In this document: in pieces, positions 1 through 64,000 of the stretch | Numbering within the stretch: the stretch's first letter is position 1 | Layout: every line of letters starts with the position of its first letter | Assembly: GCA_017792345.1 (NCBI GenBank) | Contig: CP051228.1 | Coordinates: 2,494,501 to 2,558,500 of the forward strand | Reading direction: 5' to 3' | DNA: 64,000 nucleotides | Source: Mesoflavibacter sp. | GTDB lineage: Bacteria > Pseudomonadota > Alphaproteobacteria > UBA8366 > Aestuariispiraceae | Program-made: the position numbers and the translations under genes | Notes under the pieces: model-generated | What the model was told of the DNA's origin: nothing | The model's input: the letters and a program-made list of their open reading frames with translations, nothing else | Database searches by the model: none

Positions 1-2121
1 ATTGAGCTGCGGTTGGTTCTGTTCGAAATCAACCTCGGGATTCAACAGGCCCTCATTCGCCTCGGCATGTTCCAGCAGCGCGGCGGCCCATTCCTTGACG
101 CGCTCGAAATCGGGACCGCCGACGACAATGCGCAATGGGGTGGAGTTGCCGCGCAGGCCCAGGCCGGCCGGGCTGGCTACGGCGGCACGGGCGCCGGGTA
201 GGCCGCGCGCCGCGGGTTGAACGGCGCGGACGATATCGGCCTGCGTGGCCTCCCGCTCTTCCCAGGGGGCCAGGCGCATGACCACAAAGGCGCGATAGGG
301 GCGCGAGCCCCAACCGACCAGGGAATAGACGGTCTGGATATTGCCGTTTTCGACCTGCGGGGCCAGCGCGTCTTCAATCTGACGCGCCTGGGCGTCGGTA
401 TAGGCGACGGTCGATCCCTGCGGTGCGGTCATCGGCACGAAGGCGACGCCGCGGTCTTCGCGCGGTGCCAGTTCCTGGGGCAGATCGGTATAAAGTGTGA
501 CCGCCCCGCCGACGAACAGGGCCGAAAAGACGATGACGATCAGCGGCGCACCGATCGCCTGGGTCAGTAAGCCGCGATAGACACGGCCGATCCAGGATTG
601 CGCCATGGCCGAGTCGCCATCCGCTGCCGCCCCCTTCTTGCGCCGGGATGGGGATAGAATCCGCGACGCGATCATCGGGCAGAGGCTGAGGGCGACGAAG
701 GTGGAGATCGCCACCGCCGCGGCCATGACCAGGCCGAATTCGCTGAACAGGCGGCCGACCTGCCCGCCCAGGAAGGAAATCGGGACGAAGACGGCGATCA
801 GCGTGATCGAGGTGGCAAGCACCGCGAAGGTGACCTGACGGGTGCCGAGGACGGCGGCCACCAGCGGCGATTCACCCTCGTCCACCCGACGTTTGATGTT
901 TTCCAGGACGACGATGGCGTCGTCGACGACAAGGCCGATCGCCAAGAGCAGGGCGAGCAGTGTCAGGACGTTGATTGAAAATCCGAACAGGGCGATCAGC
1001 GCCATGCACCCGATCAGCGCGACCGGAATGGTGACCGCCGGAACCAGCGTCGTGCGAACGGACCGTAGGAACAGCAGGATCACCATGATGACGAGGACCA
1101 GCGAGATGCCCAGCGCGATGAGCACTTCGCGGATCGACGCGGCAATAAACAGGGCGTCGTCCGACCCGATGATGATCTTCATGCCCTCGGGCAGGGTCGG
1201 GGTCATCGCGGCGACCTCGGTGCGGATCGCTTCCGAAATCTCCATCGTGTTGGCCTGGCTCTGGCGGATGACCTGAAGGCCGACCGCCGGCGCACCATTG
1301 GCGCGCACGATGGTCTCGTCATCCTCGACACCGCGTTCGACGGTGGCGACATCGCCCAGTCGAACCGGATAGCCGCCGATTTCGGCAATCACGATGTCGC
1401 GGAATCCCTCGACGGTGGACAGTCGGCCGTCCAGGCGGATATCCAGAAGCCGGTCCAGAGATTTGATCTCTCCGGCGGGTAGTTCGACATTGTTCCGCTG
1501 GATCGCGGCCTCAATATCGCCGACCGTCAGATTGCGTGCGGCCAGAGCCCGGCGGTCGAGCCAGATGCGGATGGCATAACGGCGCTCGCCCCGGATATCG
1601 ACGCTGGCGACGCCGTCCAGGGTCGACAGGCGGTCGATGACGAAGCGTTCGACATAGTCGGTGATTTCCTCCGGCGAATGGCGGTCGGAGGACACGGCGA
1701 TACGCATGACCGGATCGGCGTTGCTGTCATTCTTGACCACGCTAGGCTCTTCGGCGCTTTCCGGCAGATTGGCGCGGACCCGGCCGACGGCATCGCGCAC
1801 ATCGTTCGCCGCCTCGTCGATGTTCCGGCCGACCTCGAATTCGATCACCGTCTGGCTGCGGCCGCGGCGGCTTTCGGATGCGATGGATTTGACGCCCGAT
1901 ATCCCGGCAACGGAGCTTTCGACGATTTCCGTAATATCGGTATCGACGATCTGCGGCGATGCCCCTGTATAGAGCGTCGTGACCGTGACGACGGCGGTGT
2001 CGACATCGGGCAGTTCCCGGACCGGCACGCCGGTCAGGGCGGCAATTCCTGCGGTGACGATCAGCAAGCTGGCGACAATGGCCAGAACCGGCCGGCGGAT
2101 GGACAGATCGGACAGCGTCAT
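1..2121 (-). CDS. RND-family efflux transporter permease (partial)
   Basis: Inner-membrane proton-driven permease of the HAE1/AcrB-like resistance-nodulation-division family. It would export hydrophobic substrates together with the membrane fusion protein encoded just upstream. The frame is open from an ATG at 2121 to the window edge, giving 707 residues of an expected ~1030-1050, so the C-terminal third is missing. A hydrophobic first helix follows the start (LAIVASLLIV). The proton-relay pair of TM4 is present as adjacent aspartates at about residues 400-401 in the motif GLVVDDAIVVLEN, matching D407/D408 of AcrB. A GGQVGRLFSEFG-type segment follows. The gene lies 64 bp downstream of the fusion-protein stop, so the two are very probably co-transcribed. 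The substrate cannot be read from the sequence. No outer-membrane factor is visible in the window. Confidence 0.93.
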   Translation of the reverse strand, partial: MTLSDLSIRRPVLAIVASLLIVTAGIAALTGVPVRELPDVDTAVVTVTTLYTGASPQIVDTDITEIVESSVAGISGVKSIASESRRGRSQTVIEFEVGRNIDEAANDVRDAVGRVRANLPESAEEPSVVKNDSNADPVMRIAVSSDRHSPEEITDYVERFVIDRLSTLDGVASVDIRGERRYAIRIWLDRRALAARNLTVGDIEAAIQRNNVELPAGEIKSLDRLLDIRLDGRLSTVEGFRDIVIAEIGGYPVRLGDVATVERGVEDDETIVRANGAPAVGLQVIRQSQANTMEISEAIRTEVAAMTPTLPEGMKIIIGSDDALFIAASIREVLIALGISLVLVIMVILLFLRSVRTTLVPAVTIPVALIGCMALIALFGFSINVLTLLALLLAIGLVVDDAIVVLENIKRRVDEGESPLVAAVLGTRQVTFAVLATSITLIAVFVPISFLGGQVGRLFSEFGLVMAAAVAISTFVALSLCPMIASRILSPSRRKKGAAADGDSAMAQSWIGRVYRGLLTQAIGAPLIVIVFSALFVGGAVTLYTDLPQELAPREDRGVAFVPMTAPQGSTVAYTDAQARQIEDALAPQVENGNIQTVYSLVGWGSRPYRAFVVMRLAPWEEREATQADIVRAVQPAARGLPGARAAVASPAGLGLRGNSTPLRIVVGGPDFERVKEWAAALLEHAEANEGLLNPEVDFEQNQPQLN

Positions 2122-2185
2122 GATGCGCGTTCGCCCTTAAAGGGGCCGGCCGGCACGGCAACAGGCGCGCGCCGGCAGCGGCCGG

Positions 2186-3301
2186 TTAGGAACTGGCGGT
2201 GGCGTCCTTGTCGCCGTCCGCGCGGGTAACCTTGCCGCGGATCAGGGTTCCGCTGCGCACCTTCTGGACGCCGCGTGTCACCACGGAATCGCCCTCTGTC
2301 AGCCCGTCGCGGATCTCGACATGACCGAAAGTGCGGCGTCCGATCTGAACATCGCGCTGCTCGACCCGTTGCGCCTCGCCATCGACGGTGACGACGAAGA
2401 CGTAGGCGCGGCTGCCTTCCACCACCAGGGCGGCTTCCGGAATCGCAAGCCCGGGCGTCGATTCCAGGACGACTTCGATATGCATGAACATCCCGGCGGG
2501 CAGGGTGCCGTCCGGATTGTCGATCACGGCGCGTGCGGCGAAGGACCGCGAAACCGGCTCGATCCGGCTGTCGATCGACGTGATCGTGCCGTCGAAGCGG
2601 CGGCCGGGAAAAGCGGCTGCGTCGGCGACGATCTTCATGCCCGCACGGATGCGCGCAAAGAAGGATTCCGGCAGCGAGAATTCGATTTCGACCTGGGACA
2701 GATCGTCCAGCATGGTGACGACATCCCCAACTTCGACCCGGGCGCCCAGGGCGGTATCGGTGAAGCCGACGATCCCGTCGAAGGGCGCGCTGACCGTCCG
2801 GTCGCGCAGCCTGCGCGCCGCGCGATCGCGATCCGCCCGGGCGATGTTCAACTCGGCGGTGATCTGGTCGACCGTCGCTTCGGTCACGGTCTTGGATTTC
2901 TGCAGTGTCTCGGCCCGTTTCAGACGGCTGGCGGCGTCGGTCACCCGGGCTTCCGCTTCGGCCAGATCAGCGCGCTGGATATCGTCATCCAGCCGGAACA
3001 GGACGGTCCCGGCGGCAACTTGCTGTCCGGCTTCGAAGCTCATCGCCGTGATCCGCCCGGCCGCCAGAGGTGTGATCGCGACGGAGCGCAGGGCGCGTGT
3101 CGAGCCCACGGCCTCGACCGTCGTGCTTAGATCCCGCATTTCCGCTGTGGCGAGGTCGACCGGTACCGGCCGTTCCTCGGGCCGCTGGTTCGGCTGGGTG
3201 GCGGCTTGCGATTCCGCCGTATAATGCTGCCAGCCATAATAGCCGCCCAGCCCCAGACCGGCGACCAGGACCATCAGACCGACTTGCTTCAATGGGGTCA
3301 T
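2186..3301 (-). CDS. RND efflux periplasmic adaptor (membrane fusion protein)
   Basis: HlyD/AcrA-type periplasmic adaptor of 371 residues, a typical length. An uncleaved N-terminal helix or signal anchor (GLMVLVAGLGLGGYYGW) is followed by a lipoyl-like half motif (ITPLAAGRITAM...GQQVAAGTVLFRLD), a helical hairpin (about residues 105-160: DLAEAEARVTDAASRL), the second lipoyl half and beta-barrel (SAPFDGIVG), and a C-terminal membrane-proximal domain ending near residue 355. There is no lipobox cysteine, so it is probably anchored by its N-terminal helix. It would bridge the permease and an outer-membrane channel encoded elsewhere. The ATG at 3301 is the only start that keeps the N-terminal helix, and a clear Shine-Dalgarno is lacking. 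Confidence 0.93.
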   Translation of the reverse strand: MTPLKQVGLMVLVAGLGLGGYYGWQHYTAESQAATQPNQRPEERPVPVDLATAEMRDLSTTVEAVGSTRALRSVAITPLAAGRITAMSFEAGQQVAAGTVLFRLDDDIQRADLAEAEARVTDAASRLKRAETLQKSKTVTEATVDQITAELNIARADRDRAARRLRDRTVSAPFDGIVGFTDTALGARVEVGDVVTMLDDLSQVEIEFSLPESFFARIRAGMKIVADAAAFPGRRFDGTITSIDSRIEPVSRSFAARAVIDNPDGTLPAGMFMHIEVVLESTPGLAIPEAALVVEGSRAYVFVVTVDGEAQRVEQRDVQIGRRTFGHVEIRDGLTEGDSVVTRGVQKVRSGTLIRGKVTRADGDKDATASS

Positions 3302-3418
3302 TCTATAGCGCTTTCAATCGGTTGGGGTCCCACACAATGCTGCCGCGCAGCAATGCGCCGCGCGGTCGTTTCGTCCCCGTTCCATATGAAAACGGATGTT
3401 TATCCGAAATCCGTCGGC

Positions 3419-3428
3419 TGACTAGTCA
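3419..3428. promoter_or_regulatory. Palindrome TGACTAGTCA, candidate efflux-repressor operator
   Basis: A perfect 10-bp palindrome sits about 120 bp upstream of the adaptor start. Read on the minus strand it overlaps a -35-like TTGACT, with an AT-rich stretch 17-20 bp downstream. TTGAC-n-n-GTCAA palindromes are common operators for TetR-type repressors of RND pumps. No TetR gene is present in the window, so a repressor encoded elsewhere is an inference. Confidence 0.35.
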
Positions 3429-3452
3429 ATATTTTTACGCGGTGTCGGGCAA

Positions 3453-4121
3453 TCAACTGGCCAGTTTCGCCGGGCCCTTACTGTAGCTGGCCATCAGATC
3501 GTTGAACTTCTTGCCCTGGATGGCGATGTGGGAGCGCAGGGCCTGGGCGGCTCGGTCCTCGTCGGCGGCTTCGATCGCCATCAGAATATCCCGGTGCTCG
3601 TCCATCGACTGTTTGAGCCGGCCCCGCACGCGAAGCTGCATACGGCGGAACGGCTGCAGTCTTTTATGCAGGCGCGATGCTTCCCCGGCCAGGAAACTGT
3701 TGCCGCTGGCCTGATACAGTGCGTTGTGGAAAACCTCGTTGGCGCGGTAATAGACATCGGCGTCGCCCAGTTCCAGCGCCCGGTCGCAATCGTCGGCCGC
3801 GTCGTGCATCCGGCGCAGATCCTCCTCGGAACACAGGCGCGCGGCGAGGCGCCCGCACATCGCCTCCAATTCGGCCATGACCTCGAACATCTCGAACATC
3901 TGAACCACGTCCGGCTGCCGCACAAAGGCGCCGCGCCGGGGGATCAGTTCGACCAGCCCGGTCGCCGCCAGCATCTGGAAGGATTCGCGAAGCGGGGTGC
4001 GCGACACCCCCAATCGGGCGGACAGGCGGGTTTCGTCGAGACGTTCCCCATCCTCGAATTCCCCCGAAAGGATCATTTGCTCCAGGGATTCCCGAAGCGT
4101 GTCGGCGGTTCTTCCACTCAT
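3453..4121 (-). CDS. matR: GntR-family regulator, FCD (FadR) subfamily, MatR-like
   Basis: Transcriptional regulator of 222 residues. Residues 1-70 form the GntR winged helix (LRESLEQMILSGEFEDGE, then ARLGVSRTPLRESF as recognition helix and RRGAFV as wing). Residues ~80-205 form the all-helical FCD ligand domain with metal-binding type residues (YYRANEVFHNALYQASGN). It is divergent from a TRAP transporter and malonyl-CoA synthetase-like gene. The intergenic region contains a perfect TTGTATACAA palindrome in the context TCTTGTATACA, close to the MatR operator I recall for the Rhizobium malonate operon. I therefore infer a malonate-responsive regulator of this locus. The family call is certain; the symbol rests on context and operator. 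Confidence 0.8.
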   Translation of the reverse strand: MSGRTADTLRESLEQMILSGEFEDGERLDETRLSARLGVSRTPLRESFQMLAATGLVELIPRRGAFVRQPDVVQMFEMFEVMAELEAMCGRLAARLCSEEDLRRMHDAADDCDRALELGDADVYYRANEVFHNALYQASGNSFLAGEASRLHKRLQPFRRMQLRVRGRLKQSMDEHRDILMAIEAADEDRAAQALRSHIAIQGKKFNDLMASYSKGPAKLAS

Positions 4122-4164
4122 GGCATCAGACTACCACCAGCCGGCGCATGCGACAATGAGTGTC

Positions 4165-4174
4165 TTGTATACAA
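4165..4174. promoter_or_regulatory. GntR/MatR-type operator TTGTATACAA
   Basis: A perfect 10-bp palindrome in the divergent intergenic region between the GntR gene (start 4121) and the TRAP solute-binding protein gene (start 4282). It lies just upstream of the candidate -35 at 4180. FCD-type GntR regulators bind such T-G-T-A-T-A-C-A palindromes, so autoregulation and control of the transporter operon are likely. Confidence 0.7.
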
Positions 4175-4179
4175 TCTGT

Positions 4180-4207
4180 TTGACTTTGAACACACGCACG
4201 GTACCTT
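4180..4207 (+). promoter_or_regulatory. Candidate promoter of the TRAP/ligase operon
   Basis: TTGACT at 4180-4185 and TACCTT at 4202-4207 are separated by 16 nt and lie 75 bp upstream of the TRAP gene start. The MatR-type palindrome ends 6 bp upstream of the -35. The -10 match is weak, so this is a proposal by position. Confidence 0.35.
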
Positions 4208-4281
4208 CGTGGCGACCGGACGAAGAGCCGGACCGACGGATCCACCGTCCGAAAACGACAAATCTCTACTGGGAGGTAGAC

Positions 4282-5271
4282 ATGAAATTCAAGTTCAGTG
4301 CCGCCGTCGCGGCCGTTGCTCTGACTGCCGGTCTCGCCGGGTCGGCGTCCGCCGCCGAACTGCGCCTGTCCCATCAATGGTCGACGTCCGACGTCCGCCA
4401 CCAGGTCGCGCAGATCGTCGCGGACGAGGTCGCGGCCGCCAATGTCGATCTGGAAATCAAGATTTTTGCTTCCGGCTCGCTGTTCAAGGCGCGTGAACAG
4501 TACCGCCCGCTGTCCCGCGGTCAGCTCGATATGACTGTCCTGCCGCTGTCTTATGCCGGTGGCGAGCGTCCGGAATACAACCTGACCCTGATGCCCGGCC
4601 TGGTGAAGAACCACGACCATGCGGCTCGGCTGAACTACAGCCCGTTCATGGACGAAATTCAGAAGATCATGGCCGAGGACGACGTGATGGTCCTGGTCCA
4701 TGGCTATCTGGCCGGCGGCTTCGTCGGCGTCGACCGCTGCATCACCAAGCCGGAAGATGTCGCCGGGCTACAGACCCGCGCCGCGGGCAAGGCCTTCGAA
4801 GAGATGCTGGCGGCCGCCGGTGCCTCGATCGCCTCCATGGCGTCGTCGGAAATCTACAACGCGATGCAGACCGGCGTGCTGCAGGCGGTGAACACGTCTT
4901 CGTCGTCCTTCGTGTCCTACCGCATCTATGAACAGGTGAAGTGCTATACGCCGGCCGGCGATGTCGCGCTGTGGTTCATGTATCAGCCGCTGCTGATGAA
5001 CAAGTCGACCTATGAGTCGCTGAACGACGCCCAGCGTGCGGCGCTGGACGCGGCGGCCAAGAAGGCCGAAGCCTATTATCTGGATGAGGCGAAGAAGGAA
5101 GACGCCGCGTCCGTTGAGGTCTTCGAAAAGGCCGGTGTCGAGATTGCCAAGATGACCCAGGATGAGTTCAACGCCTGGCGCGATCTGGCCAAGGCCTCGT
5201 CTTACAAGAGCTTCGTCGAATCCGTCGAAGACGGTCAGAAGCTGCTCGACATGGCTCTCGCCGTGGAATGA
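4282..5271 (+). CDS. matP: TRAP transporter solute-binding protein (DctP/MatP-type)
   Basis: Periplasmic substrate-binding subunit of a tripartite ATP-independent transporter, 329 residues. The ATG at 4282 has a strong Shine-Dalgarno (GGGAGG) and begins a Sec signal peptide with cleavage after ASAA (MKFKFSAAVAAVALTAGLAG). The frame is also open far upstream, but the signal peptide and ribosome site decide this start. The mature protein begins with the family-typical LRLSHQWSTSDVRH and contains the central LQTRAAGKAFEEML region where DctP proteins carry the substrate arginine. It is the first gene of a P-Q-M-ligase operon. The coupling to a malonyl-CoA synthetase-like gene suggests malonate or a related dicarboxylate. 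Confidence 0.9.
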   Translation: MKFKFSAAVAAVALTAGLAGSASAAELRLSHQWSTSDVRHQVAQIVADEVAAANVDLEIKIFASGSLFKAREQYRPLSRGQLDMTVLPLSYAGGERPEYNLTLMPGLVKNHDHAARLNYSPFMDEIQKIMAEDDVMVLVHGYLAGGFVGVDRCITKPEDVAGLQTRAAGKAFEEMLAAAGASIASMASSEIYNAMQTGVLQAVNTSSSSFVSYRIYEQVKCYTPAGDVALWFMYQPLLMNKSTYESLNDAQRAALDAAAKKAEAYYLDEAKKEDAASVEVFEKAGVEIAKMTQDEFNAWRDLAKASSYKSFVESVEDGQKLLDMALAVE

Positions 5272-5290
5272 GCCTGCGGTAACTGGCATC

Positions 5291-5312
5291 GGACCGGGCG
5301 TCGTCCCGGTCC
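5291..5312 (+). other. Perfect mRNA hairpin between TRAP P and Q genes
   Basis: GGACCGGG (5291-5298) and CCCGGTCC (5305-5312) form an 8-bp stem with a 6-nt loop 19 nt after the solute-binding protein stop. No U-tract follows. Such a hairpin can protect the upstream message 3' end, or cause partial termination so that more binding protein than membrane subunit is made. Confidence 0.5.
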
Positions 5313-5377
5313 GGTCGCCACCGCCTGATTTCCGGAACCCTTGTTCCCGCGCCCCCGACCGAAAAAGGAAGAGAACC

Positions 5378-5944
5378 ATGTCCTCTTCGAAAGGCCCGGC
5401 TTCGCACGGCCCTAATGCCGCGCCGACCGGCGACAATTTCGTACTGCTGGTAATCGCCGCGCTATCTACGATCTGCGGCTGGGTGTCGGCCTTCCTGATC
5501 GTGCTGTCGGTGGGCGTGACCTGCGAAATGATCTTTGTGCGGGGCGTTCTGGGGCAGAGTACGATCTGGCAGACCGAGGCCGTGGTCTACATGATGGTCG
5601 CCGCGACCTTGTTGGGGCTGCCCTACGTTCAGCGCCTGCGCGGGCATGTGAATGTCGATCTGCTGCCGATGATGCTGCCGCCCGGTCCGCGCAAGGTCCT
5701 GATCCTTGCGACCATTCTCGCGGCCATCGTGGTGATCGGCATCCTGGTCTTCTATGGCTTTCACATGTGGTACGAGGCCTTCAATCGGAACTGGCGGTCG
5801 GACACGGTCTGGGGCGTGCGCCTCTGGATTCCCTACGCCACCGTGCCGATCGGCTTCGGGCTGTATCTACTGCAACTGATCGCGGACTTCTATGCCGTCG
5901 CCGCGAATATAGACCGCCGCTACGGCCTGTCGGAGCATAACTGA
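5378..5944 (+). CDS. matQ: TRAP transporter small permease (DctQ/MatQ-type)
   Basis: Small four-helix membrane subunit of the TRAP transporter, 188 residues. The ATG at 5378 follows an AAGGAAGAG Shine-Dalgarno. Hydrophobic helices start around residues 22, 62, 103 and 145. The family signature sits between TM2 and TM3 (LGLPYVQRLRGHVNVDLLP). The stop codon TGA overlaps the start of the large permease (TGATG), so translation is coupled. A short polar N-terminus of about 20 residues precedes TM1. Confidence 0.9.
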   Translation: MSSSKGPASHGPNAAPTGDNFVLLVIAALSTICGWVSAFLIVLSVGVTCEMIFVRGVLGQSTIWQTEAVVYMMVAATLLGLPYVQRLRGHVNVDLLPMMLPPGPRKVLILATILAAIVVIGILVFYGFHMWYEAFNRNWRSDTVWGVRLWIPYATVPIGFGLYLLQLIADFYAVAANIDRRYGLSEHN

Positions 5945-7260
5945 TGGATCCGCTTCTGCTTGGCGTTCTGGTCGCCATCGTCACCGTCGCCGTCCTGTTT
6001 TCCGGCATTTCCGTCGCCAACGGATTGCTGATCGTCGCGGCCTTCTTCATCCTGATTTTCGACGGCGTGCGCTCGCTGGAACTGATGCCCGAAATCCTGT
6101 TCGGGAAGCTGGATAACTTCGCGCTGCTGTCCATTCCGATGTTCATCATCATGGGCGCGTCCATCGCGTCGACGCGGGCCGGCGCGGATTTGTATGAGGC
6201 GCTGGACCGCTGGCTGACGCGGGTTCCCGGCGGCCTCGTCATTTCCAATCTGGGTGCCTGCGCGCTGTTCGCGGCGATGTCCGGTTCTTCCCCGGCGACC
6301 TGCGCCGCTATCGGCAAGATGGGCATACCGGAAATGCGCAAGCGCGGCTTTCCGGACGGTGTCGCCGCCGGATCGATCGCCGCCGGCGGGACGTTGGGGA
6401 TCCTGATCCCGCCCTCGGTGACGATGATCGTCTATGGTATCGCGACCGAAACCTCGATCGGCCGTCTGTTCCTGGCCGGTGTCGTGCCGGGCATCCTTCT
6501 GGTCGGTCTCTTCATGGCGTGGTCGCTGTTCGACACCTGGCGCCATGGCGATGCGAAGACATTGATCCCGACCCGGTTCACGATGCGTCAGAAACTGGAA
6601 ATCCTGCCGCGGGTCGTCCCCTTCCTGGCGATCATTCTGGGCGTGCTGATCGCGATGTATGGCGGCTATGCCACACCATCCGAAACAGCCGCCGTCGGCG
6701 CGCTGCTGTGCCTGGGTGTCGCCATCATCATCTACCGCCTATGGAACGCCAAGGCGCTGTGGGTCGTCCTGCGCGACTCGACGCGGGAAAGCGTGATGAT
6801 CCTGTTCATCATCGCGGCGGCAGGCGTTTTCTCCTACATGCTGTCCAGCCTGTTCATCACCCAGTCCATCGCACAATGGATCGGGACGCTGGACGTCAAT
6901 CCCTGGCTGCTGATGCTGTGCATCAACATCTTCCTGCTGATCGCCGGCTTCTTCCTGCCGCCGGTCGCCGTGATCCTGATGGCCGCGCCGATCCTGCTGC
7001 CGATCGTCGTGTCGGCCGGGTTCGATCCGTACTGGTTCGCGGTGATCCTGACGATCAATATGGAGATCGGCCTTATTTCCCCGCCTGTTGGATTGAACTT
7101 GTATGTCATCAACGGGATCGCGCCCGACATTCCGCTGAAGACGATCCTGAAAGGGTCGCTGCCCTATGTCCTGTGCATGGTCGTGGCGATCGTCATCCTG
7201 TGTGTCTTCCCCTGGCTCGCCACCGGATTGCCGGAAGCGGTGCTGGGCCCGGCGATCTGA
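5944..7260 (+). CDS. matM: TRAP transporter large permease (DctM/MatM-type)
   Basis: Large 12-helix sodium- or proton-coupled subunit of the TRAP transporter, 438 residues, a normal family length. Conserved stretches include LLSIPMFIIMGASIASTRAG, AAMSGSSPATCAAIGKMGIPEM, GGTLGILIPPSVTMIVYG and the C-terminal GLISPPVGLNLYVINGIA. The start overlaps the stop of the small permease by one base. It is followed 15 bp later by the acyl-CoA ligase gene, which completes the operon. Confidence 0.93.
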   Translation: MDPLLLGVLVAIVTVAVLFSGISVANGLLIVAAFFILIFDGVRSLELMPEILFGKLDNFALLSIPMFIIMGASIASTRAGADLYEALDRWLTRVPGGLVISNLGACALFAAMSGSSPATCAAIGKMGIPEMRKRGFPDGVAAGSIAAGGTLGILIPPSVTMIVYGIATETSIGRLFLAGVVPGILLVGLFMAWSLFDTWRHGDAKTLIPTRFTMRQKLEILPRVVPFLAIILGVLIAMYGGYATPSETAAVGALLCLGVAIIIYRLWNAKALWVVLRDSTRESVMILFIIAAAGVFSYMLSSLFITQSIAQWIGTLDVNPWLLMLCINIFLLIAGFFLPPVAVILMAAPILLPIVVSAGFDPYWFAVILTINMEIGLISPPVGLNLYVINGIAPDIPLKTILKGSLPYVLCMVVAIVILCVFPWLATGLPEAVLGPAI

Positions 7261-7275
7261 CGGAGGTCCGCGATC

Positions 7276-8784
7276 ATGGCGAACCCGCTTTTCGATGCCT
7301 TGTTCCGTCCGCATCTGGACAGCGACCGCGTCTTTCTGGAACTGGCCGATGGCAGTCAATGGCGGTTCCGGGAATTCCTGATCTGCGCCGCCCGTTTTGC
7401 CAATGTCTTCACTGATGCGGGCGTGAAACCGGGCGATCGGATTGCGGTTCAGATCGCCAAGTCGCCGGAAGCGTTGGCCGTCTATGCGGCCTGCGTGAAG
7501 GCCGGGATCGTCTTTCTGCCGCTGAATACGGCCTATACGGCGGACGAGGTCGATTATTTCGTCGGTGACGCGACCCCGGGCGTGGTCATCTGCGACCCGA
7601 AGAACGAGGCGGCGCTGACCCCGGTCGCCGAGCGGCACGGCGCACGCTTGCTGACATTGGACGGCGCGGGCGGGGGCAGTCTTCCCGGCTTGGCGGCCCT
7701 GGTGTCGGATCGGTTCGAAACCCGCGACCGGCAGGCGTCGGATCTGGCCGCCTTCCTTTATACGTCCGGCACGACGGGGCGCTCCAAGGGCGCGATGCTG
7801 ACCCAGGAGAACCTACTGTCGAACGCCCAATCCCTGGTCGGCTATTGGCGCTTTACCGAGGACGATGTCCTGCTGCACGCCCTGCCGATCTTCCATACGC
7901 ATGGATTGTTCGTGGCGAGCAATGTCTGTCTGTTGGCCGGGGCGCGGATGATCTTCCTGCCCGCATTCGATCCCGATGCGATGATCGCGGGTCTGCCGAA
8001 GGCAACCACGATGATGGGGGTGCCGACTTTCTATACAAGACTGCTGGACGATTCCCGGCTGACCAAGGATTTGGTCCGACATATGCGACTGTTCGTGTCA
8101 GGCAGCGCGCCGCTTCTGGCGGAGACCCATATCGAGTTCGAGGAACGGACCGGACACCGCATCCTGGAACGCTATGGCATGACCGAAACCAATATGAACA
8201 CGTCCAATCCTTATGACGGGGAAAGGCGGGCGGGGACGGTCGGCTTCCCGTTGCCGCAGGTCGAACTGCGGATTGCCGATCCGGATACCGGCGCGGCGGT
8301 CGCCCAGGGCGAGATCGGGGGGATCGAGGTGCGCGGCCCCAATGTCTTTGTCGGCTATTGGCAGATGCCGGAAAAGACCGCAGAGGATTTCCGTGAGGAC
8401 GGATTCTTCAAGACCGGCGATCTGGGCAAGGTCGATGAAGACGGGTACGTCCACATTGTCGGCCGGTCGAAGGATCTGATCATTTCCGGCGGGTACAATA
8501 TCTATCCGAAGGAAATCGAACTGCTGTTGGACGAACAGGCAGGGGTGAAGGAATCCGCGGTGATCGGCGTGCCCCACCCGGATTTCGGCGAAGGCGTGGT
8601 CGGCGTTCTGGTGTCTGCGGGCGATCTGGATACCGACGCGGTCGCGGAATCGATCCGGTCGCGGATCGCCCGCTTCAAACAGCCCAAGGCCCTGTTCGTG
8701 GTCGACGAATTGCCGCGCAACACGATGGGCAAGGTGCAAAAGAACGTCCTGCGGGACCGCTACAAGGACCTTTTCGCGAAATAG
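7276..8784 (+). CDS. matB: Malonyl-CoA synthetase-like acyl-CoA ligase (MatB-type)
   Basis: AMP-forming acyl-CoA synthetase of 502 residues, the usual length of MatB. The P-loop LYTSGTTGRSKGAMLT lies at about residues 160-175. ALPIFHTHGLFVASN follows, with the A5 motif YGMTETNM, the A7 motif FKTGDLGKVDEDGY, the A8 hinge RSKDLIISGGYNIYPKEIE and the catalytic A10 lysine in LPRNTMGKVQKN. MatB converts malonate, ATP and CoA to malonyl-CoA. Its place directly after a TRAP transporter and downstream of a MatR-type operator supports malonate over other small acids. A malonyl-CoA decarboxylase (matA), the usual partner, is not present in the window. A 4-coumarate or other short-chain ligase is the alternative. 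Confidence 0.82.
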   Translation: MANPLFDALFRPHLDSDRVFLELADGSQWRFREFLICAARFANVFTDAGVKPGDRIAVQIAKSPEALAVYAACVKAGIVFLPLNTAYTADEVDYFVGDATPGVVICDPKNEAALTPVAERHGARLLTLDGAGGGSLPGLAALVSDRFETRDRQASDLAAFLYTSGTTGRSKGAMLTQENLLSNAQSLVGYWRFTEDDVLLHALPIFHTHGLFVASNVCLLAGARMIFLPAFDPDAMIAGLPKATTMMGVPTFYTRLLDDSRLTKDLVRHMRLFVSGSAPLLAETHIEFEERTGHRILERYGMTETNMNTSNPYDGERRAGTVGFPLPQVELRIADPDTGAAVAQGEIGGIEVRGPNVFVGYWQMPEKTAEDFREDGFFKTGDLGKVDEDGYVHIVGRSKDLIISGGYNIYPKEIELLLDEQAGVKESAVIGVPHPDFGEGVVGVLVSAGDLDTDAVAESIRSRIARFKQPKALFVVDELPRNTMGKVQKNVLRDRYKDLFAK

Positions 8785-8794
8785 CCCTGGCCGG

Positions 8795-10027
8795 TCAGTC
8801 CGCCAGGGCGTTCCGAACGGCAATCAGCGCGTTCAGCGTATCGACGGTGAAATTGGGGATCAGATAATCCGGCCAGGTAGATAGTTTGACGGCCAGGAAA
8901 TCGGCCTCCGGATCGATATAGATCAACTGCCCAAAGACCCCGCGTGCCATGTAGTCGCCCCGGTCGACATCGTGGATCCACCACATCCGCCGGTACGCGC
9001 CGTTTGGCGAAACCAGGTCATAGGGCGTGTTGAATTTGGTCGGGTCGCCGGTCCGGCAGGAGTCGACCCAGCTCTGTGGAACGATCTGCGCCCCGTCATG
9101 GCGACCGCCGTTCAGCATCATCAGCCCGAACCGCGCATAGTCGCGCAGCGTCGCGTTGAAGCCGCCATCCGCCAGTGCGGTGCCGGCGGAATCCACGGTG
9201 AAATAAGCGTCGCGGTCCATGCCCAGACGTGACCAGAGGCGGTCGCTCAGCAGGTTGGCCAGCGCGCTGCCGGCCTCTCGTTCCAGTACCCAGGCCAGTA
9301 CATCGGTTTCGATCGACCGGTAGCTGAAGTCGCCCCCATGCGGGCGTTCCTGGGGCAGGGTCAAGATGACGTCCCGGATTGTCGAAGCCGCTTCGCCGGG
9401 GCGTGGCGGTCGCCAGCCGGCGGCGATGTCGATCCGTGTCATGTCGGAATAGGGCTCGCCGTAATCTTCCACGAAGCGGACACCCGATTGCATGTCCAGA
9501 ACCTGGTTGAGGGTCGCGTCGGCATAGCCGCAGAACCGCAATTCAGGCACCCGGTCGCGCAGCGGCGCGTCCAGATCCAGCTTGCCCTCGCCGTGCAGGA
9601 CCCCCGCCAGCGCACCGGTAATGGATTTGGAAACCGATTGCGACAGATGCAGTGTCGCGGTGGTCATGTCGTTGAAATACTGCTCCAGCACGACCCGGCC
9701 ACGATGGCAGATCAGAATGCCGTCCGTGTAGGTTTCCGTCAGGCAGTCGGCGAAGGTTTTCGTTGCACCATCAACCGTCCGGTAACGGACCTGGCCTAGG
9801 GGTTGATGATCCGCCGTCAGCTCTGATGCCGCACCGGGCCCACGTGGCACGTCGACGGTCGGGATCAGGCTGCGGACATTCTGAAAGGACCAGCGATTGA
9901 AGGGCGGCAGGTCCCAGTTTTCCATGGTCGGGCGCTTTTCCGGAGGCGGCGGAAAGCCACGCATGGTCCCCAATTCCCGTGCCGTGCGGGGCCGGTGACT
10001 GGGTAACGTGGTGTTCGTGATCGCCAT
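8795..10027 (-). CDS. Serine hydrolase of the class C beta-lactamase fold (NylB/EstB-like)
   Basis: Cytoplasmic or weakly exported serine hydrolase of 410 residues with no evident signal peptide. The nucleophile motif S-x-x-K is S131-V-S-K134 (LSQSVSKSITGAL). The tyrosine motif appears as FSYRSIETDVLAWVLE, which is the pattern of 6-aminohexanoate-dimer hydrolases rather than true AmpC enzymes. A GVFGQLIYIDP segment occupies the third motif region. Likely substrates are small esters or amides; beta-lactam hydrolysis is not implied. It is convergent with the ligase gene (10 bp apart) and stands alone between two transport operons. Confidence 0.82.
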   Translation of the reverse strand: MAITNTTLPSHRPRTARELGTMRGFPPPPEKRPTMENWDLPPFNRWSFQNVRSLIPTVDVPRGPGAASELTADHQPLGQVRYRTVDGATKTFADCLTETYTDGILICHRGRVVLEQYFNDMTTATLHLSQSVSKSITGALAGVLHGEGKLDLDAPLRDRVPELRFCGYADATLNQVLDMQSGVRFVEDYGEPYSDMTRIDIAAGWRPPRPGEAASTIRDVILTLPQERPHGGDFSYRSIETDVLAWVLEREAGSALANLLSDRLWSRLGMDRDAYFTVDSAGTALADGGFNATLRDYARFGLMMLNGGRHDGAQIVPQSWVDSCRTGDPTKFNTPYDLVSPNGAYRRMWWIHDVDRGDYMARGVFGQLIYIDPEADFLAVKLSTWPDYLIPNFTVDTLNALIAVRNALAD

Positions 10028-10067
10028 CTCTGAAAATCCGTCCTGATAGAAGTCGCCGGGGAGGCCC

Positions 10068-10089
10068 GGCCGGGACGGGCCGTCCGGCC
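10068..10089 (-). terminator. GC-rich hairpin after the polyamine-binding protein gene
   Basis: GGCCG-G-GACG and CGTC-CGGCC pair into a 9-bp stem with one bulged G and a 3-nt loop, 26 nt beyond the potD-type stop. No U-run follows on the minus strand, so it may be a 3'-end stabiliser rather than an intrinsic terminator. Confidence 0.3.
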
Positions 10090-10114
10090 CGCCCCGTTTC
10101 CGGTTACGACACGC

Positions 10115-11149
10115 TTACTGCTTCAGGCGCGTCCAAATCTTGTTGTACAGGTCGACCGTTTCCTGCGGGCACGGCTTCACGAAATCCGGGGTCGGCGCGT
10201 CGGCCGGCATGTTGATTTCCGGCGCGTCCAGCATTTCCGGGTCCATGAAGGCTTCGCTGCCCTTGATCCCGTTCGCATAGCGCGCGAAGTTCGAAATCAG
10301 CGCTGCGTTTTCCGGGGCCATGATGAAGTTCACGAACAGCTTCGCGTTCTCCATGTTCGGGGCATCGGACAGGACGGCGACATTGTCCATCCAGCCGGTG
10401 AAGCCTTCCTTCGGGTAGGCATATTTCAGCGTCGGGCGCTGGGCGCGGGCCCGCATCGCGGCGCCGTTCCAGTTCTGCGACAGGTCGACATCCTTGGAGG
10501 TCAGCTTCTCGATCGTGCTGTAATCCATGGTGCGCCAGTACTGTTTGGCGTTCAGCAGCAGTTCGGTGACTTCCTTGAGCTGATCCTTGTCGCCGTTGCA
10601 TCGCGGATAGCCCAGATAACGCAGACCGGCGTTGATGACGTCGTTCATGTCGTTGAGCATGTTGATCCGGCCCTGCAATTCCGGCGGCGGTTCGAACAAC
10701 AGCGCCAGGGTGTCGATGTCCCCGGTATAGACCTCAGTGTCGACGGTGAACGAGGTCGTACCCCATTGCCACGGAACGGAATAGCTCCGGCCCGGATCCC
10801 ACCAGACGTCGACCCATTTCGGGTCCATATGTTTGAAATTCTCCATCTCGTTCGGCTTGATTTCAGCCAACAGGCCTTCGCCGATCATGATCTGGATCAT
10901 GTAGTCGCCGGGCACGACGATGTCGTAACCGGTGCCGCCTTCCTTGACCTTGGCGAGCATGGTTTCGTTGGAATCATAGCCGTCGAGCGTGACTTCGACG
11001 TCGTATTCCTTCGAAAACTTCTCGATCAGTTCGGGGTTGGTGTAGTTGCCCCAGTTATAGATGTTCAGTTTGCCTTCGGCGGCGGCCGGTCCGGCCCACG
11101 CCAGCCCAACCGCGGCAACCGCCGTCAGGCCCGTCAACATACGCTTCAT
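10115..11149 (-). CDS. Polyamine ABC transporter substrate-binding protein (PotD/PotF-type)
   Basis: Periplasmic binding protein of 344 residues. The ATG at 11149 has an AGGAGG Shine-Dalgarno and starts a signal peptide (MKRMLTGLTAVAAVGLAWAG, cleavage after AAAE). The mature start LNIYNWGNYTNPELIEKF is the hallmark of PotD/PotF. Other family segments are GYDIVVPGDYMIQIM, VPWQWGTTSF and WNGAAMRAR. It would bind putrescine or spermidine in the periplasm. It is the last gene of an ATPase-permease-permease-binding-protein operon, separated from the upstream permease by 73 bp with its own good ribosome site. The neighbouring polyamine catabolism genes support the substrate call. Confidence 0.9.
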   Translation of the reverse strand: MKRMLTGLTAVAAVGLAWAGPAAAEGKLNIYNWGNYTNPELIEKFSKEYDVEVTLDGYDSNETMLAKVKEGGTGYDIVVPGDYMIQIMIGEGLLAEIKPNEMENFKHMDPKWVDVWWDPGRSYSVPWQWGTTSFTVDTEVYTGDIDTLALLFEPPPELQGRINMLNDMNDVINAGLRYLGYPRCNGDKDQLKEVTELLLNAKQYWRTMDYSTIEKLTSKDVDLSQNWNGAAMRARAQRPTLKYAYPKEGFTGWMDNVAVLSDAPNMENAKLFVNFIMAPENAALISNFARYANGIKGSEAFMDPEMLDAPEINMPADAPTPDFVKPCPQETVDLYNKIWTRLKQ

Positions 11150-11222
11150 CACACTACCTCCTCTGTTTTCGGGGGCGTCCTTTTTCGCTCGATACGGCCG
11201 GCCCCCCATTTGAACGCCGTAG

Positions 11223-12065
11223 TTACTTGCGCCGCCTTCCCAACAGGAAGAACAGCGTTACGAACGCGATCGACAATCCCAACAGCAGCGTCGATACAGC
11301 GTTGATCTCGGGCGTGATGCCTCGGCGGATCTGGCCCAGGATGTAGATCGGCAGGGTCGTCTCTCCGGGTCCCGCCACCAGCAGGGTGATGATGACGTCG
11401 TCCAGCGAGACCACGAAGGCCAGCATGGCCCCGGCGACGATGCCGGGCATCAGCAACGGCAGGGTCACCCGCCGGAAGACCTGCAGTGGCGGGGCGTAGA
11501 GGTCGGCCGCGGCCTGTTCCATCGTCAGGTTCATGTCCTCCAGCCGCGCCCGGATCGGCATGTAGGCGAAGGGAATACAGAACACTGTATGGGCCAGCAT
11601 CAGATAGCCGATCCCGTTCACGCCGGTCAGTTGCTTGATCAGCGAGAAGAAGGCCAGGGTCGACACCGCCGTTACGATTTCCGGGATCATCAGCGGCTGG
11701 TTGATGATCGCATAGGCCAGGGTCTGGCCCTTGAAGGGCTGGGTCCGGGTCGTCGCCAGCGCGGCCATCGTGGCGAATATCGTCGAGAACACCGTCGCGA
11801 CGGCAGCGACCTCCAGCGACACGATCGTCGCCTTGCGGATCCCTTCATTGCCGAAAGCTTCGACATACCAGCGGAAACTGAATTCGGTCCACAGCACGAC
11901 GGAGCGGTTGTCGTTGAACGAGAAGGCGATCAACACGATGATCGGCGCATAGAGGATGAAGATGCAGCCCCAGGCGATCTGGTTGAAACCGGGCTGCTTC
12001 TTCAAATCCGCCATCGGGCGCCGGCGCTTTGCGGCTGCTGGCAGCGGCGCGGTCGTATCAGCCAT
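11223..12065 (-). CDS. Polyamine ABC transporter permease (PotI/PotC-type)
   Basis: Inner-membrane permease of 280 residues with about six helices. The ATG at 12065 is preferred over an in-frame start 24 bp upstream because it has an ideal AAGGAGG Shine-Dalgarno 9 nt away. It overlaps the preceding permease gene by 8 bp. The EAA loop reads MEQAAADLYAPPLQVFRRVTLPLLMPGI. The N-terminus carries a basic stretch (KRRRPM) before TM1 (IAWGCIFILYAPIIVLIAFSF). It would form the translocation pore with the neighbouring PotH-type subunit. Confidence 0.9.
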   Translation of the reverse strand: MADTTAPLPAAAKRRRPMADLKKQPGFNQIAWGCIFILYAPIIVLIAFSFNDNRSVVLWTEFSFRWYVEAFGNEGIRKATIVSLEVAAVATVFSTIFATMAALATTRTQPFKGQTLAYAIINQPLMIPEIVTAVSTLAFFSLIKQLTGVNGIGYLMLAHTVFCIPFAYMPIRARLEDMNLTMEQAAADLYAPPLQVFRRVTLPLLMPGIVAGAMLAFVVSLDDVIITLLVAGPGETTLPIYILGQIRRGITPEINAVSTLLLGLSIAFVTLFFLLGRRRK

Positions 12066-13008
12066 GTCGCGCGCCCTCCTTGCCGGCATTCCGGATATAG
12101 ACCAGCAGCGCGACCATCACGACGGCCATCAGGATCAGGGCCGCCGCCGACCCGAAGGGCCAGTTGCGCGAACTGCCGAACTGCAGGGCGATCAGGTTGC
12201 CGATCATCAGATGCTTGCCGCCGCCCAGCAGCTCCGGCGTGATATAGGCGCCGAGACCGGGAATGAAGACCAGGATGCAGCCCGCGACGATCCCAGGCTT
12301 CGCCATCGGGATGATGACGCGGCGCAGGACCTGGAGGCGGTTGGCATAGAGGTCGTATGCCGCCTCAACCAGCCGGAAATCCAACTTCTCCAGCGACGCA
12401 TAGAGCGGCAGGACCATGAAGGGCAGATAGGAATAGATCAGCCCCATGAAGACGGCGGTGTCGGTATAGAGAATGCTGACAGGCTGTTCGACGATGCCGA
12501 TCCCCATCAGGCTCAGATTGATAATCCCCTCGTCCCGGATGATCAGCAGCATCGCATAGGTGCGGATCAGAAGATTGGTCCAGAAGGGCAGGGTGATCAG
12601 GAACAGCCACAGATTCCGTTGTTCGCGCGGCTTGCTGGCGATGAAATAGGCTGTCGGAAACCCGATCAGCAGCGCGCCGATCGTGGTGACGAATGCCAAT
12701 CCGATCGAACGGCCGTAGATCTGCAGATAAGATCCGGAGAATGTCAGCGTGTCGTCGAAAATGTCCCGTTCGAACAGGAACTGGATATAGGCTTCCCCCG
12801 ACAGTTCCCAGGTCACGCCGCCATAGGTGCCGGGCGACAGCACCGAATAGATCATCGTGATGGTCAGCGGAAACAGGCCGACAATACCGATGGTCAGGAT
12901 GGCGGGGGACAGAAGGAAGCGGCGGGTTCGTGTTGCGCGTGCCTCATGCAACCGCTTGGCGTCCGCCAAGCGATTGTCGGACAGCGCGGTGTCGGCGATC
13001 TCGGCCAT
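12058..13008 (-). CDS. Polyamine ABC transporter permease (PotH/PotB-type)
   Basis: Inner-membrane permease of 316 residues. The ATG at 13008 overlaps the stop of the ATPase gene (ATGA), which marks translational coupling and rules out longer frames. TM1 is SPAILTIGIVGLFPLTITMIYS. A large periplasmic loop follows (about residues 60-95). The EAA motif is LVEAAYDLYANRLQVLRRVIIPMAKPGI, and IRTYAMLLIIRDEGIIN matches PotH proteins closely. It is the second gene of the four-gene uptake operon. Confidence 0.9.
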   Translation of the reverse strand: MAEIADTALSDNRLADAKRLHEARATRTRRFLLSPAILTIGIVGLFPLTITMIYSVLSPGTYGGVTWELSGEAYIQFLFERDIFDDTLTFSGSYLQIYGRSIGLAFVTTIGALLIGFPTAYFIASKPREQRNLWLFLITLPFWTNLLIRTYAMLLIIRDEGIINLSLMGIGIVEQPVSILYTDTAVFMGLIYSYLPFMVLPLYASLEKLDFRLVEAAYDLYANRLQVLRRVIIPMAKPGIVAGCILVFIPGLGAYITPELLGGGKHLMIGNLIALQFGSSRNWPFGSAAALILMAVVMVALLVYIRNAGKEGARHG

Positions 13009-14129
13009 CAGTCGATCAGGACTTGAAGGTGACGGTCCGGCAGGATGACGCCGACGCGCTCGCCCGGTGCGCCGGTTTCGCCGGAATTGCGGGCGACGAT
13101 GGTGCCGCCGCCGTCCAGTGCGATATGAGTGTTGGTGCCAGATCCGAAATAGACCGCGTTTTCGATCGTGCCGATCGCGGTGCGCGCCGCATCCTCGACA
13201 CCGCACAGGCCGACATTCTCAGGCCGGATCGCGATGCTGACGGATCCTGGCTGGACGCTGGCCGATGACAGACGTGCCGTGATGGTCGCGCCCGAAGCCA
13301 GTTTCACTTCGCCGACGTCACCCTTCACCGCGGTCATTTCGGCGTTCAGGATATTGATGTCACCAATGAAGTCGGCGACGAAGCGGCGGGCCGGCCGGTC
13401 GTAGATTTCCTTGGGGTCGCCGACCTGCAGGATATGGCCGGTATCCATGACCGCGATCCGATCGGACATGGTCAGCGCCTCTTCCTGATCGTGGGTCACG
13501 AAGACGAAGGTGATGCCCGTTTCCGATTGCAGGCGCTTCAGCTCAATCTGCATTTCCTTGCGCAGTTTGAGGTCCAGCGCGGACAGAGGTTCGTCCAGCA
13601 ACAGCACTTTCGGATGCGGTGCCAGGGCGCGGGCCAGGGCGACGCGTTGCTGCTGGCCGCCGGAAAGCTGATCCGTGCGGCGGCCGGCCAGATGTTCCAT
13701 TCGGACCATGGCCAGCATTTTCTGGACCGTCTTGTCGACATCGGCCTTCGGCTTGCCCTGCATCTCCAACCCGAAGCCGATATTCTGCGCCACGGTCATA
13801 TGCGGGAACAGCGCGTAATTCTGGAACACGGTATTGACCGGTCGCTTGTAGGGCGGCAGGTGCCCGATCTCTTCCCCGTCCAGCAGGATTTGTCCGCTGG
13901 TCGGGAGCTCGAACCCGGCGATCAATCGCAGCAAGGTCGTCTTGCCGCAGCCCGACGGGCCCAGCAGCGTGAAGAATTCGTTCTCGCGGATTTTGACCGA
14001 GACGTCGTCCAGGGCGGTCACAAGGTGATTGCCGCTGCCGAAGCTCTTGGTAACACGGTCGACGGAAATCATGGTCCGGCTGGACGCGGTCTTCCCTGCG
14101 CCAGCCGTCGCGGATGGTTCTACCGGCAT
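13008..14129 (-). CDS. Polyamine ABC transporter ATP-binding protein (PotA/PotG-type)
   Basis: ATPase subunit of 373 residues. Walker A is GPSGCGKTT, the signature motif is [14 protein letters not shown], Walker B is [12 protein letters not shown] and the switch histidine lies in [14 protein letters not shown]-terminal TOBE domain (about residues 290-370) contains IRPENVGL. The ATG at 14129 has AGGGAGA 8-9 nt upstream. An in-frame start 30 bp earlier lacks a ribosome site. The protein has an extra ~30-residue N-terminal tail before the ABC domain. It is the first gene of the uptake operon. A candidate operator shared with the luxR-type promoter lies about 130 bp upstream. Confidence 0.92.
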
Positions 14130-14259
14130 GCGGTCTCCCTTCTCTGCCCGACCCCGCACGCGCCTGGTTGCCGAATTCGTTTCAGTGTTCGGCGGCTTCT
14201 CCCGATGGCGCGTTCAAGCCGTTCCTGTCAGGCAAAAGGGTAAGTCCGAAATCGCGCGG

Positions 14260-14281
14260 GCGTAAATATCCCCCGGGGGGT
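14260..14281 (+). promoter_or_regulatory. Shared regulatory element, copy A (upstream of the polyamine uptake operon)
   Basis: GCGTAAAT is followed by the near-palindrome ATCCCCCGGGGGGT. The first 13 bases (GCGTAAATATCCC) recur exactly, in opposite orientation, at 15134-15155 next to the luxR-type gene. CCC/GGG dyads are common binding sites for LuxR-type regulators. This copy lies between the regulator stop and the potA-type start. Confidence 0.5.
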
Positions 14282-14289
14282 ATAGCGGG

Positions 14290-15135
14290 TCAGACCTCGT
14301 CGCGGCCGGATAAAGCATTGAGAAATAGGGAAAACAACTCGCTCTGCGAAGAAATGTTCAGTTTCCGGTATGCGTTTTTGCGGTGAATTTTAACCGTTCC
14401 GGGACTGATCGAAATCGTCCGCGCGATGGATTTTGTCGAATGGCCGCGCAGGATCAGACCGGCGATTTCCCGTTCGCGATCGGTCAGCTTTTCGGTCCCG
14501 AACTTCTCCAGGGCGGCGTCGATCTCTTCCGGTGCGATGCCGTCTTCCGATGCCGAGGCGCCGTAGGATTCATTGGCGAAATGACGGCGGTTCAGGGCAG
14601 CGAAGACCGGCAGGACGCGGCGCAGATTGGCGACGTCGCGGGCGCTGAACCGGGTTTCGTCGCGCAGCCGCCCAAGCGAATAGAACAGATGCCGCCCCGT
14701 CGGCAGGTCGATCAGAATTGCCAATTCGTCGCGTAGCAGGATCGTCCCGTAATACTGTTTGAAATAGGTCGACTGCTGAAACCGGTCCGGCGCGACATCC
14801 TTGATCTGCAAAACGGCGCAGGGTGCCGATTGGCGATAGGCGACATAGAACGGATCCAGCAGATAGGCCCCGTCCAGATAGCGCTCGATGACTTCCGATC
14901 GGCGTTCGGCGCGAACATTGTCAAAGACATGAACCGGCCGCCGCGCGCCCTGAAGCAGGGTCAGAAAACAGCCGCGAAACGACGCGTTCAGCCGCAGATA
15001 GTCCAGGACCGTCGGCACGAAAGCTGCCGTTCCGACCGCCGTGATGGCGGAAGCGAGCGCGTCCTCGACAGTCTCGTATTTCGGTCCGTCCGATCGGTAC
15101 ACGCCGGTATCGACCCTTTCCGTGCCGCGACCCAT
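14290..15135 (-). CDS. LuxR-type transcriptional regulator
   Basis: Single-component regulator of 281 residues. The C-terminal HTH (about residues 210-275) carries the family hallmarks LTDREREIAGLILRGHSTKSIA and GTVKIHRKNAYRKL. The N-terminal ~200 residues show no receiver aspartate and no clear autoinducer-binding signature, so the signal is unknown. It lies between the polyamine uptake operon and the divergent deacetylase/amidohydrolase pair, so a polyamine-responsive role is inferred. The ATG at 15135 sits inside a candidate operator and lacks a Shine-Dalgarno. A TTG at 15141 or a downstream start cannot be excluded. Confidence 0.82.
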   Translation of the reverse strand: MGRGTERVDTGVYRSDGPKYETVEDALASAITAVGTAAFVPTVLDYLRLNASFRGCFLTLLQGARRPVHVFDNVRAERRSEVIERYLDGAYLLDPFYVAYRQSAPCAVLQIKDVAPDRFQQSTYFKQYYGTILLRDELAILIDLPTGRHLFYSLGRLRDETRFSARDVANLRRVLPVFAALNRRHFANESYGASASEDGIAPEEIDAALEKFGTEKLTDREREIAGLILRGHSTKSIARTISISPGTVKIHRKNAYRKLNISSQSELFSLFLNALSGRDEV

Positions 15136-15155
15136 CCCCAAAGGGATATTTACGC
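15134..15155 (-). promoter_or_regulatory. Shared regulatory element, copy B (luxR/deacetylase divergent promoter)
   Basis: On the minus strand GCGTAAAT is followed by ATCCCTTTGGGGAT, a 5-bp-arm palindrome. It shares GCGTAAATATCCC with copy A at 14260. It overlaps the apparent start codon of the LuxR-type gene and lies 63 bp upstream of the deacetylase start, fitting autoregulation plus control of the divergent catabolic genes. Confidence 0.5.
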
Positions 15156-15217
15156 GTAAGTTCCCTGGCCGTCATGGTATGCGTCCGTAATCCGATTGAG
15201 AAGGGGGAGTTGGCGGA

Positions 15218-16246
15218 ATGCTGACGGTTCAGACAGAGAAACACCTGCTGCGCGATTCGAAGACGGAACTGCATGGCGGTCTGCTGGTGCCGCCCTTCGA
15301 ATGCCCGGCGCGGGTCGACCGGATCCTGGCGCGTGTCAAAGCGGTCTCGCTTGGCGAGGTGATCGAACCCCGCGACTTCGGAATGGACCCGATCCGGCGC
15401 ATTCACGATGCCGGATTCCTGGACTTCCTGGCCAATTGCTGGACCGAATGGCAGGCCGCCGGTTTCAAGGGCGAGGCGATCCCGACCGCCTGGCCGGCCC
15501 GGCGCATGCGCGAAACGCCGCCGAAATTCATCGACGGCAAGCTGGGCTATTACGCGCTGGCGGCCGAAACCGCGATTTCCAATGGAACCTGGGAGGCGGC
15601 GCTGGCCAGCGCCAATGTCGCCCTGACCGCCCAGGCCGCGATTGCCAAGGGCGCCGGATCGGCCTTTGCCCTGTGCCGCCCGCCGGGCCATCACGCGACC
15701 TCGGACATGTATGGCGGCTATTGCTTCATCAACAACGCGGCGGTCGCGGCGCAGGCTTTCCTGGATCAGGGGGCATCGCGCGTCGCAATCCTGGATGTGG
15801 ATTTCCACCACGGCAACGGCACCCAGGACATTTTCTACGGCAGGGACGACGTCCTCTTCCTGTCCCTGCATGGCCGCCCGGAAGACGCTTTCCCATATTT
15901 CCTGGGCTATGCCGATGAAACCGGGAAGTCGCAGGGGGAGGGCTTCACGGCCAATTATCCCCTGCCGCCCGGCACGGCCTATGATGCCTGGGAAGACGCC
16001 CTGAAATCCGCCCTGGCGCGGATCGACGCCTATGGACCGGATGCGGTCGTGATCTCGCTGGGGGTCGACACGTTCAAGGACGACCCGATCTCCTTCTTCA
16101 AGTTGGAAAGCGACGATTACAAGCGCTACGGCAAACGGATCGCCGGATTGAACCGGCCCACCCTTTTCGTCATGGAGGGCGGTTATGCCGTCGACGAAAT
16201 CGGCATCAACGCCGTCAACGTCCTGACCGGGTTCGAAGACCGATGA
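15218..16246 (+). CDS. Histone-deacetylase-family acetylpolyamine amidohydrolase
   Basis: Zinc-dependent amidohydrolase of 342 residues that would remove acetyl groups from acetylated polyamines in the cytoplasm. The catalytic His pair is in CRPPGHHA (H158, H159). Zinc ligands are D195 and H197 in DVDFHHGNG and D284 in LGVDTFKDDP. The C-terminal GGY motif is MEGGYAVDEIG. The N-terminal HDAC-type loop is short, as in bacterial acetylpolyamine deacetylases (AphA/HDAC10-like). The ribosome site is GGGGGAG. The stop overlaps the next gene start (ATGA), linking it to N-carbamoylputrescine hydrolysis and to the polyamine transporter across the divergent promoter. Confidence 0.88.
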   Translation: MLTVQTEKHLLRDSKTELHGGLLVPPFECPARVDRILARVKAVSLGEVIEPRDFGMDPIRRIHDAGFLDFLANCWTEWQAAGFKGEAIPTAWPARRMRETPPKFIDGKLGYYALAAETAISNGTWEAALASANVALTAQAAIAKGAGSAFALCRPPGHHATSDMYGGYCFINNAAVAAQAFLDQGASRVAILDVDFHHGNGTQDIFYGRDDVLFLSLHGRPEDAFPYFLGYADETGKSQGEGFTANYPLPPGTAYDAWEDALKSALARIDAYGPDAVVISLGVDTFKDDPISFFKLESDDYKRYGKRIAGLNRPTLFVMEGGYAVDEIGINAVNVLTGFEDR

Positions 16247-17124
16247 GCGGCCGGATGCTGACCGTCGCCGCGACGCAATTCGCCTGCGACTGGGACATTG
16301 ACGCCAATCTGGACAAGGCCGAGGCGGCTATACGCGAGGCTGCGGCAAAGGGCGCCGGGTTGATCCTGCTACAGGAATTGTTCGCGACCCCCTATTTCTG
16401 CCCGGATCAGAAACAGGACTATTTTTCTCTGGCCGCGCCGTTGGCGGGGAACCCGATTGTCGCGCGTTTCGCCGACCTGGCGAAGGAGTTATCCGTCGTC
16501 CTGCCGGTCAGTTTCTTCGAGCGGGCGAACAACGCCTATTACAACAGCATCGCTATCGCCGACGCGGACGGCGCGGTGCTGGGCGTCTATCGGAAAAGCC
16601 ATATTCCGGACGGACCCGGCTATCAGGAGAAATTCTACTTCAATCCGGGTGATACTGGTTTCCGGGCCTGGGACACCGCCGCCGGCCGGATCGGGGTCGG
16701 CATATGCTGGGATCAATGGTTCCCGGAATGCGCCCGGTCGATGGCGTTGATGGGGGCGGAGATCCTGCTTTATCCCACGGCGATCGGCAGCGAACCGCAG
16801 GACCCGTCGATAAACTCCAAGGACCATTGGCAGCGGGTGATGCAGGGCCATGCGGGCGCCAATCTGACGCCGCTGGTCGCCAGTAACCGGATCGGCGCCG
16901 AACCGAACGAAGCGGCGGAGATGACCTTCTATGGTCATTCCTTCATCGCCGATGAGACCGGCGAAAAAATCGAAGAGGCGGATAACAAGGCCGCGACAGC
17001 GCTGGTTGCGACGTTCGATCTGGATGCCATCCGGACGCGCCGGGCGTCCTGGGGACTGTTCCGCGATCGGCGGCCCGAACTCTACGGGCCGGTGCTCAGT
17101 CTCGATGGTGCGGCGGTACGATAG
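16243..17124 (+). CDS. aguB: N-carbamoylputrescine amidohydrolase (nitrilase superfamily)
   Basis: Cytoplasmic carbon-nitrogen hydrolase of 293 residues converting N-carbamoylputrescine to putrescine, CO2 and ammonia. The Glu-Lys-Cys triad is visible: E45 in LLQELFATPYF, K118 in VYRKSHIPDGPGYQEK and C155 in GICWDQWFPE. The FCPDQ and GICWDQWFPECAR segments are characteristic of AguB rather than beta-ureidopropionase. The start overlaps the deacetylase stop. An agmatine deiminase (aguA) is not in the window, so the upstream step would be encoded elsewhere. Confidence 0.9.
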   Translation: MSGRMLTVAATQFACDWDIDANLDKAEAAIREAAAKGAGLILLQELFATPYFCPDQKQDYFSLAAPLAGNPIVARFADLAKELSVVLPVSFFERANNAYYNSIAIADADGAVLGVYRKSHIPDGPGYQEKFYFNPGDTGFRAWDTAAGRIGVGICWDQWFPECARSMALMGAEILLYPTAIGSEPQDPSINSKDHWQRVMQGHAGANLTPLVASNRIGAEPNEAAEMTFYGHSFIADETGEKIEEADNKAATALVATFDLDAIRTRRASWGLFRDRRPELYGPVLSLDGAAVR

Positions 17125-17125
17125 G

Positions 17126-19999
17126 TCAGGCCTTCTCCCGGCCCTTTGCCGCCTCGTCTATTCTGTCGATCAACTCGCTGATGACAAAGGGCTTCTGGAC
17201 GAATTTAGCGGCGTCGATACCGGCGTAGCGGGCCTGGACGGCGGTGCCGCTGCCGCCGGAGACGACGACGACCGGGCCGTCCGGATTCAGTTTTCGGTAC
17301 TGCGCCGCCAGTTCCCAGCCCTGCAGTTTCGGCATGCTGTCATCCGTGATCAGGACGTCGACATCGCCGGGCCCGCCTTCCAGATAGGCCAGCGCCTTTT
17401 CCGGGTCGTCGAAACTGCGCACCTTATGGCCGGCCCGCTCCAGCAGGCGAATGGCCATGACATTGTTTTCGACCTCGTCATCGACATAGACGACGCTGTA
17501 GCGTTTGACCTCCGAGGCCGTCGGAAGCGGTTCCGGCGCGGGTTGCGCCTCTGTGGCGTGTAGGCCGGTGTCGGCAGGGATCAGGACCGTGAAGGTGCTG
17601 CCCCTATCGACCTTGCTGTCGACCAGGATGGTACCGTGCAGGGCGTCCACAATCCCGCGGCATGTGGACAGGCCGAACCCCGTCCCCCGGCCGGAACCCT
17701 TGGTGGTGAAATACGGTTCGAATATCTTGCCCAGTACGTCCGGCGCAATGCCGCAGCCAGTATCGCTGACATCGACCCGGATGGCGTCACCGGGGCTCAA
17801 TGGCGGATTGATCCGCGCGAAATCGTCTGAGATATGGGTCTTGCTGGCCCGGATATCGATCCGCCCTTCCCGGTCGCCGATGGCGTGATAGGCATTGGTG
17901 ATCAGGTTCATCAGGACCTGATCGAACTTGCCCGGATCGCCGACCAGCATGGGTATGTCCGGGGCGATGTCGACGGACATCTCGATGCTGGCGGGTATGG
18001 ACGCGGACATGAATTTGACCGAACCGCGGATCAGCGTGTCGATGTTGAAGGGGATTGATGCGTCCGTATCGCCGCGCCGCGAGAAGGCGAGGATCTGTTC
18101 GACCATCCGCCTGGCGCGCTGGGCGCCACGGAAAATGGCCTCCGCGTCCTCATGCGATTGCGTTCCGGGCTCGAAATCCTCCATTAGCATTTCCGAATAG
18201 CCGAGGATCGGCGTCAGAACATTGTTGAAGTCGTGGGCGATCCCTCCGGCCAGAGCGCCCATCGTTTCCAGCCGCTGGGAATGCAGCAATTGCTGCTGCA
18301 GTTCGGTGCGTTCCTCTTCGGCGCGAATGCGGTTCAACTCCGCTGCCGCCCGGACCGAAAACACGGACAGAAGCGAGCGCATGAGTTCCGGATCCCGAAC
18401 CGGTCGCTCCATCATCACGACCAGCATTCCGATAACGCGGCCCTTTTCGTCCCGCAGCGGCACGCCGCCATAGCTATCGATCCCGCATTCCCGCAGGAAT
18501 GTGTCGCGTGGAAACATGTCTGCGACCCCGGTCGTGTGCAGCACCATCTTGCCACCCAACACCTCTGCGCAGGGCGCACCGTCGACGGAATAGGAGGATC
18601 TCTCCAACGGACCGTCGGTATTCGCTCCGGCCAGAATTTCGACCATCGTGGCGTCACTGCGGCTGACCCGGGCGATCCACGCGGTCTTGTTCCCGAACTC
18701 CACCAAGGCGTTCACCGCATCGGCCAGGAAGGCCTCTCCGATGCCGCCGGACACGGTTGCCTGAATCGCGCGCTGGACCATTTCCTCGCGGTACTTTTCC
18801 AGGATGTCCCGGCCCGTGCCCCGGTAACCGACAAAGGTGCCGTCCTCACTGAAGATTGGTATGCCGCTTACGGCGACGATGGTTTCCGATCCGTCGTGTT
18901 TCCAGCCGCGTACGGCGAGGTCCCGAAACGGTTCGCGGGCTTTCATACGGTCCAACCGGGTCCGGCAACCTTCATTGTTCGGATCGAAGCCCGGGCTGTC
19001 TTGGATGGGCAAACCGATCAACCCGCCATCGGTCGAAATCGGGGAATCGCGATCGGACAGGAAAGTGTATTTCAGCTCCGCATCGCATTCCCAGAAGAAG
19101 TCGGAGGCAGCGCGCGAGAAATCCCGGAACCGGGCGTCCCGCTCATGCAGTTCGCGGGTCGCGCGTTCGATTTTCTGCCGCGCATAGACCAAGAGCAAAA
19201 GGTCGCCGACGGCATGGATGAAGCTGATGTCCTCCGGTACCCAAATCCGTTCCGTTCCCACGGTCTCGAAGCAGATGATGCCTCTGCCGCCATCCTGGAG
19301 ATCCAGTTCGACGTCGCATAGCGCCGTGACCCCGGTGGCCGGAAGGTAGCCCTGGCGGAAATCCTTCGTTCGGACGTCGTCCCAGCAGTTCGACACCGCC
19401 AAGACGTGATCCCCGCTCAACCCTTCGAAATAGGTTGGAAAATCGTCCTCTCCCAGGATCATGCCGACGCCGTCGCCCCCGCGCACGCGGTCGAAGGAGG
19501 CGACACACTCGACCTGTCGGCTCTGCGGGGCGCCGATCCAGATGCTTGCCCGGTCCACCTTAAGGGCGTCTGCCGCGATTTCCAGGACGACCTCGTCGAA
19601 GTCTTCCCTTTCCTCTTCGGCGATTGAAACGAAGCGTCGCAAAGTGCGCCGGAAGGTCTCGCTTTTCGTCCGGCGGTCCGCCAATTCTGCTCGGGTCGAG
19701 ATCAGATCTTCGACGATCCGGTCACGACCCTGGCTTTTGAACAAAAGATACCCGATGGACGTAACGGCGATGGCGGCCCCAAGAAAACTTAGAATGTCCT
19801 GTATCAGCTTAAGGTCGGACGGGTCTCCCGAGTCGGCTGCGATATAACGCAGGACCTGCGCCGCCAGAAGGATGGCAAGGGCGAGAACGACCACGGCCTC
19901 GATTACAATCGAACGGTTGCATGCCTGACGATAGGCATAAAGAACGGCACCCAGCAGGCTGATCGCGAACAACAGTATGAACGGAATGTTCAAAGACAC
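17126..19999 (-). CDS. Hybrid sensor histidine kinase (TM-GAF-PAS-GAF-HisKA-HATPase-REC)
   Basis: Membrane-anchored hybrid kinase of 957 residues. Three N-terminal helices span about residues 4-22, 31-52 and 66-87. A GAF-like domain (~130-275), a PAS domain (~290-405, ending in GYRGTGRDILEKYREEM) and a second GAF-like domain (~415-555) follow. The phospho-acceptor is H589 in GGIAHDFNNVLTPILGYSEM, the HPK4-like class often seen with C-terminal receivers. The ATP-binding domain shows LMNLITNAYHAIGD, DTGCGI and GTGFGLSTC. The C-terminal receiver has D886 in LITDDSMP and the lysine in VQKPF. It is convergent with aguB (1 bp apart). The signal is unknown, and the divergent EAL protein is a plausible partner. 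Confidence 0.92.
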   Translation of the reverse strand: MSLNIPFILLFAISLLGAVLYAYRQACNRSIVIEAVVVLALAILLAAQVLRYIAADSGDPSDLKLIQDILSFLGAAIAVTSIGYLLFKSQGRDRIVEDLISTRAELADRRTKSETFRRTLRRFVSIAEEEREDFDEVVLEIAADALKVDRASIWIGAPQSRQVECVASFDRVRGGDGVGMILGEDDFPTYFEGLSGDHVLAVSNCWDDVRTKDFRQGYLPATGVTALCDVELDLQDGGRGIICFETVGTERIWVPEDISFIHAVGDLLLLVYARQKIERATRELHERDARFRDFSRAASDFFWECDAELKYTFLSDRDSPISTDGGLIGLPIQDSPGFDPNNEGCRTRLDRMKAREPFRDLAVRGWKHDGSETIVAVSGIPIFSEDGTFVGYRGTGRDILEKYREEMVQRAIQATVSGGIGEAFLADAVNALVEFGNKTAWIARVSRSDATMVEILAGANTDGPLERSSYSVDGAPCAEVLGGKMVLHTTGVADMFPRDTFLRECGIDSYGGVPLRDEKGRVIGMLVVMMERPVRDPELMRSLLSVFSVRAAAELNRIRAEEERTELQQQLLHSQRLETMGALAGGIAHDFNNVLTPILGYSEMLMEDFEPGTQSHEDAEAIFRGAQRARRMVEQILAFSRRGDTDASIPFNIDTLIRGSVKFMSASIPASIEMSVDIAPDIPMLVGDPGKFDQVLMNLITNAYHAIGDREGRIDIRASKTHISDDFARINPPLSPGDAIRVDVSDTGCGIAPDVLGKIFEPYFTTKGSGRGTGFGLSTCRGIVDALHGTILVDSKVDRGSTFTVLIPADTGLHATEAQPAPEPLPTASEVKRYSVVYVDDEVENNVMAIRLLERAGHKVRSFDDPEKALAYLEGGPGDVDVLITDDSMPKLQGWELAAQYRKLNPDGPVVVVSGGSGTAVQARYAGIDAAKFVQKPFVISELIDRIDEAAKGREKA

Positions 20000-20399
20000 C
20001 GCAATTCTTCCCTTTCCCGGTTCCGCCTAGACGCGAGTATCCTGCCGACGTTGGCGCACCCTAATACCCCTGATCTTAAAAAATCGTGAAAATCCGGGGC
20101 TTCTCGGACTGAAGGCGGCGCGCGTCGTCTCCAATTGAACACCAACCAAACCGTGTATCAGAGGCGTGCTGGTAACCTTTTATTCAGTCTTTTGTGTATA
20201 TGATCGCCAGCGGGAGGAACCCATGCCCGGTTGCGAGGATCGGGCGGGAAAAACCAAGGCCAAAGTGGGATGCGGCCGATCTGCGCGGGGGCGCAAGAAT
20301 GCGTGACCGAAGAAAGCCAGTTCAATGGGATATTCCGTGGTTCCACCCCAAGGCCCGTGCCCGCAACTTCGTGCGTCCTCACTTCACTCGGAGTTATCG
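20000..20399. other. Intergenic region, hybrid kinase / c-di-GMP protein
   Basis: Four hundred bases between divergent signalling genes. It must hold both promoters, but no strong -35/-10 pair stands out. It contains an AT-rich stretch near 20175-20200 and one short open frame with a good ribosome site at 20223. No repeats or RNA-like folds were recognised by eye. Confidence 0.5.
20223..20306 (+). CDS. Possible 27-residue leader ORF
   Basis: An ATG at 20223 follows a strong GGGAGGAA ribosome site and opens a 27-codon frame rich in Lys, Arg and Gly, ending with TGA at 20306. It lies 93 bp upstream of the c-di-GMP gene. There is no recognisable similarity and the base composition is not distinctive. 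It may be a leader peptide or chance. Confidence 0.22.
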   Translation: MPGCEDRAGKTKAKVGCGRSARGRKNA

Positions 20400-22166
20400 A
20401 TGACGGGGGAACTGGGTGTCCGCGCGGCCGGCGACGAACCTTCGTCCGCGCCTCACATTCTGGTGGCCGACGATGAGGAGGCGAACCGGGCCCTGATTCA
20501 GCGCCTGCTGGCGCATATGGGCTATCCGAGGATGACGACGGCCGAGAACGGTCTTGTCGCCCTGGAGCGGCTTAAGGACGGTACGGAAACCTTCGATCTC
20601 GTCCTGCTGGATGTGATGATGCCCGGTTGTGACGGCGTCGCGGTGATCGAGGCGATGCGTGCCGACACGCGGCTGAGCACAGTGCCGGTTATCATGATCT
20701 CCGCCCTGGGTGATAGGGATTCCGTCCGCCGCTGTATTGAGTTGGGGGCGGACGATTTCCTGCAGAAGCCGTTCGACAAGGCGATCTTTCAGGCCCGGGT
20801 TCGGGCGACACTGGAAAAGAAACGCACTTACGATTCAACGATTTCCCAGTTAAGGGATTTTGATCCCGTGACCCGGCTGCGGTTGCTGCCGCGCCTGATC
20901 GCCGATGTGAACCGATTGTTCTCACAGGCGGATGCGGAGAGGTTTGGGATCGTCGCCTATGGCCTGAAGATCGATCAGACCGCCAATGTCGGCAGCGCCC
21001 ATGGCAGCGCCGCCGCCGACCGCTTCCTTGCCCAGATATCAGGGGATCTGAAGGCCTTCTTCCCGGAGGGATGCCTTTCCGGGGCGCCTGCGCGCGGTCA
21101 ATTCTGTTTCGTTCTGAAGACCGATCTGAACACGGCGACGGATGAAGCGGCGGGCACGATCCGTCGGCTTTCGGACATGCTGGCTGCGCAACGCGTGTCG
21201 ATCGGCGACCGGACCGTCGGCATTACCGCCAGCATCGGACTGGCGTTCCGCGGCCCAGGTGGCCGGTGTGACGCGGATACACTTCTGAACCGGTCCAATC
21301 TTGCGATGCGGGAAGTGGTGAAATCGGGGGGCAACGGCTACACGGTTTTCGATCCCGGCATGCACGACCGCGTCATCGAACGTCTGCATCTGGAAGCAGA
21401 CCTGATCGGCGTGTCCGACCGCGATGAACTGATGACCCATTTCCAGCCGATCGTGTCGGTCCGCAGCGGACGGATTTCCGGGGTGGAATCCTTGCTTCGC
21501 TGGTCTCATCCTGAAATCGGAATGATCTCGCCGGGTTCCTTCATTCCGGTTGCCGAAGAAATGGGTGAAATCGGCAAGATGGGGAATTGGGTGTTGAACG
21601 ATTCCCTGCGCACGGTGTCGAACTGGCCGGGTTTCGCACCGGAATGTGTGGTCAATATCAACGTCTCCGGCCGCCAGCTGGGATTGCCCGGCTATGCCCA
21701 GACCGTGATCAAATCCATCGAAAATGCCGGCATGGCCCCGGAAAGGGTCAAGTTGGAAGTCACGGAAAGCGCGCTGATGGCGGAAAGTGATCGTGGCATG
21801 AAGGTCCTGCGGGCCCTGGAGGAAGCCGGGCTGCAATTGGCGATCGACGATTTCGGAACGGGCTATTCGTCCTTTAAGATCCTGCTGTCTTTTCCATTCG
21901 ACACGCTTAAGATCGACAGAAGCTTCGTCAGTCGTATTGAAAGCGATACACGCAACCGTAAGATCGTCGGAACGATCACCATGATGGCCCATGATGTCGG
22001 CATGGATGTCGTCGCCGAGGGCGTCGAAACGGAAAGCGAGTTCGCCGCCGTCGCCGAACAAGGCGTCGATTTCGTTCAAGGCTACTACTTCGCCAGGCCG
22101 ATGCCCGCGGAAGATGCCGGGCGTCTGTTGAGCGATGCCCCGGTCTGGACGCTGGATGTGACCTGA
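20400..22166 (+). CDS. REC-GGDEF(degenerate)-EAL c-di-GMP phosphodiesterase
   Basis: Response regulator of 588 residues for cyclic-di-GMP turnover. The receiver (about residues 15-135) has D71 in VLLDVMMPG. A GGDEF-type domain (~150-310) is degenerate: the signature position reads ARGQF, so cyclase activity is unlikely. The EAL domain (~335-580) keeps ESLLRW in place of EALLRW, VNINVSG, KLEVTESAL, AIDDFGTGYSS, LKIDRSFV and AEGVET, so it should be an active phosphodiesterase. The ATG at 20400 has GGAG 7-8 nt upstream; an in-frame start 75 bp earlier has none. A stand-alone receiver follows after 23 bp. Confidence 0.9.
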   Translation: MTGELGVRAAGDEPSSAPHILVADDEEANRALIQRLLAHMGYPRMTTAENGLVALERLKDGTETFDLVLLDVMMPGCDGVAVIEAMRADTRLSTVPVIMISALGDRDSVRRCIELGADDFLQKPFDKAIFQARVRATLEKKRTYDSTISQLRDFDPVTRLRLLPRLIADVNRLFSQADAERFGIVAYGLKIDQTANVGSAHGSAAADRFLAQISGDLKAFFPEGCLSGAPARGQFCFVLKTDLNTATDEAAGTIRRLSDMLAAQRVSIGDRTVGITASIGLAFRGPGGRCDADTLLNRSNLAMREVVKSGGNGYTVFDPGMHDRVIERLHLEADLIGVSDRDELMTHFQPIVSVRSGRISGVESLLRWSHPEIGMISPGSFIPVAEEMGEIGKMGNWVLNDSLRTVSNWPGFAPECVVNINVSGRQLGLPGYAQTVIKSIENAGMAPERVKLEVTESALMAESDRGMKVLRALEEAGLQLAIDDFGTGYSSFKILLSFPFDTLKIDRSFVSRIESDTRNRKIVGTITMMAHDVGMDVVAEGVETESEFAAVAEQGVDFVQGYYFARPMPAEDAGRLLSDAPVWTLDVT

Positions 22167-22189
22167 CCCGGAACGGGCAAACGGGAACA

Positions 22190-22591
22190 GTGCCGAACAT
22201 GCAAAAGCGGATATTGATCATCGAAGACGATGCCGGTGTACGCGACCTGGTCGCCCGGTTCTGCACGAAACTGGGCTATATGCCCGCCATCATGGCGGAA
22301 TCCCGGTTCTTTGACGCTGGGCTGGATATCGGCCCGGTCGAAGACATTTCCGCGGTCGTCACGGATATCTTCATGCCCGGCAAAAGTGGCATTCAGATCA
22401 TCAAGGAAATCCGAGATTTGTCTGAATCCGTGAAGATCATTGCAATATCCGGAGGCTGGAGCACGCATGGCAGCCGGGAAGACGCGCTGAAGGCCGCGGG
22501 TCTGTTGGGTGTCGACGCGGCGCTGGCAAAGCCGTTCACGTTGGAAGACTTCAAATCCTGTCTGCAGGAAGCTGGGTTGCCGGTTTCCTGA
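22190..22591 (+). CDS. Single-domain response regulator (CheY-like)
   Basis: Stand-alone receiver of 133 residues with no output domain. The acidic pair is in LIIEDDAG, the phospho-acceptor is D59 in VVTDIFMPGKSG, the switch Ser/Thr is in IIAISGG and the conserved lysine is in LAKPFTLEDF. It lies 23 bp behind the EAL protein and ends 19 bp before the convergent CHASE kinase, so it may relay phosphate among the surrounding kinases. An alternative ATG lies three codons downstream. Confidence 0.9.
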   Translation: MPNMQKRILIIEDDAGVRDLVARFCTKLGYMPAIMAESRFFDAGLDIGPVEDISAVVTDIFMPGKSGIQIIKEIRDLSESVKIIAISGGWSTHGSREDALKAAGLLGVDAALAKPFTLEDFKSCLQEAGLPVS

Positions 22592-22610
22592 CGGAACGCG
22601 TCCGGCGCGC

Positions 22611-24320
22611 CTAGACCGTTTCGGGCGGGTTCACGCGGTCGGCCGGCAGAATGATCGTGACACGCGTCCATTTGCCCAGTTCGCTTTCGATCCGCAGATT
22701 GCCGCCATGGGCGTCGATCATACGTTTGGAAATGCTCAGCCCCAGGCCGGTTCCTTCATAGGCGACCTCCGACGATGCGCGTCCCTGGGCAAACGGTTCG
22801 ATGATCCGGTCCAGATCCTCGGGCGCGATCCCTTTGCCGGTGTCGTGAACGGCGATTTCCAAATCCTGCGTGCCGGTCAACCCGGCGCTGATCGTGATAC
22901 GGCCGCCTTCGGGCGTGAACTTGATCGAATTGGACAGCAGGTTCATCAAGGCTTGGCGCAGCATCCGATTGTCCGCGCGGATTTGCGGCAGATCGTCCGG
23001 AATGTCGATTTCAATCGTCTGTGCCTTCTGATCCGCGCGGGATTTGGTCAGTCGCAGAGACGCGTCGACCAGGGCGCGGATGGTGAAGTTCTGCTCGTGC
23101 AGTTCCATTTCCCCAGCTTCGACACGGGTGATGTCCAGAATATCGCCGATCACGTCCAGAAGATGCTGGGAAGATGCCAGGATATCTTTCAGATACTCTT
23201 CATACTTGGTGTTGTTGATCCGGCCCAGCAATCCGCCGATCATGATCTGCGAGAAGCCGATTATGGCATTCAGCGGCGTCCGCAATTCGTGGCTCATATT
23301 CGCCAGGAATTGGGTTTTTGCACGGTTCGCGCTTTCGGCCACACTGCGCGCCGCGTCCGCCTCGCGCTTGGCCGTTTCCAACTGTACGGCCAGCCGGATC
23401 AGCGCGTTTTCGAACCGCATCCCGACAATGATCAGATAGCAGCCGATGCTGAAAGCCAGCAATGCGATCGCGACCGTCTGCCAGAACCTGTTCGACCGTT
23501 TCGGCCAGCCGTTCTTCGGCGTGGCGCTGATCCCCCAGGACGTGCCGACCAGCGAGACGTCGAGCGTAACCGGTTCGTCCCCGACCATGCTGCCATCGCC
23601 GAAGAACGGTGTTTCCGCCATCTGGCCGGCTTCGATGTGATACAGCGCCAGATCGTATCGCCGGGTGAACTGAGCAATCTTGACCGTTTCCAGCAGGCGT
23701 TCGAAGTCAATGACCATCGACGCGACGCCCCATAGTTTCGGCCGGTCGGTCTCGGTGGTGTTACGGTAGACTGGGAAGCGGGCGATGATTCCGCGACCGC
23801 CCTGGATCAGATTGACCGGGCCCGCGATGATGATCCGGTTCTCCTCCACGGCCTTCTTGACCATCGGATACTGATCCGTCAGATCCTCGTACCGGACGCC
23901 GATGACGGAGGCGTTGCCTTCCAAGGGATAGACGTGGGACAGGGTCAGATTCTTGGCCAGGGCGAGATTGCGAATGATATTGTTGTCGTCGGACAGAAGA
24001 TAGGCCGCCAACCGGTCGAACTCGATCTGACCGAGAGACGGGCGGACACGGACATAGCTGACCATGCCCCGGACCAACTGGACGTCACGGTTGATCTGAC
24101 GTTCGATCTCGACCCGTAGCCGGTTCAGTTCCTCGCGTGCGTCGACGCGCGCTTGCGCCACGGTCTCGCGATAGGCCGATATTTCAAGCAGGGTTGGCAA
24201 GCCAATGCATAGCAGGGCGAGAAAGGCCAACCTAAGGGTGGTCTTACGCCAAACAGATCCGGCCCGGATGCCCAGATTTTCATCCAATGAACCGTTGGTA
24301 GAGAAGAACTGGTTCGGCAT
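22611..24320 (-). CDS. CHASE-domain sensor histidine kinase
   Basis: Membrane kinase of 569 residues. TM1 (~28-47) and TM2 (~281-300) flank a periplasmic CHASE-type sensor domain, recognised by LSHVYPLEGNASVIG and GPVNLIQGGRGIIARFPVY. A coiled segment (~303-335) leads to the HisKA domain with H344 in FLANMSHELRTPLNAIIGFSQIM. The ATPase domain has LMNLLSNSIKFTPEGG, DTGKGI and GTGLGLSISKRM. There is no attached receiver, so it probably phosphorylates the neighbouring single-domain receiver or another protein. CHASE domains bind small extracellular ligands; which one cannot be said. Confidence 0.92.
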   Translation of the reverse strand: MPNQFFSTNGSLDENLGIRAGSVWRKTTLRLAFLALLCIGLPTLLEISAYRETVAQARVDAREELNRLRVEIERQINRDVQLVRGMVSYVRVRPSLGQIEFDRLAAYLLSDDNNIIRNLALAKNLTLSHVYPLEGNASVIGVRYEDLTDQYPMVKKAVEENRIIIAGPVNLIQGGRGIIARFPVYRNTTETDRPKLWGVASMVIDFERLLETVKIAQFTRRYDLALYHIEAGQMAETPFFGDGSMVGDEPVTLDVSLVGTSWGISATPKNGWPKRSNRFWQTVAIALLAFSIGCYLIIVGMRFENALIRLAVQLETAKREADAARSVAESANRAKTQFLANMSHELRTPLNAIIGFSQIMIGGLLGRINNTKYEEYLKDILASSQHLLDVIGDILDITRVEAGEMELHEQNFTIRALVDASLRLTKSRADQKAQTIEIDIPDDLPQIRADNRMLRQALMNLLSNSIKFTPEGGRITISAGLTGTQDLEIAVHDTGKGIAPEDLDRIIEPFAQGRASSEVAYEGTGLGLSISKRMIDAHGGNLRIESELGKWTRVTIILPADRVNPPETV

Positions 24321-24347
24321 GCCCTTAATCTATCGAGTTCGGGTAGC

Positions 24348-24381
24348 GCAATCGTTGCACCGATCTCATTGCATCGCAATG
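24348..24381. promoter_or_regulatory. Tandem GCAAT-containing inverted repeats
   Basis: GCAATCGTTGC and CATTGCATCGCAATG are separated by 8 bp, just upstream of the CHASE kinase start at 24320. The common half-site is GCAAT or ATTGC. They look like operator sites for a dimeric regulator of the kinase gene or the divergent side. The regulator is unknown. Confidence 0.35.
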
Positions 24382-24447
24382 TCGGACGGACCCAATACAC
24401 ACCTTACAGTGTTGCGATCTCGTTAATGCGCGCCAAGGAGGCGGCAA

Positions 24448-24588
24448 ATGTCTACGTCGCAGGGTCGACAGCGAATTGCAATCGCGTTTTCCAAGGTGCC
24501 GACTTCGGCTGCCGGGCCATCCCCAGCTCGGACCGAAGACGTGAGAACCGGGGCGCTTGCGCCTGCCGCCGGCGGAAGCGATTTTTAG
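24448..24588 (+). CDS. Candidate 46-residue small protein
   Basis: An ATG at 24448 follows an ideal AAGGAGG Shine-Dalgarno (24435-24441) with 6-nt spacing. The frame runs 46 codons to TAG. The protein is Ala/Ser/Pro-rich and polar (MSTSQGRQRIAIAF start, AAGGSDF end), with no signal or membrane segment. Third-position GC is lower than in neighbouring genes, which argues against coding. The ribosome site is the only positive evidence. Confidence 0.33.
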   Translation: MSTSQGRQRIAIAFSKVPTSAAGPSPARTEDVRTGALAPAAGGSDF

Positions 24589-24655
24589 CTATGTTGAATG
24601 CATGACGCGGGACTAGCGTACTTGCGTCCTCTCCCTCACGCCCTATTTCAGGCCC

Positions 24656-26062
24656 ATGCTGTCACGTCGAACCTTTATCGGAATGAGCGCCGCCGCCGGC
24701 GGTCTTGGCATTCTGCCGTCGGCCGGACTCGCGTCCGGGCGCGTCCTGACGGCCCAACCCGGTTCCATGCGCTTCGCGGGGGAGGACGTCCCTGCGACCG
24801 ATGTCTGGGCGTATGACGGCCAGGTGCCGGGTCCGGTTCTGCGGTACCGGGTCGGCGAGGACCTGAACCTTACTCTGAAGAACGCGCTGGATCAGCCGAC
24901 CACCATCCACTGGCACGGGCTGCGCCCGCCGATCGAGATGGACGGCGTGCCCTTCATCAGCCAGCCGCCGACGGCGCCGGGGGAGACATTCCACTATCGC
25001 TTCGCCCTGACGGAATCGGGCACCTATTGGTATCATCCGCATGTCCAGGGTTCCGAACAGCTCGGCCGCGGATTGAAAGGCGTCCTGATCATCGATGAGG
25101 ACGAACCGCCTGAGGTCGACCGCGACATCCTGTGGATGCTGGATGATTGGCGGATGGACGCCGACGCGGTGATCGCGCCCTTCGGCGCCGGTCATGACAA
25201 AAGCCATGCCGGTCGGATCGGCAATGTCGTCACCGTCAATGGGTCGTTGCAAACGGCCGAACCCGTTCGGGCGGGCGAACGCATTCGCCTGCGCCTGCTG
25301 AACACGTCCAACGCACGGCTGTTCGCGCCGCAATTCCCGATGGATCGCGCGTGGATCGTGGCGCTGGATGGGCATCCCGTGCCGCCCTATCGGCCTGCCG
25401 AGGGGCGGGTCTGGCTGTCCCCTGGCGAACGCGCGGATTTGATCCTGGACCTGACCGAGGAACCCGGGACGACGGTGCAGATTGACGACACCGCCTATGG
25501 CGACCAACGCCGCTTTCATCTGATGAGCTTCGTTTACAGCGCCGAAACGACGCTGCCCGGACGGGACAATCGGCCGGAGCCGGCCGCGCTGATGCCCCAT
25601 AGCCTGCCGGAGCCGGATCTGGAGCGGGCGGAACGACACGAGGTCGTTTTCGAAGGCGGCGCCATGGGCGGACTGCACGGCGCGCAGATGGGCGACCGTT
25701 TCCTGTCGATGCGCGAACTGGTCGAAATGGGGCATTTCTGGGCAATCAATCAGACGGTTCCGACGAATATGATGACGCCGGAGCCGCTTCTGTCCCTTTC
25801 CCTGGGAAGCAGCCGGATTCTGGATCTCGCGAATCTGACGGCCTTTCCGCATCCGATCCACCTTCATGGCCATGCCTTCCGGGTTCTGACGGTCAATGGC
25901 AAACCGGTGCCGAACCGGCCCTGGCGCGACACTTTTCTGCTGTGGCCGGACATGACCGCGGAGATCGCCTTTGTTGCCGACAATCCAGGGCAATGGATGT
26001 TCCACTGCCATATATTGGAACATCAGGAGAGCGGGATGATGGCGGTCGTCGACATTGCTTGA
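24656..26062 (+). CDS. Multicopper oxidase (TAT-exported, laccase/CueO-like)
   Basis: Periplasmic multicopper oxidase of 468 residues. The N-terminus has a TAT signal (SRRTFIGMSAAAGGLG) that would export the folded copper enzyme. Copper ligands are all present: HWHG, WYHPH, HPIHLHGHAF and HCHILEHQESGM, the last giving the type 1 Cys-His with a Met axial ligand. There is no Met-rich insert like that of CueO, so copper-ion oxidase specificity is not evident. It is monocistronic, and the FDH island begins about 160 bp downstream. The ribosome site is weak, but the TAT motif fixes the start. Confidence 0.92.
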   Translation: MLSRRTFIGMSAAAGGLGILPSAGLASGRVLTAQPGSMRFAGEDVPATDVWAYDGQVPGPVLRYRVGEDLNLTLKNALDQPTTIHWHGLRPPIEMDGVPFISQPPTAPGETFHYRFALTESGTYWYHPHVQGSEQLGRGLKGVLIIDEDEPPEVDRDILWMLDDWRMDADAVIAPFGAGHDKSHAGRIGNVVTVNGSLQTAEPVRAGERIRLRLLNTSNARLFAPQFPMDRAWIVALDGHPVPPYRPAEGRVWLSPGERADLILDLTEEPGTTVQIDDTAYGDQRRFHLMSFVYSAETTLPGRDNRPEPAALMPHSLPEPDLERAERHEVVFEGGAMGGLHGAQMGDRFLSMRELVEMGHFWAINQTVPTNMMTPEPLLSLSLGSSRILDLANLTAFPHPIHLHGHAFRVLTVNGKPVPNRPWRDTFLLWPDMTAEIAFVADNPGQWMFHCHILEHQESGMMAVVDIA

Positions 26063-26111
26063 CCTATCGGGGCCGGTCCTTTCCCATGACGCGACGGTGA
26101 CGCTGTCCCGT

Positions 26112-26126
26112 ATTGGTAATACCAGT
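26112..26126. promoter_or_regulatory. TTGG-N5-CCA inverted repeat upstream of moaA (site 1)
   Basis: ATTGGTAATACCAGT, core TGGT-AAT-ACCA, lies 100 bp upstream of the moaA start. Two similar elements occur at 35820 and 37183 in the same gene island. The pattern matches operators of PdhR/LldR-type GntR regulators (TTGGTnnnACCAA). The right arm is imperfect in its outer base. Confidence 0.5.
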
Positions 26127-26147
26127 TGATGCGACAACGCCCAAATA

Positions 26148-26162
26148 TTAGAGTGATTCTAA
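26148..26162. repeat. Inverted repeat TTAGA-N5-TCTAA
   Basis: TTAGA (26148-26152) and TCTAA (26158-26162) flank GTGAT between site 1 and moaA, in a locally AT-rich patch. It may be part of the promoter or a second operator. It is short, so chance is possible. Confidence 0.25.
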
Positions 26163-26225
26163 CAAGGCGCCGTAGGGTCTCTTGAGGGGATGCGCCGCCG
26201 CACGGGGTGGAAGGATAGTTCGAGT

Positions 26226-27227
26226 ATGACGGAATTGATCGATCCGTTCGGCCGGAAGGTCGATTATCTCAGGATTTCCGTGACGGATCGCTGCGACTTT
26301 CGGTGTGTGTACTGCATGTCCGAAGACATGACCTTCCTGCCGAAAGCGGACCTTCTGACCCTGGAAGAACTGGACCGGGTCGCGTCGGCCTTCGTGCGGC
26401 ATGGCGTGCGCAAATTGCGTATTACGGGTGGCGAACCCCTGGTCCGGCGCAACATCATGACGTTGTTCAAGGCACTGGGCCGGCATCTGGATAGCGGCGC
26501 GCTCAGTGAACTGACGCTGACGACGAATGGCAGCCAACTGGCGCGGTTCGCCGACGATCTGTATGCCTGCGGCGTGCGCCGGGTAAACGTGTCCATCGAT
26601 ACGTTGGACGCGGATAAGTTCACCGCCATCACCCGATGGGGCAAGATCGATCAGGTGATGGATGGGCTGAAAGCCGCCAAGCGTGCAGGCCTGCAGGTCA
26701 AAATCAACGCCGTCGCCCTGAAGGGGGTCAATGACAGCGAAATCCACGACATGGTCGCCTGGTGCGGCGGTGAGGGGTTCGATCTGACCTTTATCGAGGT
26801 CATGCCGATGGGCGATATCGGTAACGAACAGCGCATCGACCAGTACTGGCCGCTCAGCATGGTTCGGGCCGAACTGGCGTCGCGCTGGACCCTGGAAGAG
26901 TCCGACTATGTGACCGGCGGCCCGGCGCGCTATGTCCGCGTCAAGGAAACGGGCGGGCGCATCGGTTTCATCACGCCGCTGACCCATAACTTCTGCGAAA
27001 GCTGCAATCGCGTCCGGTTGAGCTGCACCGGCACGCTTTACATGTGCCTGGGGCAGGACGACGCCGCCGATCTGCGCGCGCCGGTCCGCGCGTCGGAAGG
27101 CGATCAATTGCTGGACGAGGCGATTTTCGAAGCGATCACCCGCAAACCCAAGGGCCATGATTTCGTCATCGACCGGCGCCGAGGCGCCAAGAGCGTCGCC
27201 CGGCATATGAGCGTGACCGGAGGGTGA
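26226..27227 (+). CDS. moaA: GTP 3',8-cyclase MoaA
   Basis: Radical-SAM enzyme of 333 residues for the first step of molybdenum cofactor synthesis, GTP to 3',8-cyclo-GTP. The N-terminal [4Fe-4S]/SAM site is C23-x3-C27-x2-C30 ([11 protein letters not shown]). The C-terminal substrate cluster cysteines are in [19 protein letters not shown]. The C-terminal Gly-Gly needed for activity is present (SVTGG). The ATG at 26226 has GGAAGGA 11-17 nt upstream and fits family N-termini; an in-frame ATG at 26190 is badly spaced from any ribosome site. No moaC, moaB or moeA follows, so this copy is tied to the formate dehydrogenase genes. Confidence 0.95.
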
Positions 27228-27232
27228 CCGCG

Positions 27233-27493
27233 ATGACGGCGCCACCGATTGCGGGACAGATGCGGGTCTTCGCCCTGGAATGCTTCCCCGATCCCGGGGC
27301 GGATCCCAGCGTGGTGATGATCGTCTGCGCACTCAGCGAACAGGAAGCCATCCAGATCGCCTTCGATCATCCGAATGCGTCGCAATACAAGGCGGTTTCC
27401 CTGAGCAAGAGCAAGAAACACAAGAAGGCGCCGGGCATGGTTGCGGGTGTACACGGCTTTGTCAGCTGGCCCGCCTTCAAGGCGCTGGGCTAG
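27233..27493 (+). CDS. Conserved-context hypothetical protein (86 aa)
   Basis: Small soluble protein of 86 residues with no signal peptide or membrane helix. It has a beta-rich start (MRVFALECFPDPG), a central helical stretch (LSEQEAIQIAFDHP) and a Lys-rich loop (SKSKKHKKAPG). The ATG at 27233 has GGAGGG 8 nt upstream; a GTG at 27224 overlaps the moaA stop. It is co-directional with moaA and the poly-ferredoxin gene (9-bp gap), so it probably acts in the same formate dehydrogenase or cofactor pathway. I do not recognise a family. Confidence 0.7.
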   Translation: MTAPPIAGQMRVFALECFPDPGADPSVVMIVCALSEQEAIQIAFDHPNASQYKAVSLSKSKKHKKAPGMVAGVHGFVSWPAFKALG

Positions 27494-27502
27494 GGGGAAC
27501 GA

Positions 27503-29530
27503 ATGCAACTGGGTGACAGCACGGTTTTGGTTTGCGATTGTGCGGGAACGATGCCGTTGGACGGCGCCGCCATCGCCAAGGCCTGCGGCGCGGAGAGCTG
27601 CGCGGTAAGCCGGATGCTGTGCCGGGAACAGATCGGCAAGGTGGCCACGGCGGCGCGTTCCACCGACCGGCTCGTCATCGCCTGCACTCAGGAGGGCGCG
27701 GCGTTCTTCGAAGCGATCGAAGAGGCCGGCTTGGACGTCGCCCCGAAACTGGTCAACATTCGTGAAAATGCCGGATGGTCGGAGGAGGCGGGGCGCGCGA
27801 CCCCCAAAATCGCCGCCCTGTTGCAAGAGGCCACGCTGAAAGCCCCGGACGTGCCGACGGTGGAAATGCCGTCTTCCGGCATCTGTCTGGTCTATGGCGC
27901 CGGGCAGGTCGCTCTGGACGCGGCGCGGCAACTGGACGGCCGCATGACGGTTTCTCTGCTGTTGACCGATATGCAGGATCTGATGCCTTTGGGGGTGATG
28001 GATCTAATGACGGCGACAGGCAGGATCGCCGCCGCGAAGGGTCATCTCGGCGATTTCGAGATCAACGTCGACAGCTATGCCCCGTTGAACCCGGCGTCGC
28101 GCGACGCGCTGAGTTTCGGGCGCGCCTCCAATGGGGCTGCCGCAAAATGCGATGTGATCCTGGACCTGTCCGGCCGGGCGCCGCTTTTCCCGACGCCGGA
28201 GCGGCGGGATGGCTATCTGCGCGCAGACCCGGCCGATCCCGCCGCGGTGCAGAAGGCGATCTTCGCCGCGTCCGATCTGGTCGGTGAGTTCGAGAAGCCG
28301 CGTTATGTCGCCTTCCGCTCGGAACTTTGTGCCCATTCGCGAAGCCGCGTCACCGGCTGCACGCGGTGCCTGGACGTCTGCCCCGCGTCCGCCATTCAAC
28401 CCGACGGGGAATCGGTTGCGATCGATCCGTATCTGTGCGGAGGGTGCGGGTCCTGCAACAGCGTTTGTCCGACCCAGGCGGCGTCCTATGCCTATCCCGC
28501 CGACCGTTTCCTGGCGGAGCGTACGCGTACGCTCTTGTCGACCTATCTGGGGCAGGGCGGTAAGCGGCCGATTCTGGTGGTGCACGCGTCTGAGCATGGC
28601 GGCGGATTGATCGATGCGATGGCCCGTTTCGGGAAAGGCCTTCCCGCCCGCGCCATTCCTTTCGCGGTGCATGAAACGACCCAGATCAACGCCGAGTTCC
28701 TGATGACGGCTTTCGCCTTCGGCGCGGAACGTATCGTGCTTCTGGTTGGGGACAAGCGTCGCGCGGAGATCGACGGATTGGCACAGCAGGCGGGCTTGGC
28801 CGAGGCGATCCTGACCGGGCTGGGTTACGATTCGGGGTTGGTCGAGGTTCTGGTGACCGACGATCCGGACACGCTGGAGACGGCCTTGTGGGACGCGCGC
28901 AAGCCGAAACGCGCGGTGACGACCGCCGCCAGTTTCCTACCGCAGCCGGAAAAGCGGACCAATATGCGCCTGGCGACGGACCATCTGCGCAAATCTGCGC
29001 CGGACCCGTCGGATCATGTGTCCCTGCCACCGGGCAGCGCATTCGGCCGTCTGCGTATCGATGCGGAAAACTGCACCCTGTGCCTGTCCTGCGTCGGCGC
29101 CTGCCCGACGAATGCGCTGACCGACAATCCGGACAAGCCGCAGCTGGGTTTCCAGGAAAGCGCCTGCATTCAATGCGGTCTGTGCAAGAACACCTGTCCG
29201 GAAAAGGTCATCGCCCTGGAACCGCGCTATCGCTTCGGCGAAGGGGCGAACGAGCGGGAAATCGTGAAGGAGGAAGACCCCTTCGAATGCATTTCCTGCG
29301 GCAAGCCCTTCGCGGCGAAATCGACGATCGAAAAGATGATCGCCACCCTGGGCGGAAAGCATTGGATGTTCCAGGGCGCCGGGGCGGACAGGCTGAAAAT
29401 GTGCGAAGACTGCCGCGTCGAGGCCGTGTTCAATGACGAACCTCATTTGGCGGCAGGCGGTCGGCCGATGCCGCGCACGACCGACGATTATCTCGCCGCC
29501 CGCGACCGGGGCGAGGAGGATCTGGACTGA
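27503..29530 (+). CDS. Poly-[4Fe-4S] protein with HdrA/FlpD-like segments, FDH island
   Basis: Cytoplasmic iron-sulfur protein of 675 residues. An N-terminal Cys-rich region (C11, C13, C28, C33, C40, C61 in VIACTQE) precedes a glycine-rich nucleotide-binding-like motif at about 128-140 (CLVYGAGQVALDAARQL). A two-cluster ferredoxin domain follows (C286-x2-C289-x3-C293 and C312-x2-C315-x2-C318-x3-C322). The next region (~354-460) resembles MvhD/FlpD. A second two-cluster ferredoxin (C524/527/530/534 and C555/558/561/565) and a C-terminal set (C596, C599, C634, C637) complete it. It would hold at least four clusters. The ribosome site is AGGGGGAA. The role is unknown; electron transfer linked to FDH or cofactor insertion is plausible from context. 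Confidence 0.8.
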   Translation: MQLGDSTVLVCDCAGTMPLDGAAIAKACGAESCAVSRMLCREQIGKVATAARSTDRLVIACTQEGAAFFEAIEEAGLDVAPKLVNIRENAGWSEEAGRATPKIAALLQEATLKAPDVPTVEMPSSGICLVYGAGQVALDAARQLDGRMTVSLLLTDMQDLMPLGVMDLMTATGRIAAAKGHLGDFEINVDSYAPLNPASRDALSFGRASNGAAAKCDVILDLSGRAPLFPTPERRDGYLRADPADPAAVQKAIFAASDLVGEFEKPRYVAFRSELCAHSRSRVTGCTRCLDVCPASAIQPDGESVAIDPYLCGGCGSCNSVCPTQAASYAYPADRFLAERTRTLLSTYLGQGGKRPILVVHASEHGGGLIDAMARFGKGLPARAIPFAVHETTQINAEFLMTAFAFGAERIVLLVGDKRRAEIDGLAQQAGLAEAILTGLGYDSGLVEVLVTDDPDTLETALWDARKPKRAVTTAASFLPQPEKRTNMRLATDHLRKSAPDPSDHVSLPPGSAFGRLRIDAENCTLCLSCVGACPTNALTDNPDKPQLGFQESACIQCGLCKNTCPEKVIALEPRYRFGEGANEREIVKEEDPFECISCGKPFAAKSTIEKMIATLGGKHWMFQGAGADRLKMCEDCRVEAVFNDEPHLAAGGRPMPRTTDDYLAARDRGEEDLD

Positions 29531-29542
29531 TCCCGATCTCCG

Positions 29543-29800
29543 TCAGGGACGCGGTGCCGCCATGGACCTGCACAGCGCCTCGGCGCGGGACAGGAACAAT
29601 TCCGCCTGCTGATCGTTGATCGTGCCGTCTCCTCGCATCTTGTCGATACCCTCGGCGCGTTCTTCCAGGCAGGCCTTGAACGCGGCCTCCGCCGGATTCG
29701 TCGGCGCCTCGGGCTGGGGCATCAGATCGGCGCGGTGGTAATAGGCCAGGATTCCGGCGCAGCCGATCATCACCAGCAGGGCGATCACGCGACTGACCAT
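29543..29800 (-). CDS. Small membrane-anchored hypothetical protein (85 aa)
   Basis: An 85-residue protein with one N-terminal hydrophobic helix (VIALLVMIGCAGILAYY) acting as anchor or signal, then a polar helical domain with two cysteines (KACLEERAEG and AEALCRSM) that could form a disulfide in the periplasm. It is the last gene of a minus-strand group with the DUF6494-like and DUF6352-like genes, 8 bp behind the former. No family recognised. Confidence 0.65.
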   Translation of the reverse strand: MVSRVIALLVMIGCAGILAYYHRADLMPQPEAPTNPAEAAFKACLEERAEGIDKMRGDGTINDQQAELFLSRAEALCRSMAAPRP

Positions 29801-29808
29801 CGCCGGGC

Positions 29809-30006
29809 CTATTTCAGATCGATCGTGCCGTCGATCGCGACTTCCAGATCGACCCCGTCGACCGTCAGCACGACCTTGGCGTTCAGCGAGGCGGGCAGGG
29901 AGCCGGTATCGGCGTCGCGGATCGCGGTTTCAATCTCGCGCTGAGAGGTGACGCCGACCTTCTTCAGAAACTTCCGGATCGACATGTTCATCGCATCTTC
30001 GTTCAT
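29809..30006 (-). CDS. DUF6494-like small protein of FDH clusters
   Basis: A 65-residue soluble protein starting MNEDAMNMSIRKFLKKVG, with a short helical N-terminal half (VTSQREIETAI) and a C-terminal beta segment (KVVLTVDGVDLEVAIDG). I recall this N-terminus as typical of a small domain family found next to alphaproteobacterial formate dehydrogenase genes. Function unknown. It sits 17 bp downstream of the DUF6352-like gene in the same orientation. Confidence 0.68.
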   Translation of the reverse strand: MNEDAMNMSIRKFLKKVGVTSQREIETAIRDADTGSLPASLNAKVVLTVDGVDLEVAIDGTIDLK

Positions 30007-30023
30007 TTCACGTCTCCTCGCCT

Positions 30024-31046
30024 TCAGGCGGCTTCGTTCAGGGGTAGATTGACCAAAAGGTTCTGCGGTTTCATGCGCAGCGTTCCGGCAGTGTCCATGG
30101 CCAGACCCAGATAGATCGGCCGGCCGCGGACGCGTTCGATGACGGTATCCGCGTCCTTGATCTCCATCCGGAACAGCGACAGCAGCCGTGACAGCCGCGC
30201 CTCATCGGGTTCCTGTCCGCGATAGAGATCGTTCAGCAGCGCAGAGGAATCCGCATCCAAGCCGGTATGCCAAACCCATTTCTCGTCCCGGATCGATTGA
30301 ACAGGGTGGATGCGGGTCTCCAGTTGCAGGAAATAGGCGACCCATTTCTCCAGCACCCGGCAAAAGGCATCCAGGCCCGGCCGGGGGAAAGTCAGATCGA
30401 GAACCGTGTCGAACCGGTCGGAGCGTGACCAATACATCTGCGCGTTCGCCTCGGTCAGAACGTCGAGATCGACCTCGCGCATCGCCGTGTTGCTTTCCTT
30501 GAGCAGTCGGCCCAGATCGCCGAAGCCGCCTGTCGTGGCGAACCGGTCCACAGTCTCCTCGTCAGCCAGCATGATCTGGCCGTCCTGGACCGTCACGCGC
30601 TGGCTGCGGAACAGCAGCTCCGCCGCGCGCGCCTGAAGCGGATTGTCCGTGTCGTTCAGGATATGCCGGGTCAGGGCATGGACCAGTTGATCCATGAACA
30701 GCCCGGGGACCGGGAAATCGACGCCGCGCGCCAATTTGGCATAAGCCGCTTCCAAGCTGCCCGCCGCTATCAGCATGTCCCTGAATCGCAGGAAGATGCG
30801 GTAATTGTCGGCTGTGTCGAAATCTTCGAATGCGCCCAGTTGGGCATCGTCGACCGCTTGACGCGGAGCATCAATCAACGCGCCGTGGAGCGCCTGTTCG
30901 GCCGCGCAGGACTCGGCCACCGGGGCCAGTTCCGGCCGCGCCAGATAGGCTCGCAGCAGATCGTCGGTGACCGGCAGGCGGCCAGCATCGTCCGGCGGTG
31001 TCAGGGTGTAACCCGATGAAATCCAGAAATCCGGCCGCGCCGCCAT
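30024..31046 (-). CDS. DUF6352-like conserved protein of FDH clusters
   Basis: Cytoplasmic protein of 340 residues without signal or membrane segments. It begins MAARPDFWISSGYTLTPPDD, followed by a mainly helical body (for example AYLARPELAPVAESCAAEQALH). The ATG at 31046 has GGGAG 8 nt upstream; a start 15 bp earlier lies inside the upstream gene. It follows the biotin/lipoate-ligase-like gene by 2 bp, so the two are coupled. I believe this is the family annotated DUF6352, whose genes accompany formate dehydrogenase. No catalytic motif is apparent. Confidence 0.7.
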   Translation of the reverse strand: MAARPDFWISSGYTLTPPDDAGRLPVTDDLLRAYLARPELAPVAESCAAEQALHGALIDAPRQAVDDAQLGAFEDFDTADNYRIFLRFRDMLIAAGSLEAAYAKLARGVDFPVPGLFMDQLVHALTRHILNDTDNPLQARAAELLFRSQRVTVQDGQIMLADEETVDRFATTGGFGDLGRLLKESNTAMREVDLDVLTEANAQMYWSRSDRFDTVLDLTFPRPGLDAFCRVLEKWVAYFLQLETRIHPVQSIRDEKWVWHTGLDADSSALLNDLYRGQEPDEARLSRLLSLFRMEIKDADTVIERVRGRPIYLGLAMDTAGTLRMKPQNLLVNLPLNEAA

Positions 31047-31048
31047 GG

Positions 31049-31792
31049 TCAAAGCTCCCAACTCGGTCCTTCGAGGACCCCGGACAATGGCAGGATTCGC
31101 GTCGCGTCCCCTATGGTCAACTTCAGGTCACCGGTCGGCGACAACCCGGCAACGCGGCCGGTGATCAGGCCCTGTTCTGCCGGAAATGCCAGATCCTCCT
31201 CGCGGCCGCCGGCCCGTTCCATCCAGGCGGGTGCGACCGCGTCCAGTCCGCCGCGCTGCCAGCGGTCCAGCCAGTTCATGAAATGCCGGCAGTAAGCCTG
31301 CAACAGCGCCGGTGCCGAGGCGTCGCCCGCCCCTTCCTCATAAAGCGAGGTGCGGTCGACACGGCGGCCCGGATCGGGATTGTGCGGTGCGCCCATGATG
31401 TCGATGCGGATGCGCGCCAGCATCCAGTCCGGTTCTGCGGTCAGATCGTCCTGTTCGCAATAAAGGGCGACCCCGCCCGCCAGAGCGCCGTTGACCAGGA
31501 ACCGGTCCGGCCAGGCCATATGTACCGCGACGCCGGGCGGCATGATCGCGCCCAGCGCATCGTTCCCGGCCAGGTTCATGGGATAGAGCACCTGAATGGC
31601 ATGGCCCAGAGGCGTATCGGGCGCCAGCATCAGGATCGCGTCCAATTGATCCGGGCGCTCCGAATAGCACACCGTGCCGGGATCGATACGGCCGCGGCGG
31701 GCCCGGTACAGCGCTTCGTTCGGAAGGTCCGCGTCGGGGGCGAACCCCATCGGGGTCAGCAGCGGGGGAAGGGTCAGGTCAGCCTGGGTCAA
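31049..31792 (-). CDS. Biotin/lipoate-protein ligase-like protein (DUF4444 type)
   Basis: A 247-residue protein of the biotin/lipoate protein ligase fold. Recognisable features are LNAILML-like strands (LDAILMLAPDTPL), the active-site-like WPDRFLVNGALAGGV region, and a small C-terminal beta domain (about 205-245, GRVAGLSPTGDLKLTIGDATR). The lysine usual in biotin ligases (KWPND) is not conserved: the segment reads AWPDRFLVNG. Genuine ligase activity is therefore uncertain. It is the first gene of the minus-strand group and divergent from the substrate-binding-domain regulator. The link to formate dehydrogenase is contextual. Confidence 0.72.
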   Translation of the reverse strand: MTQADLTLPPLLTPMGFAPDADLPNEALYRARRGRIDPGTVCYSERPDQLDAILMLAPDTPLGHAIQVLYPMNLAGNDALGAIMPPGVAVHMAWPDRFLVNGALAGGVALYCEQDDLTAEPDWMLARIRIDIMGAPHNPDPGRRVDRTSLYEEGAGDASAPALLQAYCRHFMNWLDRWQRGGLDAVAPAWMERAGGREEDLAFPAEQGLITGRVAGLSPTGDLKLTIGDATRILPLSGVLEGPSWEL

Positions 31793-31886
31793 GGAATACC
31801 GCTTTCACACTGGGTCACGCGCTGTAGGATGGCGCGGAAGAAACTTGGTTCCAATAGGTTTAGGGTATCCGTCCGGACCTTTCCAG

Positions 31887-32804
31887 ATGTCGCGACAGCA
31901 TCTTATGACAACGGCGGAAGTCGCCGATTATCTTCGGATCAAGGAACGCAAGGTCTATGACCTGGTCGCGTCGGACCGAATCCCCTGCACACGGGTTACC
32001 GGCAAGCTTCTGTTTCCGAAACCCCTGGTCGATCTGTGGATCGCGTCCGGCACGTCGGGGATCGACGACGGGCGCCGTGCCGTTCGGCCGATGATCGCGG
32101 CGGGAAGCCACGATCCGCTGCTGGACTGGGCCCTGCGGCGGGCCGATGCAGGCATCGCGATGCTGTTCGACGGATCGTTGAACGGTCTGCGCCGGTTCCT
32201 GGACGGCGACGCCCTGTTCTGCGGCCTGCATGTGCCGCGGTTCGGTGGTGGCGACGCGGAGGGACCGCAGGAATCGAACACCCATCTCTTTTCCGTCGGC
32301 GGACAGGGCGGGGCGGCGGCGTCGCAAATCGTGCTGATCGAATGGGGACGCCGTCAGCAAGGGCTGATTCTGCCGGCCGGAAACCCTATGCAGATCGGAT
32401 CGCTTCAGGATCTGGCACGCAAGGGTGCGGTCCTGCGCGCCCGGCAGCCGGAGGCGGGCAGCCGCGTCTTGCTGGAAGGGTTGCTGGCGCAGGCAGGGGT
32501 GTCGGCGGGCAGTCTGAAACTGGACGACATGGTCGCCCAAAGCGAAACAGAGGCGGCGACCGCCGTTGCGGATGGCGAGGCGGACGCGGCCTTCGGGATC
32601 GCCGCGGCGGCCAAACGCTTCAACCTCGCCTTCGTGCCTTTGGCGGCCGAGCGCTATGATCTGGCCGTCGACCGCCGCGACTATTTCGAACCACCGTTTC
32701 AGGCGTTGCTGGCGGTTGCTCGGGGCGAGGCGTTCCGGGCGCAGGCCGAGAAATTGGGGGGATACGATGTCTCGTCCTGCGGCCGGGTCGTCCTGAACGG
32801 CTGA
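31887..32804 (+). CDS. One-component regulator: excisionase-type HTH fused to a periplasmic-binding-protein-like domain
   Basis: Cytoplasmic regulator of 305 residues. Residues 1-60 form a MerR/excisionase-type HTH (LMTTAEVADYLRIKERKVYDLVASDRIPC). Residues ~75-300 resemble a molybdate-binding PBP-like domain (PF12727 type) with AAGSHDPLLDWALRR near its start, HVPRFGGGDAE and ARKGAVLRARQPEAGSR. There is no signal peptide, so the domain senses an intracellular oxyanion, presumably molybdate or tungstate. The location between cofactor genes and a tungstate importer supports this. A second ATG lies six codons downstream (31905). Target sites are not known. Confidence 0.82.
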   Translation: MSRQHLMTTAEVADYLRIKERKVYDLVASDRIPCTRVTGKLLFPKPLVDLWIASGTSGIDDGRRAVRPMIAAGSHDPLLDWALRRADAGIAMLFDGSLNGLRRFLDGDALFCGLHVPRFGGGDAEGPQESNTHLFSVGGQGGAAASQIVLIEWGRRQQGLILPAGNPMQIGSLQDLARKGAVLRARQPEAGSRVLLEGLLAQAGVSAGSLKLDDMVAQSETEAATAVADGEADAAFGIAAAAKRFNLAFVPLAAERYDLAVDRRDYFEPPFQALLAVARGEAFRAQAEKLGGYDVSSCGRVVLNG

Positions 32805-32807
32805 GGC

Positions 32808-33161
32808 TTATTCCTCGACCGCCTTTTCCAGCCGGTCCACGGCGTTGTCGAACGTCTTTTTCGCGTCGTCCCAGGTTTCCTCGGACGCGTTCTGGACCTC
32901 GCCCCAGGCGCTCTTCACATTGGCCCAGGCTTTCGACGCGGCGTCACCGGCATCGTTGCCGGCCTTCTCGGCTGTGTCTCCGACCTTCTCGGACCATTCC
33001 TCGAAGGTCTCCTTCACGGCCGCCTTTTCGTCGGCCAGGCTGCCATTCTTCTTCACCTCGGCGACTTGGATCGCGCCGCTGTGGTTTTGGCCGGATGCGG
33101 CGAGGGCGCCCGTGGCAGGGATCAGAGCAATCGCGGCAGCGGCAAGAAACAGGCGTTTCAT
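32808..33161 (-). CDS. Exported helical protein of unknown function (117 aa)
   Basis: A 117-residue protein with a Sec signal peptide (MKRLFLAAAAIALIPATGALA). The mature part is highly charged and amphipathic, with an Ala/Glu/Lys heptad-like pattern (EEWSEKVGDTAEKAGNDAG, then KKTFDNAVDRLEKAVEE). It resembles periplasmic or outer-membrane-associated late-embryogenesis-like helical proteins. It is convergent with the HTH regulator (3 bp apart). No enzymatic motif; a role in the formate island is uncertain. Confidence 0.68.
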   Translation of the reverse strand: MKRLFLAAAAIALIPATGALAASGQNHSGAIQVAEVKKNGSLADEKAAVKETFEEWSEKVGDTAEKAGNDAGDAASKAWANVKSAWGEVQNASEETWDDAKKTFDNAVDRLEKAVEE

Positions 33162-33360
33162 GTGTCATCTCCATCGTATTGGACAGGACGGACCGGACAA
33201 AGGTCTGGTCGAATGGTCGCCGGCCCAAAAGGCATCCCGGTGGGGATCATCAGGCGGCGTCCGATCCGCTAAGGCATTGAACTCGGATAAAGAGATGGGG
33301 CGGGCCGCGCCGATTTCATGTGAAATTTTCTAATGAACTCCGCACGATCAGGACGCCCTC

Positions 33361-33400
33361 AAAAGCCGCGCCCCGCCGGGACTTTCGTCCGGCGGGGCGC
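33361..33400 (-). terminator. Intrinsic terminator of the tungstate transporter operon
   Basis: GCGCCCCGCCGG (33368-33379) and CCGGCGGGGCGC (33389-33400) form a perfect 12-bp stem with a 9-nt loop, 35 nt beyond the tupA stop. On the minus strand it is followed by GGC and TTTT (33364-33361). The U-tract is short but the stem is very strong. Confidence 0.65.
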
Positions 33401-33435
33401 CAATAAACGGTCATGTTTCGGATTAGCGGGACGGA

Positions 33436-34266
33436 TCAGCTTCCCTGCATCGGGGCGTTCGGGAAGAACAATTGCGTGCCGCCCACCGTGTAATCCGCGA
33501 TGGCCGCCTGACCGTCTTTCGACACCACCCAATTCACGAAGGCGGTGGCGTCGTCGATCTTCACATGCGGGAATTTGTCCGGGCTGACCGCGATGATGCC
33601 GTACTGATTGAACATCCGCTTGTCGCCTTCGAAGATGATTTCGAACCCGTCCTTGTTTTTGAAGGACAGCCAGGTCGCCCGATCGGTCAGGGCATAGGCG
33701 CCCATGCCATGGGCGGTGTTCAGGGTCGCGCCCATGCCGGACCCGGTTTCGCGGTACCAATCGCCGGACGGGCTGTCGATTCCGGCTTCCTTCCACAGGG
33801 AGCGTTCGCGCTTATGGGTGCCGCTGTCGTCGCCGCGCGAGGCGAAAGGGGCACCGCTCTGGGCGATGGTGTTCAGCGCCTGCAGGACGTCGCTGGACGC
33901 CTTGATCCCTGCGGGATCCTCGCTGGGGCCGACAATGACGAAATCGTTATACATGACGTCGACCCGCTCGACGCCGAATCCGTCGGCGACGAAAGCCTCT
34001 TCTGAGGGCTTGTGGTGGACGAACAGGACGTCCGCGTCGCCGTTGCGCGCCAGTTTGATCGCCTGTCCCGTGCCGACGGCGACGACCCGCACTTCGATGC
34101 CGGTCTTGTCGGTAAAGAGGGGCAGGATGTGATCGAACAGGCCCGAATTCGCGGTCGATGTGGTCGATGCGACGGTGATGAAGCGTTCCGCCGCCTGGGC
34201 ATTCTGAAGACCGCCGGCAACCAGCAGCGCCGCAAGCGCGAGCCGCGTTAGAATATGTTTCAGCAT
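33436..34266 (-). CDS. tupA: Tungstate ABC transporter substrate-binding protein
   Basis: Periplasmic binding protein of 276 residues with a Sec signal peptide (LTRLALAALLVAGGLQNAQA). The oxyanion-binding signature TTST is at residues 35-38 (VASTTSTANSGLFDHILP), the pattern that separates TupA from ModA and WtpA. GTGQAIKLARNGDADVLFVH and SRGDDSGTHKRE complete the binding-site loops. It would deliver tungstate for the formate dehydrogenase cofactor. It overlaps tupC by 7 bp and is the last gene of the B-C-A operon. Confidence 0.9.
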   Translation of the reverse strand: MLKHILTRLALAALLVAGGLQNAQAAERFITVASTTSTANSGLFDHILPLFTDKTGIEVRVVAVGTGQAIKLARNGDADVLFVHHKPSEEAFVADGFGVERVDVMYNDFVIVGPSEDPAGIKASSDVLQALNTIAQSGAPFASRGDDSGTHKRERSLWKEAGIDSPSGDWYRETGSGMGATLNTAHGMGAYALTDRATWLSFKNKDGFEIIFEGDKRMFNQYGIIAVSPDKFPHVKIDDATAFVNWVVSKDGQAAIADYTVGGTQLFFPNAPMQGS

Positions 34267-34994
34267 ATCAAATCTCCTTTCAGGAAGGCATTCAGTTCAG
34301 GGCTTTTCGGGGCGTCGAACAGGGCGGGAAGCCGGCCCGTCTCAAACGGCCGGCCCTGGTTCAGGAACAGCACCCGGTCGGCGAGCCGCCGGACCTGTCC
34401 CATCTCATGGGACGACAGGACGACGGCGATCCCGGCAGCGGCGGCTTCCGCGACCATGGTTTCCAACGCACCCGCAGCGGCGGGATCCAGCCCGGCCGTC
34501 GGCTCGTCCAGCAGCAGCATGCGCGGTGCCTGGGCCAGGGCCTGCGCCAGGGCGAGGCGGCGCTGTTGCCCGCCGGACAGATGGCGGGCGGCGGCATCGT
34601 GACGGTCCGACAGGCGCGCGCGCTCCAGCAACAGGGTGGTCTGGCGTTGTCGTTCCGGCTTATCCAGGCCGCGCCGCGTCAACACGAAATCCAAATTTGC
34701 CGCGACGGTGCGGCGCAGAAGGACGGGCGACTGCAGCAGAATGGCGCGGCGCGGCGGGGCGCCGTCGGGCCAATCGACGGATCCGGCATCCGGGGCCAGC
34801 AGATCGTGAAGCAACCGCAGAAGCGTCGTCTTGCCCGCCCCGTTTGGTCCGATCAGGGCGGTCACGCCCCCGGACAGCGGCAGGGACCAGGTCGGAATAT
34901 CCAGGACCGTACGCCCGGCGCGCTGGACGCGAATGCCGCGCAATGTCACCTGCTCGGACCCGACCGGAATTCCGGTTCCATCCCGCGGCATCAT
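34260..34994 (-). CDS. tupC: Tungstate ABC transporter ATP-binding protein
   Basis: ATPase of 244 residues with Walker A GPNGAGKTT, signature LSGGQQRRLALAQA, Walker B MLLLDEPTAGLD and the switch His in VVLSSHEMGQV. The start is at an ATGATGA that overlaps the permease stop. The frame is open well upstream, but that part is out of phase with family N-termini and lies over the permease gene. There is no C-terminal molybdate-binding (TOBE/Mop) domain, which fits TupC rather than ModC. Confidence 0.9.
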   Translation of the reverse strand: MMPRDGTGIPVGSEQVTLRGIRVQRAGRTVLDIPTWSLPLSGGVTALIGPNGAGKTTLLRLLHDLLAPDAGSVDWPDGAPPRRAILLQSPVLLRRTVAANLDFVLTRRGLDKPERQRQTTLLLERARLSDRHDAAARHLSGGQQRRLALAQALAQAPRMLLLDEPTAGLDPAAAGALETMVAEAAAAGIAVVLSSHEMGQVRRLADRVLFLNQGRPFETGRLPALFDAPKSPELNAFLKGDLIC

Positions 34995-35734
34995 GCTTCT
35001 CCCCGGATGGTGATCTCGCCCGCGGAGCGGCGGCCGATTTCGCGGATCAAGGAAGCCGCAGCGTTCACGGACAGCGCGATGGCGATCAGCACCAGGCCCA
35101 GGGCCAATGCCAGGGCCAGATCGCCCTTGCTGGTTTCCAGGGCGATGGCCGTGGTCATGACACGGGTGACGCCGGCGATATTGCCGCCGACGATCATCAC
35201 CGCACCCACTTCGGCCACGGCGCGGCCGAACCCGGCCAGGACAGCGGTCGCCAGGCTGAACCGTGCTTCCGCCAGCAAGGTCCAGGCCCGCTCCCGCCGG
35301 GACAGGCCCAGCGCGCGAAGCTGCTCGGCATATTCGGTGTTGAAATCCTCCAGACTGCGCAGACCGATCGCGGCGACGATCGGCGTGATCAGAATCGTCT
35401 GCGCGATCACCATCGCGGCCGGTGTGAACAGCAGGCCCAGTTCGCCCAGCGGCCCGGCTCGGGATAGCGACAGATAGACAAACAAGCCGACGACAACGGG
35501 CGGCAGGCCCAGCATGGCGTTCAGGACAGTGACGGCCGCGCCGCGGCCCGGGAACCGGGCAATGGCAAGCCAGGCGGCGAGAGGAAGGCCGATTCCCGTC
35601 GCGATCAGCGTCGCCAGAAGGCTGACTTGCAGCGACAGGCCGATGATGCCGTAGAGCTGATAATCGCCCTCCAGCACCAAATTCACGGCCAATGCCATTG
35701 CCGACGGATCGTTTTCCATTCCCTGATTCTGCAA
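34991..35734 (-). CDS. tupB: Tungstate ABC transporter permease
   Basis: Integral membrane permease of 247 residues with about five or six helices (VSLLATLIATGIGLPLAAWL, NAMLGLPPVVVGLFVYLSL, MVIAQTILITPIVAAIG). The EAA-type loop is AEQLRALGLSRRERAWTLLAEAR, and the GRAVAEVGAVMIVGGNI segment is typical of TupB. An alternative ATG lies five codons downstream (35719). It is the first gene of the operon; the start is 85 bp from the ATTGGTCAGACCAAT palindrome. Confidence 0.88.
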   Translation of the reverse strand: MQNQGMENDPSAMALAVNLVLEGDYQLYGIIGLSLQVSLLATLIATGIGLPLAAWLAIARFPGRGAAVTVLNAMLGLPPVVVGLFVYLSLSRAGPLGELGLLFTPAAMVIAQTILITPIVAAIGLRSLEDFNTEYAEQLRALGLSRRERAWTLLAEARFSLATAVLAGFGRAVAEVGAVMIVGGNIAGVTRVMTTAIALETSKGDLALALALGLVLIAIALSVNAAASLIREIGRRSAGEITIRGEA

Positions 35735-35819
35735 TTTGTTGTTTCAGCATGTTCTAATTCCGAAAATCACCGGAATCAAGAATACATACAGTATTGTCTC
35801 TTAACCCTCCCGTGGCAAG

Positions 35820-35834
35820 ATTGGTCAGACCAAT
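35820..35834. promoter_or_regulatory. TTGG-N5-CCAA palindrome in the tup/DUF3305 divergent promoter (site 3)
   Basis: ATTGGT-CAG-ACCAAT is a perfect 6-bp-arm palindrome, the best of three such sites in the island. It lies between the tungstate importer operon (start 35734) and the DUF3305 gene (start 35915), so one bound regulator could control both. It matches the classic PdhR/LldR-type GntR operator. Confidence 0.62.
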
Positions 35835-35914
35835 TCTAAACTTCGCCGCAAGGGTCCGATTTTTGGGTTTAAATCGGTCGCCGGCGAAAACCGGGGAAGG
35901 ACGCGCGCCGCACG

Positions 35915-36493
35915 ATGTCCAACGAGAATCCGGATGCCTTCGATGCCCGCGAAATCCGCATGTCGTTGGGGATTGTTGTTGAAAAACGGCCGGCTGCCAG
36001 CCGCTGGATCAGCCATACTTGGCGTCCGGTCGCCGTTCTGCCCGGCGCGGCGGCGCTGAGCGAATGGAAGCTTCTGGACCGCGAAGGCGATGTCGAACGC
36101 ATCCAGATTGCGACCCTGGAATTGGAACTGCACCGCAAGGAAACCGAGGCCTATCTGGTCAATCTGGCGAATGAAACGCCGTCGGTCTATGTCGTGCTGC
36201 GCGCGCCGGACCTGGAAGACGATGACGCGGACGCCCCGGAAATCTGCGCCGTGCGTGCCACCGCGTCACCCTTCGAGGCACAGGATTTCCTGGACAGCGG
36301 CGAGGACATCGTCGAACCGGTCCCGATGACCGAAGGATTGATTGCCTGGGTTCAGGCCTTCATCGACCGGCATCACGAAGAAACCCAATTCAAGAAGCGC
36401 AAGCGCAAGGATTTCCGGCACGAAGAACCGGCCTTTGGTAAGGCGCTGCATCCGATCGAACAGCGCTTCTATGACAAGCGCAAACTGAACTGA
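35915..36493 (+). CDS. DUF3305 domain protein of the FDH cluster
   Basis: Cytoplasmic protein of 192 residues. The diagnostic DUF3305 core is IVVEKRPAASRWISHTWRPVAVLPGA near residue 20, followed by ELHRKETEAYLVNLANETPSVYVVLR and a C-terminal GLIAWVQAFIDRHHEETQFKKRKRK. DUF3305 and DUF3306 genes lie together next to formate dehydrogenase operons in many proteobacteria, and are thought to help maturation or assembly; the mechanism is unknown. The next gene starts 3 bp after the stop. The ribosome site is weak (AAGGA, distant). Confidence 0.85.
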   Translation: MSNENPDAFDAREIRMSLGIVVEKRPAASRWISHTWRPVAVLPGAAALSEWKLLDREGDVERIQIATLELELHRKETEAYLVNLANETPSVYVVLRAPDLEDDDADAPEICAVRATASPFEAQDFLDSGEDIVEPVPMTEGLIAWVQAFIDRHHEETQFKKRKRKDFRHEEPAFGKALHPIEQRFYDKRKLN

Positions 36494-36496
36494 CCG

Positions 36497-37180
36497 ATGA
36501 CGCAGGATCGATTCCTCAGCCGCTGGTCGCGCCGTAAAGCGCAGAATCGCCGCACGACACTTGCGGCGGCTCCGGCTGTATCGGAATTGGAGCCGACCCC
36601 CGCCTTGGCGGTGGAGGAGGAGATGCCGGGAGAGGCCGCGGTCGTGGCGCCCGATTTGGAGGTTCCAGAAGCCGCCGATAGCGCGTCCGAGGACGAATCG
36701 GAGCTGACCGAAGAGGCACTGCGCCGTCAGGCGGAGGAATTGGGGCTGCCCGACCCGGAAACCCTGGGGGCGGGATCGGATTTCAAACAGTTCATGGCGC
36801 CGGATGTCCCCAAGCAGCTGCGCAGCCTGGCCTTGCGCCGGCTTTGGCGCAGCAATCCGGTCCTGGCCAATGTCGACGGGCTTGTCGATTACGGCGAAGA
36901 TTTCACCGATGCCGCGCGGGTCGTTGCCAATATGCAGACCGCCTATCAGGTCGGTCGGGGCTATCGCCGGGACGAACCCGAGGAAATGCCTGAAAAGGAA
37001 GAAGAGTCGGTCCTGGCCGAGGGTGAAGCATCGGACGAGGATCCCGCCGCTGGTCAAACGCAAGCCGACCAAGAGCCCGGTCCGGATGAAACTGCCGAAG
37101 AAGGTGGCACGGAAATCGCGGAAATTGAAAATCCGATCGATGATACCGACCGTAGACAGGACGACACCATTGCGACATAA
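36497..37180 (+). CDS. DUF3306 domain protein of the FDH cluster
   Basis: Cytoplasmic protein of 227 residues. The N-terminal FLSRWSRRKAQ motif and the central FKQFMAPDVPKQLRSLALRRLWRSNPVLANVDGLVDYGEDF block identify DUF3306. The linker (~25-75) and C-terminal tail (~160-227) are strongly acidic and low-complexity (PEEMPEKEEESVLAEGEASD), probably disordered. It is paired with DUF3305, 3 bp apart. The TAA stop is followed within 3 bp by the site 2 palindrome. Confidence 0.85.
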   Translation: MTQDRFLSRWSRRKAQNRRTTLAAAPAVSELEPTPALAVEEEMPGEAAVVAPDLEVPEAADSASEDESELTEEALRRQAEELGLPDPETLGAGSDFKQFMAPDVPKQLRSLALRRLWRSNPVLANVDGLVDYGEDFTDAARVVANMQTAYQVGRGYRRDEPEEMPEKEEESVLAEGEASDEDPAAGQTQADQEPGPDETAEEGGTEIAEIENPIDDTDRRQDDTIAT

Positions 37181-37182
37181 TG

Positions 37183-37201
37183 AAATTGGTAATGCCAATT
37201 T
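37183..37201. promoter_or_regulatory. TTGG-N5-CCAA palindrome upstream of the fdh operon (site 2)
   Basis: AAATTGG-TAATG-CCAATTT is a 7-bp-arm inverted repeat 160 bp upstream of the TorD-like start. It shares TTGGTAAT with site 1 upstream of moaA, and the TTGG-N5-CCAA layout with site 3. It immediately follows the DUF3306 stop, at the edge of a 180-bp AT-rich promoter region. Confidence 0.6.
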
Positions 37202-37203
37202 CT

Positions 37204-37237
37204 CGCAACGAAATTGCGGATTTAGCCCAATATTGGG
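37204..37237. promoter_or_regulatory. Two further dyads in the fdh promoter region
   Basis: CGCAA-CGAAA-TTGCG (37204-37218) and the perfect 12-bp palindrome CCCAATATTGGG (37226-37237) follow site 2 directly. They have different arms, so up to three different regulators, or one with degenerate sites, could act here. The downstream AT-rich run (37239-37265) is the likely promoter. Confidence 0.42.
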
Positions 37238-37360
37238 AATGTTGAGAATAATAATCAATAACAAGTTTCCGGGTCGATCTGAAAGTGCACGGACGTTGTA
37301 CTGATCGCATCCGCGCCGGGACGAGGCTCAAGCCGGTTCCGGAGAAGAGGAGGGGACGAG

Positions 37361-37996
37361 GTGACAGGTACGCGAGACAATCTCGCCATGGATAAGTCAC
37401 ATGAGGCCGAGCGCTCGCCGGAAGAACTGGCGCGCCAGGCCCTTTACGCATTTCTGACCCGGGTGTTGGCGCGGCCGATGGGGCCGTCCGAAGCGGCCGC
37501 GATTGCGCCCTTCGCGGATGCAGGGTCGGACCTTGGACAAGCGGCCCAGGGGCTCGCCGGCACTCTTGAGAATGCGGATGCAGCCCGCCTTGGGCGCGAA
37601 TTCCACGATCTGTTCATCGGGGTCGGGCGCGGGGAACTGCTGCCCTTCGCATCCTACTACTTGACCGGTTTCCTGAATGAGAAGCCGTTGGCGGTCCTGC
37701 GCGGCGACATGCGTCGGCTGGGTTTCACCCGGCCCGATTCCGTGAAGGAGCCGGAGGATCATATCGGGTCCTTGTGCGATATCATGTGCCATCTGATCGA
37801 AGGAACCGCCACGGGCGAGTTCGATATCTACGATCAGGACCAGTTTTTTGCGGCCCACCTGAATCCGTGGGCCGGGAAATTCTTCGCCGATTTGGAAAAG
37901 GCGAAGACTGCCGATGCGTATCGCAATGTCGGTCGGATCGGACGGATCTTCATGACGATAGAGGAGCAGAGCTTCGGGATGATTGCCCGGGCCTGA
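37361..37996 (+). CDS. TorD/DmsD-family molybdoenzyme chaperone
   Basis: Cytoplasmic redox-enzyme maturation protein of 211 residues. It binds the TAT signal of a molybdo- or tungsto-enzyme until the cofactor is inserted. Family features are ALYAFLTRVLARP, LGREFHDLFIGVGRGELLPFASYYLTGFLNEKPLAVLRGDM and EPEDHIGSLCDIMCHLI. A GTG at 37361 is preferred because GAGGAGGGG lies 5-6 nt upstream; the first ATG (37388) has no ribosome site. It precedes the TAT micro-protein and FdhA, its presumed clients. Confidence 0.88.
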   Translation: MTGTRDNLAMDKSHEAERSPEELARQALYAFLTRVLARPMGPSEAAAIAPFADAGSDLGQAAQGLAGTLENADAARLGREFHDLFIGVGRGELLPFASYYLTGFLNEKPLAVLRGDMRRLGFTRPDSVKEPEDHIGSLCDIMCHLIEGTATGEFDIYDQDQFFAAHLNPWAGKFFADLEKAKTADAYRNVGRIGRIFMTIEEQSFGMIARA

Positions 37997-38052
37997 TCCC
38001 CGATTGGAATGGGGTTCTATTCAGCAACCCTTGTTGAAGGGAGGAAGTAGGC

Positions 38053-38247
38053 ATGAGCGATAAGGACGATAGCGTCAGCCGTCGCCAGTTCTTCGGGGCC
38101 GCCGGTAAAGGCGTCGCCGTGGGAGCCGGTGCCGTGGCCGCGGCCGTCGGTGTCGCCCCCGCGCAAGCGGAGGTGTTGACCGAGTCCGCAGGCGACTATC
38201 GGGAAACCGCGCATGTGAAGACCTATTACGATCTCGCCCGGTTCTGA
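38053..38247 (+). CDS. FDH-region TAT-signal micro-protein
   Basis: A 64-residue protein that is almost only a twin-arginine signal (SRRQFFGAAGKGVAVGAGAV, then APAQAE) plus about 23 mature residues (LTESAGDYRETAHVKTYYDL). This matches the family of formate dehydrogenase-region TAT-target proteins (TIGR02811 type). Function unknown; it may be a small subunit or help export of FdhA. The ribosome site is GGGAGGAA. It lies between the chaperone and fdhA. Confidence 0.87.
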   Translation: MSDKDDSVSRRQFFGAAGKGVAVGAGAVAAAVGVAPAQAEVLTESAGDYRETAHVKTYYDLARF

Positions 38248-38408
38248 TGCGAACCGCGCGGGCCCGTTTGCTTTGGGTCGGATGCGCAGCGTCCCGAGGA
38301 CGCCGAGAGAGACGAGCGTAGCGTAAAGATGTCGATAAGGAGGGGCCGAACGGGCGGCGCGACAGGCGCCTGAACCGGGATCGGCCAGAACAAAGGAAAG
38401 GGAGAGAC

Positions 38409-41291
38409 ATGCTCCGGAAAAAGACCAGCGGGGTTGCAAATGGCCCCCGTTCGGCAGCGGCCTTCGCGGCCGTGTCCGGTGATGCGGTGGATCGTCGTAC
38501 CTTCCTGAAGCGCTCGGGCCTGACGGCCGGCGGAATCGCGGTGGCTGCCGCGGCTCCGGCGGGGTTGATGACCCGGCGTGCGGAAGCGGCGAACGCGCCC
38601 GGTACCGGCGGCAATGTGCAGACCGTGAAATCGATCTGTACGCATTGTTCCGTCGGCTGCACCGTAATGGCCGAGGTGGAAAACGGCGTTTGGACCGGGC
38701 AGGAGCCCGGCTTCGACAGCCCGTTCAACCTGGGCGCCCATTGTGCGAAAGGGGCTTCGGTCCGCGAGCACGCCCACGGCGAACGTCGGCTGAAATATCC
38801 GACCAAGCTGGTGGACGGCAAATGGACGCAGATTTCCTGGGATCAGGCGATCGAGGAAATCGGCGACAAGATGCTCGAAATTCGCGAACAGTCGGGGCCG
38901 GATTCGGTCTACTGGCTGGGCTCCGCGAAGCACAATAACGAGCAGTCCTACCTGTTCCGCAAGTTCTACGCCTTCTGGGGGACCAATAACGGGGACCACC
39001 AGGCGCGTATCTGTCACTCCACCACGGTCGCAGGTGTTGCCAACACCTGGGGCTATGGCGCGATGACGAACTCCTACAACGATATCCACAATTCGCGCGC
39101 CATCTTCCTGATCGGGGGCAACCCGGCGGAAGCCCATCCGGTCTCGCTGCTGCACCTGCTGCGGGCCAAGGAGATGAACAACGCGCCGATGATCGTGTGC
39201 GACCCGCGCTTCACGCGCACGGCCGCGCATGCCGACGAATATGTCCGGTTCCGTCCGGGCACCGATGTCGGCCTGATCTGGGGTATCCTGTGGCACATCT
39301 TCGAGAACGGCTGGGAAGACAAGGAATTCATCCGTCAGCGCGTCTGGGGGATGGATCAGATCCGGACCGAAGTGGCCCGCTGGACTCCCGAAGAGACCGA
39401 GCGTGTTACCGGCGTGCCGGGGTCGCAGTTGAAGCGCGTCGCGCGGACGCTGGCCAACAACCGTCCGGGCACCGTGATCTGGTGCATGGGCGGGACCCAG
39501 CACACGAACGGCAACAACAACACCCGGGCCTACTGCATCCTGCAGCTGGCGCTGGGCAATATGGGCAAGGCCGGCGGCGGAACGAATATTTTCCGTGGCC
39601 ATGACAACGTGCAGGGGGCGACCGATCTGGGCGTGCTCTGTCACACCCTGCCCGGTTACTACGGTCTCGCGACCGGCTCCTGGAAGCATTGGTCCCGTGT
39701 CTGGAACGTCGATTACGACTACCTGCTGGGCCGATTTGCCTCCAAGGACCTGATGGAGGCCTCCGGCTTCCCGGTGTCGCGCTGGATCGACGGCGTTCTC
39801 GAAGCCAAGGAGAATGTCGATCAGCCGGACGGCCTGCGGGCGATGGTGTTCTGGGGTCACGCCCCGAACTCGCAGACCCGTCTGCCGGAAATGAAGACGG
39901 CGATGGAGAAGCTGGACCTGCTGGTCGTGGTCGATCCGTATCCGACCGTATCGGCTGTGCTGCATGACCGGAAGGACGGGGTCTACCTGCTTCCGGCGGC
40001 GACGCAGTTCGAAACCTACGGCTCGGTCACGGCATCGAACCGGTCGATTCAGTGGCGTGACAAGGTTGTCGAGCCGCTGTTCGAATCGCTGCCCGACCAC
40101 ACCATCATGTACAAGTTTGCGAAGAAGTTCGGCATGGCGGATGAGATGTTCAAGAACATCAAAATCCAGGACAATGACGAGCCGCTGATCGAAGACATTA
40201 CGCGGGAGTTCAACCGCGGCATGTGGACGATCGGGTATACCGGCCAGTCGCCCGAACGTCTGCGGCTGCATATGGAAAACCAGCACACCTTCGACCGGAC
40301 GACGCTTCAGGCGGTCGGCGGCCCGTGCGACGGCGAATACTACGGTATGCCGTGGCCGTGCTGGGGAACGCCCGAAATGGGCCATCCGGGGACGCCGATC
40401 CTGTACGATCCGTCCAAATCGGTGGCCGAAGGCGGCCTGACCTTCCGCGCCCGTTTCGGCGTGGAGCGGGACGGCGACAACCTGCTGGCCGAAGGGTCCT
40501 ATTCCGTGGGTTCCGAACTCACGGACGGGTATCCGGAATTCACCATGCAGATGCTGATGGATCTGGGTTGGGATGCGGATTTGACGGCGGAAGAGAAAGC
40601 CGCCATCGACGCCGTGGCCGGACCCAAGACCAACTGGAAGGTCGACCTGTCGGGCGGCATCCAGCGGGTTGCCATCGAGCATGGCTGTGCGCCCTTCGGG
40701 AACGCGAAAGCCCGCTGCGTGGTCTGGAACTTCCCGGACCCGGTGCCGACCCACCGTGAGCCCCTGTATACGCCGCGGCGCGATCTGGTGGCGGACTATC
40801 CGACCTACGAGGATCGGAAAATGTACCGTCTGCCGACCCGTTTCGCGTCAATCCAGGCTCAGGACTTCTCGAAAGACTTCCCGACCATCCTCACGTCCGG
40901 CCGTCTGGTCGAATACGAGGGCGGCGGGGACGAGACCCGGTCCAACCCCTGGCTGGCGGAACTGCAGCAGGACATGTTCGTCGAAATCAATCCGCGTGAT
41001 GCCAACAATCTGGGCATCAAGGACGGCGACCGTGTCTGGGTACACAGCCCGGAAGGCTCGAAGGTCAATGTCATGGCGATGGTGACGGAGCGTGTCGGCT
41101 CCGGCGTCGTCTTCATGCCGTTCCACTTCGGCGGCTGGTATCAGGGTCAGGACCTCCGCGACAAGTATCCGACAGGGGCGGACCCCTATGTGTTGGGTGA
41201 ATCGTCGAACACGGCCCAGACTTATGGGTACGATTCGGTGACCAACATGCAGGAGACCAAGTGTACCCTGTGCCGGATCGAACGCGCTTAA
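38409..41291 (+). CDS. fdhA: Formate dehydrogenase catalytic subunit (bis-MGD, Cys type)
   Basis: Periplasmic catalytic subunit of 960 residues oxidising formate to CO2. The TAT signal is DRRTFLKRSGLTAGGIAVAA (residues 28-47). The [4Fe-4S] ligands are C77, C80, C84 and C112. The metal ligand is cysteine C202 in DHQARICHSTTVAGVA, where selenoenzymes have Sec. The next histidine (H203) and the distant Arg-type substrate residues belong to the conserved formate site. Bis-pterin contacts such as HNNEQSYLFRKFYAFWGTNN and WCMGGTQHTNGNNN are present. The nearby tungstate importer suggests W or Mo/W flexibility. No in-frame TGA is used. Confidence 0.95.
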   Translation: MLRKKTSGVANGPRSAAAFAAVSGDAVDRRTFLKRSGLTAGGIAVAAAAPAGLMTRRAEAANAPGTGGNVQTVKSICTHCSVGCTVMAEVENGVWTGQEPGFDSPFNLGAHCAKGASVREHAHGERRLKYPTKLVDGKWTQISWDQAIEEIGDKMLEIREQSGPDSVYWLGSAKHNNEQSYLFRKFYAFWGTNNGDHQARICHSTTVAGVANTWGYGAMTNSYNDIHNSRAIFLIGGNPAEAHPVSLLHLLRAKEMNNAPMIVCDPRFTRTAAHADEYVRFRPGTDVGLIWGILWHIFENGWEDKEFIRQRVWGMDQIRTEVARWTPEETERVTGVPGSQLKRVARTLANNRPGTVIWCMGGTQHTNGNNNTRAYCILQLALGNMGKAGGGTNIFRGHDNVQGATDLGVLCHTLPGYYGLATGSWKHWSRVWNVDYDYLLGRFASKDLMEASGFPVSRWIDGVLEAKENVDQPDGLRAMVFWGHAPNSQTRLPEMKTAMEKLDLLVVVDPYPTVSAVLHDRKDGVYLLPAATQFETYGSVTASNRSIQWRDKVVEPLFESLPDHTIMYKFAKKFGMADEMFKNIKIQDNDEPLIEDITREFNRGMWTIGYTGQSPERLRLHMENQHTFDRTTLQAVGGPCDGEYYGMPWPCWGTPEMGHPGTPILYDPSKSVAEGGLTFRARFGVERDGDNLLAEGSYSVGSELTDGYPEFTMQMLMDLGWDADLTAEEKAAIDAVAGPKTNWKVDLSGGIQRVAIEHGCAPFGNAKARCVVWNFPDPVPTHREPLYTPRRDLVADYPTYEDRKMYRLPTRFASIQAQDFSKDFPTILTSGRLVEYEGGGDETRSNPWLAELQQDMFVEINPRDANNLGIKDGDRVWVHSPEGSKVNVMAMVTERVGSGVVFMPFHFGGWYQGQDLRDKYPTGADPYVLGESSNTAQTYGYDSVTNMQETKCTLCRIERA

Positions 41292-41307
41292 GAGGGAGGA
41301 CTGAATT

Positions 41308-41901
41308 ATGGCACGTATGAAATTCCTCTGCGACGCGGAACGCTGCATCGAATGCAACGCCTGCGTCACGGCGTGTAAGAACGAGCACGAAATTCCGTGG
41401 GGGATCAACCGCCGGCGGGTCGTCACCATCAATGACGGCAAGCCGGGCGAACGGTCGATCTCGGTAGCCTGCATGCACTGCTCCGACGCGCCGTGCATGG
41501 CGGTCTGCCCGGTGGATTGCTTCTACCAGACGGACGAGGGCGTGGTTCTGCACTCCAAGGATCTGTGCATCGGTTGCGGGTATTGCTTCTATGCCTGCCC
41601 GTTCGGTGCGCCGCAGTATCCTCAGGCGGGCAACTTCGGCAGCCGTGGCAAGATGGACAAATGTACCTTCTGCGCCGGTGGCCCCGAAGACAACCTGTCT
41701 CAGGCGGAGTACCAGAAGTACGGTCGCAACCGTCTGGCGGAAGGCAAACTGCCGCTCTGCGCGGAAATGTGCTCGACGAAGGCCCTGCTTGCGGGCGACG
41801 GGGATGTCATCTCGGACATCTACCGCGAACGCGTGGTGTCGCGGGGCTTCGGCTCCGGCGCCTGGGGCTGGGGCACGGCCTACGAGCAGAAAGGTACCTG
41901 A
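41308..41901 (+). CDS. fdhB: Formate dehydrogenase iron-sulfur subunit
   Basis: Electron-transfer subunit of 197 residues with four ferredoxin-type motifs, starting CIECNACVTACKNEHEIPWG, then CMHCSDAPCMAVCPVDC, CIGCGYCFYACPFGAP and KCTFCAGG...PLCAEMCSTKALLAG. It would carry electrons from FdhA to the cytochrome b subunit. It has no TAT signal, so it is probably exported with FdhA. No C-terminal membrane helix is visible, unlike E. coli FdnH. It starts 16 bp after fdhA with a GAGGGAGG ribosome site. Confidence 0.95.
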   Translation: MARMKFLCDAERCIECNACVTACKNEHEIPWGINRRRVVTINDGKPGERSISVACMHCSDAPCMAVCPVDCFYQTDEGVVLHSKDLCIGCGYCFYACPFGAPQYPQAGNFGSRGKMDKCTFCAGGPEDNLSQAEYQKYGRNRLAEGKLPLCAEMCSTKALLAGDGDVISDIYRERVVSRGFGSGAWGWGTAYEQKGT

Positions 41902-41914
41902 CCGGTTCATCCGC

Positions 41915-41943
41915 GTGCCGCCCCGAAAATCCCGGGGCGGCAC
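41915..41943 (+). other. Perfect 11-bp hairpin downstream of fdhB
   Basis: GTGCCGCCCCG and CGGGGCGGCAC flank a 7-nt loop, 13 nt after the fdhB stop. No U-tract follows, so it is more likely an mRNA stability or processing element, or a partial attenuator separating fdhAB from the lipoprotein and fdhC. Confidence 0.5.
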
Positions 41944-42091
41944 AAGGATGGCGGGTCGATGCCGCATCTGGGGGCGTCGGGAGTCGGCACGGCTCCGGCG
42001 CCTCATTTTCCGGGCCGGGCGGTCGATGACCACCTTGTGAGCAGCCGCCCTATAAGCAATCGCCCCTGAAAACGAAGGTCGATCGATACCC

Positions 42092-42295
42092 ATGCTGAAC
42101 CGACAAGCGAACCGCACCCTGATCCTGGTCGCCGCGACTGCTGCCGTTCTGACAGTGGCGGGGTGCCGGGAAGACGAGCAGGACCGTGTGCAATTCTTCC
42201 AGCCCGGCGTCTATCAAGGTCAACAGGATGCCGGACTGAGCCAGGAAACCCTGGACGCCTTGCGCAGCCGCGCCTCGCAACAAAGCTCGCCCTGA
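42092..42295 (+). CDS. Small lipoprotein of the FDH operon (67 aa)
   Basis: A 67-residue protein with a lipoprotein signal peptide (LILVAATAAVLTVAGC, lipobox VAGC with cysteine at about residue 25). The mature part is short and polar (REDEQDRVQFFQPGVYQGQ). Similar small lipoproteins lie between fdhB and fdhC in related clusters. It may tether or stabilise the periplasmic dehydrogenase. There is no enzymatic motif. Confidence 0.72.
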   Translation: MLNRQANRTLILVAATAAVLTVAGCREDEQDRVQFFQPGVYQGQQDAGLSQETLDALRSRASQQSSP

Positions 42296-42372
42296 TCACG
42301 GGGCCCGAATTCAATCGCGCGGCCTTGCAGTCGCGCCCGCGGCCGTCGCGCCGCCGGATTATGGAGGTTGGG

Positions 42373-43419
42373 ATGAAAGGCTTGAGATTTCATCTGATCG
42401 CGCTGACCGTCTTGGCAGCAATACTGTCCCTGGCGCCGCAGATCGTTCCTGGTGCGGGAGAAGCCCTGGCACAGGCCCAGGGACAAGTTCCGGGCGACGC
42501 CCTGGGCAATTCCAGCGATTCCGAACTTTGGCGCGCCGTCCGGGCCGGGGAAGGCAATCTGATTCAGGCGGAGGGCAGCACCTGGCGGGCGCTGCGCAAC
42601 GGCCCCCTGTCCACCTATGGCGTCTGGGCTGTTGCCGGCATGCTGTTCCTGCTGGCGGCCTTCTTCCTGTTCCGCGGCCGGATCAAGATTGAACATGGCG
42701 CCGCGGGCACCACGATCGAGCGGTTCAATTTGATCGAACGCTGCGGTCATTGGCTGACTGCCGGATCCTTCATCATTCTGGCGATTACCGGCCTGAATGT
42801 TCTCTATGGCCGCTACATTCTGATCCCCGTGATCGGCAAGGACGCATTCGCCGTGATCACGCTGGCGGGCAAGTGGCTGCACAACTGGGTCGCCTTCGCC
42901 TTCATGGCGGGTCTGGTGATCATTTTCGTTATGTGGGTCGTCCACAATATTCCCAGCCGACACGACCTGAAATGGATCGCGCAGGCCGGCGGCTTGTTCT
43001 CGAAAGGGGTTCATCCCCCGGCCAAGAAGTTCAATGCCGGTCAGAAACTGGTCTTCTGGATCACGATCCTGGGCGGCCTGTCGTTGAGCCTGTCCGGCTG
43101 GGCCTTGCTGGATCCATTCACCACCAGCATGTTCGCTGACACGTTTGCGCTGCTGAACGTCTTTGGTCTCGGCTTGCCGACCGATCTGACGCCGATGCAG
43201 GAACAGCAGATGGCGCAGCTTTGGCATTCGGTCGTGTCGATGTTCATGATCGCGGTCATCCTGGCCCATATCTATATCGGGTCCCTGGGCATGGAAGGCG
43301 CCTTCGACGCGATGGGAACTGGTCAGGTCGATCTGAACTGGGCCAAGGAGCACCATTCGCTCTGGGTCGAAGAAGTGCAGTCGCAATCCACCTCCGGCAA
43401 GCACGCGCCGGCGGAGTAA
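42373..43419 (+). CDS. fdhC: Formate dehydrogenase cytochrome b subunit
   Basis: Membrane gamma subunit of 348 residues that passes electrons from FdhB to quinone through b hemes. An N-terminal signal (LIALTVLAAILSLAPQ) precedes a periplasmic segment. Five hydrophobic helices then follow, around residues 80, 125, 165, 225 and 285. Heme ligand histidines are expected in IERCGHWLTAGSF, LHNWVAFAF and LAHIYIGSLGMEGAFDAMG, the latter being characteristic of FdnI/FdhC. The ATG at 42373 has GGAGG upstream; the earlier frame extension has no signal. The C-terminal tail is cytoplasmic. Confidence 0.93.
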   Translation: MKGLRFHLIALTVLAAILSLAPQIVPGAGEALAQAQGQVPGDALGNSSDSELWRAVRAGEGNLIQAEGSTWRALRNGPLSTYGVWAVAGMLFLLAAFFLFRGRIKIEHGAAGTTIERFNLIERCGHWLTAGSFIILAITGLNVLYGRYILIPVIGKDAFAVITLAGKWLHNWVAFAFMAGLVIIFVMWVVHNIPSRHDLKWIAQAGGLFSKGVHPPAKKFNAGQKLVFWITILGGLSLSLSGWALLDPFTTSMFADTFALLNVFGLGLPTDLTPMQEQQMAQLWHSVVSMFMIAVILAHIYIGSLGMEGAFDAMGTGQVDLNWAKEHHSLWVEEVQSQSTSGKHAPAE

Positions 43420-43461
43420 CGCGGAGAACGGTGCCGCGGGCATGGGCGGAATGGTGTGTTC

Positions 43462-44832
<1,371 letters not shown>

Positions 44833-44946
44833 ACTTTCACGCTGAAGTTTCGGCCTTCCGTTTTTCTCAATCGAATTATCACTTTGTTAAGGCATCGCTG
44901 ATACCCAGAGGCGGGGTGATCGGGAGACTTTGGGTGAGAGAGAAAA

Positions 44947-46161
44947 ATGGCACCGACTCATTCCGAATTCGTGACTTCGACCGTGACCGCCTTGCGCGCG
45001 CAACTGCGCAGCAGCGACGCCGAGAGACGGCGCGGAATTCTGGAGGACCTGCTGACCTTGATGCGCGACCTGAAGTCGTCGCGGCATCCGGCGGCCGGGC
45101 CGCTGGCCGCCGCTGTCGGCCGGGACATAATCCCGCTTTTCGGTGCCGAACCGCAGGACTCCGACCGGTACCGGTATGAGCGTGAGGAAGAGATTGTCGC
45201 AGACACCGTCGCAGAACGGGCCGCGGCAGCGATGGCGGTGTTTCGTGCCACCGACTATTTCCAGGATCCGATCCCCTATGCGGCGGCCTTCCGCTTTTGG
45301 AATGCGCCCTGTTTCTTGTCACCCGAGTTCGAAAATGGATTGCGGCAGCTCTTCCTCGATGCCCTGCGCAACTCCGGACGTGGACGCGAGGCGGAGACGG
45401 CCCTCTACAAGCCCTTGGCCGATGTCGCGGAGGATGCCGATGCCCTGGCCGCGACCAAAGAGTCGCTCGGCGTGCAAGCTGTCGGGTATGTGCTGGAAAC
45501 TCTAGCAATCATCCGAAAGAACGACCCGCCATTCCAGTATCTGTGCCTGGAACGCCTGAAGACGCATTCGATCGAGAACCGGTACCACCTATACAACGAC
45601 CTCGATTTTGCTTTCCTGGAATCGATGATCCAACTGCCGCAGATTCAGGTGCAGCGTATCCACAAGAAGATCCAGGAGGCTTGGGACCGGAAACTTCCTT
45701 CCGAGAAGTTCGTGGCCCAATTGGAGGCATTGGCGGACGAGGCGGATGCCTATGTCTTGGATTGCGCGATCCTGTCCGCCTTCTATCACCGCCAGGGGTG
45801 CCGGCTGGATTTCAAATCGCTGTATCGCATCTTGATCGGCACGAACCGCAATATTGATGTTTCGCGTTCGCTGCGCCCGGTGCTGACCGGGGAGTTGATG
45901 CGCATTCCGAACCGCCTTGCTTACGAGCTGGCGGAAGGCGACGCCGACCAGGCGCCCTACCGTTTCGGGTTGCTGGTCGCTGTTCTGACGGCGATCGGTC
46001 GTGCAAATCTGCCAGGGCTGGAGGATCAGATTCTGGCTTTGATCTGGGGGCGGGATGAGTATCGCGGTCTGATCGACTGGATCAATCAAGGCTATCCGGC
46101 CGACGCCCTGCCGGAAATGATCGACCCGCCTCAGGTCGCTCCGCGCCGCGCCTATGGATGA
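44947..46161 (+). CDS. Unknown protein, 404 aa
   Basis: A soluble, mainly helical protein of 404 residues without signal peptide or membrane segment. The N-terminal third is charged and Arg/Ala-rich (QLRSSDAERRRGILEDLL). Further on it has aromatic patches (FRATDYFQDPIPYAAAFRFWN) and a C-terminal helical domain (RLAYELAEGDADQAPYRFG). I do not recognise a family. The ATG at 44947 follows GAGAGAGAAAA, a weak purine-rich site. It lies after the formate island in the same direction, 114 bp away, and is probably not part of it. Confidence 0.78.
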   Translation: MAPTHSEFVTSTVTALRAQLRSSDAERRRGILEDLLTLMRDLKSSRHPAAGPLAAAVGRDIIPLFGAEPQDSDRYRYEREEEIVADTVAERAAAAMAVFRATDYFQDPIPYAAAFRFWNAPCFLSPEFENGLRQLFLDALRNSGRGREAETALYKPLADVAEDADALAATKESLGVQAVGYVLETLAIIRKNDPPFQYLCLERLKTHSIENRYHLYNDLDFAFLESMIQLPQIQVQRIHKKIQEAWDRKLPSEKFVAQLEALADEADAYVLDCAILSAFYHRQGCRLDFKSLYRILIGTNRNIDVSRSLRPVLTGELMRIPNRLAYELAEGDADQAPYRFGLLVAVLTAIGRANLPGLEDQILALIWGRDEYRGLIDWINQGYPADALPEMIDPPQVAPRRAYG

Positions 46162-46230
46162 CCGTTCCGCACAGGGGATAGCGCCCACCGTTGCGACTTG
46201 CAGGGGAACGCCCTAAACAGGACCCTTGGG

Positions 46231-47409
46231 ATGCGCGGAGCCGGGGGGCGGGCGGTGAACAGACAGGCGGTTTCGGATTTGCCGAAATGGGCAATCGCGC
46301 TGGCGGCGGCCTTGTCCGTCGCGCTTGTCGCCTATGCGCTGCTAAAACCCAAATACGGCTGGGACGTCACGACCTATGTCGGTTGCGCCTTTCACGCGCT
46401 GGATGGGACCGATTGGTCCGAAACCCATGCGAAGACCTATGCCTATCTGAGCGACCGCTTTCCGGAAGCGGTTTTTCGGGAGATGACGACATCCCCACCG
46501 GGGATCAGCACATATCGTTCGATCATCGCGACCGATCCCGAAGCCTATCGTCAACGGCTCAGTGCGTCTTGCTACAAGATCGGGTTCATGGCGCCGGTGA
46601 TCGTGCTGACCGCCGCAGGGATGGACGTTTTCCTGGCGACACGGGTGAGTGCGGCCGTGCCGGCGGGACTATTCCTGTTCATCGCGGCCTTGTGGATCAG
46701 TCGGAAGATTCCGCCGGCCTGGGCCCTGCCTCTGGCGGCGCTGTGTGCCTGGACCGGCCTGCTGCAGACGGCGCGCTATGAATATCCGGACGGGCTGACC
46801 GCGCTCTGTGTCGGCGGTGCGGTGATTGCGTTCGCCTCCACCCGAATTCGTCTCGCCTGTGCGTTGTTCCTGGCGGCGATGGTGGTGCGCGCCGATGCCA
46901 TCGTCTATTTCGGGATGTTCCTGTTCTTCGCGGTCTTCATCGCCGCGCCGGAGCGCCGCCTGCGGTTCTGGGAATCGGTGAACTGGGGAATCGCGGCCCT
47001 CTGCCTATGGGCGGTGGTCTCCAAGACCATGACGACTCCCAGCTATGCTGCCGCCTTTCATCACAGCTTCATCGCCAACAATCCCTATCTCCTCGATTTC
47101 GACGGCACGCTGACTTTCGAAGTCTATTGGGAGGTACTGATCCGGCAGATCGGTGTCGTCGCGGGCAAGAGCGCGAAATACCCGGCGCTGATCGTCATGG
47201 CCCTGGCGGCGGCCGCTCTGTCCTGGCGGAGTCGCGCGCTGCGGGTTCAGGGCGAGGTGGCACTGGTGTGCCTTATGATGGTCAGCTTCCATTTCCTCTT
47301 CATTCCGTGGTTCGATACGCGGTATTACGCGGCGCCCTATTTCCTGATCGCCGCAGCGTTCGGAATCGTGCTGTATCGGCGGATCGCCCAGCGCGTCGCT
47401 GCGGGATAA
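46231..47409 (+). CDS. Polytopic membrane protein, GT-C-like
   Basis: Integral membrane protein of 392 residues with roughly nine or ten hydrophobic segments (for example WAIALAAALSVALVAYALL at the start and FLIAAAFGIVLY at the end). A first periplasmic loop contains acidic and aromatic residues (KYGWDVTTYVG...DWSETHAKTYAYL) as in GT-C-fold glycosyl- or mannosyl-transferases. There is no clear catalytic DD motif, so this is only a resemblance. Start is uncertain: ATG 46231, with GTG 46255 or TTG 46198 as alternatives. It is followed 26 bp later by a sulfotransferase, suggesting a shared role in decorating a surface glycan or lipid. Confidence 0.75.
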   Translation: MRGAGGRAVNRQAVSDLPKWAIALAAALSVALVAYALLKPKYGWDVTTYVGCAFHALDGTDWSETHAKTYAYLSDRFPEAVFREMTTSPPGISTYRSIIATDPEAYRQRLSASCYKIGFMAPVIVLTAAGMDVFLATRVSAAVPAGLFLFIAALWISRKIPPAWALPLAALCAWTGLLQTARYEYPDGLTALCVGGAVIAFASTRIRLACALFLAAMVVRADAIVYFGMFLFFAVFIAAPERRLRFWESVNWGIAALCLWAVVSKTMTTPSYAAAFHHSFIANNPYLLDFDGTLTFEVYWEVLIRQIGVVAGKSAKYPALIVMALAAAALSWRSRALRVQGEVALVCLMMVSFHFLFIPWFDTRYYAAPYFLIAAAFGIVLYRRIAQRVAAG

Positions 47410-47435
47410 GCCGCGCCGTCAATCCCGGGAGTAGA

Positions 47436-48248
47436 ATGTCAAAGTCCAACCGCCTCAATTCTGACTGGCAACGGCATCATCGCAGTCTGAAAGCGTGGAA
47501 CCAGGCGATGGGCCGCTGGTCCCGCTGGCTGGTACCGCGTCTGTTTGCCCGGCGCGACTATATATTTGTCGCCGCCCTGCCGAAGTCGGGGTCGACGCTG
47601 TTGAACAATGCCCTGATCCGCCTGACCGGCCATTTTCCCCATCCGTTATGCGATCACCATCTGCATGAACAGAACATCATGCACAGCCGTCTGATCGACA
47701 GTTGGGGCTTCCGATCCATCGCGACCCAACACACTTTGGCGACGCCGCTGAATGTCGACTATCTGGGGCAGTTCGGGATCCGGCCGGTCGTTCTGGTCCG
47801 CGATATCTTCGACGCGGCGGTGTCTTTGCGCGACCATACCCAGCGCGAGGCGCTGGCGACGGCGACCTTCCTGCCGCCGCCCGGTTATCCCGCGATGAAC
47901 GATGCGGAGAAACTGGACGCGATCGTCGATCTGGCTCTGCCCTGGCATCTGTCCTTCGTCGCGTCCTGGCAGGCCGCGCCGCTGGATGTGCTGACGATTT
48001 CCTATGAGGAGATGATGCGCGACCCACAGGCGGTTCTTGGAAAGGTTCTGAACCATATCGGCCTGCCGGACTTGCAAGCCGAGACCGCCTCCGCCTGGCA
48101 GGGGGCTGCAAGCGACGACGACACGCGCCGCAATGTCGGCCGCATCGGCCGGGGTCGCGCCGAATTCAGCGCCGAACAGACCGAACGCCTGCGTCGGCTG
48201 ACGGCGCGATACCCGGAAACGGATTTCTCAATCATCGGGCTGGATTAG
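47436..48248 (+). CDS. Sulfotransferase family protein
   Basis: Cytoplasmic sulfotransferase of 270 residues that would use PAPS as donor. The 5'-phosphosulfate loop is FVAALPKSGSTLLNNALIRL near residue 45. The 3'-phosphate site is VVLVRDIFDAAVSLRDH near residue 115. LTISYEEMMRDPQAVLGKVL is the usual third helix. The ATG at 47436 has GGGAG 5 nt upstream. The acceptor is unknown; the preceding membrane protein may make it. Confidence 0.85.
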   Translation: MSKSNRLNSDWQRHHRSLKAWNQAMGRWSRWLVPRLFARRDYIFVAALPKSGSTLLNNALIRLTGHFPHPLCDHHLHEQNIMHSRLIDSWGFRSIATQHTLATPLNVDYLGQFGIRPVVLVRDIFDAAVSLRDHTQREALATATFLPPPGYPAMNDAEKLDAIVDLALPWHLSFVASWQAAPLDVLTISYEEMMRDPQAVLGKVLNHIGLPDLQAETASAWQGAASDDDTRRNVGRIGRGRAEFSAEQTERLRRLTARYPETDFSIIGLD

Positions 48249-48286
48249 TTGGGCGAAGCCCTGTTTACTCGCCGGTCTGAAGCCAC

Positions 48287-48318
48287 AAAAAAATTACCCC
48301 CAAGCAAAAGCTTGGGGG
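48287..48318 (-). terminator. Intrinsic terminator of the minus-strand RNA
   Basis: A perfect 9-bp stem, CCCCCAAGC (48297-48305) with GCTTGGGGG (48310-48318), and a 4-nt loop. On the minus strand it is followed by TAA and seven T residues (48293-48287). No U-run exists on the plus side, so it terminates transcription moving leftward. Confidence 0.8.
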
Positions 48319-48414
48319 CAAGTTGAACAGGGAGGCTTCACGTCTGGGAGACGTAGGGCCGAGCCGATAGGGACATCGGTCGGCGTCGCTGCAATGCAGC
48401 AACTGAAGCACCCT
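48287..48414 (-). ncRNA. Predicted structured small RNA (four-way junction), unassigned
   Basis: Minus-strand RNA of about 128 nt. A closing stem pairs AGGG/GCTTC (48329-48332, 48335-48339) with GAAGC/CCCT (48405-48409, 48411-48414). It encloses three adjacent hairpins: 48385-48403 (8 bp, 3-nt loop), 48358-48384 (5+5 bp with one unpaired base between) and 48340-48354 (6 bp, 3-nt loop). The terminator follows. Two hairpin loops and the 3' side of the closing stem expose C-rich UCCC or CCUCCC sequences, like anti-Shine-Dalgarno motifs of alphaproteobacterial sRNAs. It does not match the SRP RNA, RNase P RNA or tmRNA signatures I know. 6S RNA is not excluded. It has no coding frame of note. Confidence 0.6.
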
Positions 48415-48653
48415 CTACATAGGCGTCTTGGACGGCTGCGCCTAGCGCCCAAAACGTCACACCCGACATGCGCTTATTGCATGGCTGATCGGTTTGACCC
48501 GCGCGATTCGCTTTGTATGGGAATAAACACCTGAAATTAGGGGAATTTTGCGTGCCGACGGGTCAGGCCGGCGCATCAACCGGCCTGTTGCCGAAATATC
48601 ACATTTATTCGATTTTCTGGAAGTGAGGCCGAAACTTGGCCTTTTCCGGCGGT

Positions 48654-49058
48654 TTAGAGCGTCGTGAACCGGGCCCGGACGCCGCGTTCGATGCCGGTGC
48701 AGATCAGCCGGTCCAGTTCAAGCTTCTGCCGGATCATCTGCAGCAGATTGAGCTCCTCCTCGGAGGCCTCCAGATCCGCGGCGGCGACTTCGACGGCCAG
48801 CGCATAGGCGGTTTCGCGCAGCTTGACCGGCAGACCGTCCTTCATCTCCTCGATGATCAGGTCGATACCGTTCTCGTCTTCCAATTTCGCAAGACAGGCT
48901 TCGGCGATCTGGGAGAGTTTGGTCGCGTCGAAATCCCGGAAGATCGGCAGATGGGTGACGATCCGTCCGATCATGTCCATTTCCGATTGGGTCATGATCT
49001 CATCCGCGGCGGCCATCATGACCATTCCGTGGATCAGGGCTTCGTGCCGGTTCAGCAT
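48654..49058 (-). CDS. TerB-family tellurite-resistance-like protein
   Basis: Cytoplasmic helical protein of 134 residues. The TerB domain covers most of it, with the acidic metal-site-like pattern MVMMAAADEIMTQSEMDMIGRIV near the N-terminus and AVEVAAADLEASEEELNLLQMI repeating it near residue 95. Stand-alone TerB proteins are common in alphaproteobacteria and often unrelated to tellurite. No ter operon partners are nearby. A structured RNA lies downstream on the same strand and could be its 3' UTR or an independent transcript. Confidence 0.85.
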   Translation of the reverse strand: MLNRHEALIHGMVMMAAADEIMTQSEMDMIGRIVTHLPIFRDFDATKLSQIAEACLAKLEDENGIDLIIEEMKDGLPVKLRETAYALAVEVAAADLEASEEELNLLQMIRQKLELDRLICTGIERGVRARFTTL

Positions 49059-49167
49059 AGATGACGGCTCCTATGTGAATGAGTATCCGGCGGTTATTTC
49101 AATGACCCCCGCCCCCGTCAAGTCAAAGCGCATTGACGGGACGTTCTGCGGTGCGGGGGTTAACCCT

Positions 49168-49196
49168 TTGACAATCGTTTCCATGATATCACTATT
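49168..49196 (+). promoter_or_regulatory. Candidate sigma-70-type promoter for 49236/chemoreceptor
   Basis: A perfect -35 TTGACA (49168-49173) and ACTATT (49191-49196) are 17 nt apart, 40 bp upstream of the small membrane ORF. The -10 matches only partly. This is one of the few consensus -35 boxes in the window. Confidence 0.42.
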
Positions 49197-49235
49197 GCCG
49201 AGGGGGGGATAACCATCCCGACCGAAGGGCGCGGA

Positions 49236-49541
49236 GTGAGAGACTATCTTGTCGGATCTATAATGGCCGGAATAGGACTGGTCGTGCTGACCGTCCTTAC
49301 GTTCACCCCGCCACGCGATGCGACACAACTCGCGCTCGTTTTTCCGCCATGGCTTAGTCAGGAAGAGGTATTTGCCCGGATCGCAGATCTGGATGTGCGC
49401 CTCGTCCGTAATGGATATTCAGCGTCCGTGCTGATTGTCGATTTTTCCCATGACCCCGGACTGGGGCAAGCCGTACGCAAGCGGGCGCCCGTCGTCGCCG
49501 ATGCACGTGTCGTCGGGGCCTGTCTCGGCGCCAACTCGTGA
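49236..49541 (+). CDS. Small membrane-anchored hypothetical protein (101 aa)
   Basis: A 101-residue protein with one N-terminal helix ([15 protein letters not shown]) and a C-terminal globular part ([20 protein letters not shown], then [17 protein letters not shown]). GTG at 49236 with AAGGG 6 nt upstream is the likely start; ATG at 49263 is possible. It ends 19 bp before the chemoreceptor and probably shares its promoter. No family recognised. Confidence 0.6.
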
Positions 49542-49560
49542 CAACCTAGGAATATCCGAA

Positions 49561-51030
49561 ATGTCCCAATCCAACCCGCTTTCCCTGGACACGATCCGGC
49601 GCGCTGCGACCCGCATGGCCGTTTGGTATCTCTGGCTTCATGTGCCTTTGATCGCGGCCGCGGCTTATTGGGTCGACACGGATTGGCTTGTGCCAAGCGC
49701 CCTGATGGCCGGGATCGCGGGGATCGTGACGCTGGATCGCTGGCGCAACCCCGTTGGTGAGAGCGTACAGATTTCGATGTCTGCCGGACTGGCCTTGGCT
49801 GTCGCGTTGATCGTTTATGTCTTCAGCGGGCATCCGTGGCAGATCGATATGCATATGTATTTCTTTGCCGCGCTGGCCCTGTCGGCGTCGTTCTGCAATT
49901 GGCGCGCCGTGATGACCTATGCGACGGTTGTGGCCCTGCATCACCTGTTGCTCAACTTCACTATTCCGGCGGCGGTGTTTCCGGAAGGTGCGGATTTCGG
50001 ACGGGTTGTCCTGCATGCCGTCGTTGTGGTGATACAGACCATTGCCCTGGTTTGGCTGGTCCGGACCATCGAACAATCTTTCCAATCGGCCGCGCGATCC
50101 TTGGAAGAGGCGCGCGCAGCCGAAGCGGAGACACAGCGCATGTCCGAGGCGCTTCGGGTCGCCGACCGGAAAGCGGTCGAGGAGCGGCAAGCGCGCCGGC
50201 GCGAACTGGCCTCGGCCTTCGATTCCGATGTCAACTCCGCGATCGCGGCGCTCAATGACGCAATGAACGACGCCCAGAAGGCGGTCGAAGATGCGATGGA
50301 ACTGAACTCCCAATCCGAGAACCGAAGTGCCGCCGCGGCCTCCGCCAGCGAACAGATGGCGCAGAACATCAAGACCGTAGCGGCCGCGTCGGAGGAGCTT
50401 GCGGCGAGCGCGTCCGAGATCGGCCGACGCATCTCCGAGATGTCGGCAATCGCCGATGAAGTGAGCGATGCGACGCGTCAAACAGCAGGAAAAGGGCGGT
50501 CGCTGTCCGAAAATTCGCGACGGATCGAAGAGGTGATCGGCCTGATTGCCGATATCGCCGAACAGACCAACCTACTGGCTCTGAACGCAACGATCGAAGC
50601 CGCCAGGGCCGGAGAGTCCGGGAAAGGCTTCGCGGTCGTGGCGAATGAGGTCAAGGGATTGGCGACGCAGACCGCCCGGGCGACCGAGGAGGTTCGGACC
50701 GAGGTCACCGCGATTGTCGAAGCCATCTCGGAAGTCGCCAATTCGCTCTCGGCCATGGACAAGAAGAACGCGGACCTGACCGAGATTTTCACAAGTATCG
50801 CGGCTTCGGTCGACCAGCAGATGGCGGCGACACAGGAAATTGCGCGCAACACCCAGGAGGCGGCGCTCGGCAGTGACGATCTGGGGCGGTCGGTCACGGA
50901 GGTTAAGGACGCGACGATGCAATCCGCGCTGCATATGCGGTCGGTTACGGGCCTGAACAAGAAACTGACCGTGATTACCCATTCTGTGGAGGAAAAGTCG
51001 GACGCTTTCCTGGAAGCGATTCGTGCATAG
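49561..51030 (+). CDS. Methyl-accepting chemotaxis protein
   Basis: Chemoreceptor of 489 residues. The N-terminal ~180 residues form about five or six hydrophobic helices with short loops (for example [20 protein letters not shown] and [16 protein letters not shown]) and no large periplasmic ligand domain, so sensing is within the membrane. A cytoplasmic coiled coil leads to the signalling hairpin [20 protein letters not shown] with [14 protein letters not shown]. No HAMP is obvious. There is no C-terminal CheR-binding pentapeptide: it ends AFLEAIRA. The ATG at 49561 fixes the first helix; an upstream in-frame start has no ribosome site. Confidence 0.92.
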
Positions 51031-51085
51031 GTGACGTGACGATCTTTCGCTCGACTTGACGCCTGTCCGCGGACATGGTGCGGCC

Positions 51086-52030
51086 ATGCAGGCATTGATC
51101 GACGTCTCCATTCCCGTCTTCGCCATTATCCTGGCCGGATATTTGGCGGGCCGGTTCAAGCTGCTGGGTCAGGATTCGACGGCGGCGCTGAACGGGTTCG
51201 TCTATTTTATCGCCCTGCCGGCGATGTTCCTGTCCTCCACCTCCCAGGCGCCGGTCGCGGATGTGCTGGATTGGCGGCTGCTGGCCGTGATCGGCGGGGG
51301 ATATTTCGCGACCGCGATACCGGTCGCCGTTATTGCCCGAATATTCTTCTCGAAACGGATCGGCGAAATCGGTCTGCACAGTGCGGCCTCGGTCTTCGCC
51401 AATACCGGCTATATGGGTATCCCGTTGGTGCTGACCGCCTTCGGCGCGGCGGCGACGAATGCGATGATCGCGACGGTTCTGGCCAATCTGTTCATCGTTC
51501 TGGGTATCGCCAGCGCGGTGATGGAGGTCGACCGCACCGGCGCGTCAGGTCCGCGGGTGATCGTCGATGCCGTCCGGGGCCTCGTACGCAGCCCGTTGCT
51601 CTGCGCCTGTGCGGCGGGGATGGTCCTATCCGCCTTGCAATGGACGATCCCGGGACCGGCGCTGAAATTTCTGGATCTCCTGGGGGCGTCGGCAGGTCCC
51701 TGCGCCCTGTTCGCAATGGGGTTGTTCCTGGTCGGCCAGTCGGTGCGGCGAGGGGCGGGGGAAGTCGCCTGGATTACCGTCGTGAAACTGGCGGTCCATC
51801 CTTTGGCGACGTGGCTGATCGCGCATTACCTGATACCGCTGGATCCGTTGGAGGAGGCGGTGGCGGTGATCATGGCGGCACTGCCGACCGGTGGCTTGAT
51901 TTTCGTTCTGGCGCAGCGCTATGGCGTTTACGTTCAGCGGGCGACGGCGGCGATCCTGGTCTCGACGATCGTTTCGATCGCCACCGTCTCCTTCGCCATT
52001 CAGCACTATGTGGATCTGATCGGACCCTAG
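51086..52030 (+). CDS. AEC-family (auxin efflux carrier-like) transporter
   Basis: Secondary transporter of 314 residues with about ten helices. Family features are the first-helix start DVSIPVFAIILAGYLAGRF, FVYFIALPAMFL, NTGYMGIPLVLTAFG and the C-terminal mirrored LPTGGLIFVLAQRYGV. Bacterial AEC proteins such as MdcF and YwkB are linked to malonate or malate transport; the substrate here is unknown. The ATG at 51086 is preferred over an upstream TTG. Its stop shares the bases CTAG with the convergent hydrolase gene. Confidence 0.88.
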   Translation: MQALIDVSIPVFAIILAGYLAGRFKLLGQDSTAALNGFVYFIALPAMFLSSTSQAPVADVLDWRLLAVIGGGYFATAIPVAVIARIFFSKRIGEIGLHSAASVFANTGYMGIPLVLTAFGAAATNAMIATVLANLFIVLGIASAVMEVDRTGASGPRVIVDAVRGLVRSPLLCACAAGMVLSALQWTIPGPALKFLDLLGASAGPCALFAMGLFLVGQSVRRGAGEVAWITVVKLAVHPLATWLIAHYLIPLDPLEEAVAVIMAALPTGGLIFVLAQRYGVYVQRATAAILVSTIVSIATVSFAIQHYVDLIGP

Positions 52031-52971
52031 GCCGGGTTCTTCGTCGCGTATTTCTGGACGATCTGGTCGGTTGGCTTGCCGGCCGCGCAATCTGCCGCCA
52101 CGGCGATGCCGGTCCAGGCGAGACCATGATGTTGCGGCCCGTCCCCCTGCGCTTCGATCAGGACCGACCCTCGCCCAAGGGCGCGCAAGGCATAGTGATA
52201 TTCCGCCTGGGTGGCGAAGGGCGTGTTCCGGTCCTTGGGGTCGCCGATCACAAAGATACGGCGGTCCGTGTTTTCCGGCACGAGATGGGTCGTCGCAATG
52301 GGATCGACATAGTGCCAGAAGCCGGTGAAGTCGCGCCCGAACCAGCCATGCATGTGGCTGCGGCTGCGGACCGACACGACACCGGACGAGATCACGGCAC
52401 AGGCTATGTCGTTACGGCGCGCCAGCAAGGCCCCGACTAAATGCCCTCCGCCCGATTGACCGGTCAGGGCAAGACGGTCGATACCGTGTTTTGCCTTGAT
52501 CGCGTCCAACGCGGCCTCGACGATCGCCAGATTCTCCGGCTGACGGCGCAGGCGGTGGTCGCCGGACGATCCGAAGGTGCCGGGCCGGGACAGGCGGATA
52601 TAGGGCAGATTGGCCGTCTCGGCGCCTTTGTCGGCCAAGGCCTGTAACGCGCTCGGCGCGGCATGTTCCTCGTATCCGTCATAGACGGTCGGGGTGCCGT
52701 TCGCGTCCTGCCACATCACGTCGCCGTGGAAATGGACCAGCGCGACCGGTACGCGGTCCGCGCTCAAACCGGCAGTGAAGTACCGGACGCATTCGCCACG
52801 CCCGTTCGCACTGACCCAAACCGCCGTGTCGCTGTCGACCGGACAGTCATTCGGTTCCAGGATGCTGCCGGACACGACCCCGCTGCGGGTAAAGGTATCC
52901 GCGCCATAAGGATTGATGCTGCAGCCCGCCAGCAGGGCGGCGGTCATGCCGGATAGAAGGATATTTCGCAT
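52027..52971 (-). CDS. Alpha/beta-hydrolase lipoprotein
   Basis: Exported serine hydrolase of 314 residues. A lipoprotein signal (LLSGMTAALLAGC, then S) tethers it to a membrane. The nucleophile elbow is GQSGGG (LALTGQSGGGHLVGALLA). The oxyanion region ALVHFHGDV and a C-terminal HHGLAW histidine complete the site. Disulfide-capable cysteines are in NDCPVDS and GECVRYF. ATG 52971 has AAAGGAAG upstream, preferred over a start 39 bp earlier. The substrate is unknown, probably an ester or peptide. Confidence 0.82.
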   Translation of the reverse strand: MRNILLSGMTAALLAGCSINPYGADTFTRSGVVSGSILEPNDCPVDSDTAVWVSANGRGECVRYFTAGLSADRVPVALVHFHGDVMWQDANGTPTVYDGYEEHAAPSALQALADKGAETANLPYIRLSRPGTFGSSGDHRLRRQPENLAIVEAALDAIKAKHGIDRLALTGQSGGGHLVGALLARRNDIACAVISSGVVSVRSRSHMHGWFGRDFTGFWHYVDPIATTHLVPENTDRRIFVIGDPKDRNTPFATQAEYHYALRALGRGSVLIEAQGDGPQHHGLAWTGIAVAADCAAGKPTDQIVQKYATKNPA

Positions 52972-53075
52972 CACGCTTCCTTTCCGATGCGACAAGAGTA
53001 GTCCTGCCAATCTCGTCGGAGAGTATGGGCACAGCGAGGCGAGCTTAGGGAAAAATACGGCCCTAACGCGACGGA

Positions 53076-55838
53076 TCAGCCGTTTTCGAAACCGGCGCTC
53101 AGGAAGTCGCGAGTCTTTTCGACGGCATCTTTCAGGCCGATCCGCTCGACCGCGACGCCTTCGGGGAAGGCGCCCAGCAGGCGCGACGGCATGCGGCTGT
53201 CCAGCAGGACGAAGACGCCCCGGTCGTCGCCGCGCCGGATCAACCGCCCAAAGGCCTGTTTCAACTTCAGGCGGGTCAAGGCGTCGTCATACTCCTTGCC
53301 ACCGAAATGTTTGCGCCGCGCCTTGTGCAGGATGGTCGGGCGCGGCCAGGGGACGCGGTCGAAGACGATCAGGCGCAGGCTGTCGCCGGGCACGTCGACG
53401 CCGTCTCGGATCGCATCGGTGCCCAGCAGGCAGCTATGCGGATCGGCGCGGAACATGTCGATCAGGGTCGGCAGGTTCAGGGCGTCGACATGCTGTGCCA
53501 GCAGATCGATCCCGTCCGCCTCCAAATCCTCGGCGATGCGGTTATAGACCCCGCGCAGGCGCGAGATGGCGGTGAACAGGCCGAGCCCGCCGCCGCCGGC
53601 CGCCCGGAACAGCGCGCGATAGGCCGCCGCGACCTGACCGCCGTCGTTCTTGTTGACGTCGGTGACGATGAAGACCCGCGTATGGGCCGGATAATCGAAG
53701 GGCGAGGGCACGCGCGCGCGCACCGGCGGGGCGGGCAGGAAGTCGGTACCGCTGCGCCTTTCCGCCGATTTCCAATCCGCCTCCGCATCGCCCGACCCGT
53801 CGGTCAGCGTCGCCGATGTGACCAATGCGCCGTGGCTGTTGATCAGGACGGTTTCCGCGAAGGGGAAACTGGGATCGATCCAATGGCGGCGCATCCCGAC
53901 ATCCAGATCGCGCCCGTCGGCACGGGCGACGTCAAACCATTCCACGAACTGTTCCGGTGTCGCTTGTCCCAGCGAGTCCGCCATGCTGGCCGCCGCTTGG
54001 GCATAGTCGACGACGCGGTGCTGCAGCGACCGGCAGATCTGTTCGATCCGTGTCTTTTCGGCGCTTTCCAACTCCTCCGCCTCGTCGGACAGCCGCGACG
54101 CCATGCCGTCCAGCAATCCCTTGGCCGACGCCGCCATGTCGCGGAACAGGTCCCGCACGGCCAAGGCGGTTTCGAGAATCTCGGGGCCGGGGTCGCTGAC
54201 CTCGACCTCCAGGCCGAACGGTCCGTCGGATTCGCTGGACCGTGCATAGACGGCGCGCCGGACCTGGGCCAGGAAGGTTTCCAGCGGGCCGGAAGGGCGG
54301 CCGTCGGAAAGGCGGCCATGCCAGCCTTCTCCCGGCAGACCCGTCGCCGCCCGCAGCACGCGCTCCAAATGCTCGCGGTTCGTCTCGTCGCCCAGCAGAT
54401 CCTCGCAACGTGCCTTCAGGCCCCGCGCGCGGCCGCGGCCCGTGCCTTCCGCACCGCGCAGCCAGCGTCGAAGCTCCGCCGTTTCCTGCCCGGACAAATG
54501 GGCGGAAAAGGCGCTGTCGGCGGCGTCGAAGACGTGATGGCCCTCGTCGAACACCAGCCGCGTCGTCCGGCCACCGAGGTCGAGCGCGCCGCGCGCTGCC
54601 TGAACCATGACCAGGGCATGGTTCGCGACGACCAGATCGGCGCGGCGGGACCGGCGCACCCCTCGCTCGATGAAGCAACGGCTGTAATGCGCACAGGCGG
54701 TATAGACGCATTCGCCGCGCCGGTCGGTCAGGCTGGACAGCCGCCGCCCGCCGGTTAGATCGATCAGCCAGGCCGGGAAGTCGCCGCCGGTCATGTCGCC
54801 GTCGCGCGTGGCGGCAGTCCAGCGCGCCATCAGACCCAACGGCACCGCCTCGCCGGGGCTGGCCGCGACGGTCCGCGCGGTTTCTTCCAGGTTCAGCAGG
54901 CACAGATAGTTTTCCCGACCCTTGCGCACGACGACGCGCTTTTCCTTCACTTTCGGATCGGGGAACAGGCGGTTCAGTTCCCCGTCGATCTGATGCTGAA
55001 GGTTGCGGGTATAGGTCGATAGCCAGACCGGCCCTTCGTTCTTTTCCGCCCACAGGCTGGCCGGGGCGATATAGCCCAGGGTCTTGCCGACCCCGGTTCC
55101 GGCCTCGGCCAGAACGATCGACGGTGCGCCTTCGTCCCGCCGCGGCTGAAAAATCGCGCTGACGGCGGACGCATAGTCAGACTGGCTGGGCCGCGCTTCG
55201 GCCCCTTCGCCGAGCAAGTCCGCCAACCGGGTGCGCGCTTCTGCCGGTTCCACGGCCAGGTCGCCGGGCGGTGGGGGCGGTGCGTCTTCCTGCCATTCGG
55301 GCAGGTCCTTCCATACATCCAGGCCGGACACCGGCGCACGCAGGCCGGCTTCCTCCGGATCGGCGCCCAGGGCCGACAGGACGGAGGGCGCCCAGATCCA
55401 GCCGCCCCGCGCCATAGCGAGGGCCGTGCGCTTGGCGGCCGGGTCCCGGTCACCGGTCGCGATCAGATGGCGCAACAGGCGCTGGGCCGCCTTGGGCAGC
55501 AGGATCGCCTGATCCTCCAAGCCGCCGGGCACCGGCAGGTGCAGCGCCTCCGCCAGGCCGCGCGGCGTCGGCACGCAGAACTGCGCCGGTGCGACGAAGG
55601 CGAAGAGTTCCAGCAGGTCGTAACAGCGCGACGGCGCTTTTGCGCCGATCCGGGTGGCGGTCGCCGGGGCGTGCAGGACATAGGCCGGCGCGCCGCGACT
55701 CAGCCGCCGTCCTGCCTCCTTATGCGACAGGCGCTCCAACTCCCCGTCCGGTGTCAGCCAGGCGCAATCATGCACGCCCGCTACAAGGGCGGGGGCCGGT
55801 TCGAGATGAAGGATCGGGGCGGCACACATTACGGGCAC
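53076..55838 (-). CDS. DinG/XPD-like ATP-dependent DNA helicase
   Basis: Superfamily 2 Fe-S helicase of 920 residues. Walker A is AEAGTGVGKTLGY (~244-256). The Fe-S cysteines are ENYLCLLN and the set in ECVYTACAHYSRCFIE. The DEAH-type box is VFDEGHHVFDAADSAF, and motif VI is LKQAFGRLIRRGDDRG. An N-terminal extension of about 210 residues precedes the helicase core. It resembles a degenerate nuclease or exonuclease-like domain but has no DEDD residues that I can see. It would resolve R-loops or damaged forks. It is alone on the minus strand, 104 bp from the lipoprotein. Confidence 0.88.
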   Translation of the reverse strand: MPVMCAAPILHLEPAPALVAGVHDCAWLTPDGELERLSHKEAGRRLSRGAPAYVLHAPATATRIGAKAPSRCYDLLELFAFVAPAQFCVPTPRGLAEALHLPVPGGLEDQAILLPKAAQRLLRHLIATGDRDPAAKRTALAMARGGWIWAPSVLSALGADPEEAGLRAPVSGLDVWKDLPEWQEDAPPPPPGDLAVEPAEARTRLADLLGEGAEARPSQSDYASAVSAIFQPRRDEGAPSIVLAEAGTGVGKTLGYIAPASLWAEKNEGPVWLSTYTRNLQHQIDGELNRLFPDPKVKEKRVVVRKGRENYLCLLNLEETARTVAASPGEAVPLGLMARWTAATRDGDMTGGDFPAWLIDLTGGRRLSSLTDRRGECVYTACAHYSRCFIERGVRRSRRADLVVANHALVMVQAARGALDLGGRTTRLVFDEGHHVFDAADSAFSAHLSGQETAELRRWLRGAEGTGRGRARGLKARCEDLLGDETNREHLERVLRAATGLPGEGWHGRLSDGRPSGPLETFLAQVRRAVYARSSESDGPFGLEVEVSDPGPEILETALAVRDLFRDMAASAKGLLDGMASRLSDEAEELESAEKTRIEQICRSLQHRVVDYAQAAASMADSLGQATPEQFVEWFDVARADGRDLDVGMRRHWIDPSFPFAETVLINSHGALVTSATLTDGSGDAEADWKSAERRSGTDFLPAPPVRARVPSPFDYPAHTRVFIVTDVNKNDGGQVAAAYRALFRAAGGGGLGLFTAISRLRGVYNRIAEDLEADGIDLLAQHVDALNLPTLIDMFRADPHSCLLGTDAIRDGVDVPGDSLRLIVFDRVPWPRPTILHKARRKHFGGKEYDDALTRLKLKQAFGRLIRRGDDRGVFVLLDSRMPSRLLGAFPEGVAVERIGLKDAVEKTRDFLSAGFENG

Positions 55839-55877
55839 TTTCGCCGGATTCCGCCCCTTTGCTCAAGCGCGCGGCGG

Positions 55878-58484
55878 TCAACCCGACAGGGATTTCGTCG
55901 CGATCTCGGTGCAGTCGCGGCTCAGCCCCTCGGTGTCCGCGAAACGCTGCAGCTCGGCCTTCATGGTCTGGCTGCGTTCCGCCGTCAGGCGGCGCCATTG
56001 GCCGAAGACGCCCAGCATCCGGGCTGCGACCTGCGGATTGACCTTGTCCAATTGCTGCAGGAAGTCGACGACGAACTTATAGCCGCTGCCATCCGGTGCG
56101 TGGAAACAGATCGGGTTGCCCATGGCGAAGGCGCCGACCAGGGCCCGGACCTTGTTTGGCTTGCGGATCGAAAAGACGGGATGGTCCATCAGCGCGCGGA
56201 CCCGGTCCAGCGTGTCCGGACGGGCGCTCATCGACTGAACCGACAGCCATTTGTCGATGACCTGTTCGTCATGGCGGAACCGCTCGTAGAAATCGGCCAG
56301 CGCGCCTTCCCGCGCCTCGCCTTCGGTATCGGCCAGGACCGACAGTGCCGCCATCCGGTCGGTCATATTGTCGGCCTCGTCATAGCGGGTACGGGCCAGG
56401 GCGACGCTTTCGGGGTCGCCGGCCGCGACCAGATAGGACAGGGCCGCATTGCGCAACGCGCGCTGACCCGCCGCTTCGGCCGACGGATCGAAAGCGCCGG
56501 TCTGGGCCATGGCGTCATGGATCCGGATCAGATCGTCCCACAGCGTGTCGCCGATGGCGCGACGCAGGGCGATGCGGGCCTCGTGAATTTCCTCGACCGG
56601 GACCGGGCGCAATTGTTCCGCGATGTAATCCTCGGTCGGCAGGGCGATCGCCAGGGCGCGGAAGGCCGGGTCCAATGTCTCGTCGGTCAGCGTCCGGCCC
56701 AGGGCCGCGATAAATTCGCGATCGATGCGGGCATCCTTTCCGTCCCGCAGATCGGCGACCATCTGCAACAGCAGCGCCGTCGCATATTGCTGTCCGGCCT
56801 CCCAGCGCGCGAAGGGATCGGAATCGTGGCCCATCAGCAGCACGCGTTCCGCCGGGCTGTAGTCGGCCTTCAGCGTGATCGGCGCGGAGAAACCTCGGTT
56901 GATCGACGGAACGGTGCCTGCCGGCACGTCTTCGAATACCGTTTTCTGCATCGCCTCTGCCAGGGTCACGACGGATTCCGTGCCGATCTCCGTCCCGTCC
57001 GGCCCGATCAGTCCGATCCGGATCGGAATCTGCAACGGCTTCTTTTCCGCCTGGCCGGGTGTCGCCTTGGTGGTCTGGCTCAGGGTCAGCGCCAACCGGC
57101 TCGTCTTCGGATCATGCGTCCAGCTAGCGGCGATTTCTGGCGTGCCGGACTGCGAATACCACAGTTTGAAATGGGTCAGGTCGACATCGTTCGCATCCGC
57201 CATGGCCGCCGCGAAATCGTCGCAGGTCACGGCCTGGCCGTCATGGCGGTCGAAATACAGCTTCATGCCCTTCTGGAAACCGTCCTCGCCCAGCATGGCA
57301 TGCATCATGCGGATCACCTCCGCGCCCTTTTCATAGACGGTCGCGGTGTAGAAATTATTGATCTCGATATAGCTTTCCGGCCGCACCGGATGGGCCAGCG
57401 GCCCGGCGTCTTCGGGGAACTGCCGGGCGCGCAGGGTGCGGACATCCTGGATGCGCTTGACGGCGCGCGAGCGCATGTCGGCGGAAAACTCCTGATCCCG
57501 GAATACGGTCAGGCCTTCTTTCAGGCTCAGTTGGAACCAGTCGCGGCAGGTGACGCGGTTGCCGGTCCAGTTGTGGAAGTATTCGTGGCCGACAATCGCC
57601 TCGATATTGGCGTAATCGGTGTCGGTCGCAGTGTGGGAATCCGCCAGAATGTATTTCGCGTTGAAGACGTTCAGGGACTTGTTCTCCATCGCGCCCATGT
57701 TGAAATCGCTGACGGCGACGATGTTGAAAATGTCCAGATCGTATTCTAGGCCGAACCGGTCCTCGTCCCATTTCATCGACCGTTTCAGGGCGTCCATGGC
57801 ATAGGCACAGCGCGGGGCGTTGCCCGGCTCGACCCAAATTTTAAGGTCGACCTTGCGGCCGCTCATGGTCTCGAACGTGTCTTCCAATGCGTCCAACCGT
57901 CCGGCGACCAGCGCGAACAGATAGGCGGGCTTCGGGAACGGGTCTTCCCAGACCGTGCTGTGGCGGCCGTCTTCCAGTTCCGTCTTTTCGATCAAATTTC
58001 CGTTGGACAGCAGGACCGGGCAGGCCGCCCGGTCGGCGCGGACCGTAACCCGGAACCGGCTCATCACATCGGGTCGGTCGGGAAAGAAGGTGATGCGACG
58101 GAAGCCTTCCGCCTCGCATTGCGTGCAATAGATGCCGTTGGACTGATACAGGCCTTCCAGGCGGGTGTTGTCCGCCGGATCGATCGACACGACCGTGCGC
58201 AGCGTGAAGGCGTCGGGCGCGTTCAGCAGTGTCAGTCCCGTCTCGCTTTGCTTGTAGGAATCCTCGGACAAGGCCTGGCCGTCGATCTCGATTTCCAACA
58301 GGCGCAACGCTTCGCCTTCCAGGAAGATCGGATCGCTCGTTCCATCCGTCCGCGCGATGCGCAACGTGGCGGCGACCTGCGTACCCGAGGGCGCGAGATC
58401 GAAGCCCAGATCGACGGATTCGACCGATATGCGCGGCGGCGCGTAGTCGGACAATCGGATAACGGGGGGCTGTTCGGTCTTCAT
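55878..58484 (-). CDS. pepN: Aminopeptidase N
   Basis: M1-family zinc aminopeptidase of 868 residues, full length. The substrate-specificity motif GAMEN is at residues 264-268. The zinc site is H300-E301-x2-H304 with E323 in LKEGLTVFRD (VGHEYFHNWTGNRVTC). The N-terminal beta domain and the C-terminal DUF3458-type domain (from about residue 540) match the E. coli PepN layout. It removes N-terminal amino acids from peptides in the cytoplasm. No signal peptide is present. The gene is monocistronic. Confidence 0.95.
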   Translation of the reverse strand: MKTEQPPVIRLSDYAPPRISVESVDLGFDLAPSGTQVAATLRIARTDGTSDPIFLEGEALRLLEIEIDGQALSEDSYKQSETGLTLLNAPDAFTLRTVVSIDPADNTRLEGLYQSNGIYCTQCEAEGFRRITFFPDRPDVMSRFRVTVRADRAACPVLLSNGNLIEKTELEDGRHSTVWEDPFPKPAYLFALVAGRLDALEDTFETMSGRKVDLKIWVEPGNAPRCAYAMDALKRSMKWDEDRFGLEYDLDIFNIVAVSDFNMGAMENKSLNVFNAKYILADSHTATDTDYANIEAIVGHEYFHNWTGNRVTCRDWFQLSLKEGLTVFRDQEFSADMRSRAVKRIQDVRTLRARQFPEDAGPLAHPVRPESYIEINNFYTATVYEKGAEVIRMMHAMLGEDGFQKGMKLYFDRHDGQAVTCDDFAAAMADANDVDLTHFKLWYSQSGTPEIAASWTHDPKTSRLALTLSQTTKATPGQAEKKPLQIPIRIGLIGPDGTEIGTESVVTLAEAMQKTVFEDVPAGTVPSINRGFSAPITLKADYSPAERVLLMGHDSDPFARWEAGQQYATALLLQMVADLRDGKDARIDREFIAALGRTLTDETLDPAFRALAIALPTEDYIAEQLRPVPVEEIHEARIALRRAIGDTLWDDLIRIHDAMAQTGAFDPSAEAAGQRALRNAALSYLVAAGDPESVALARTRYDEADNMTDRMAALSVLADTEGEAREGALADFYERFRHDEQVIDKWLSVQSMSARPDTLDRVRALMDHPVFSIRKPNKVRALVGAFAMGNPICFHAPDGSGYKFVVDFLQQLDKVNPQVAARMLGVFGQWRRLTAERSQTMKAELQRFADTEGLSRDCTEIATKSLSG

Positions 58485-58561
58485 GCGGGGGCTCCGGCGC
58501 AGGGCGGGTTGAATGTCTTCAAGATCGGGTTTATCGGCGTGCCGTCAAGCCTTGGCTCCGA

Positions 58562-59473
58562 TCACGGCCACATCGTTTCAGGCCCGGCGAAGCGTGCCGC
58601 CAGGAAGTCGATGAACGCGCGGACCTTTGCGGATAGATGCCGGTTGGGCGGATAGATCGCATAGATGCCGAAGGGAGACGGTTCATAGTCCGTCAAGGCT
58701 GGCACCAGCACACCGTTACGGATTGCTTGGGCGCAGATGAAGGTCGGGGTGAAGACGATTCCGATCCCCGACGCTGCGGTTTGGGCCAGGATGTTCCCGT
58801 TGTTCGATGTCATCGAACCCTTGATACGGACGGTAATGTCTTCGCCCGGATTGTCCGGGTCCCGGAAACGCCAGGTGTTCGGCGCATTCAAATAGGTGTA
58901 GGTCAGGCAATTGTGGTCGGCCAGGTCGCTCGGATGGGCGGGCATGCCGTTTTCGTCCCAATAGGACTGGGTCGCCGCCAGGACGACGCGGGTTTCGGCG
59001 ATCCGCTTTGCGATCAGGCTTGAATCCTGCAGCACACCGATCCGGACCGCCACGTCGAATCCTTCTTCGACCAGGTCCACCTTGCGATCGCTGAAATCGA
59101 TCTCGACGCTCAATTCCCGATGGGCGCACATGAAATCCGGCAGCGCGGCGGCCAGATGGGCGACGCCAAAGCTGAGCGGTGCCGAAACCCTGAGGCGGCC
59201 GCGCGGTACGTCCTGCAACTTGGTGACGGCCAGTTCCGCCTCTTCCGCTTCGGAGATGATGCGGCGGCACCGTTCGTAATAGGCCTGTCCGACCTCTGTC
59301 AGATTAAGGCGCCTTGTCGTGCGCGCCAGCAATTGCGCGCCCAGGCGCTGTTCCAGCCGGGTAACCTGCTTGCTTATGGCGGATTTGGATTGTCCCAGCT
59401 TGTCGGCGGCGGAGGTAAAACTGCCCTCTTCTACGACGGCGGCGAACACCGCGATACCGCTCAAATCTTGCAT
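58562..59473 (-). CDS. LysR-family transcriptional regulator
   Basis: Regulator of 303 residues. The N-terminal HTH is FAAVVEEGSFTSAADKLGQSKSAISKQVTRLE, and the co-inducer-binding domain (about 90-290) contains GRLRVSAPLSFGV. It belongs to the AphB/CrgA-like LysR subgroup. The ATG at 59473 has AAGGG 8 nt upstream; a TTG two codons earlier is poorly spaced. It is divergent from the glutathionyl-hydroquinone reductase gene, so it probably controls that gene in response to quinones or electrophiles. Confidence 0.92.
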   Translation of the reverse strand: MQDLSGIAVFAAVVEEGSFTSAADKLGQSKSAISKQVTRLEQRLGAQLLARTTRRLNLTEVGQAYYERCRRIISEAEEAELAVTKLQDVPRGRLRVSAPLSFGVAHLAAALPDFMCAHRELSVEIDFSDRKVDLVEEGFDVAVRIGVLQDSSLIAKRIAETRVVLAATQSYWDENGMPAHPSDLADHNCLTYTYLNAPNTWRFRDPDNPGEDITVRIKGSMTSNNGNILAQTAASGIGIVFTPTFICAQAIRNGVLVPALTDYEPSPFGIYAIYPPNRHLSAKVRAFIDFLAARFAGPETMWP

Positions 59474-59523
59474 TCCCAAACCCTTTCTAAACCCAATGGC
59501 GGCAGATTAGGCCTATTTTCGAA

Positions 59524-59551
59524 ACAATCAAATTCTATCTCTCAAGATTGT
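59524..59551. promoter_or_regulatory. Candidate LysR operator, ACAATC-N16-GATTGT
   Basis: Six-bp inverted arms with a 16-nt spacer lie in the 143-bp divergent region between the LysR gene and the reductase gene. The T-N11-A geometry of LysR sites can be fitted inside (ATTCTATC to AAGAT). No other element is obvious. Confidence 0.38.
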
Positions 59552-59616
59552 CCGAAATGAGAGGATGACTAAATCTTGGGCAGACGCAGAGATGGAATGA
59601 CGAAGGGAAAGAAACG

Positions 59617-60606
59617 ATGGGTCTTTTGATCGACGGCGAATGGCACGACCGCTGGTACGACACCAAGAAAACCGGCGGCAAATTTGTCCGCAGCGAATCC
59701 CAGTTCCGCAACTGGGTCACCGCCGACGGTAGCGCCGGTCAGACGGGCGAAGGCGGTTTCGAGGCCGAAAGCGGCCGGTACCGCCTGTATGTCTCGCTGG
59801 CCTGTCCCTGGGCCCACCGCGCGCTGATCTTTCGTGCGTTGAAAGGGCTGGAAGACCACATTCCGGTCTCCGTCGTGCATTGGCGGATGAAGGAAAATGG
59901 ATGGACCTTCGACACGGAAGACCCGGACGTCGTTGCGGACCCGGTCTACAACGCCGACTTCCTGCATCAGGTCTACACCGCCGTGACGCCCGACTATACC
60001 GGCCGTGTTACCGTGCCGGTCCTTTACGACACCAAGCGGCGGACGATCGTATCGAACGAATCCGCCGATATTATCCGGATGCTGAACACCGCCTTTGACG
60101 GGATCGGGGCGAAGAAGGGGGATTACTATCCCGAGGACCTGCGCCGCGAGATCGATGCGATCAACGAACGCGTGTACGACACGGTGAACAATGGGGTCTA
60201 CAAGTCGGGCTTCGCGACCAGTCAGCAGGCCTATGAGGATGCGGTCCACCCGCTGTTCGACAGCCTGGATTGGCTGGAAGACATTCTGTCCCGCAACCGA
60301 TATCTGACCGGCGACCGCGTGACGGAGGCCGACTGGCGTCTGTTCACGACCCTGGTCCGGTTCGATCCGGTCTATGTCGGGCATTTCAAGTGCAATATCC
60401 GGCGCATCGCCGACTATCCGCACCTGTCCGGCTATCTGCGCGAACTGTACCAATGGCCGGGCGTCGAAGGCACTGTGAACATGCGGCATATTAAGGCCCA
60501 TTACTACGGCAGCCACGACAACCTGAATCCGACCGGAATCGTTCCGGTGGGGCCGGAACTGGACCTCGACCAACCGCATAACCGGGACAGGCTGAAGGCG
60601 GCGTAA
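59617..60606 (+). CDS. Glutathionyl-hydroquinone reductase (YqjG/ECM4-type GST)
   Basis: Cytoplasmic Xi-class glutathione transferase of 329 residues that reduces glutathionyl-hydroquinones. The catalytic cysteine is C63 in YVSLACPWAHRAL. The thioredoxin-like half also has RVTVPVLYDTKRRTIVSNESADI, and the helical half has TEADWRLFTTLVRFDPVYVGHFKCN, both hallmark segments. The ATG at 59617 has GAAAG upstream. The pirin-family gene follows after 50 bp, giving a small electrophile/quinone-stress group. Confidence 0.93.
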   Translation: MGLLIDGEWHDRWYDTKKTGGKFVRSESQFRNWVTADGSAGQTGEGGFEAESGRYRLYVSLACPWAHRALIFRALKGLEDHIPVSVVHWRMKENGWTFDTEDPDVVADPVYNADFLHQVYTAVTPDYTGRVTVPVLYDTKRRTIVSNESADIIRMLNTAFDGIGAKKGDYYPEDLRREIDAINERVYDTVNNGVYKSGFATSQQAYEDAVHPLFDSLDWLEDILSRNRYLTGDRVTEADWRLFTTLVRFDPVYVGHFKCNIRRIADYPHLSGYLRELYQWPGVEGTVNMRHIKAHYYGSHDNLNPTGIVPVGPELDLDQPHNRDRLKAA

Positions 60607-60656
60607 CGCCTTCCCCTGGCGCCGCACAAGCGCGCCATTCCCCGATGGAGACGAAA

Positions 60657-61364
60657 ATGAGTGTTGAAATCCGTCCGTTCGACAGTCTTGGCCATGCCGA
60701 GTTCGGCTGGCTGGACGCGCGGCATCATTTCAGCTTCGGCCACTATTACGATCCGTCCCGGATGAATGTCGGGCCGCTTCGGGTCTGGAACGACGATACG
60801 ATCCAGCCCGGCACCGGTTTCGACGCCCATCCCCATCGCGACATGGAAATCATTACCTATGTCCGCGAAGGCGCGATCAGCCACCGCGACAGCCTGGGCA
60901 ACAGCGGGCGGACCGTCGCCGGCGACATTCAGGTCATGTCGGCCGGGACCGGCGTCGTGCATGAAGAGTTCAACCGCGAGGATGAGACGACCCGGATCTT
61001 CCAGATCTGGATCATTCCGCGCCGTCGCGGGCAGCCGCCGCGTTGGGAAACGCGCACCTTCCCGAAGGGTGAGTCCGGCGGAGCTCTGGTGCCCATGGCA
61101 TCCGGCCGCGCCGGGATCGACGGCGCCGTACCGATCGATCAGGACGCAACCCTCTTCGCCGGAACCCTGCCCGCGGGCAGTGTGCTGGACCATAAACTGG
61201 GCGCCTCACGGCAGGCCTATATCGTCCCGGCGCGCGGATCCATCATCGTTGATGGGCAGGTTGTCGGCGAACGGGATGGGGCGATCGTGCGCAATGCGGA
61301 AACCGTCCGGATCGAAGTGACCGAAGAGGCGGAGATCATTCTGGTCGATGTTGCCGCCGATTAA
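60657..61364 (+). CDS. Pirin-family protein (YhhW-like)
   Basis: Bicupin of 235 residues. Metal-binding residues are in the N-terminal cupin: HPHRDMEIITYV and the glutamate-containing VHEEFN segment. FDAHPHRD is the family hallmark. The C-terminal half lacks metal ligands. YhhW-type pirins show quercetinase activity in vitro, but their physiological role is unclear. The ATG at 60657 has GGAG 6 nt upstream; an ATG four codons earlier is the alternative. It probably shares a transcript with the upstream reductase. Confidence 0.9.
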   Translation: MSVEIRPFDSLGHAEFGWLDARHHFSFGHYYDPSRMNVGPLRVWNDDTIQPGTGFDAHPHRDMEIITYVREGAISHRDSLGNSGRTVAGDIQVMSAGTGVVHEEFNREDETTRIFQIWIIPRRRGQPPRWETRTFPKGESGGALVPMASGRAGIDGAVPIDQDATLFAGTLPAGSVLDHKLGASRQAYIVPARGSIIVDGQVVGERDGAIVRNAETVRIEVTEEAEIILVDVAAD

Positions 61365-61370
61365 CGCCCG

Positions 61371-61406
61371 CGCCGCGCCGTTCACGAATGTTGTGACGGC
61401 GCGGCG
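61371..61406 (+). terminator. Strong hairpin downstream of the pirin gene
   Basis: CGCCGCGCCG-T-TCAC (61371-61385) pairs with GTGA-CGGCGCGGCG (61393-61406): 14 bp with one bulged T and a 7-nt loop, 6 nt after the stop. The U-tract is missing, so it may act with Rho or as an mRNA 3' stabiliser. Confidence 0.45.
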
Positions 61407-61526
61407 ACGCGACCGGTCTTGCCTTTCGCGGTTGCGAAATCATTCTTATCCGCCGAACTTTGCAATCCGGGGGCTCGGGAAAACTTGGTCGATCGCGACG
61501 GAATAAAACAGGGTTTCTATCAAACC

Positions 61527-62174
61527 ATGGCGCGCGACGCCGAGGCGGCGGGCCTGATCAAGCCGCTGGACGACGCGGAACGGCGTCAATCGCGCATCGA
61601 CACCATGGCGGCCCGTCCGGACGGCGCGGATATCTGGATTTTCGGCTATGGGTCACTGATGTGGAACCCGGCCTTTCACTATGTCGAGCGGCGTATCGCG
61701 CGCCTTCACGGTTATCACCGGTCCTTCTGCCTGCAGACGCCGATCGGGCGCGGGTCGCCGGAATGCCCGGGCCTCGTGCTCGGCCTCGACCGGGGCGGCT
61801 CGGTTCAGGGCCTGGCCCTGCGGATCGCGGAAGATCAGGCGGAAGAGGAACTGGACGTCATCTGGGCGCGTGAAATGCTCGCCGGGTCCTACCGCCCCGC
61901 CTGGGTCACCCTGGTTGACGAGGCGGGCGGGCGGTTCCACGCTATCGCCTTCGTGATGCGGCGTGATTGTGAACGCTATGCCGGGCGCTTATCTTTCGAG
62001 GAGACCGCCGACCGCATCGCCAGAGCGACGGGCCGGCTCGGTCCGTGTTCAGAATATCTGGAGCGCACGGTCTCGGCAATGGACGAGATCGGCATTGCCG
62101 ATGGTCCGATGCACGCCCTGCGCGCCCGGGTGCGGGCGCTGAAACGAGAGCTTGAGGGACATCCCGATGAGTGA
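61527..62174 (+). CDS. Gamma-glutamylcyclotransferase (ChaC-like)
   Basis: Cytosolic enzyme of 215 residues releasing 5-oxoproline from gamma-glutamyl compounds such as glutathione. The fold signature [13 protein letters not shown] is near residue 35, and the [20 protein letters not shown] region follows. The catalytic glutamate is expected in the [11 protein letters not shown] area. The start is uncertain: ATG 61527 has only a weak upstream purine run. TTG starts at 61485 and 61419 would lengthen the N-terminus by 14 or 36 residues. It overlaps msrB by 8 bp. Confidence 0.85.
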
Positions 62175-62583
62175 CACGACCGCCCGCAAGGCCAAGGTGA
62201 AGATGAGCGACGCCGATTGGCGCGCGCGCCTGTCGGAGGAGGAATACTACGTCACCCGCAAGAAGGGGACGGAACGCGCCTTCACCGGCAAATACCACGA
62301 CAGCAAGGTCAAGGGCCGCTATCTATGCAAATGCTGCGGCGAGCCTCTGTTCCATTCGAACACGAAGTATGACAGCGGTTCCGGCTGGCCCAGCTTCTTC
62401 AAACCGATCGAAGAGAACGCCGTCGAAGAGCATTCGGACAACAGCCTGTTCATGCGCCGCACCGAAGTGATCTGCGCGCGTTGCGATGCGCATTTGGGGC
62501 ATGTCTTCCCCGACGGTCCGCGCCCGACGGGTCTGCGGTATTGCATCAATTCGGCGGCGTTGGATCTCGACGAGGATATCTGA
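62167..62583 (+). CDS. msrB: Peptide-methionine (R)-S-oxide reductase
   Basis: MsrB of 138 residues repairing methionine-R-sulfoxide. Structural zinc cysteines are C54, C57, C103 and C106 ([15 protein letters not shown]). The catalytic cysteine is C126 in [17 protein letters not shown] is the substrate tryptophan loop. The ATG at 62167 has GAGGG 8 nt upstream and overlaps the chaC-like stop, so the two are coupled. A TTG at 62152 is the alternative start. Confidence 0.95.
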
Positions 62584-62632
62584 CGGCGATCGGATTTTGA
62601 CCTGACGCTGAAACAGTCCTATATCCGGCGCC

Positions 62633-64000
62633 ATGAACCGACAGCAGCGACGTGCCGACAGAAGGAAGAACGGCTCCGGTGGCGGACCGGGTGATCCCCG
62701 GCTCGACCAGGCCATGGCTTTGCATCAGGCCGGACGGTTGATGGAGGCCGACGGCCTGTATCGCCAGGTGCTGGAGGCTGACCCGTCCCACAGCGACGCG
62801 TTGCGCCTGCGCGGGGCGCTGGCCTATCAAATCGGCAATCCGGCCGCGGCGGTAGAACTGCTTTCCGCTGCCCGCAAGGTCGACCCGGACAATCCTGAGG
62901 TCCTGACCCTTCTGGGGTTGGCGCTGGAAGCGTCGGGCAATGCGGAAGGGGCGGAGAAGGCCTATCGCCGCGCCCTGACCCTGGCACCGCGATCCCCTGA
63001 AATATGGAACAATCTGGGCGCGCTGCTGCGCGACAAGGGACGTCAGCAGGATGCGGCGGAGGCCTTCGGGCGGGCCGTCGTGCTGAAACCGGACTATGTC
63101 GAGGCCTATCAGAATCTGGGCGTCACGCTGTACCGCATGGGGAAACTGGACGCGTCGATTGCCGCCTTCGAGGCCGGTCTGGATGTCGCGCCCGGCGATG
63201 CGGATATGTTGCTGAACTATGGCGTTGCGCTGTCCGATGCGGGCCGGACGCGGGAAGCGGCGGCCTGTTACGCAGATGTCCTGGAGAAGGCCCCGGACGA
63301 TCCCGACGCTCTGACCAATCTGGCCGCCGCACAGATGCGGATGGAAGATCTGGCAGGCGCCGAGGAAACCGCGCGTCGGGCATTGAGCCTGGCGCCGGAC
63401 AGTGCGGGGGCGATGGCGAACCTGGCGATGGTTCTGGCCGCCGGTCGGCATTTCGAAGAAGCGGAGGGTCTGTACCACGACGCCCTGCGCGAAGCGCCGG
63501 ACTTCGCCGATATCTGGGGCAATTACGGCAATCTGCTGATGGCGGCGGACCGGCTGGAAGATGCCGATGTGGCCTATAGCAAGGCGGCCAAGCTTGACCC
63601 GGCGGAACCGCGCCATGCCTTTCAATTGGGATTGTGCCGATTGAACCAGGGCGACCTGCGAAAGGGGTGGGCCCTGTATGAAAGCCGGATCGATTGCGGC
63701 GCCAGCGTGCCCGTCGAAACGCCGAAGGCGGCGCGCTGGCAGGGCGATGCCTTGCCGGGCAAGTCCCTGCTGATTGTCCCGGAACAGGGATTGGGCGACG
63801 AAATTCGCATGCTGTCCTGCCTGACGGATGCGGTTGGCGCTGCGGGCGACGGCGCGACCGTGACGGTCGGATGCGACGCGCGGCTGGCCCCGTTGATCCG
63901 CCGGTCCTTCCCGAAGGTCCGGACCGTGTCGCGGGAGGCCGCATCGACCCATAAGGCGGACTTTTCGATTCCCTGCGCCTCGCTGCCGAACCTGTTCCGG
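62633..64000 (+). CDS. TPR-repeat protein (partial)
   Basis: The frame is open from an ATG at 62633 to the right edge (456 codons, C-terminus missing). After a basic N-terminus (MNRQQRRADRRK) there are about nine tetratricopeptide repeats, for example VLTLLGLALEASGNAEGA and IWNNLGALLRDKGRQQDA. The repeats end near residue 345 and pass into a domain with ARWQGDALPGKSLLIVPEQG. That domain is typical of large TPR proteins with a glycosyltransferase-like C-terminal half (SPINDLY/OGT relatives). Location is cytoplasmic. The full length and domain must lie beyond the window. Confidence 0.85.
   Translation, partial: MNRQQRRADRRKNGSGGGPGDPRLDQAMALHQAGRLMEADGLYRQVLEADPSHSDALRLRGALAYQIGNPAAAVELLSAARKVDPDNPEVLTLLGLALEASGNAEGAEKAYRRALTLAPRSPEIWNNLGALLRDKGRQQDAAEAFGRAVVLKPDYVEAYQNLGVTLYRMGKLDASIAAFEAGLDVAPGDADMLLNYGVALSDAGRTREAAACYADVLEKAPDDPDALTNLAAAQMRMEDLAGAEETARRALSLAPDSAGAMANLAMVLAAGRHFEEAEGLYHDALREAPDFADIWGNYGNLLMAADRLEDADVAYSKAAKLDPAEPRHAFQLGLCRLNQGDLRKGWALYESRIDCGASVPVETPKAARWQGDALPGKSLLIVPEQGLGDEIRMLSCLTDAVGAAGDGATVTVGCDARLAPLIRRSFPKVRTVSREAASTHKADFSIPCASLPNLFR

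Follow-up and report, generated by a model that had tools for sequence, protein, structure and literature searches.

The predicted RNA gene, its fold and its promoter

The window, a 64,000-nucleotide stretch of contig CP051228.1, contains a 405-bp gap bounded by open reading frames that end at 48248 and 48654. The minus strand of this gap, from 48414 to 48287, folds at -68.4 kcal/mol into a closing stem, three hairpins and a terminator, and none of 200 shuffled sequences was equally stable (z -9.26). An earlier note on this DNA had described this fold, with its 9-bp terminator stem, U7 and the 405-bp gap, and our calculations confirm it. The closing stem held up only in its inner part. As the -10 hexamer TATGTA (48416..48421, minus strand, like the other elements of this gene) places the start near 48409, at the G of GCUUC, the outer closing stem AGGG:CCCU is probably upstream of the transcript. 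Nor is it conserved: of 15 family copies, 9, 7, 10 and 13, respectively, form its four pairs. The predicted RNA of about 123 nt (48287..48409), whose start we infer from the -10 box and whose end from the terminator, keeps the four-way junction at -61.8 kcal/mol.

The inner closing helix, whose 5' strand GCUUC (48405..48409) pairs with GAAGC (48339-48335), is invariant in all 15 family copies. Within it lie hairpin 1 (48385..48403, GUUGCUGC-AUU-GCAGCGAC), the sequence-variable hairpin 2 with its UCCC loop (48358..48384) and hairpin 4 (48340..48354, ACGUC-UCCCA-GACGU), which displays CUCCCA and is nearly invariant across the class. A linker that is highly conserved among relatives, GAAGCCUCCCUGUUCAACUU (48320..48339), forms a second anti-Shine-Dalgarno stretch. 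The RNA ends with an intrinsic terminator (48287..48321), a perfect 9-bp stem CCCCCAAGC/GCUUGGGGG with U7. The gene is present in a single copy in its own genome according to our covariance model of the conserved 3' core (R1; next best E 0.1). A 52-amino-acid open reading frame over the RNA (48294-48452, TTG start) was rejected as a small protein gene because it begins upstream of the predicted RNA start.

A weak -35 element, TAGGCG (48439..48444), stands where the class profile has T-N-G. Further upstream is a putative LsrB/VtlR-type box in extended form (48459..48483) that matches the published one; its palindrome, ATGCAATAAGCGCAT at 48482-48468, is centred at about -66. The palindrome ATGC-N7-GCAT occurs in all 15 copies of the window's family (f1) that have the 5' part (one with N6), with its centre 52.5-54 bp upstream of the -10 hexamer. 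Among distinct members with 300 nt of upstream sequence, 103 of 156 contain it exactly, compared with 26 of 4433 background windows from the same loci. The promoter profile reads AGCY-ATGCR-N5-YGCATR-N-C-N-G-N3-T; with the -10 hexamer placed at -12, the GCAT of the profile stands at -61 and its last T at -49. The LsrB-binding consensus reported for PabcR1, GCAT-N3-TG-N3-T, lies between -61 and -49 (PMC8844928), and the same consensus appears in PMC7486931. LsrB has also been reported to bind TGCA-N6-GCAT in PnfeR1 by EMSA, with binding lost on mutation (PMC10746234). The window promoter reads GCAT-N3-GG-N3-T; the G at the second consensus place is kept, and the first is not T. A LsrB/VtlR box in the promoter, a mark of AbcR genes, is present as judged from its letters.

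Searching the own genome with the extended box pattern gave one exact match, the window promoter, and 17 matches with one mismatch (6 for the reversed control); as the pattern was drawn from members that include the window copy, only the uniqueness of the exact match is informative. One of the sequences with a single mismatch, AATGCGTTTTGCGCATGGCTGCATT (L258:4093-4117, G000:C1:1274092-1274116), contains the full GCAT-N3-TG-N3-T and stands upstream of open reading frames that we read as putative speD and speE. It is possible that this box marks a second LsrB target.

Conservation of the fold and distribution of the 3' core

We assessed the structure on an alignment (A2) of 15 of the 19 f1 copies, leaving out the four that have no GCUUCAGUU 5' part (L196, L197, the second copy of L198, and L205). 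When folded singly, all 15 sequences formed the inner closing helix, hairpin 1, the middle hairpin, hairpin 4 and the terminator. The named structure pairs in 92.4% of the cells of A2, compared with at most 46.5% for versions slid along the alignment, and 36 cells were doubly changed compared with 14.1 in shuffles. The earlier note had called for compensatory changes in the stems. These were found for one pair of hairpin 1 and five pairs of the terminator among the 15 sequences, and for four pairs of hairpin 2 among the 7 A2 copies in which this hairpin is short (A3). Hairpin 4 and the inner closing helix are invariant, so covariation neither supports nor refutes them. Measures that count pairs or pair types did not rise above shuffles (222 and 380 of 500 shuffles reached the A2 values, and 65 and 232 those of A3). 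The support is thus for the named helices and not for the junction as a whole.

The two halves of the RNA are distributed differently. In a BLASTN search of 98 genomes, the 5' half was common within f1, and the 3' core, which consists of the hairpin ACGUC-UCCCA-GACGU, the linker GAAGCCUCCCUGUU..ACUU and the terminator, was nearly identical far beyond it. GCUUCAG was found upstream of the core in none of 139 members outside f1, with f1 membership assigned by hand for this count, and GCUUC occurred anywhere in 19 of them. Thus, the four-way junction is a family-level form. The widespread part is hairpin 4, the linker and the terminator.

R1 was built on a seed alignment (A1) of 66 of the 68 chosen seeds, leaving out L111 and L155. 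Most of these seeds came from a pattern scan, so the invariant columns of A1 are partly so by construction. RNAalifold recovered only four terminator pairs on A1 because MAFFT shifts the terminators, and a structure given by hand was therefore used for R1. The model matched 199 of 386 alphaproteobacterial genomes at E<=0.001, with up to six matches per genome; 158 of the 386 reached E<=1e-9, and the other 41 of the 199 were weaker. A pattern scan of named genomes found at least 118 stretches with the core. Many alphaproteobacterial MAGs stand among the 80 titles listed, including three labelled Rhizobium, and the genera listed include Azospirillum, Thalassospira, Nisaea, Kiloniella, Neoroseomonas, Reyranella, Magnetovibrio and Caedibacter. 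Plasmid records gave one core match, in Tistrella.

Three loci from the window's genus (L196:5048, L197:1980 and L198:14775) hold a second copy of the core whose 5' part is unrelated, and there the repeats TTAGTAAC/GTTACTAA stand upstream in place of the LsrB box. As these copies lack the box and have another 5' part, the 3' module appears to be used by differently controlled RNAs. The core copy at L205:5063 (genome G010) has no GCUUCAG 5' part and a different terminator, and no box was found there.

The earlier note could match the RNA to no known family, and this agrees with our covariance search: no Rfam 15 family reached its gathering score in the window, and none did so at the RNA in 20 further loci from across the set. 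6S RNA, which had been named as a possible identity, had no Rfam match in the window. SorY, suhB, SorX and BjrC1505 likewise stayed below their gathering scores there. The best sub-threshold matches, to SorY (24.7 bits, gathering score 111) and suhB/mmgR (23.9 bits, gathering score 41), rest on the linker CUCCCUGUU..ACUU and the terminator, which they have in common with the window RNA. When 19 weak core loci from 14 genomes were compared with Rfam, three were named BjrC1505 and one suhB, and two overlapping stretches were named SorX. The linker and the terminator thus form a module common to several known alphaproteobacterial sRNAs. The SorX, BjrC1505 and suhB loci (L213, L227, L219, L223, L226 and L221) carry a CCUCCCUG-N-ACUU-like linker and a terminator, as does the window at 48287-48339.

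Cuckoo RNAs carry CCUCCUCCC in hairpin loops. This string does not occur within 48287-48409. Caulobacter ChvR and GsrN were considered and rejected; ChvR reportedly lacks conservation beyond C. crescentus, and BLAST matches of GsrN are reported to stay within the Caulobacteraceae. The outline and early Results of an Azospirillum RNA-seq paper (PMC7685610) name no family that could be matched to the sRNA. Papers that contain the core letters are, by title, all unrelated, in a search that covered the alpha-r and cuckoo literature incompletely and so does not establish absence from print.

Association with lsrB and predicted targets

The ar15 (AbcR) model matched one of 387 genomes of the class, G439, in three copies, and the gene order there is trxB, lsrB and two abcR genes. 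Of the three G439 abcR promoters, one has the palindrome ATGCGGACAGCGCAT with AAC-TG-GCA-T after it, and another lacks the palindrome but fits the published consensus; GCAT-N3-TG-N3-T is thus present in two of the three. The order trxB-lsrB-abcR has also been published for Agrobacterium (PMC7486931).

With the G439 LsrB as query, 236 of 386 genomes gave a match at 1e-45. Coordinates were listed for 149 of the 236 LsrB genomes and for part of the 199 genomes with the core. Among these listed matches, 94 genomes had both coordinates, and in 75 of them the core is on the strand of LsrB, 148-905 bp downstream of it; the core list used here includes seven added weak loci, which contribute 6 genomes to the 94 and 5 to the 75. 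At the level of genome contig loci, LsrB stands within 1.5 kb upstream of the core in 81 of 98 and is missing there in 17 (the 98 are 118 loci minus 20 with too little upstream DNA). Strong core hits and LsrB occur together in 151 genomes, the core alone in 7, LsrB alone in 85 and neither in 143 (Fisher P 2e-35, by a test that ignores genome relatedness). For all core hits, the corresponding numbers are 183, 16, 53 and 134. At eight other loci, a TrxB motif stands upstream of LsrB in seven, and the core follows LsrB directly in five of these seven.

The window's own genome differs in its arrangement. Its lsrB ortholog (G000:C1:1170294-1171187, 50% identity over 298 amino acids to the G439 LsrB) lies 1.37 Mb from the window sRNA. 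We did not find lsrB beside trxB in this genome; what follows trxB is an open reading frame that we read as bactofilin-like. In this genome, the sRNA does not have the location downstream of trxB and lsrB that is characteristic of AbcR. The five f1 genomes drawn likewise have lsrB and the sRNA far apart or on different contigs.

Among the twelve best LsrB loci, the palindrome occurs within 1.2 kb downstream of the gene in four (L267-L270) and not in the other eight. At L268 and L270, the DNA after LsrB has ATGC-N7-GCAT and a C-rich stretch that ends in a terminator-like T-run, and there is no core match. This stretch is perhaps another LsrB-linked sRNA, unrelated to the window family.

We scanned 1.26 Mb of the own genome, with 992 genes from a home-made caller, for the perfect complement of the hairpin 4 loop. 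CUGGGAG occurred within 30 nt upstream of seven starts, and the seven genes encode four DctP proteins, one SBP_bac_6, one DctM and one 17-kDa antigen. DctP-like genes make up 8 of the 992 genes and 3 of the 113 other GGGAG genes (hypergeometric 6e-8, for a subclass noticed post hoc). A predicted target lies in the window itself, where CUGGGAG (4269..4275, plus strand) stands at the ribosome-binding site of a gene for the TRAP transporter binding protein DctP (4282-5268). A hold-out of 311 further genes from the own genome was negative: one gene had CUGGGAG, a prmC-like one, and both DctP genes lacked the heptamer. A second genome (G012, 299 genes) had one CUGGGAG gene, which encodes a BCCT transporter.

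The hexamer UGGGAG, to which we changed after seeing the two binding-protein genes of G012, was also examined. In the own genome, 9 of 22 hexamer genes encoded uptake components compared with 9 of 52 controls (P 0.04), with the two control draws giving 1 of 22 and 8 of 30. If the two window genes with the hexamer are included, of which DctP was annotated and the other was not, the count becomes 10 of 24 (P 0.04). Restricted to binding proteins, the counts were 4 of 22 genes and 2 of 52 controls (P 0.06). In G012, 4 of 5 hexamer genes and 0 of 19 controls were uptake components (P 0.0005). The class 'uptake component' is our reading of Pfam names; the control ABC_tran protein at L301 was counted as uptake and efflux families were not. 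The predicted link to transporters in the own genome is thus supported but modest. Among the loci of the own genome, L332:17624-18673 encodes pPIWI_RE-associated domains by Pfam, as in a defence-type island.

A model for an LsrB-linked regulatory RNA

Based on these data, we propose that the window RNA is an LsrB-activated anti-Shine-Dalgarno sRNA that, outside the rhizobial lineage, takes the position and function of AbcR and forms a sequence family of its own. We give this reading a probability of about 0.8. The structure looks like that of a real sRNA gene from a large, uncatalogued alphaproteobacterial family, and the available sequence evidence favours the suggestion in the earlier note of a regulatory sRNA with exposed anti-Shine-Dalgarno loops. 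The note's suggestion of a new regulatory RNA holds in that no Rfam family reaches threshold, but the RNA is not free-standing; it groups with the LsrB-linked sRNAs of the AbcR type. Among the LsrB-linked anti-Shine-Dalgarno sRNAs, it represents a widespread family that is new.

In our model, a LysR-type regulator, LsrB/VtlR, would bind ATGC-N7-GCAT at about -66 and activate a weak sigma-70-type promoter, as suggested by the identity of the box, its position and the synteny. The resulting RNA of about 123 nt would end at the intrinsic terminator and expose two sequences, CUCCCA on hairpin 4 and GCCUCCCUGUU within the linker. It would then pair with ribosome-binding sites of the UGGGAG type, chiefly in mRNAs for solute-uptake transporters, and block their translation. 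The sRNA probably silences nutrient-uptake genes at the level of translation, much like the AbcR RNAs of rhizobia.

AbcR1 and AbcR2 (alpha-r15, RF02345) are the closest comparison. They resemble the window RNA in the LsrB/VtlR box at -61..-49, in the gene order trxB-lsrB-sRNA, which the core has in relatives of the window genome, in a CUCCCA hairpin loop with another C-rich stretch and a terminator after it, and in transporter targets, which are predicted for the window RNA. CUCCCA in the loop of hairpin 4 is the AbcR motif M1, which has been mutated experimentally (PMC5461406). As the two agree in regulator box, neighbourhood, seed and class of targets, the RNA works like AbcR as far as sequence tells. 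It is not AbcR as a sequence family, because the ar15 model stays below its gathering score in the window and has no match in the own genome, R1 has no match to AbcR, and M2, GUUCCC between the hairpins, is absent, with CCUCCCUGUU in its place. The window RNA also differs in its extra 5' hairpins, its single copy and its distance from lsrB. The string given as aSD1 of S. meliloti AbcR, CUCCUCCC, is absent from the window RNA. For S. meliloti, two papers disagree on LsrB and AbcR: PMC7486931 reports no involvement and PMC8844928 reports activation of AbcR1.

NfeR1 (alpha-r14) is likewise reported to be activated by LsrB through TGCA-N6-GCAT, the same palindrome, and it has several anti-Shine-Dalgarno loops, as does the window RNA, and targets ABC transporters (PMC10746234). 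It differs in being described there as three hairpins with identical anti-Shine-Dalgarno motifs, and it has no Rfam match in the window. SorY, SorX, suhB/mmgR and BjrC1505 carry the 3' module, CCUCCCUGUU-N-ACUU or a close variant with the terminator, and differ from the window RNA in their 5' parts.

Among the matches listed, 75 of 94 genomes have the core just after lsrB and on its strand. This could also mean that the core is no more than the lsrB 3' UTR with its terminator, the window copy being a displaced remnant. We find this very improbable, because a -10 hexamer and the LsrB box stand upstream of the RNA, and the window copy, although far from lsrB, keeps its promoter, box, structure and near-invariant loops. 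It is also unlikely, in our view, that the C-rich loops act by binding a protein, as a sponge or chaperone ligand, and not by pairing with mRNAs. The linker and terminator common to SorY, SorX, suhB and BjrC1505 do suggest a shared protein-binding module, perhaps for Hfq, and sequence conservation exceeds what upkeep of the helices needs (most seeds having been chosen by pattern). However, the complement of the loop is enriched at transporter ribosome-binding sites, and the loop itself is the mutated M1 motif. Protein binding and mRNA pairing can coexist in one sRNA.

The RNA might instead be a true anti-Shine-Dalgarno sRNA under a different regulator whose box is similar. LysR boxes have the generic form T-N11-A (PMC8844928), and a first survey of the own genome gave 69 LysR-like candidates, of which six were scored and one passed 1e-45. 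We consider this quite unlikely since LsrB is indicated by the sequence and position of the box as well as by adjacency.

Beyond control of the window RNA by LsrB, we lean towards a broader hypothesis: LsrB and a neighbouring anti-Shine-Dalgarno sRNA would form an old alphaproteobacterial unit in which the RNA has been rewritten repeatedly (as the window family, AbcR, perhaps NfeR1 and the L268/L270 stretches) and the regulator, box and target logic have stayed constant. AbcR would then be one local form of a class-wide uptake switch.

Of the alphaproteobacterial genomes sampled, roughly two fifths carry the core (158 of 386), yet the window and the 20 further loci matched no Rfam 15 family at threshold. 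If our reading is correct, the circuit of LsrB and AbcR that is known in rhizobia and brucellae would reach many other lineages, and a readable regulator, box and seed would be at hand for tests in easy organisms. It would also be an example of sequence change in an sRNA that retains its gene neighbourhood, promoter and seed logic.
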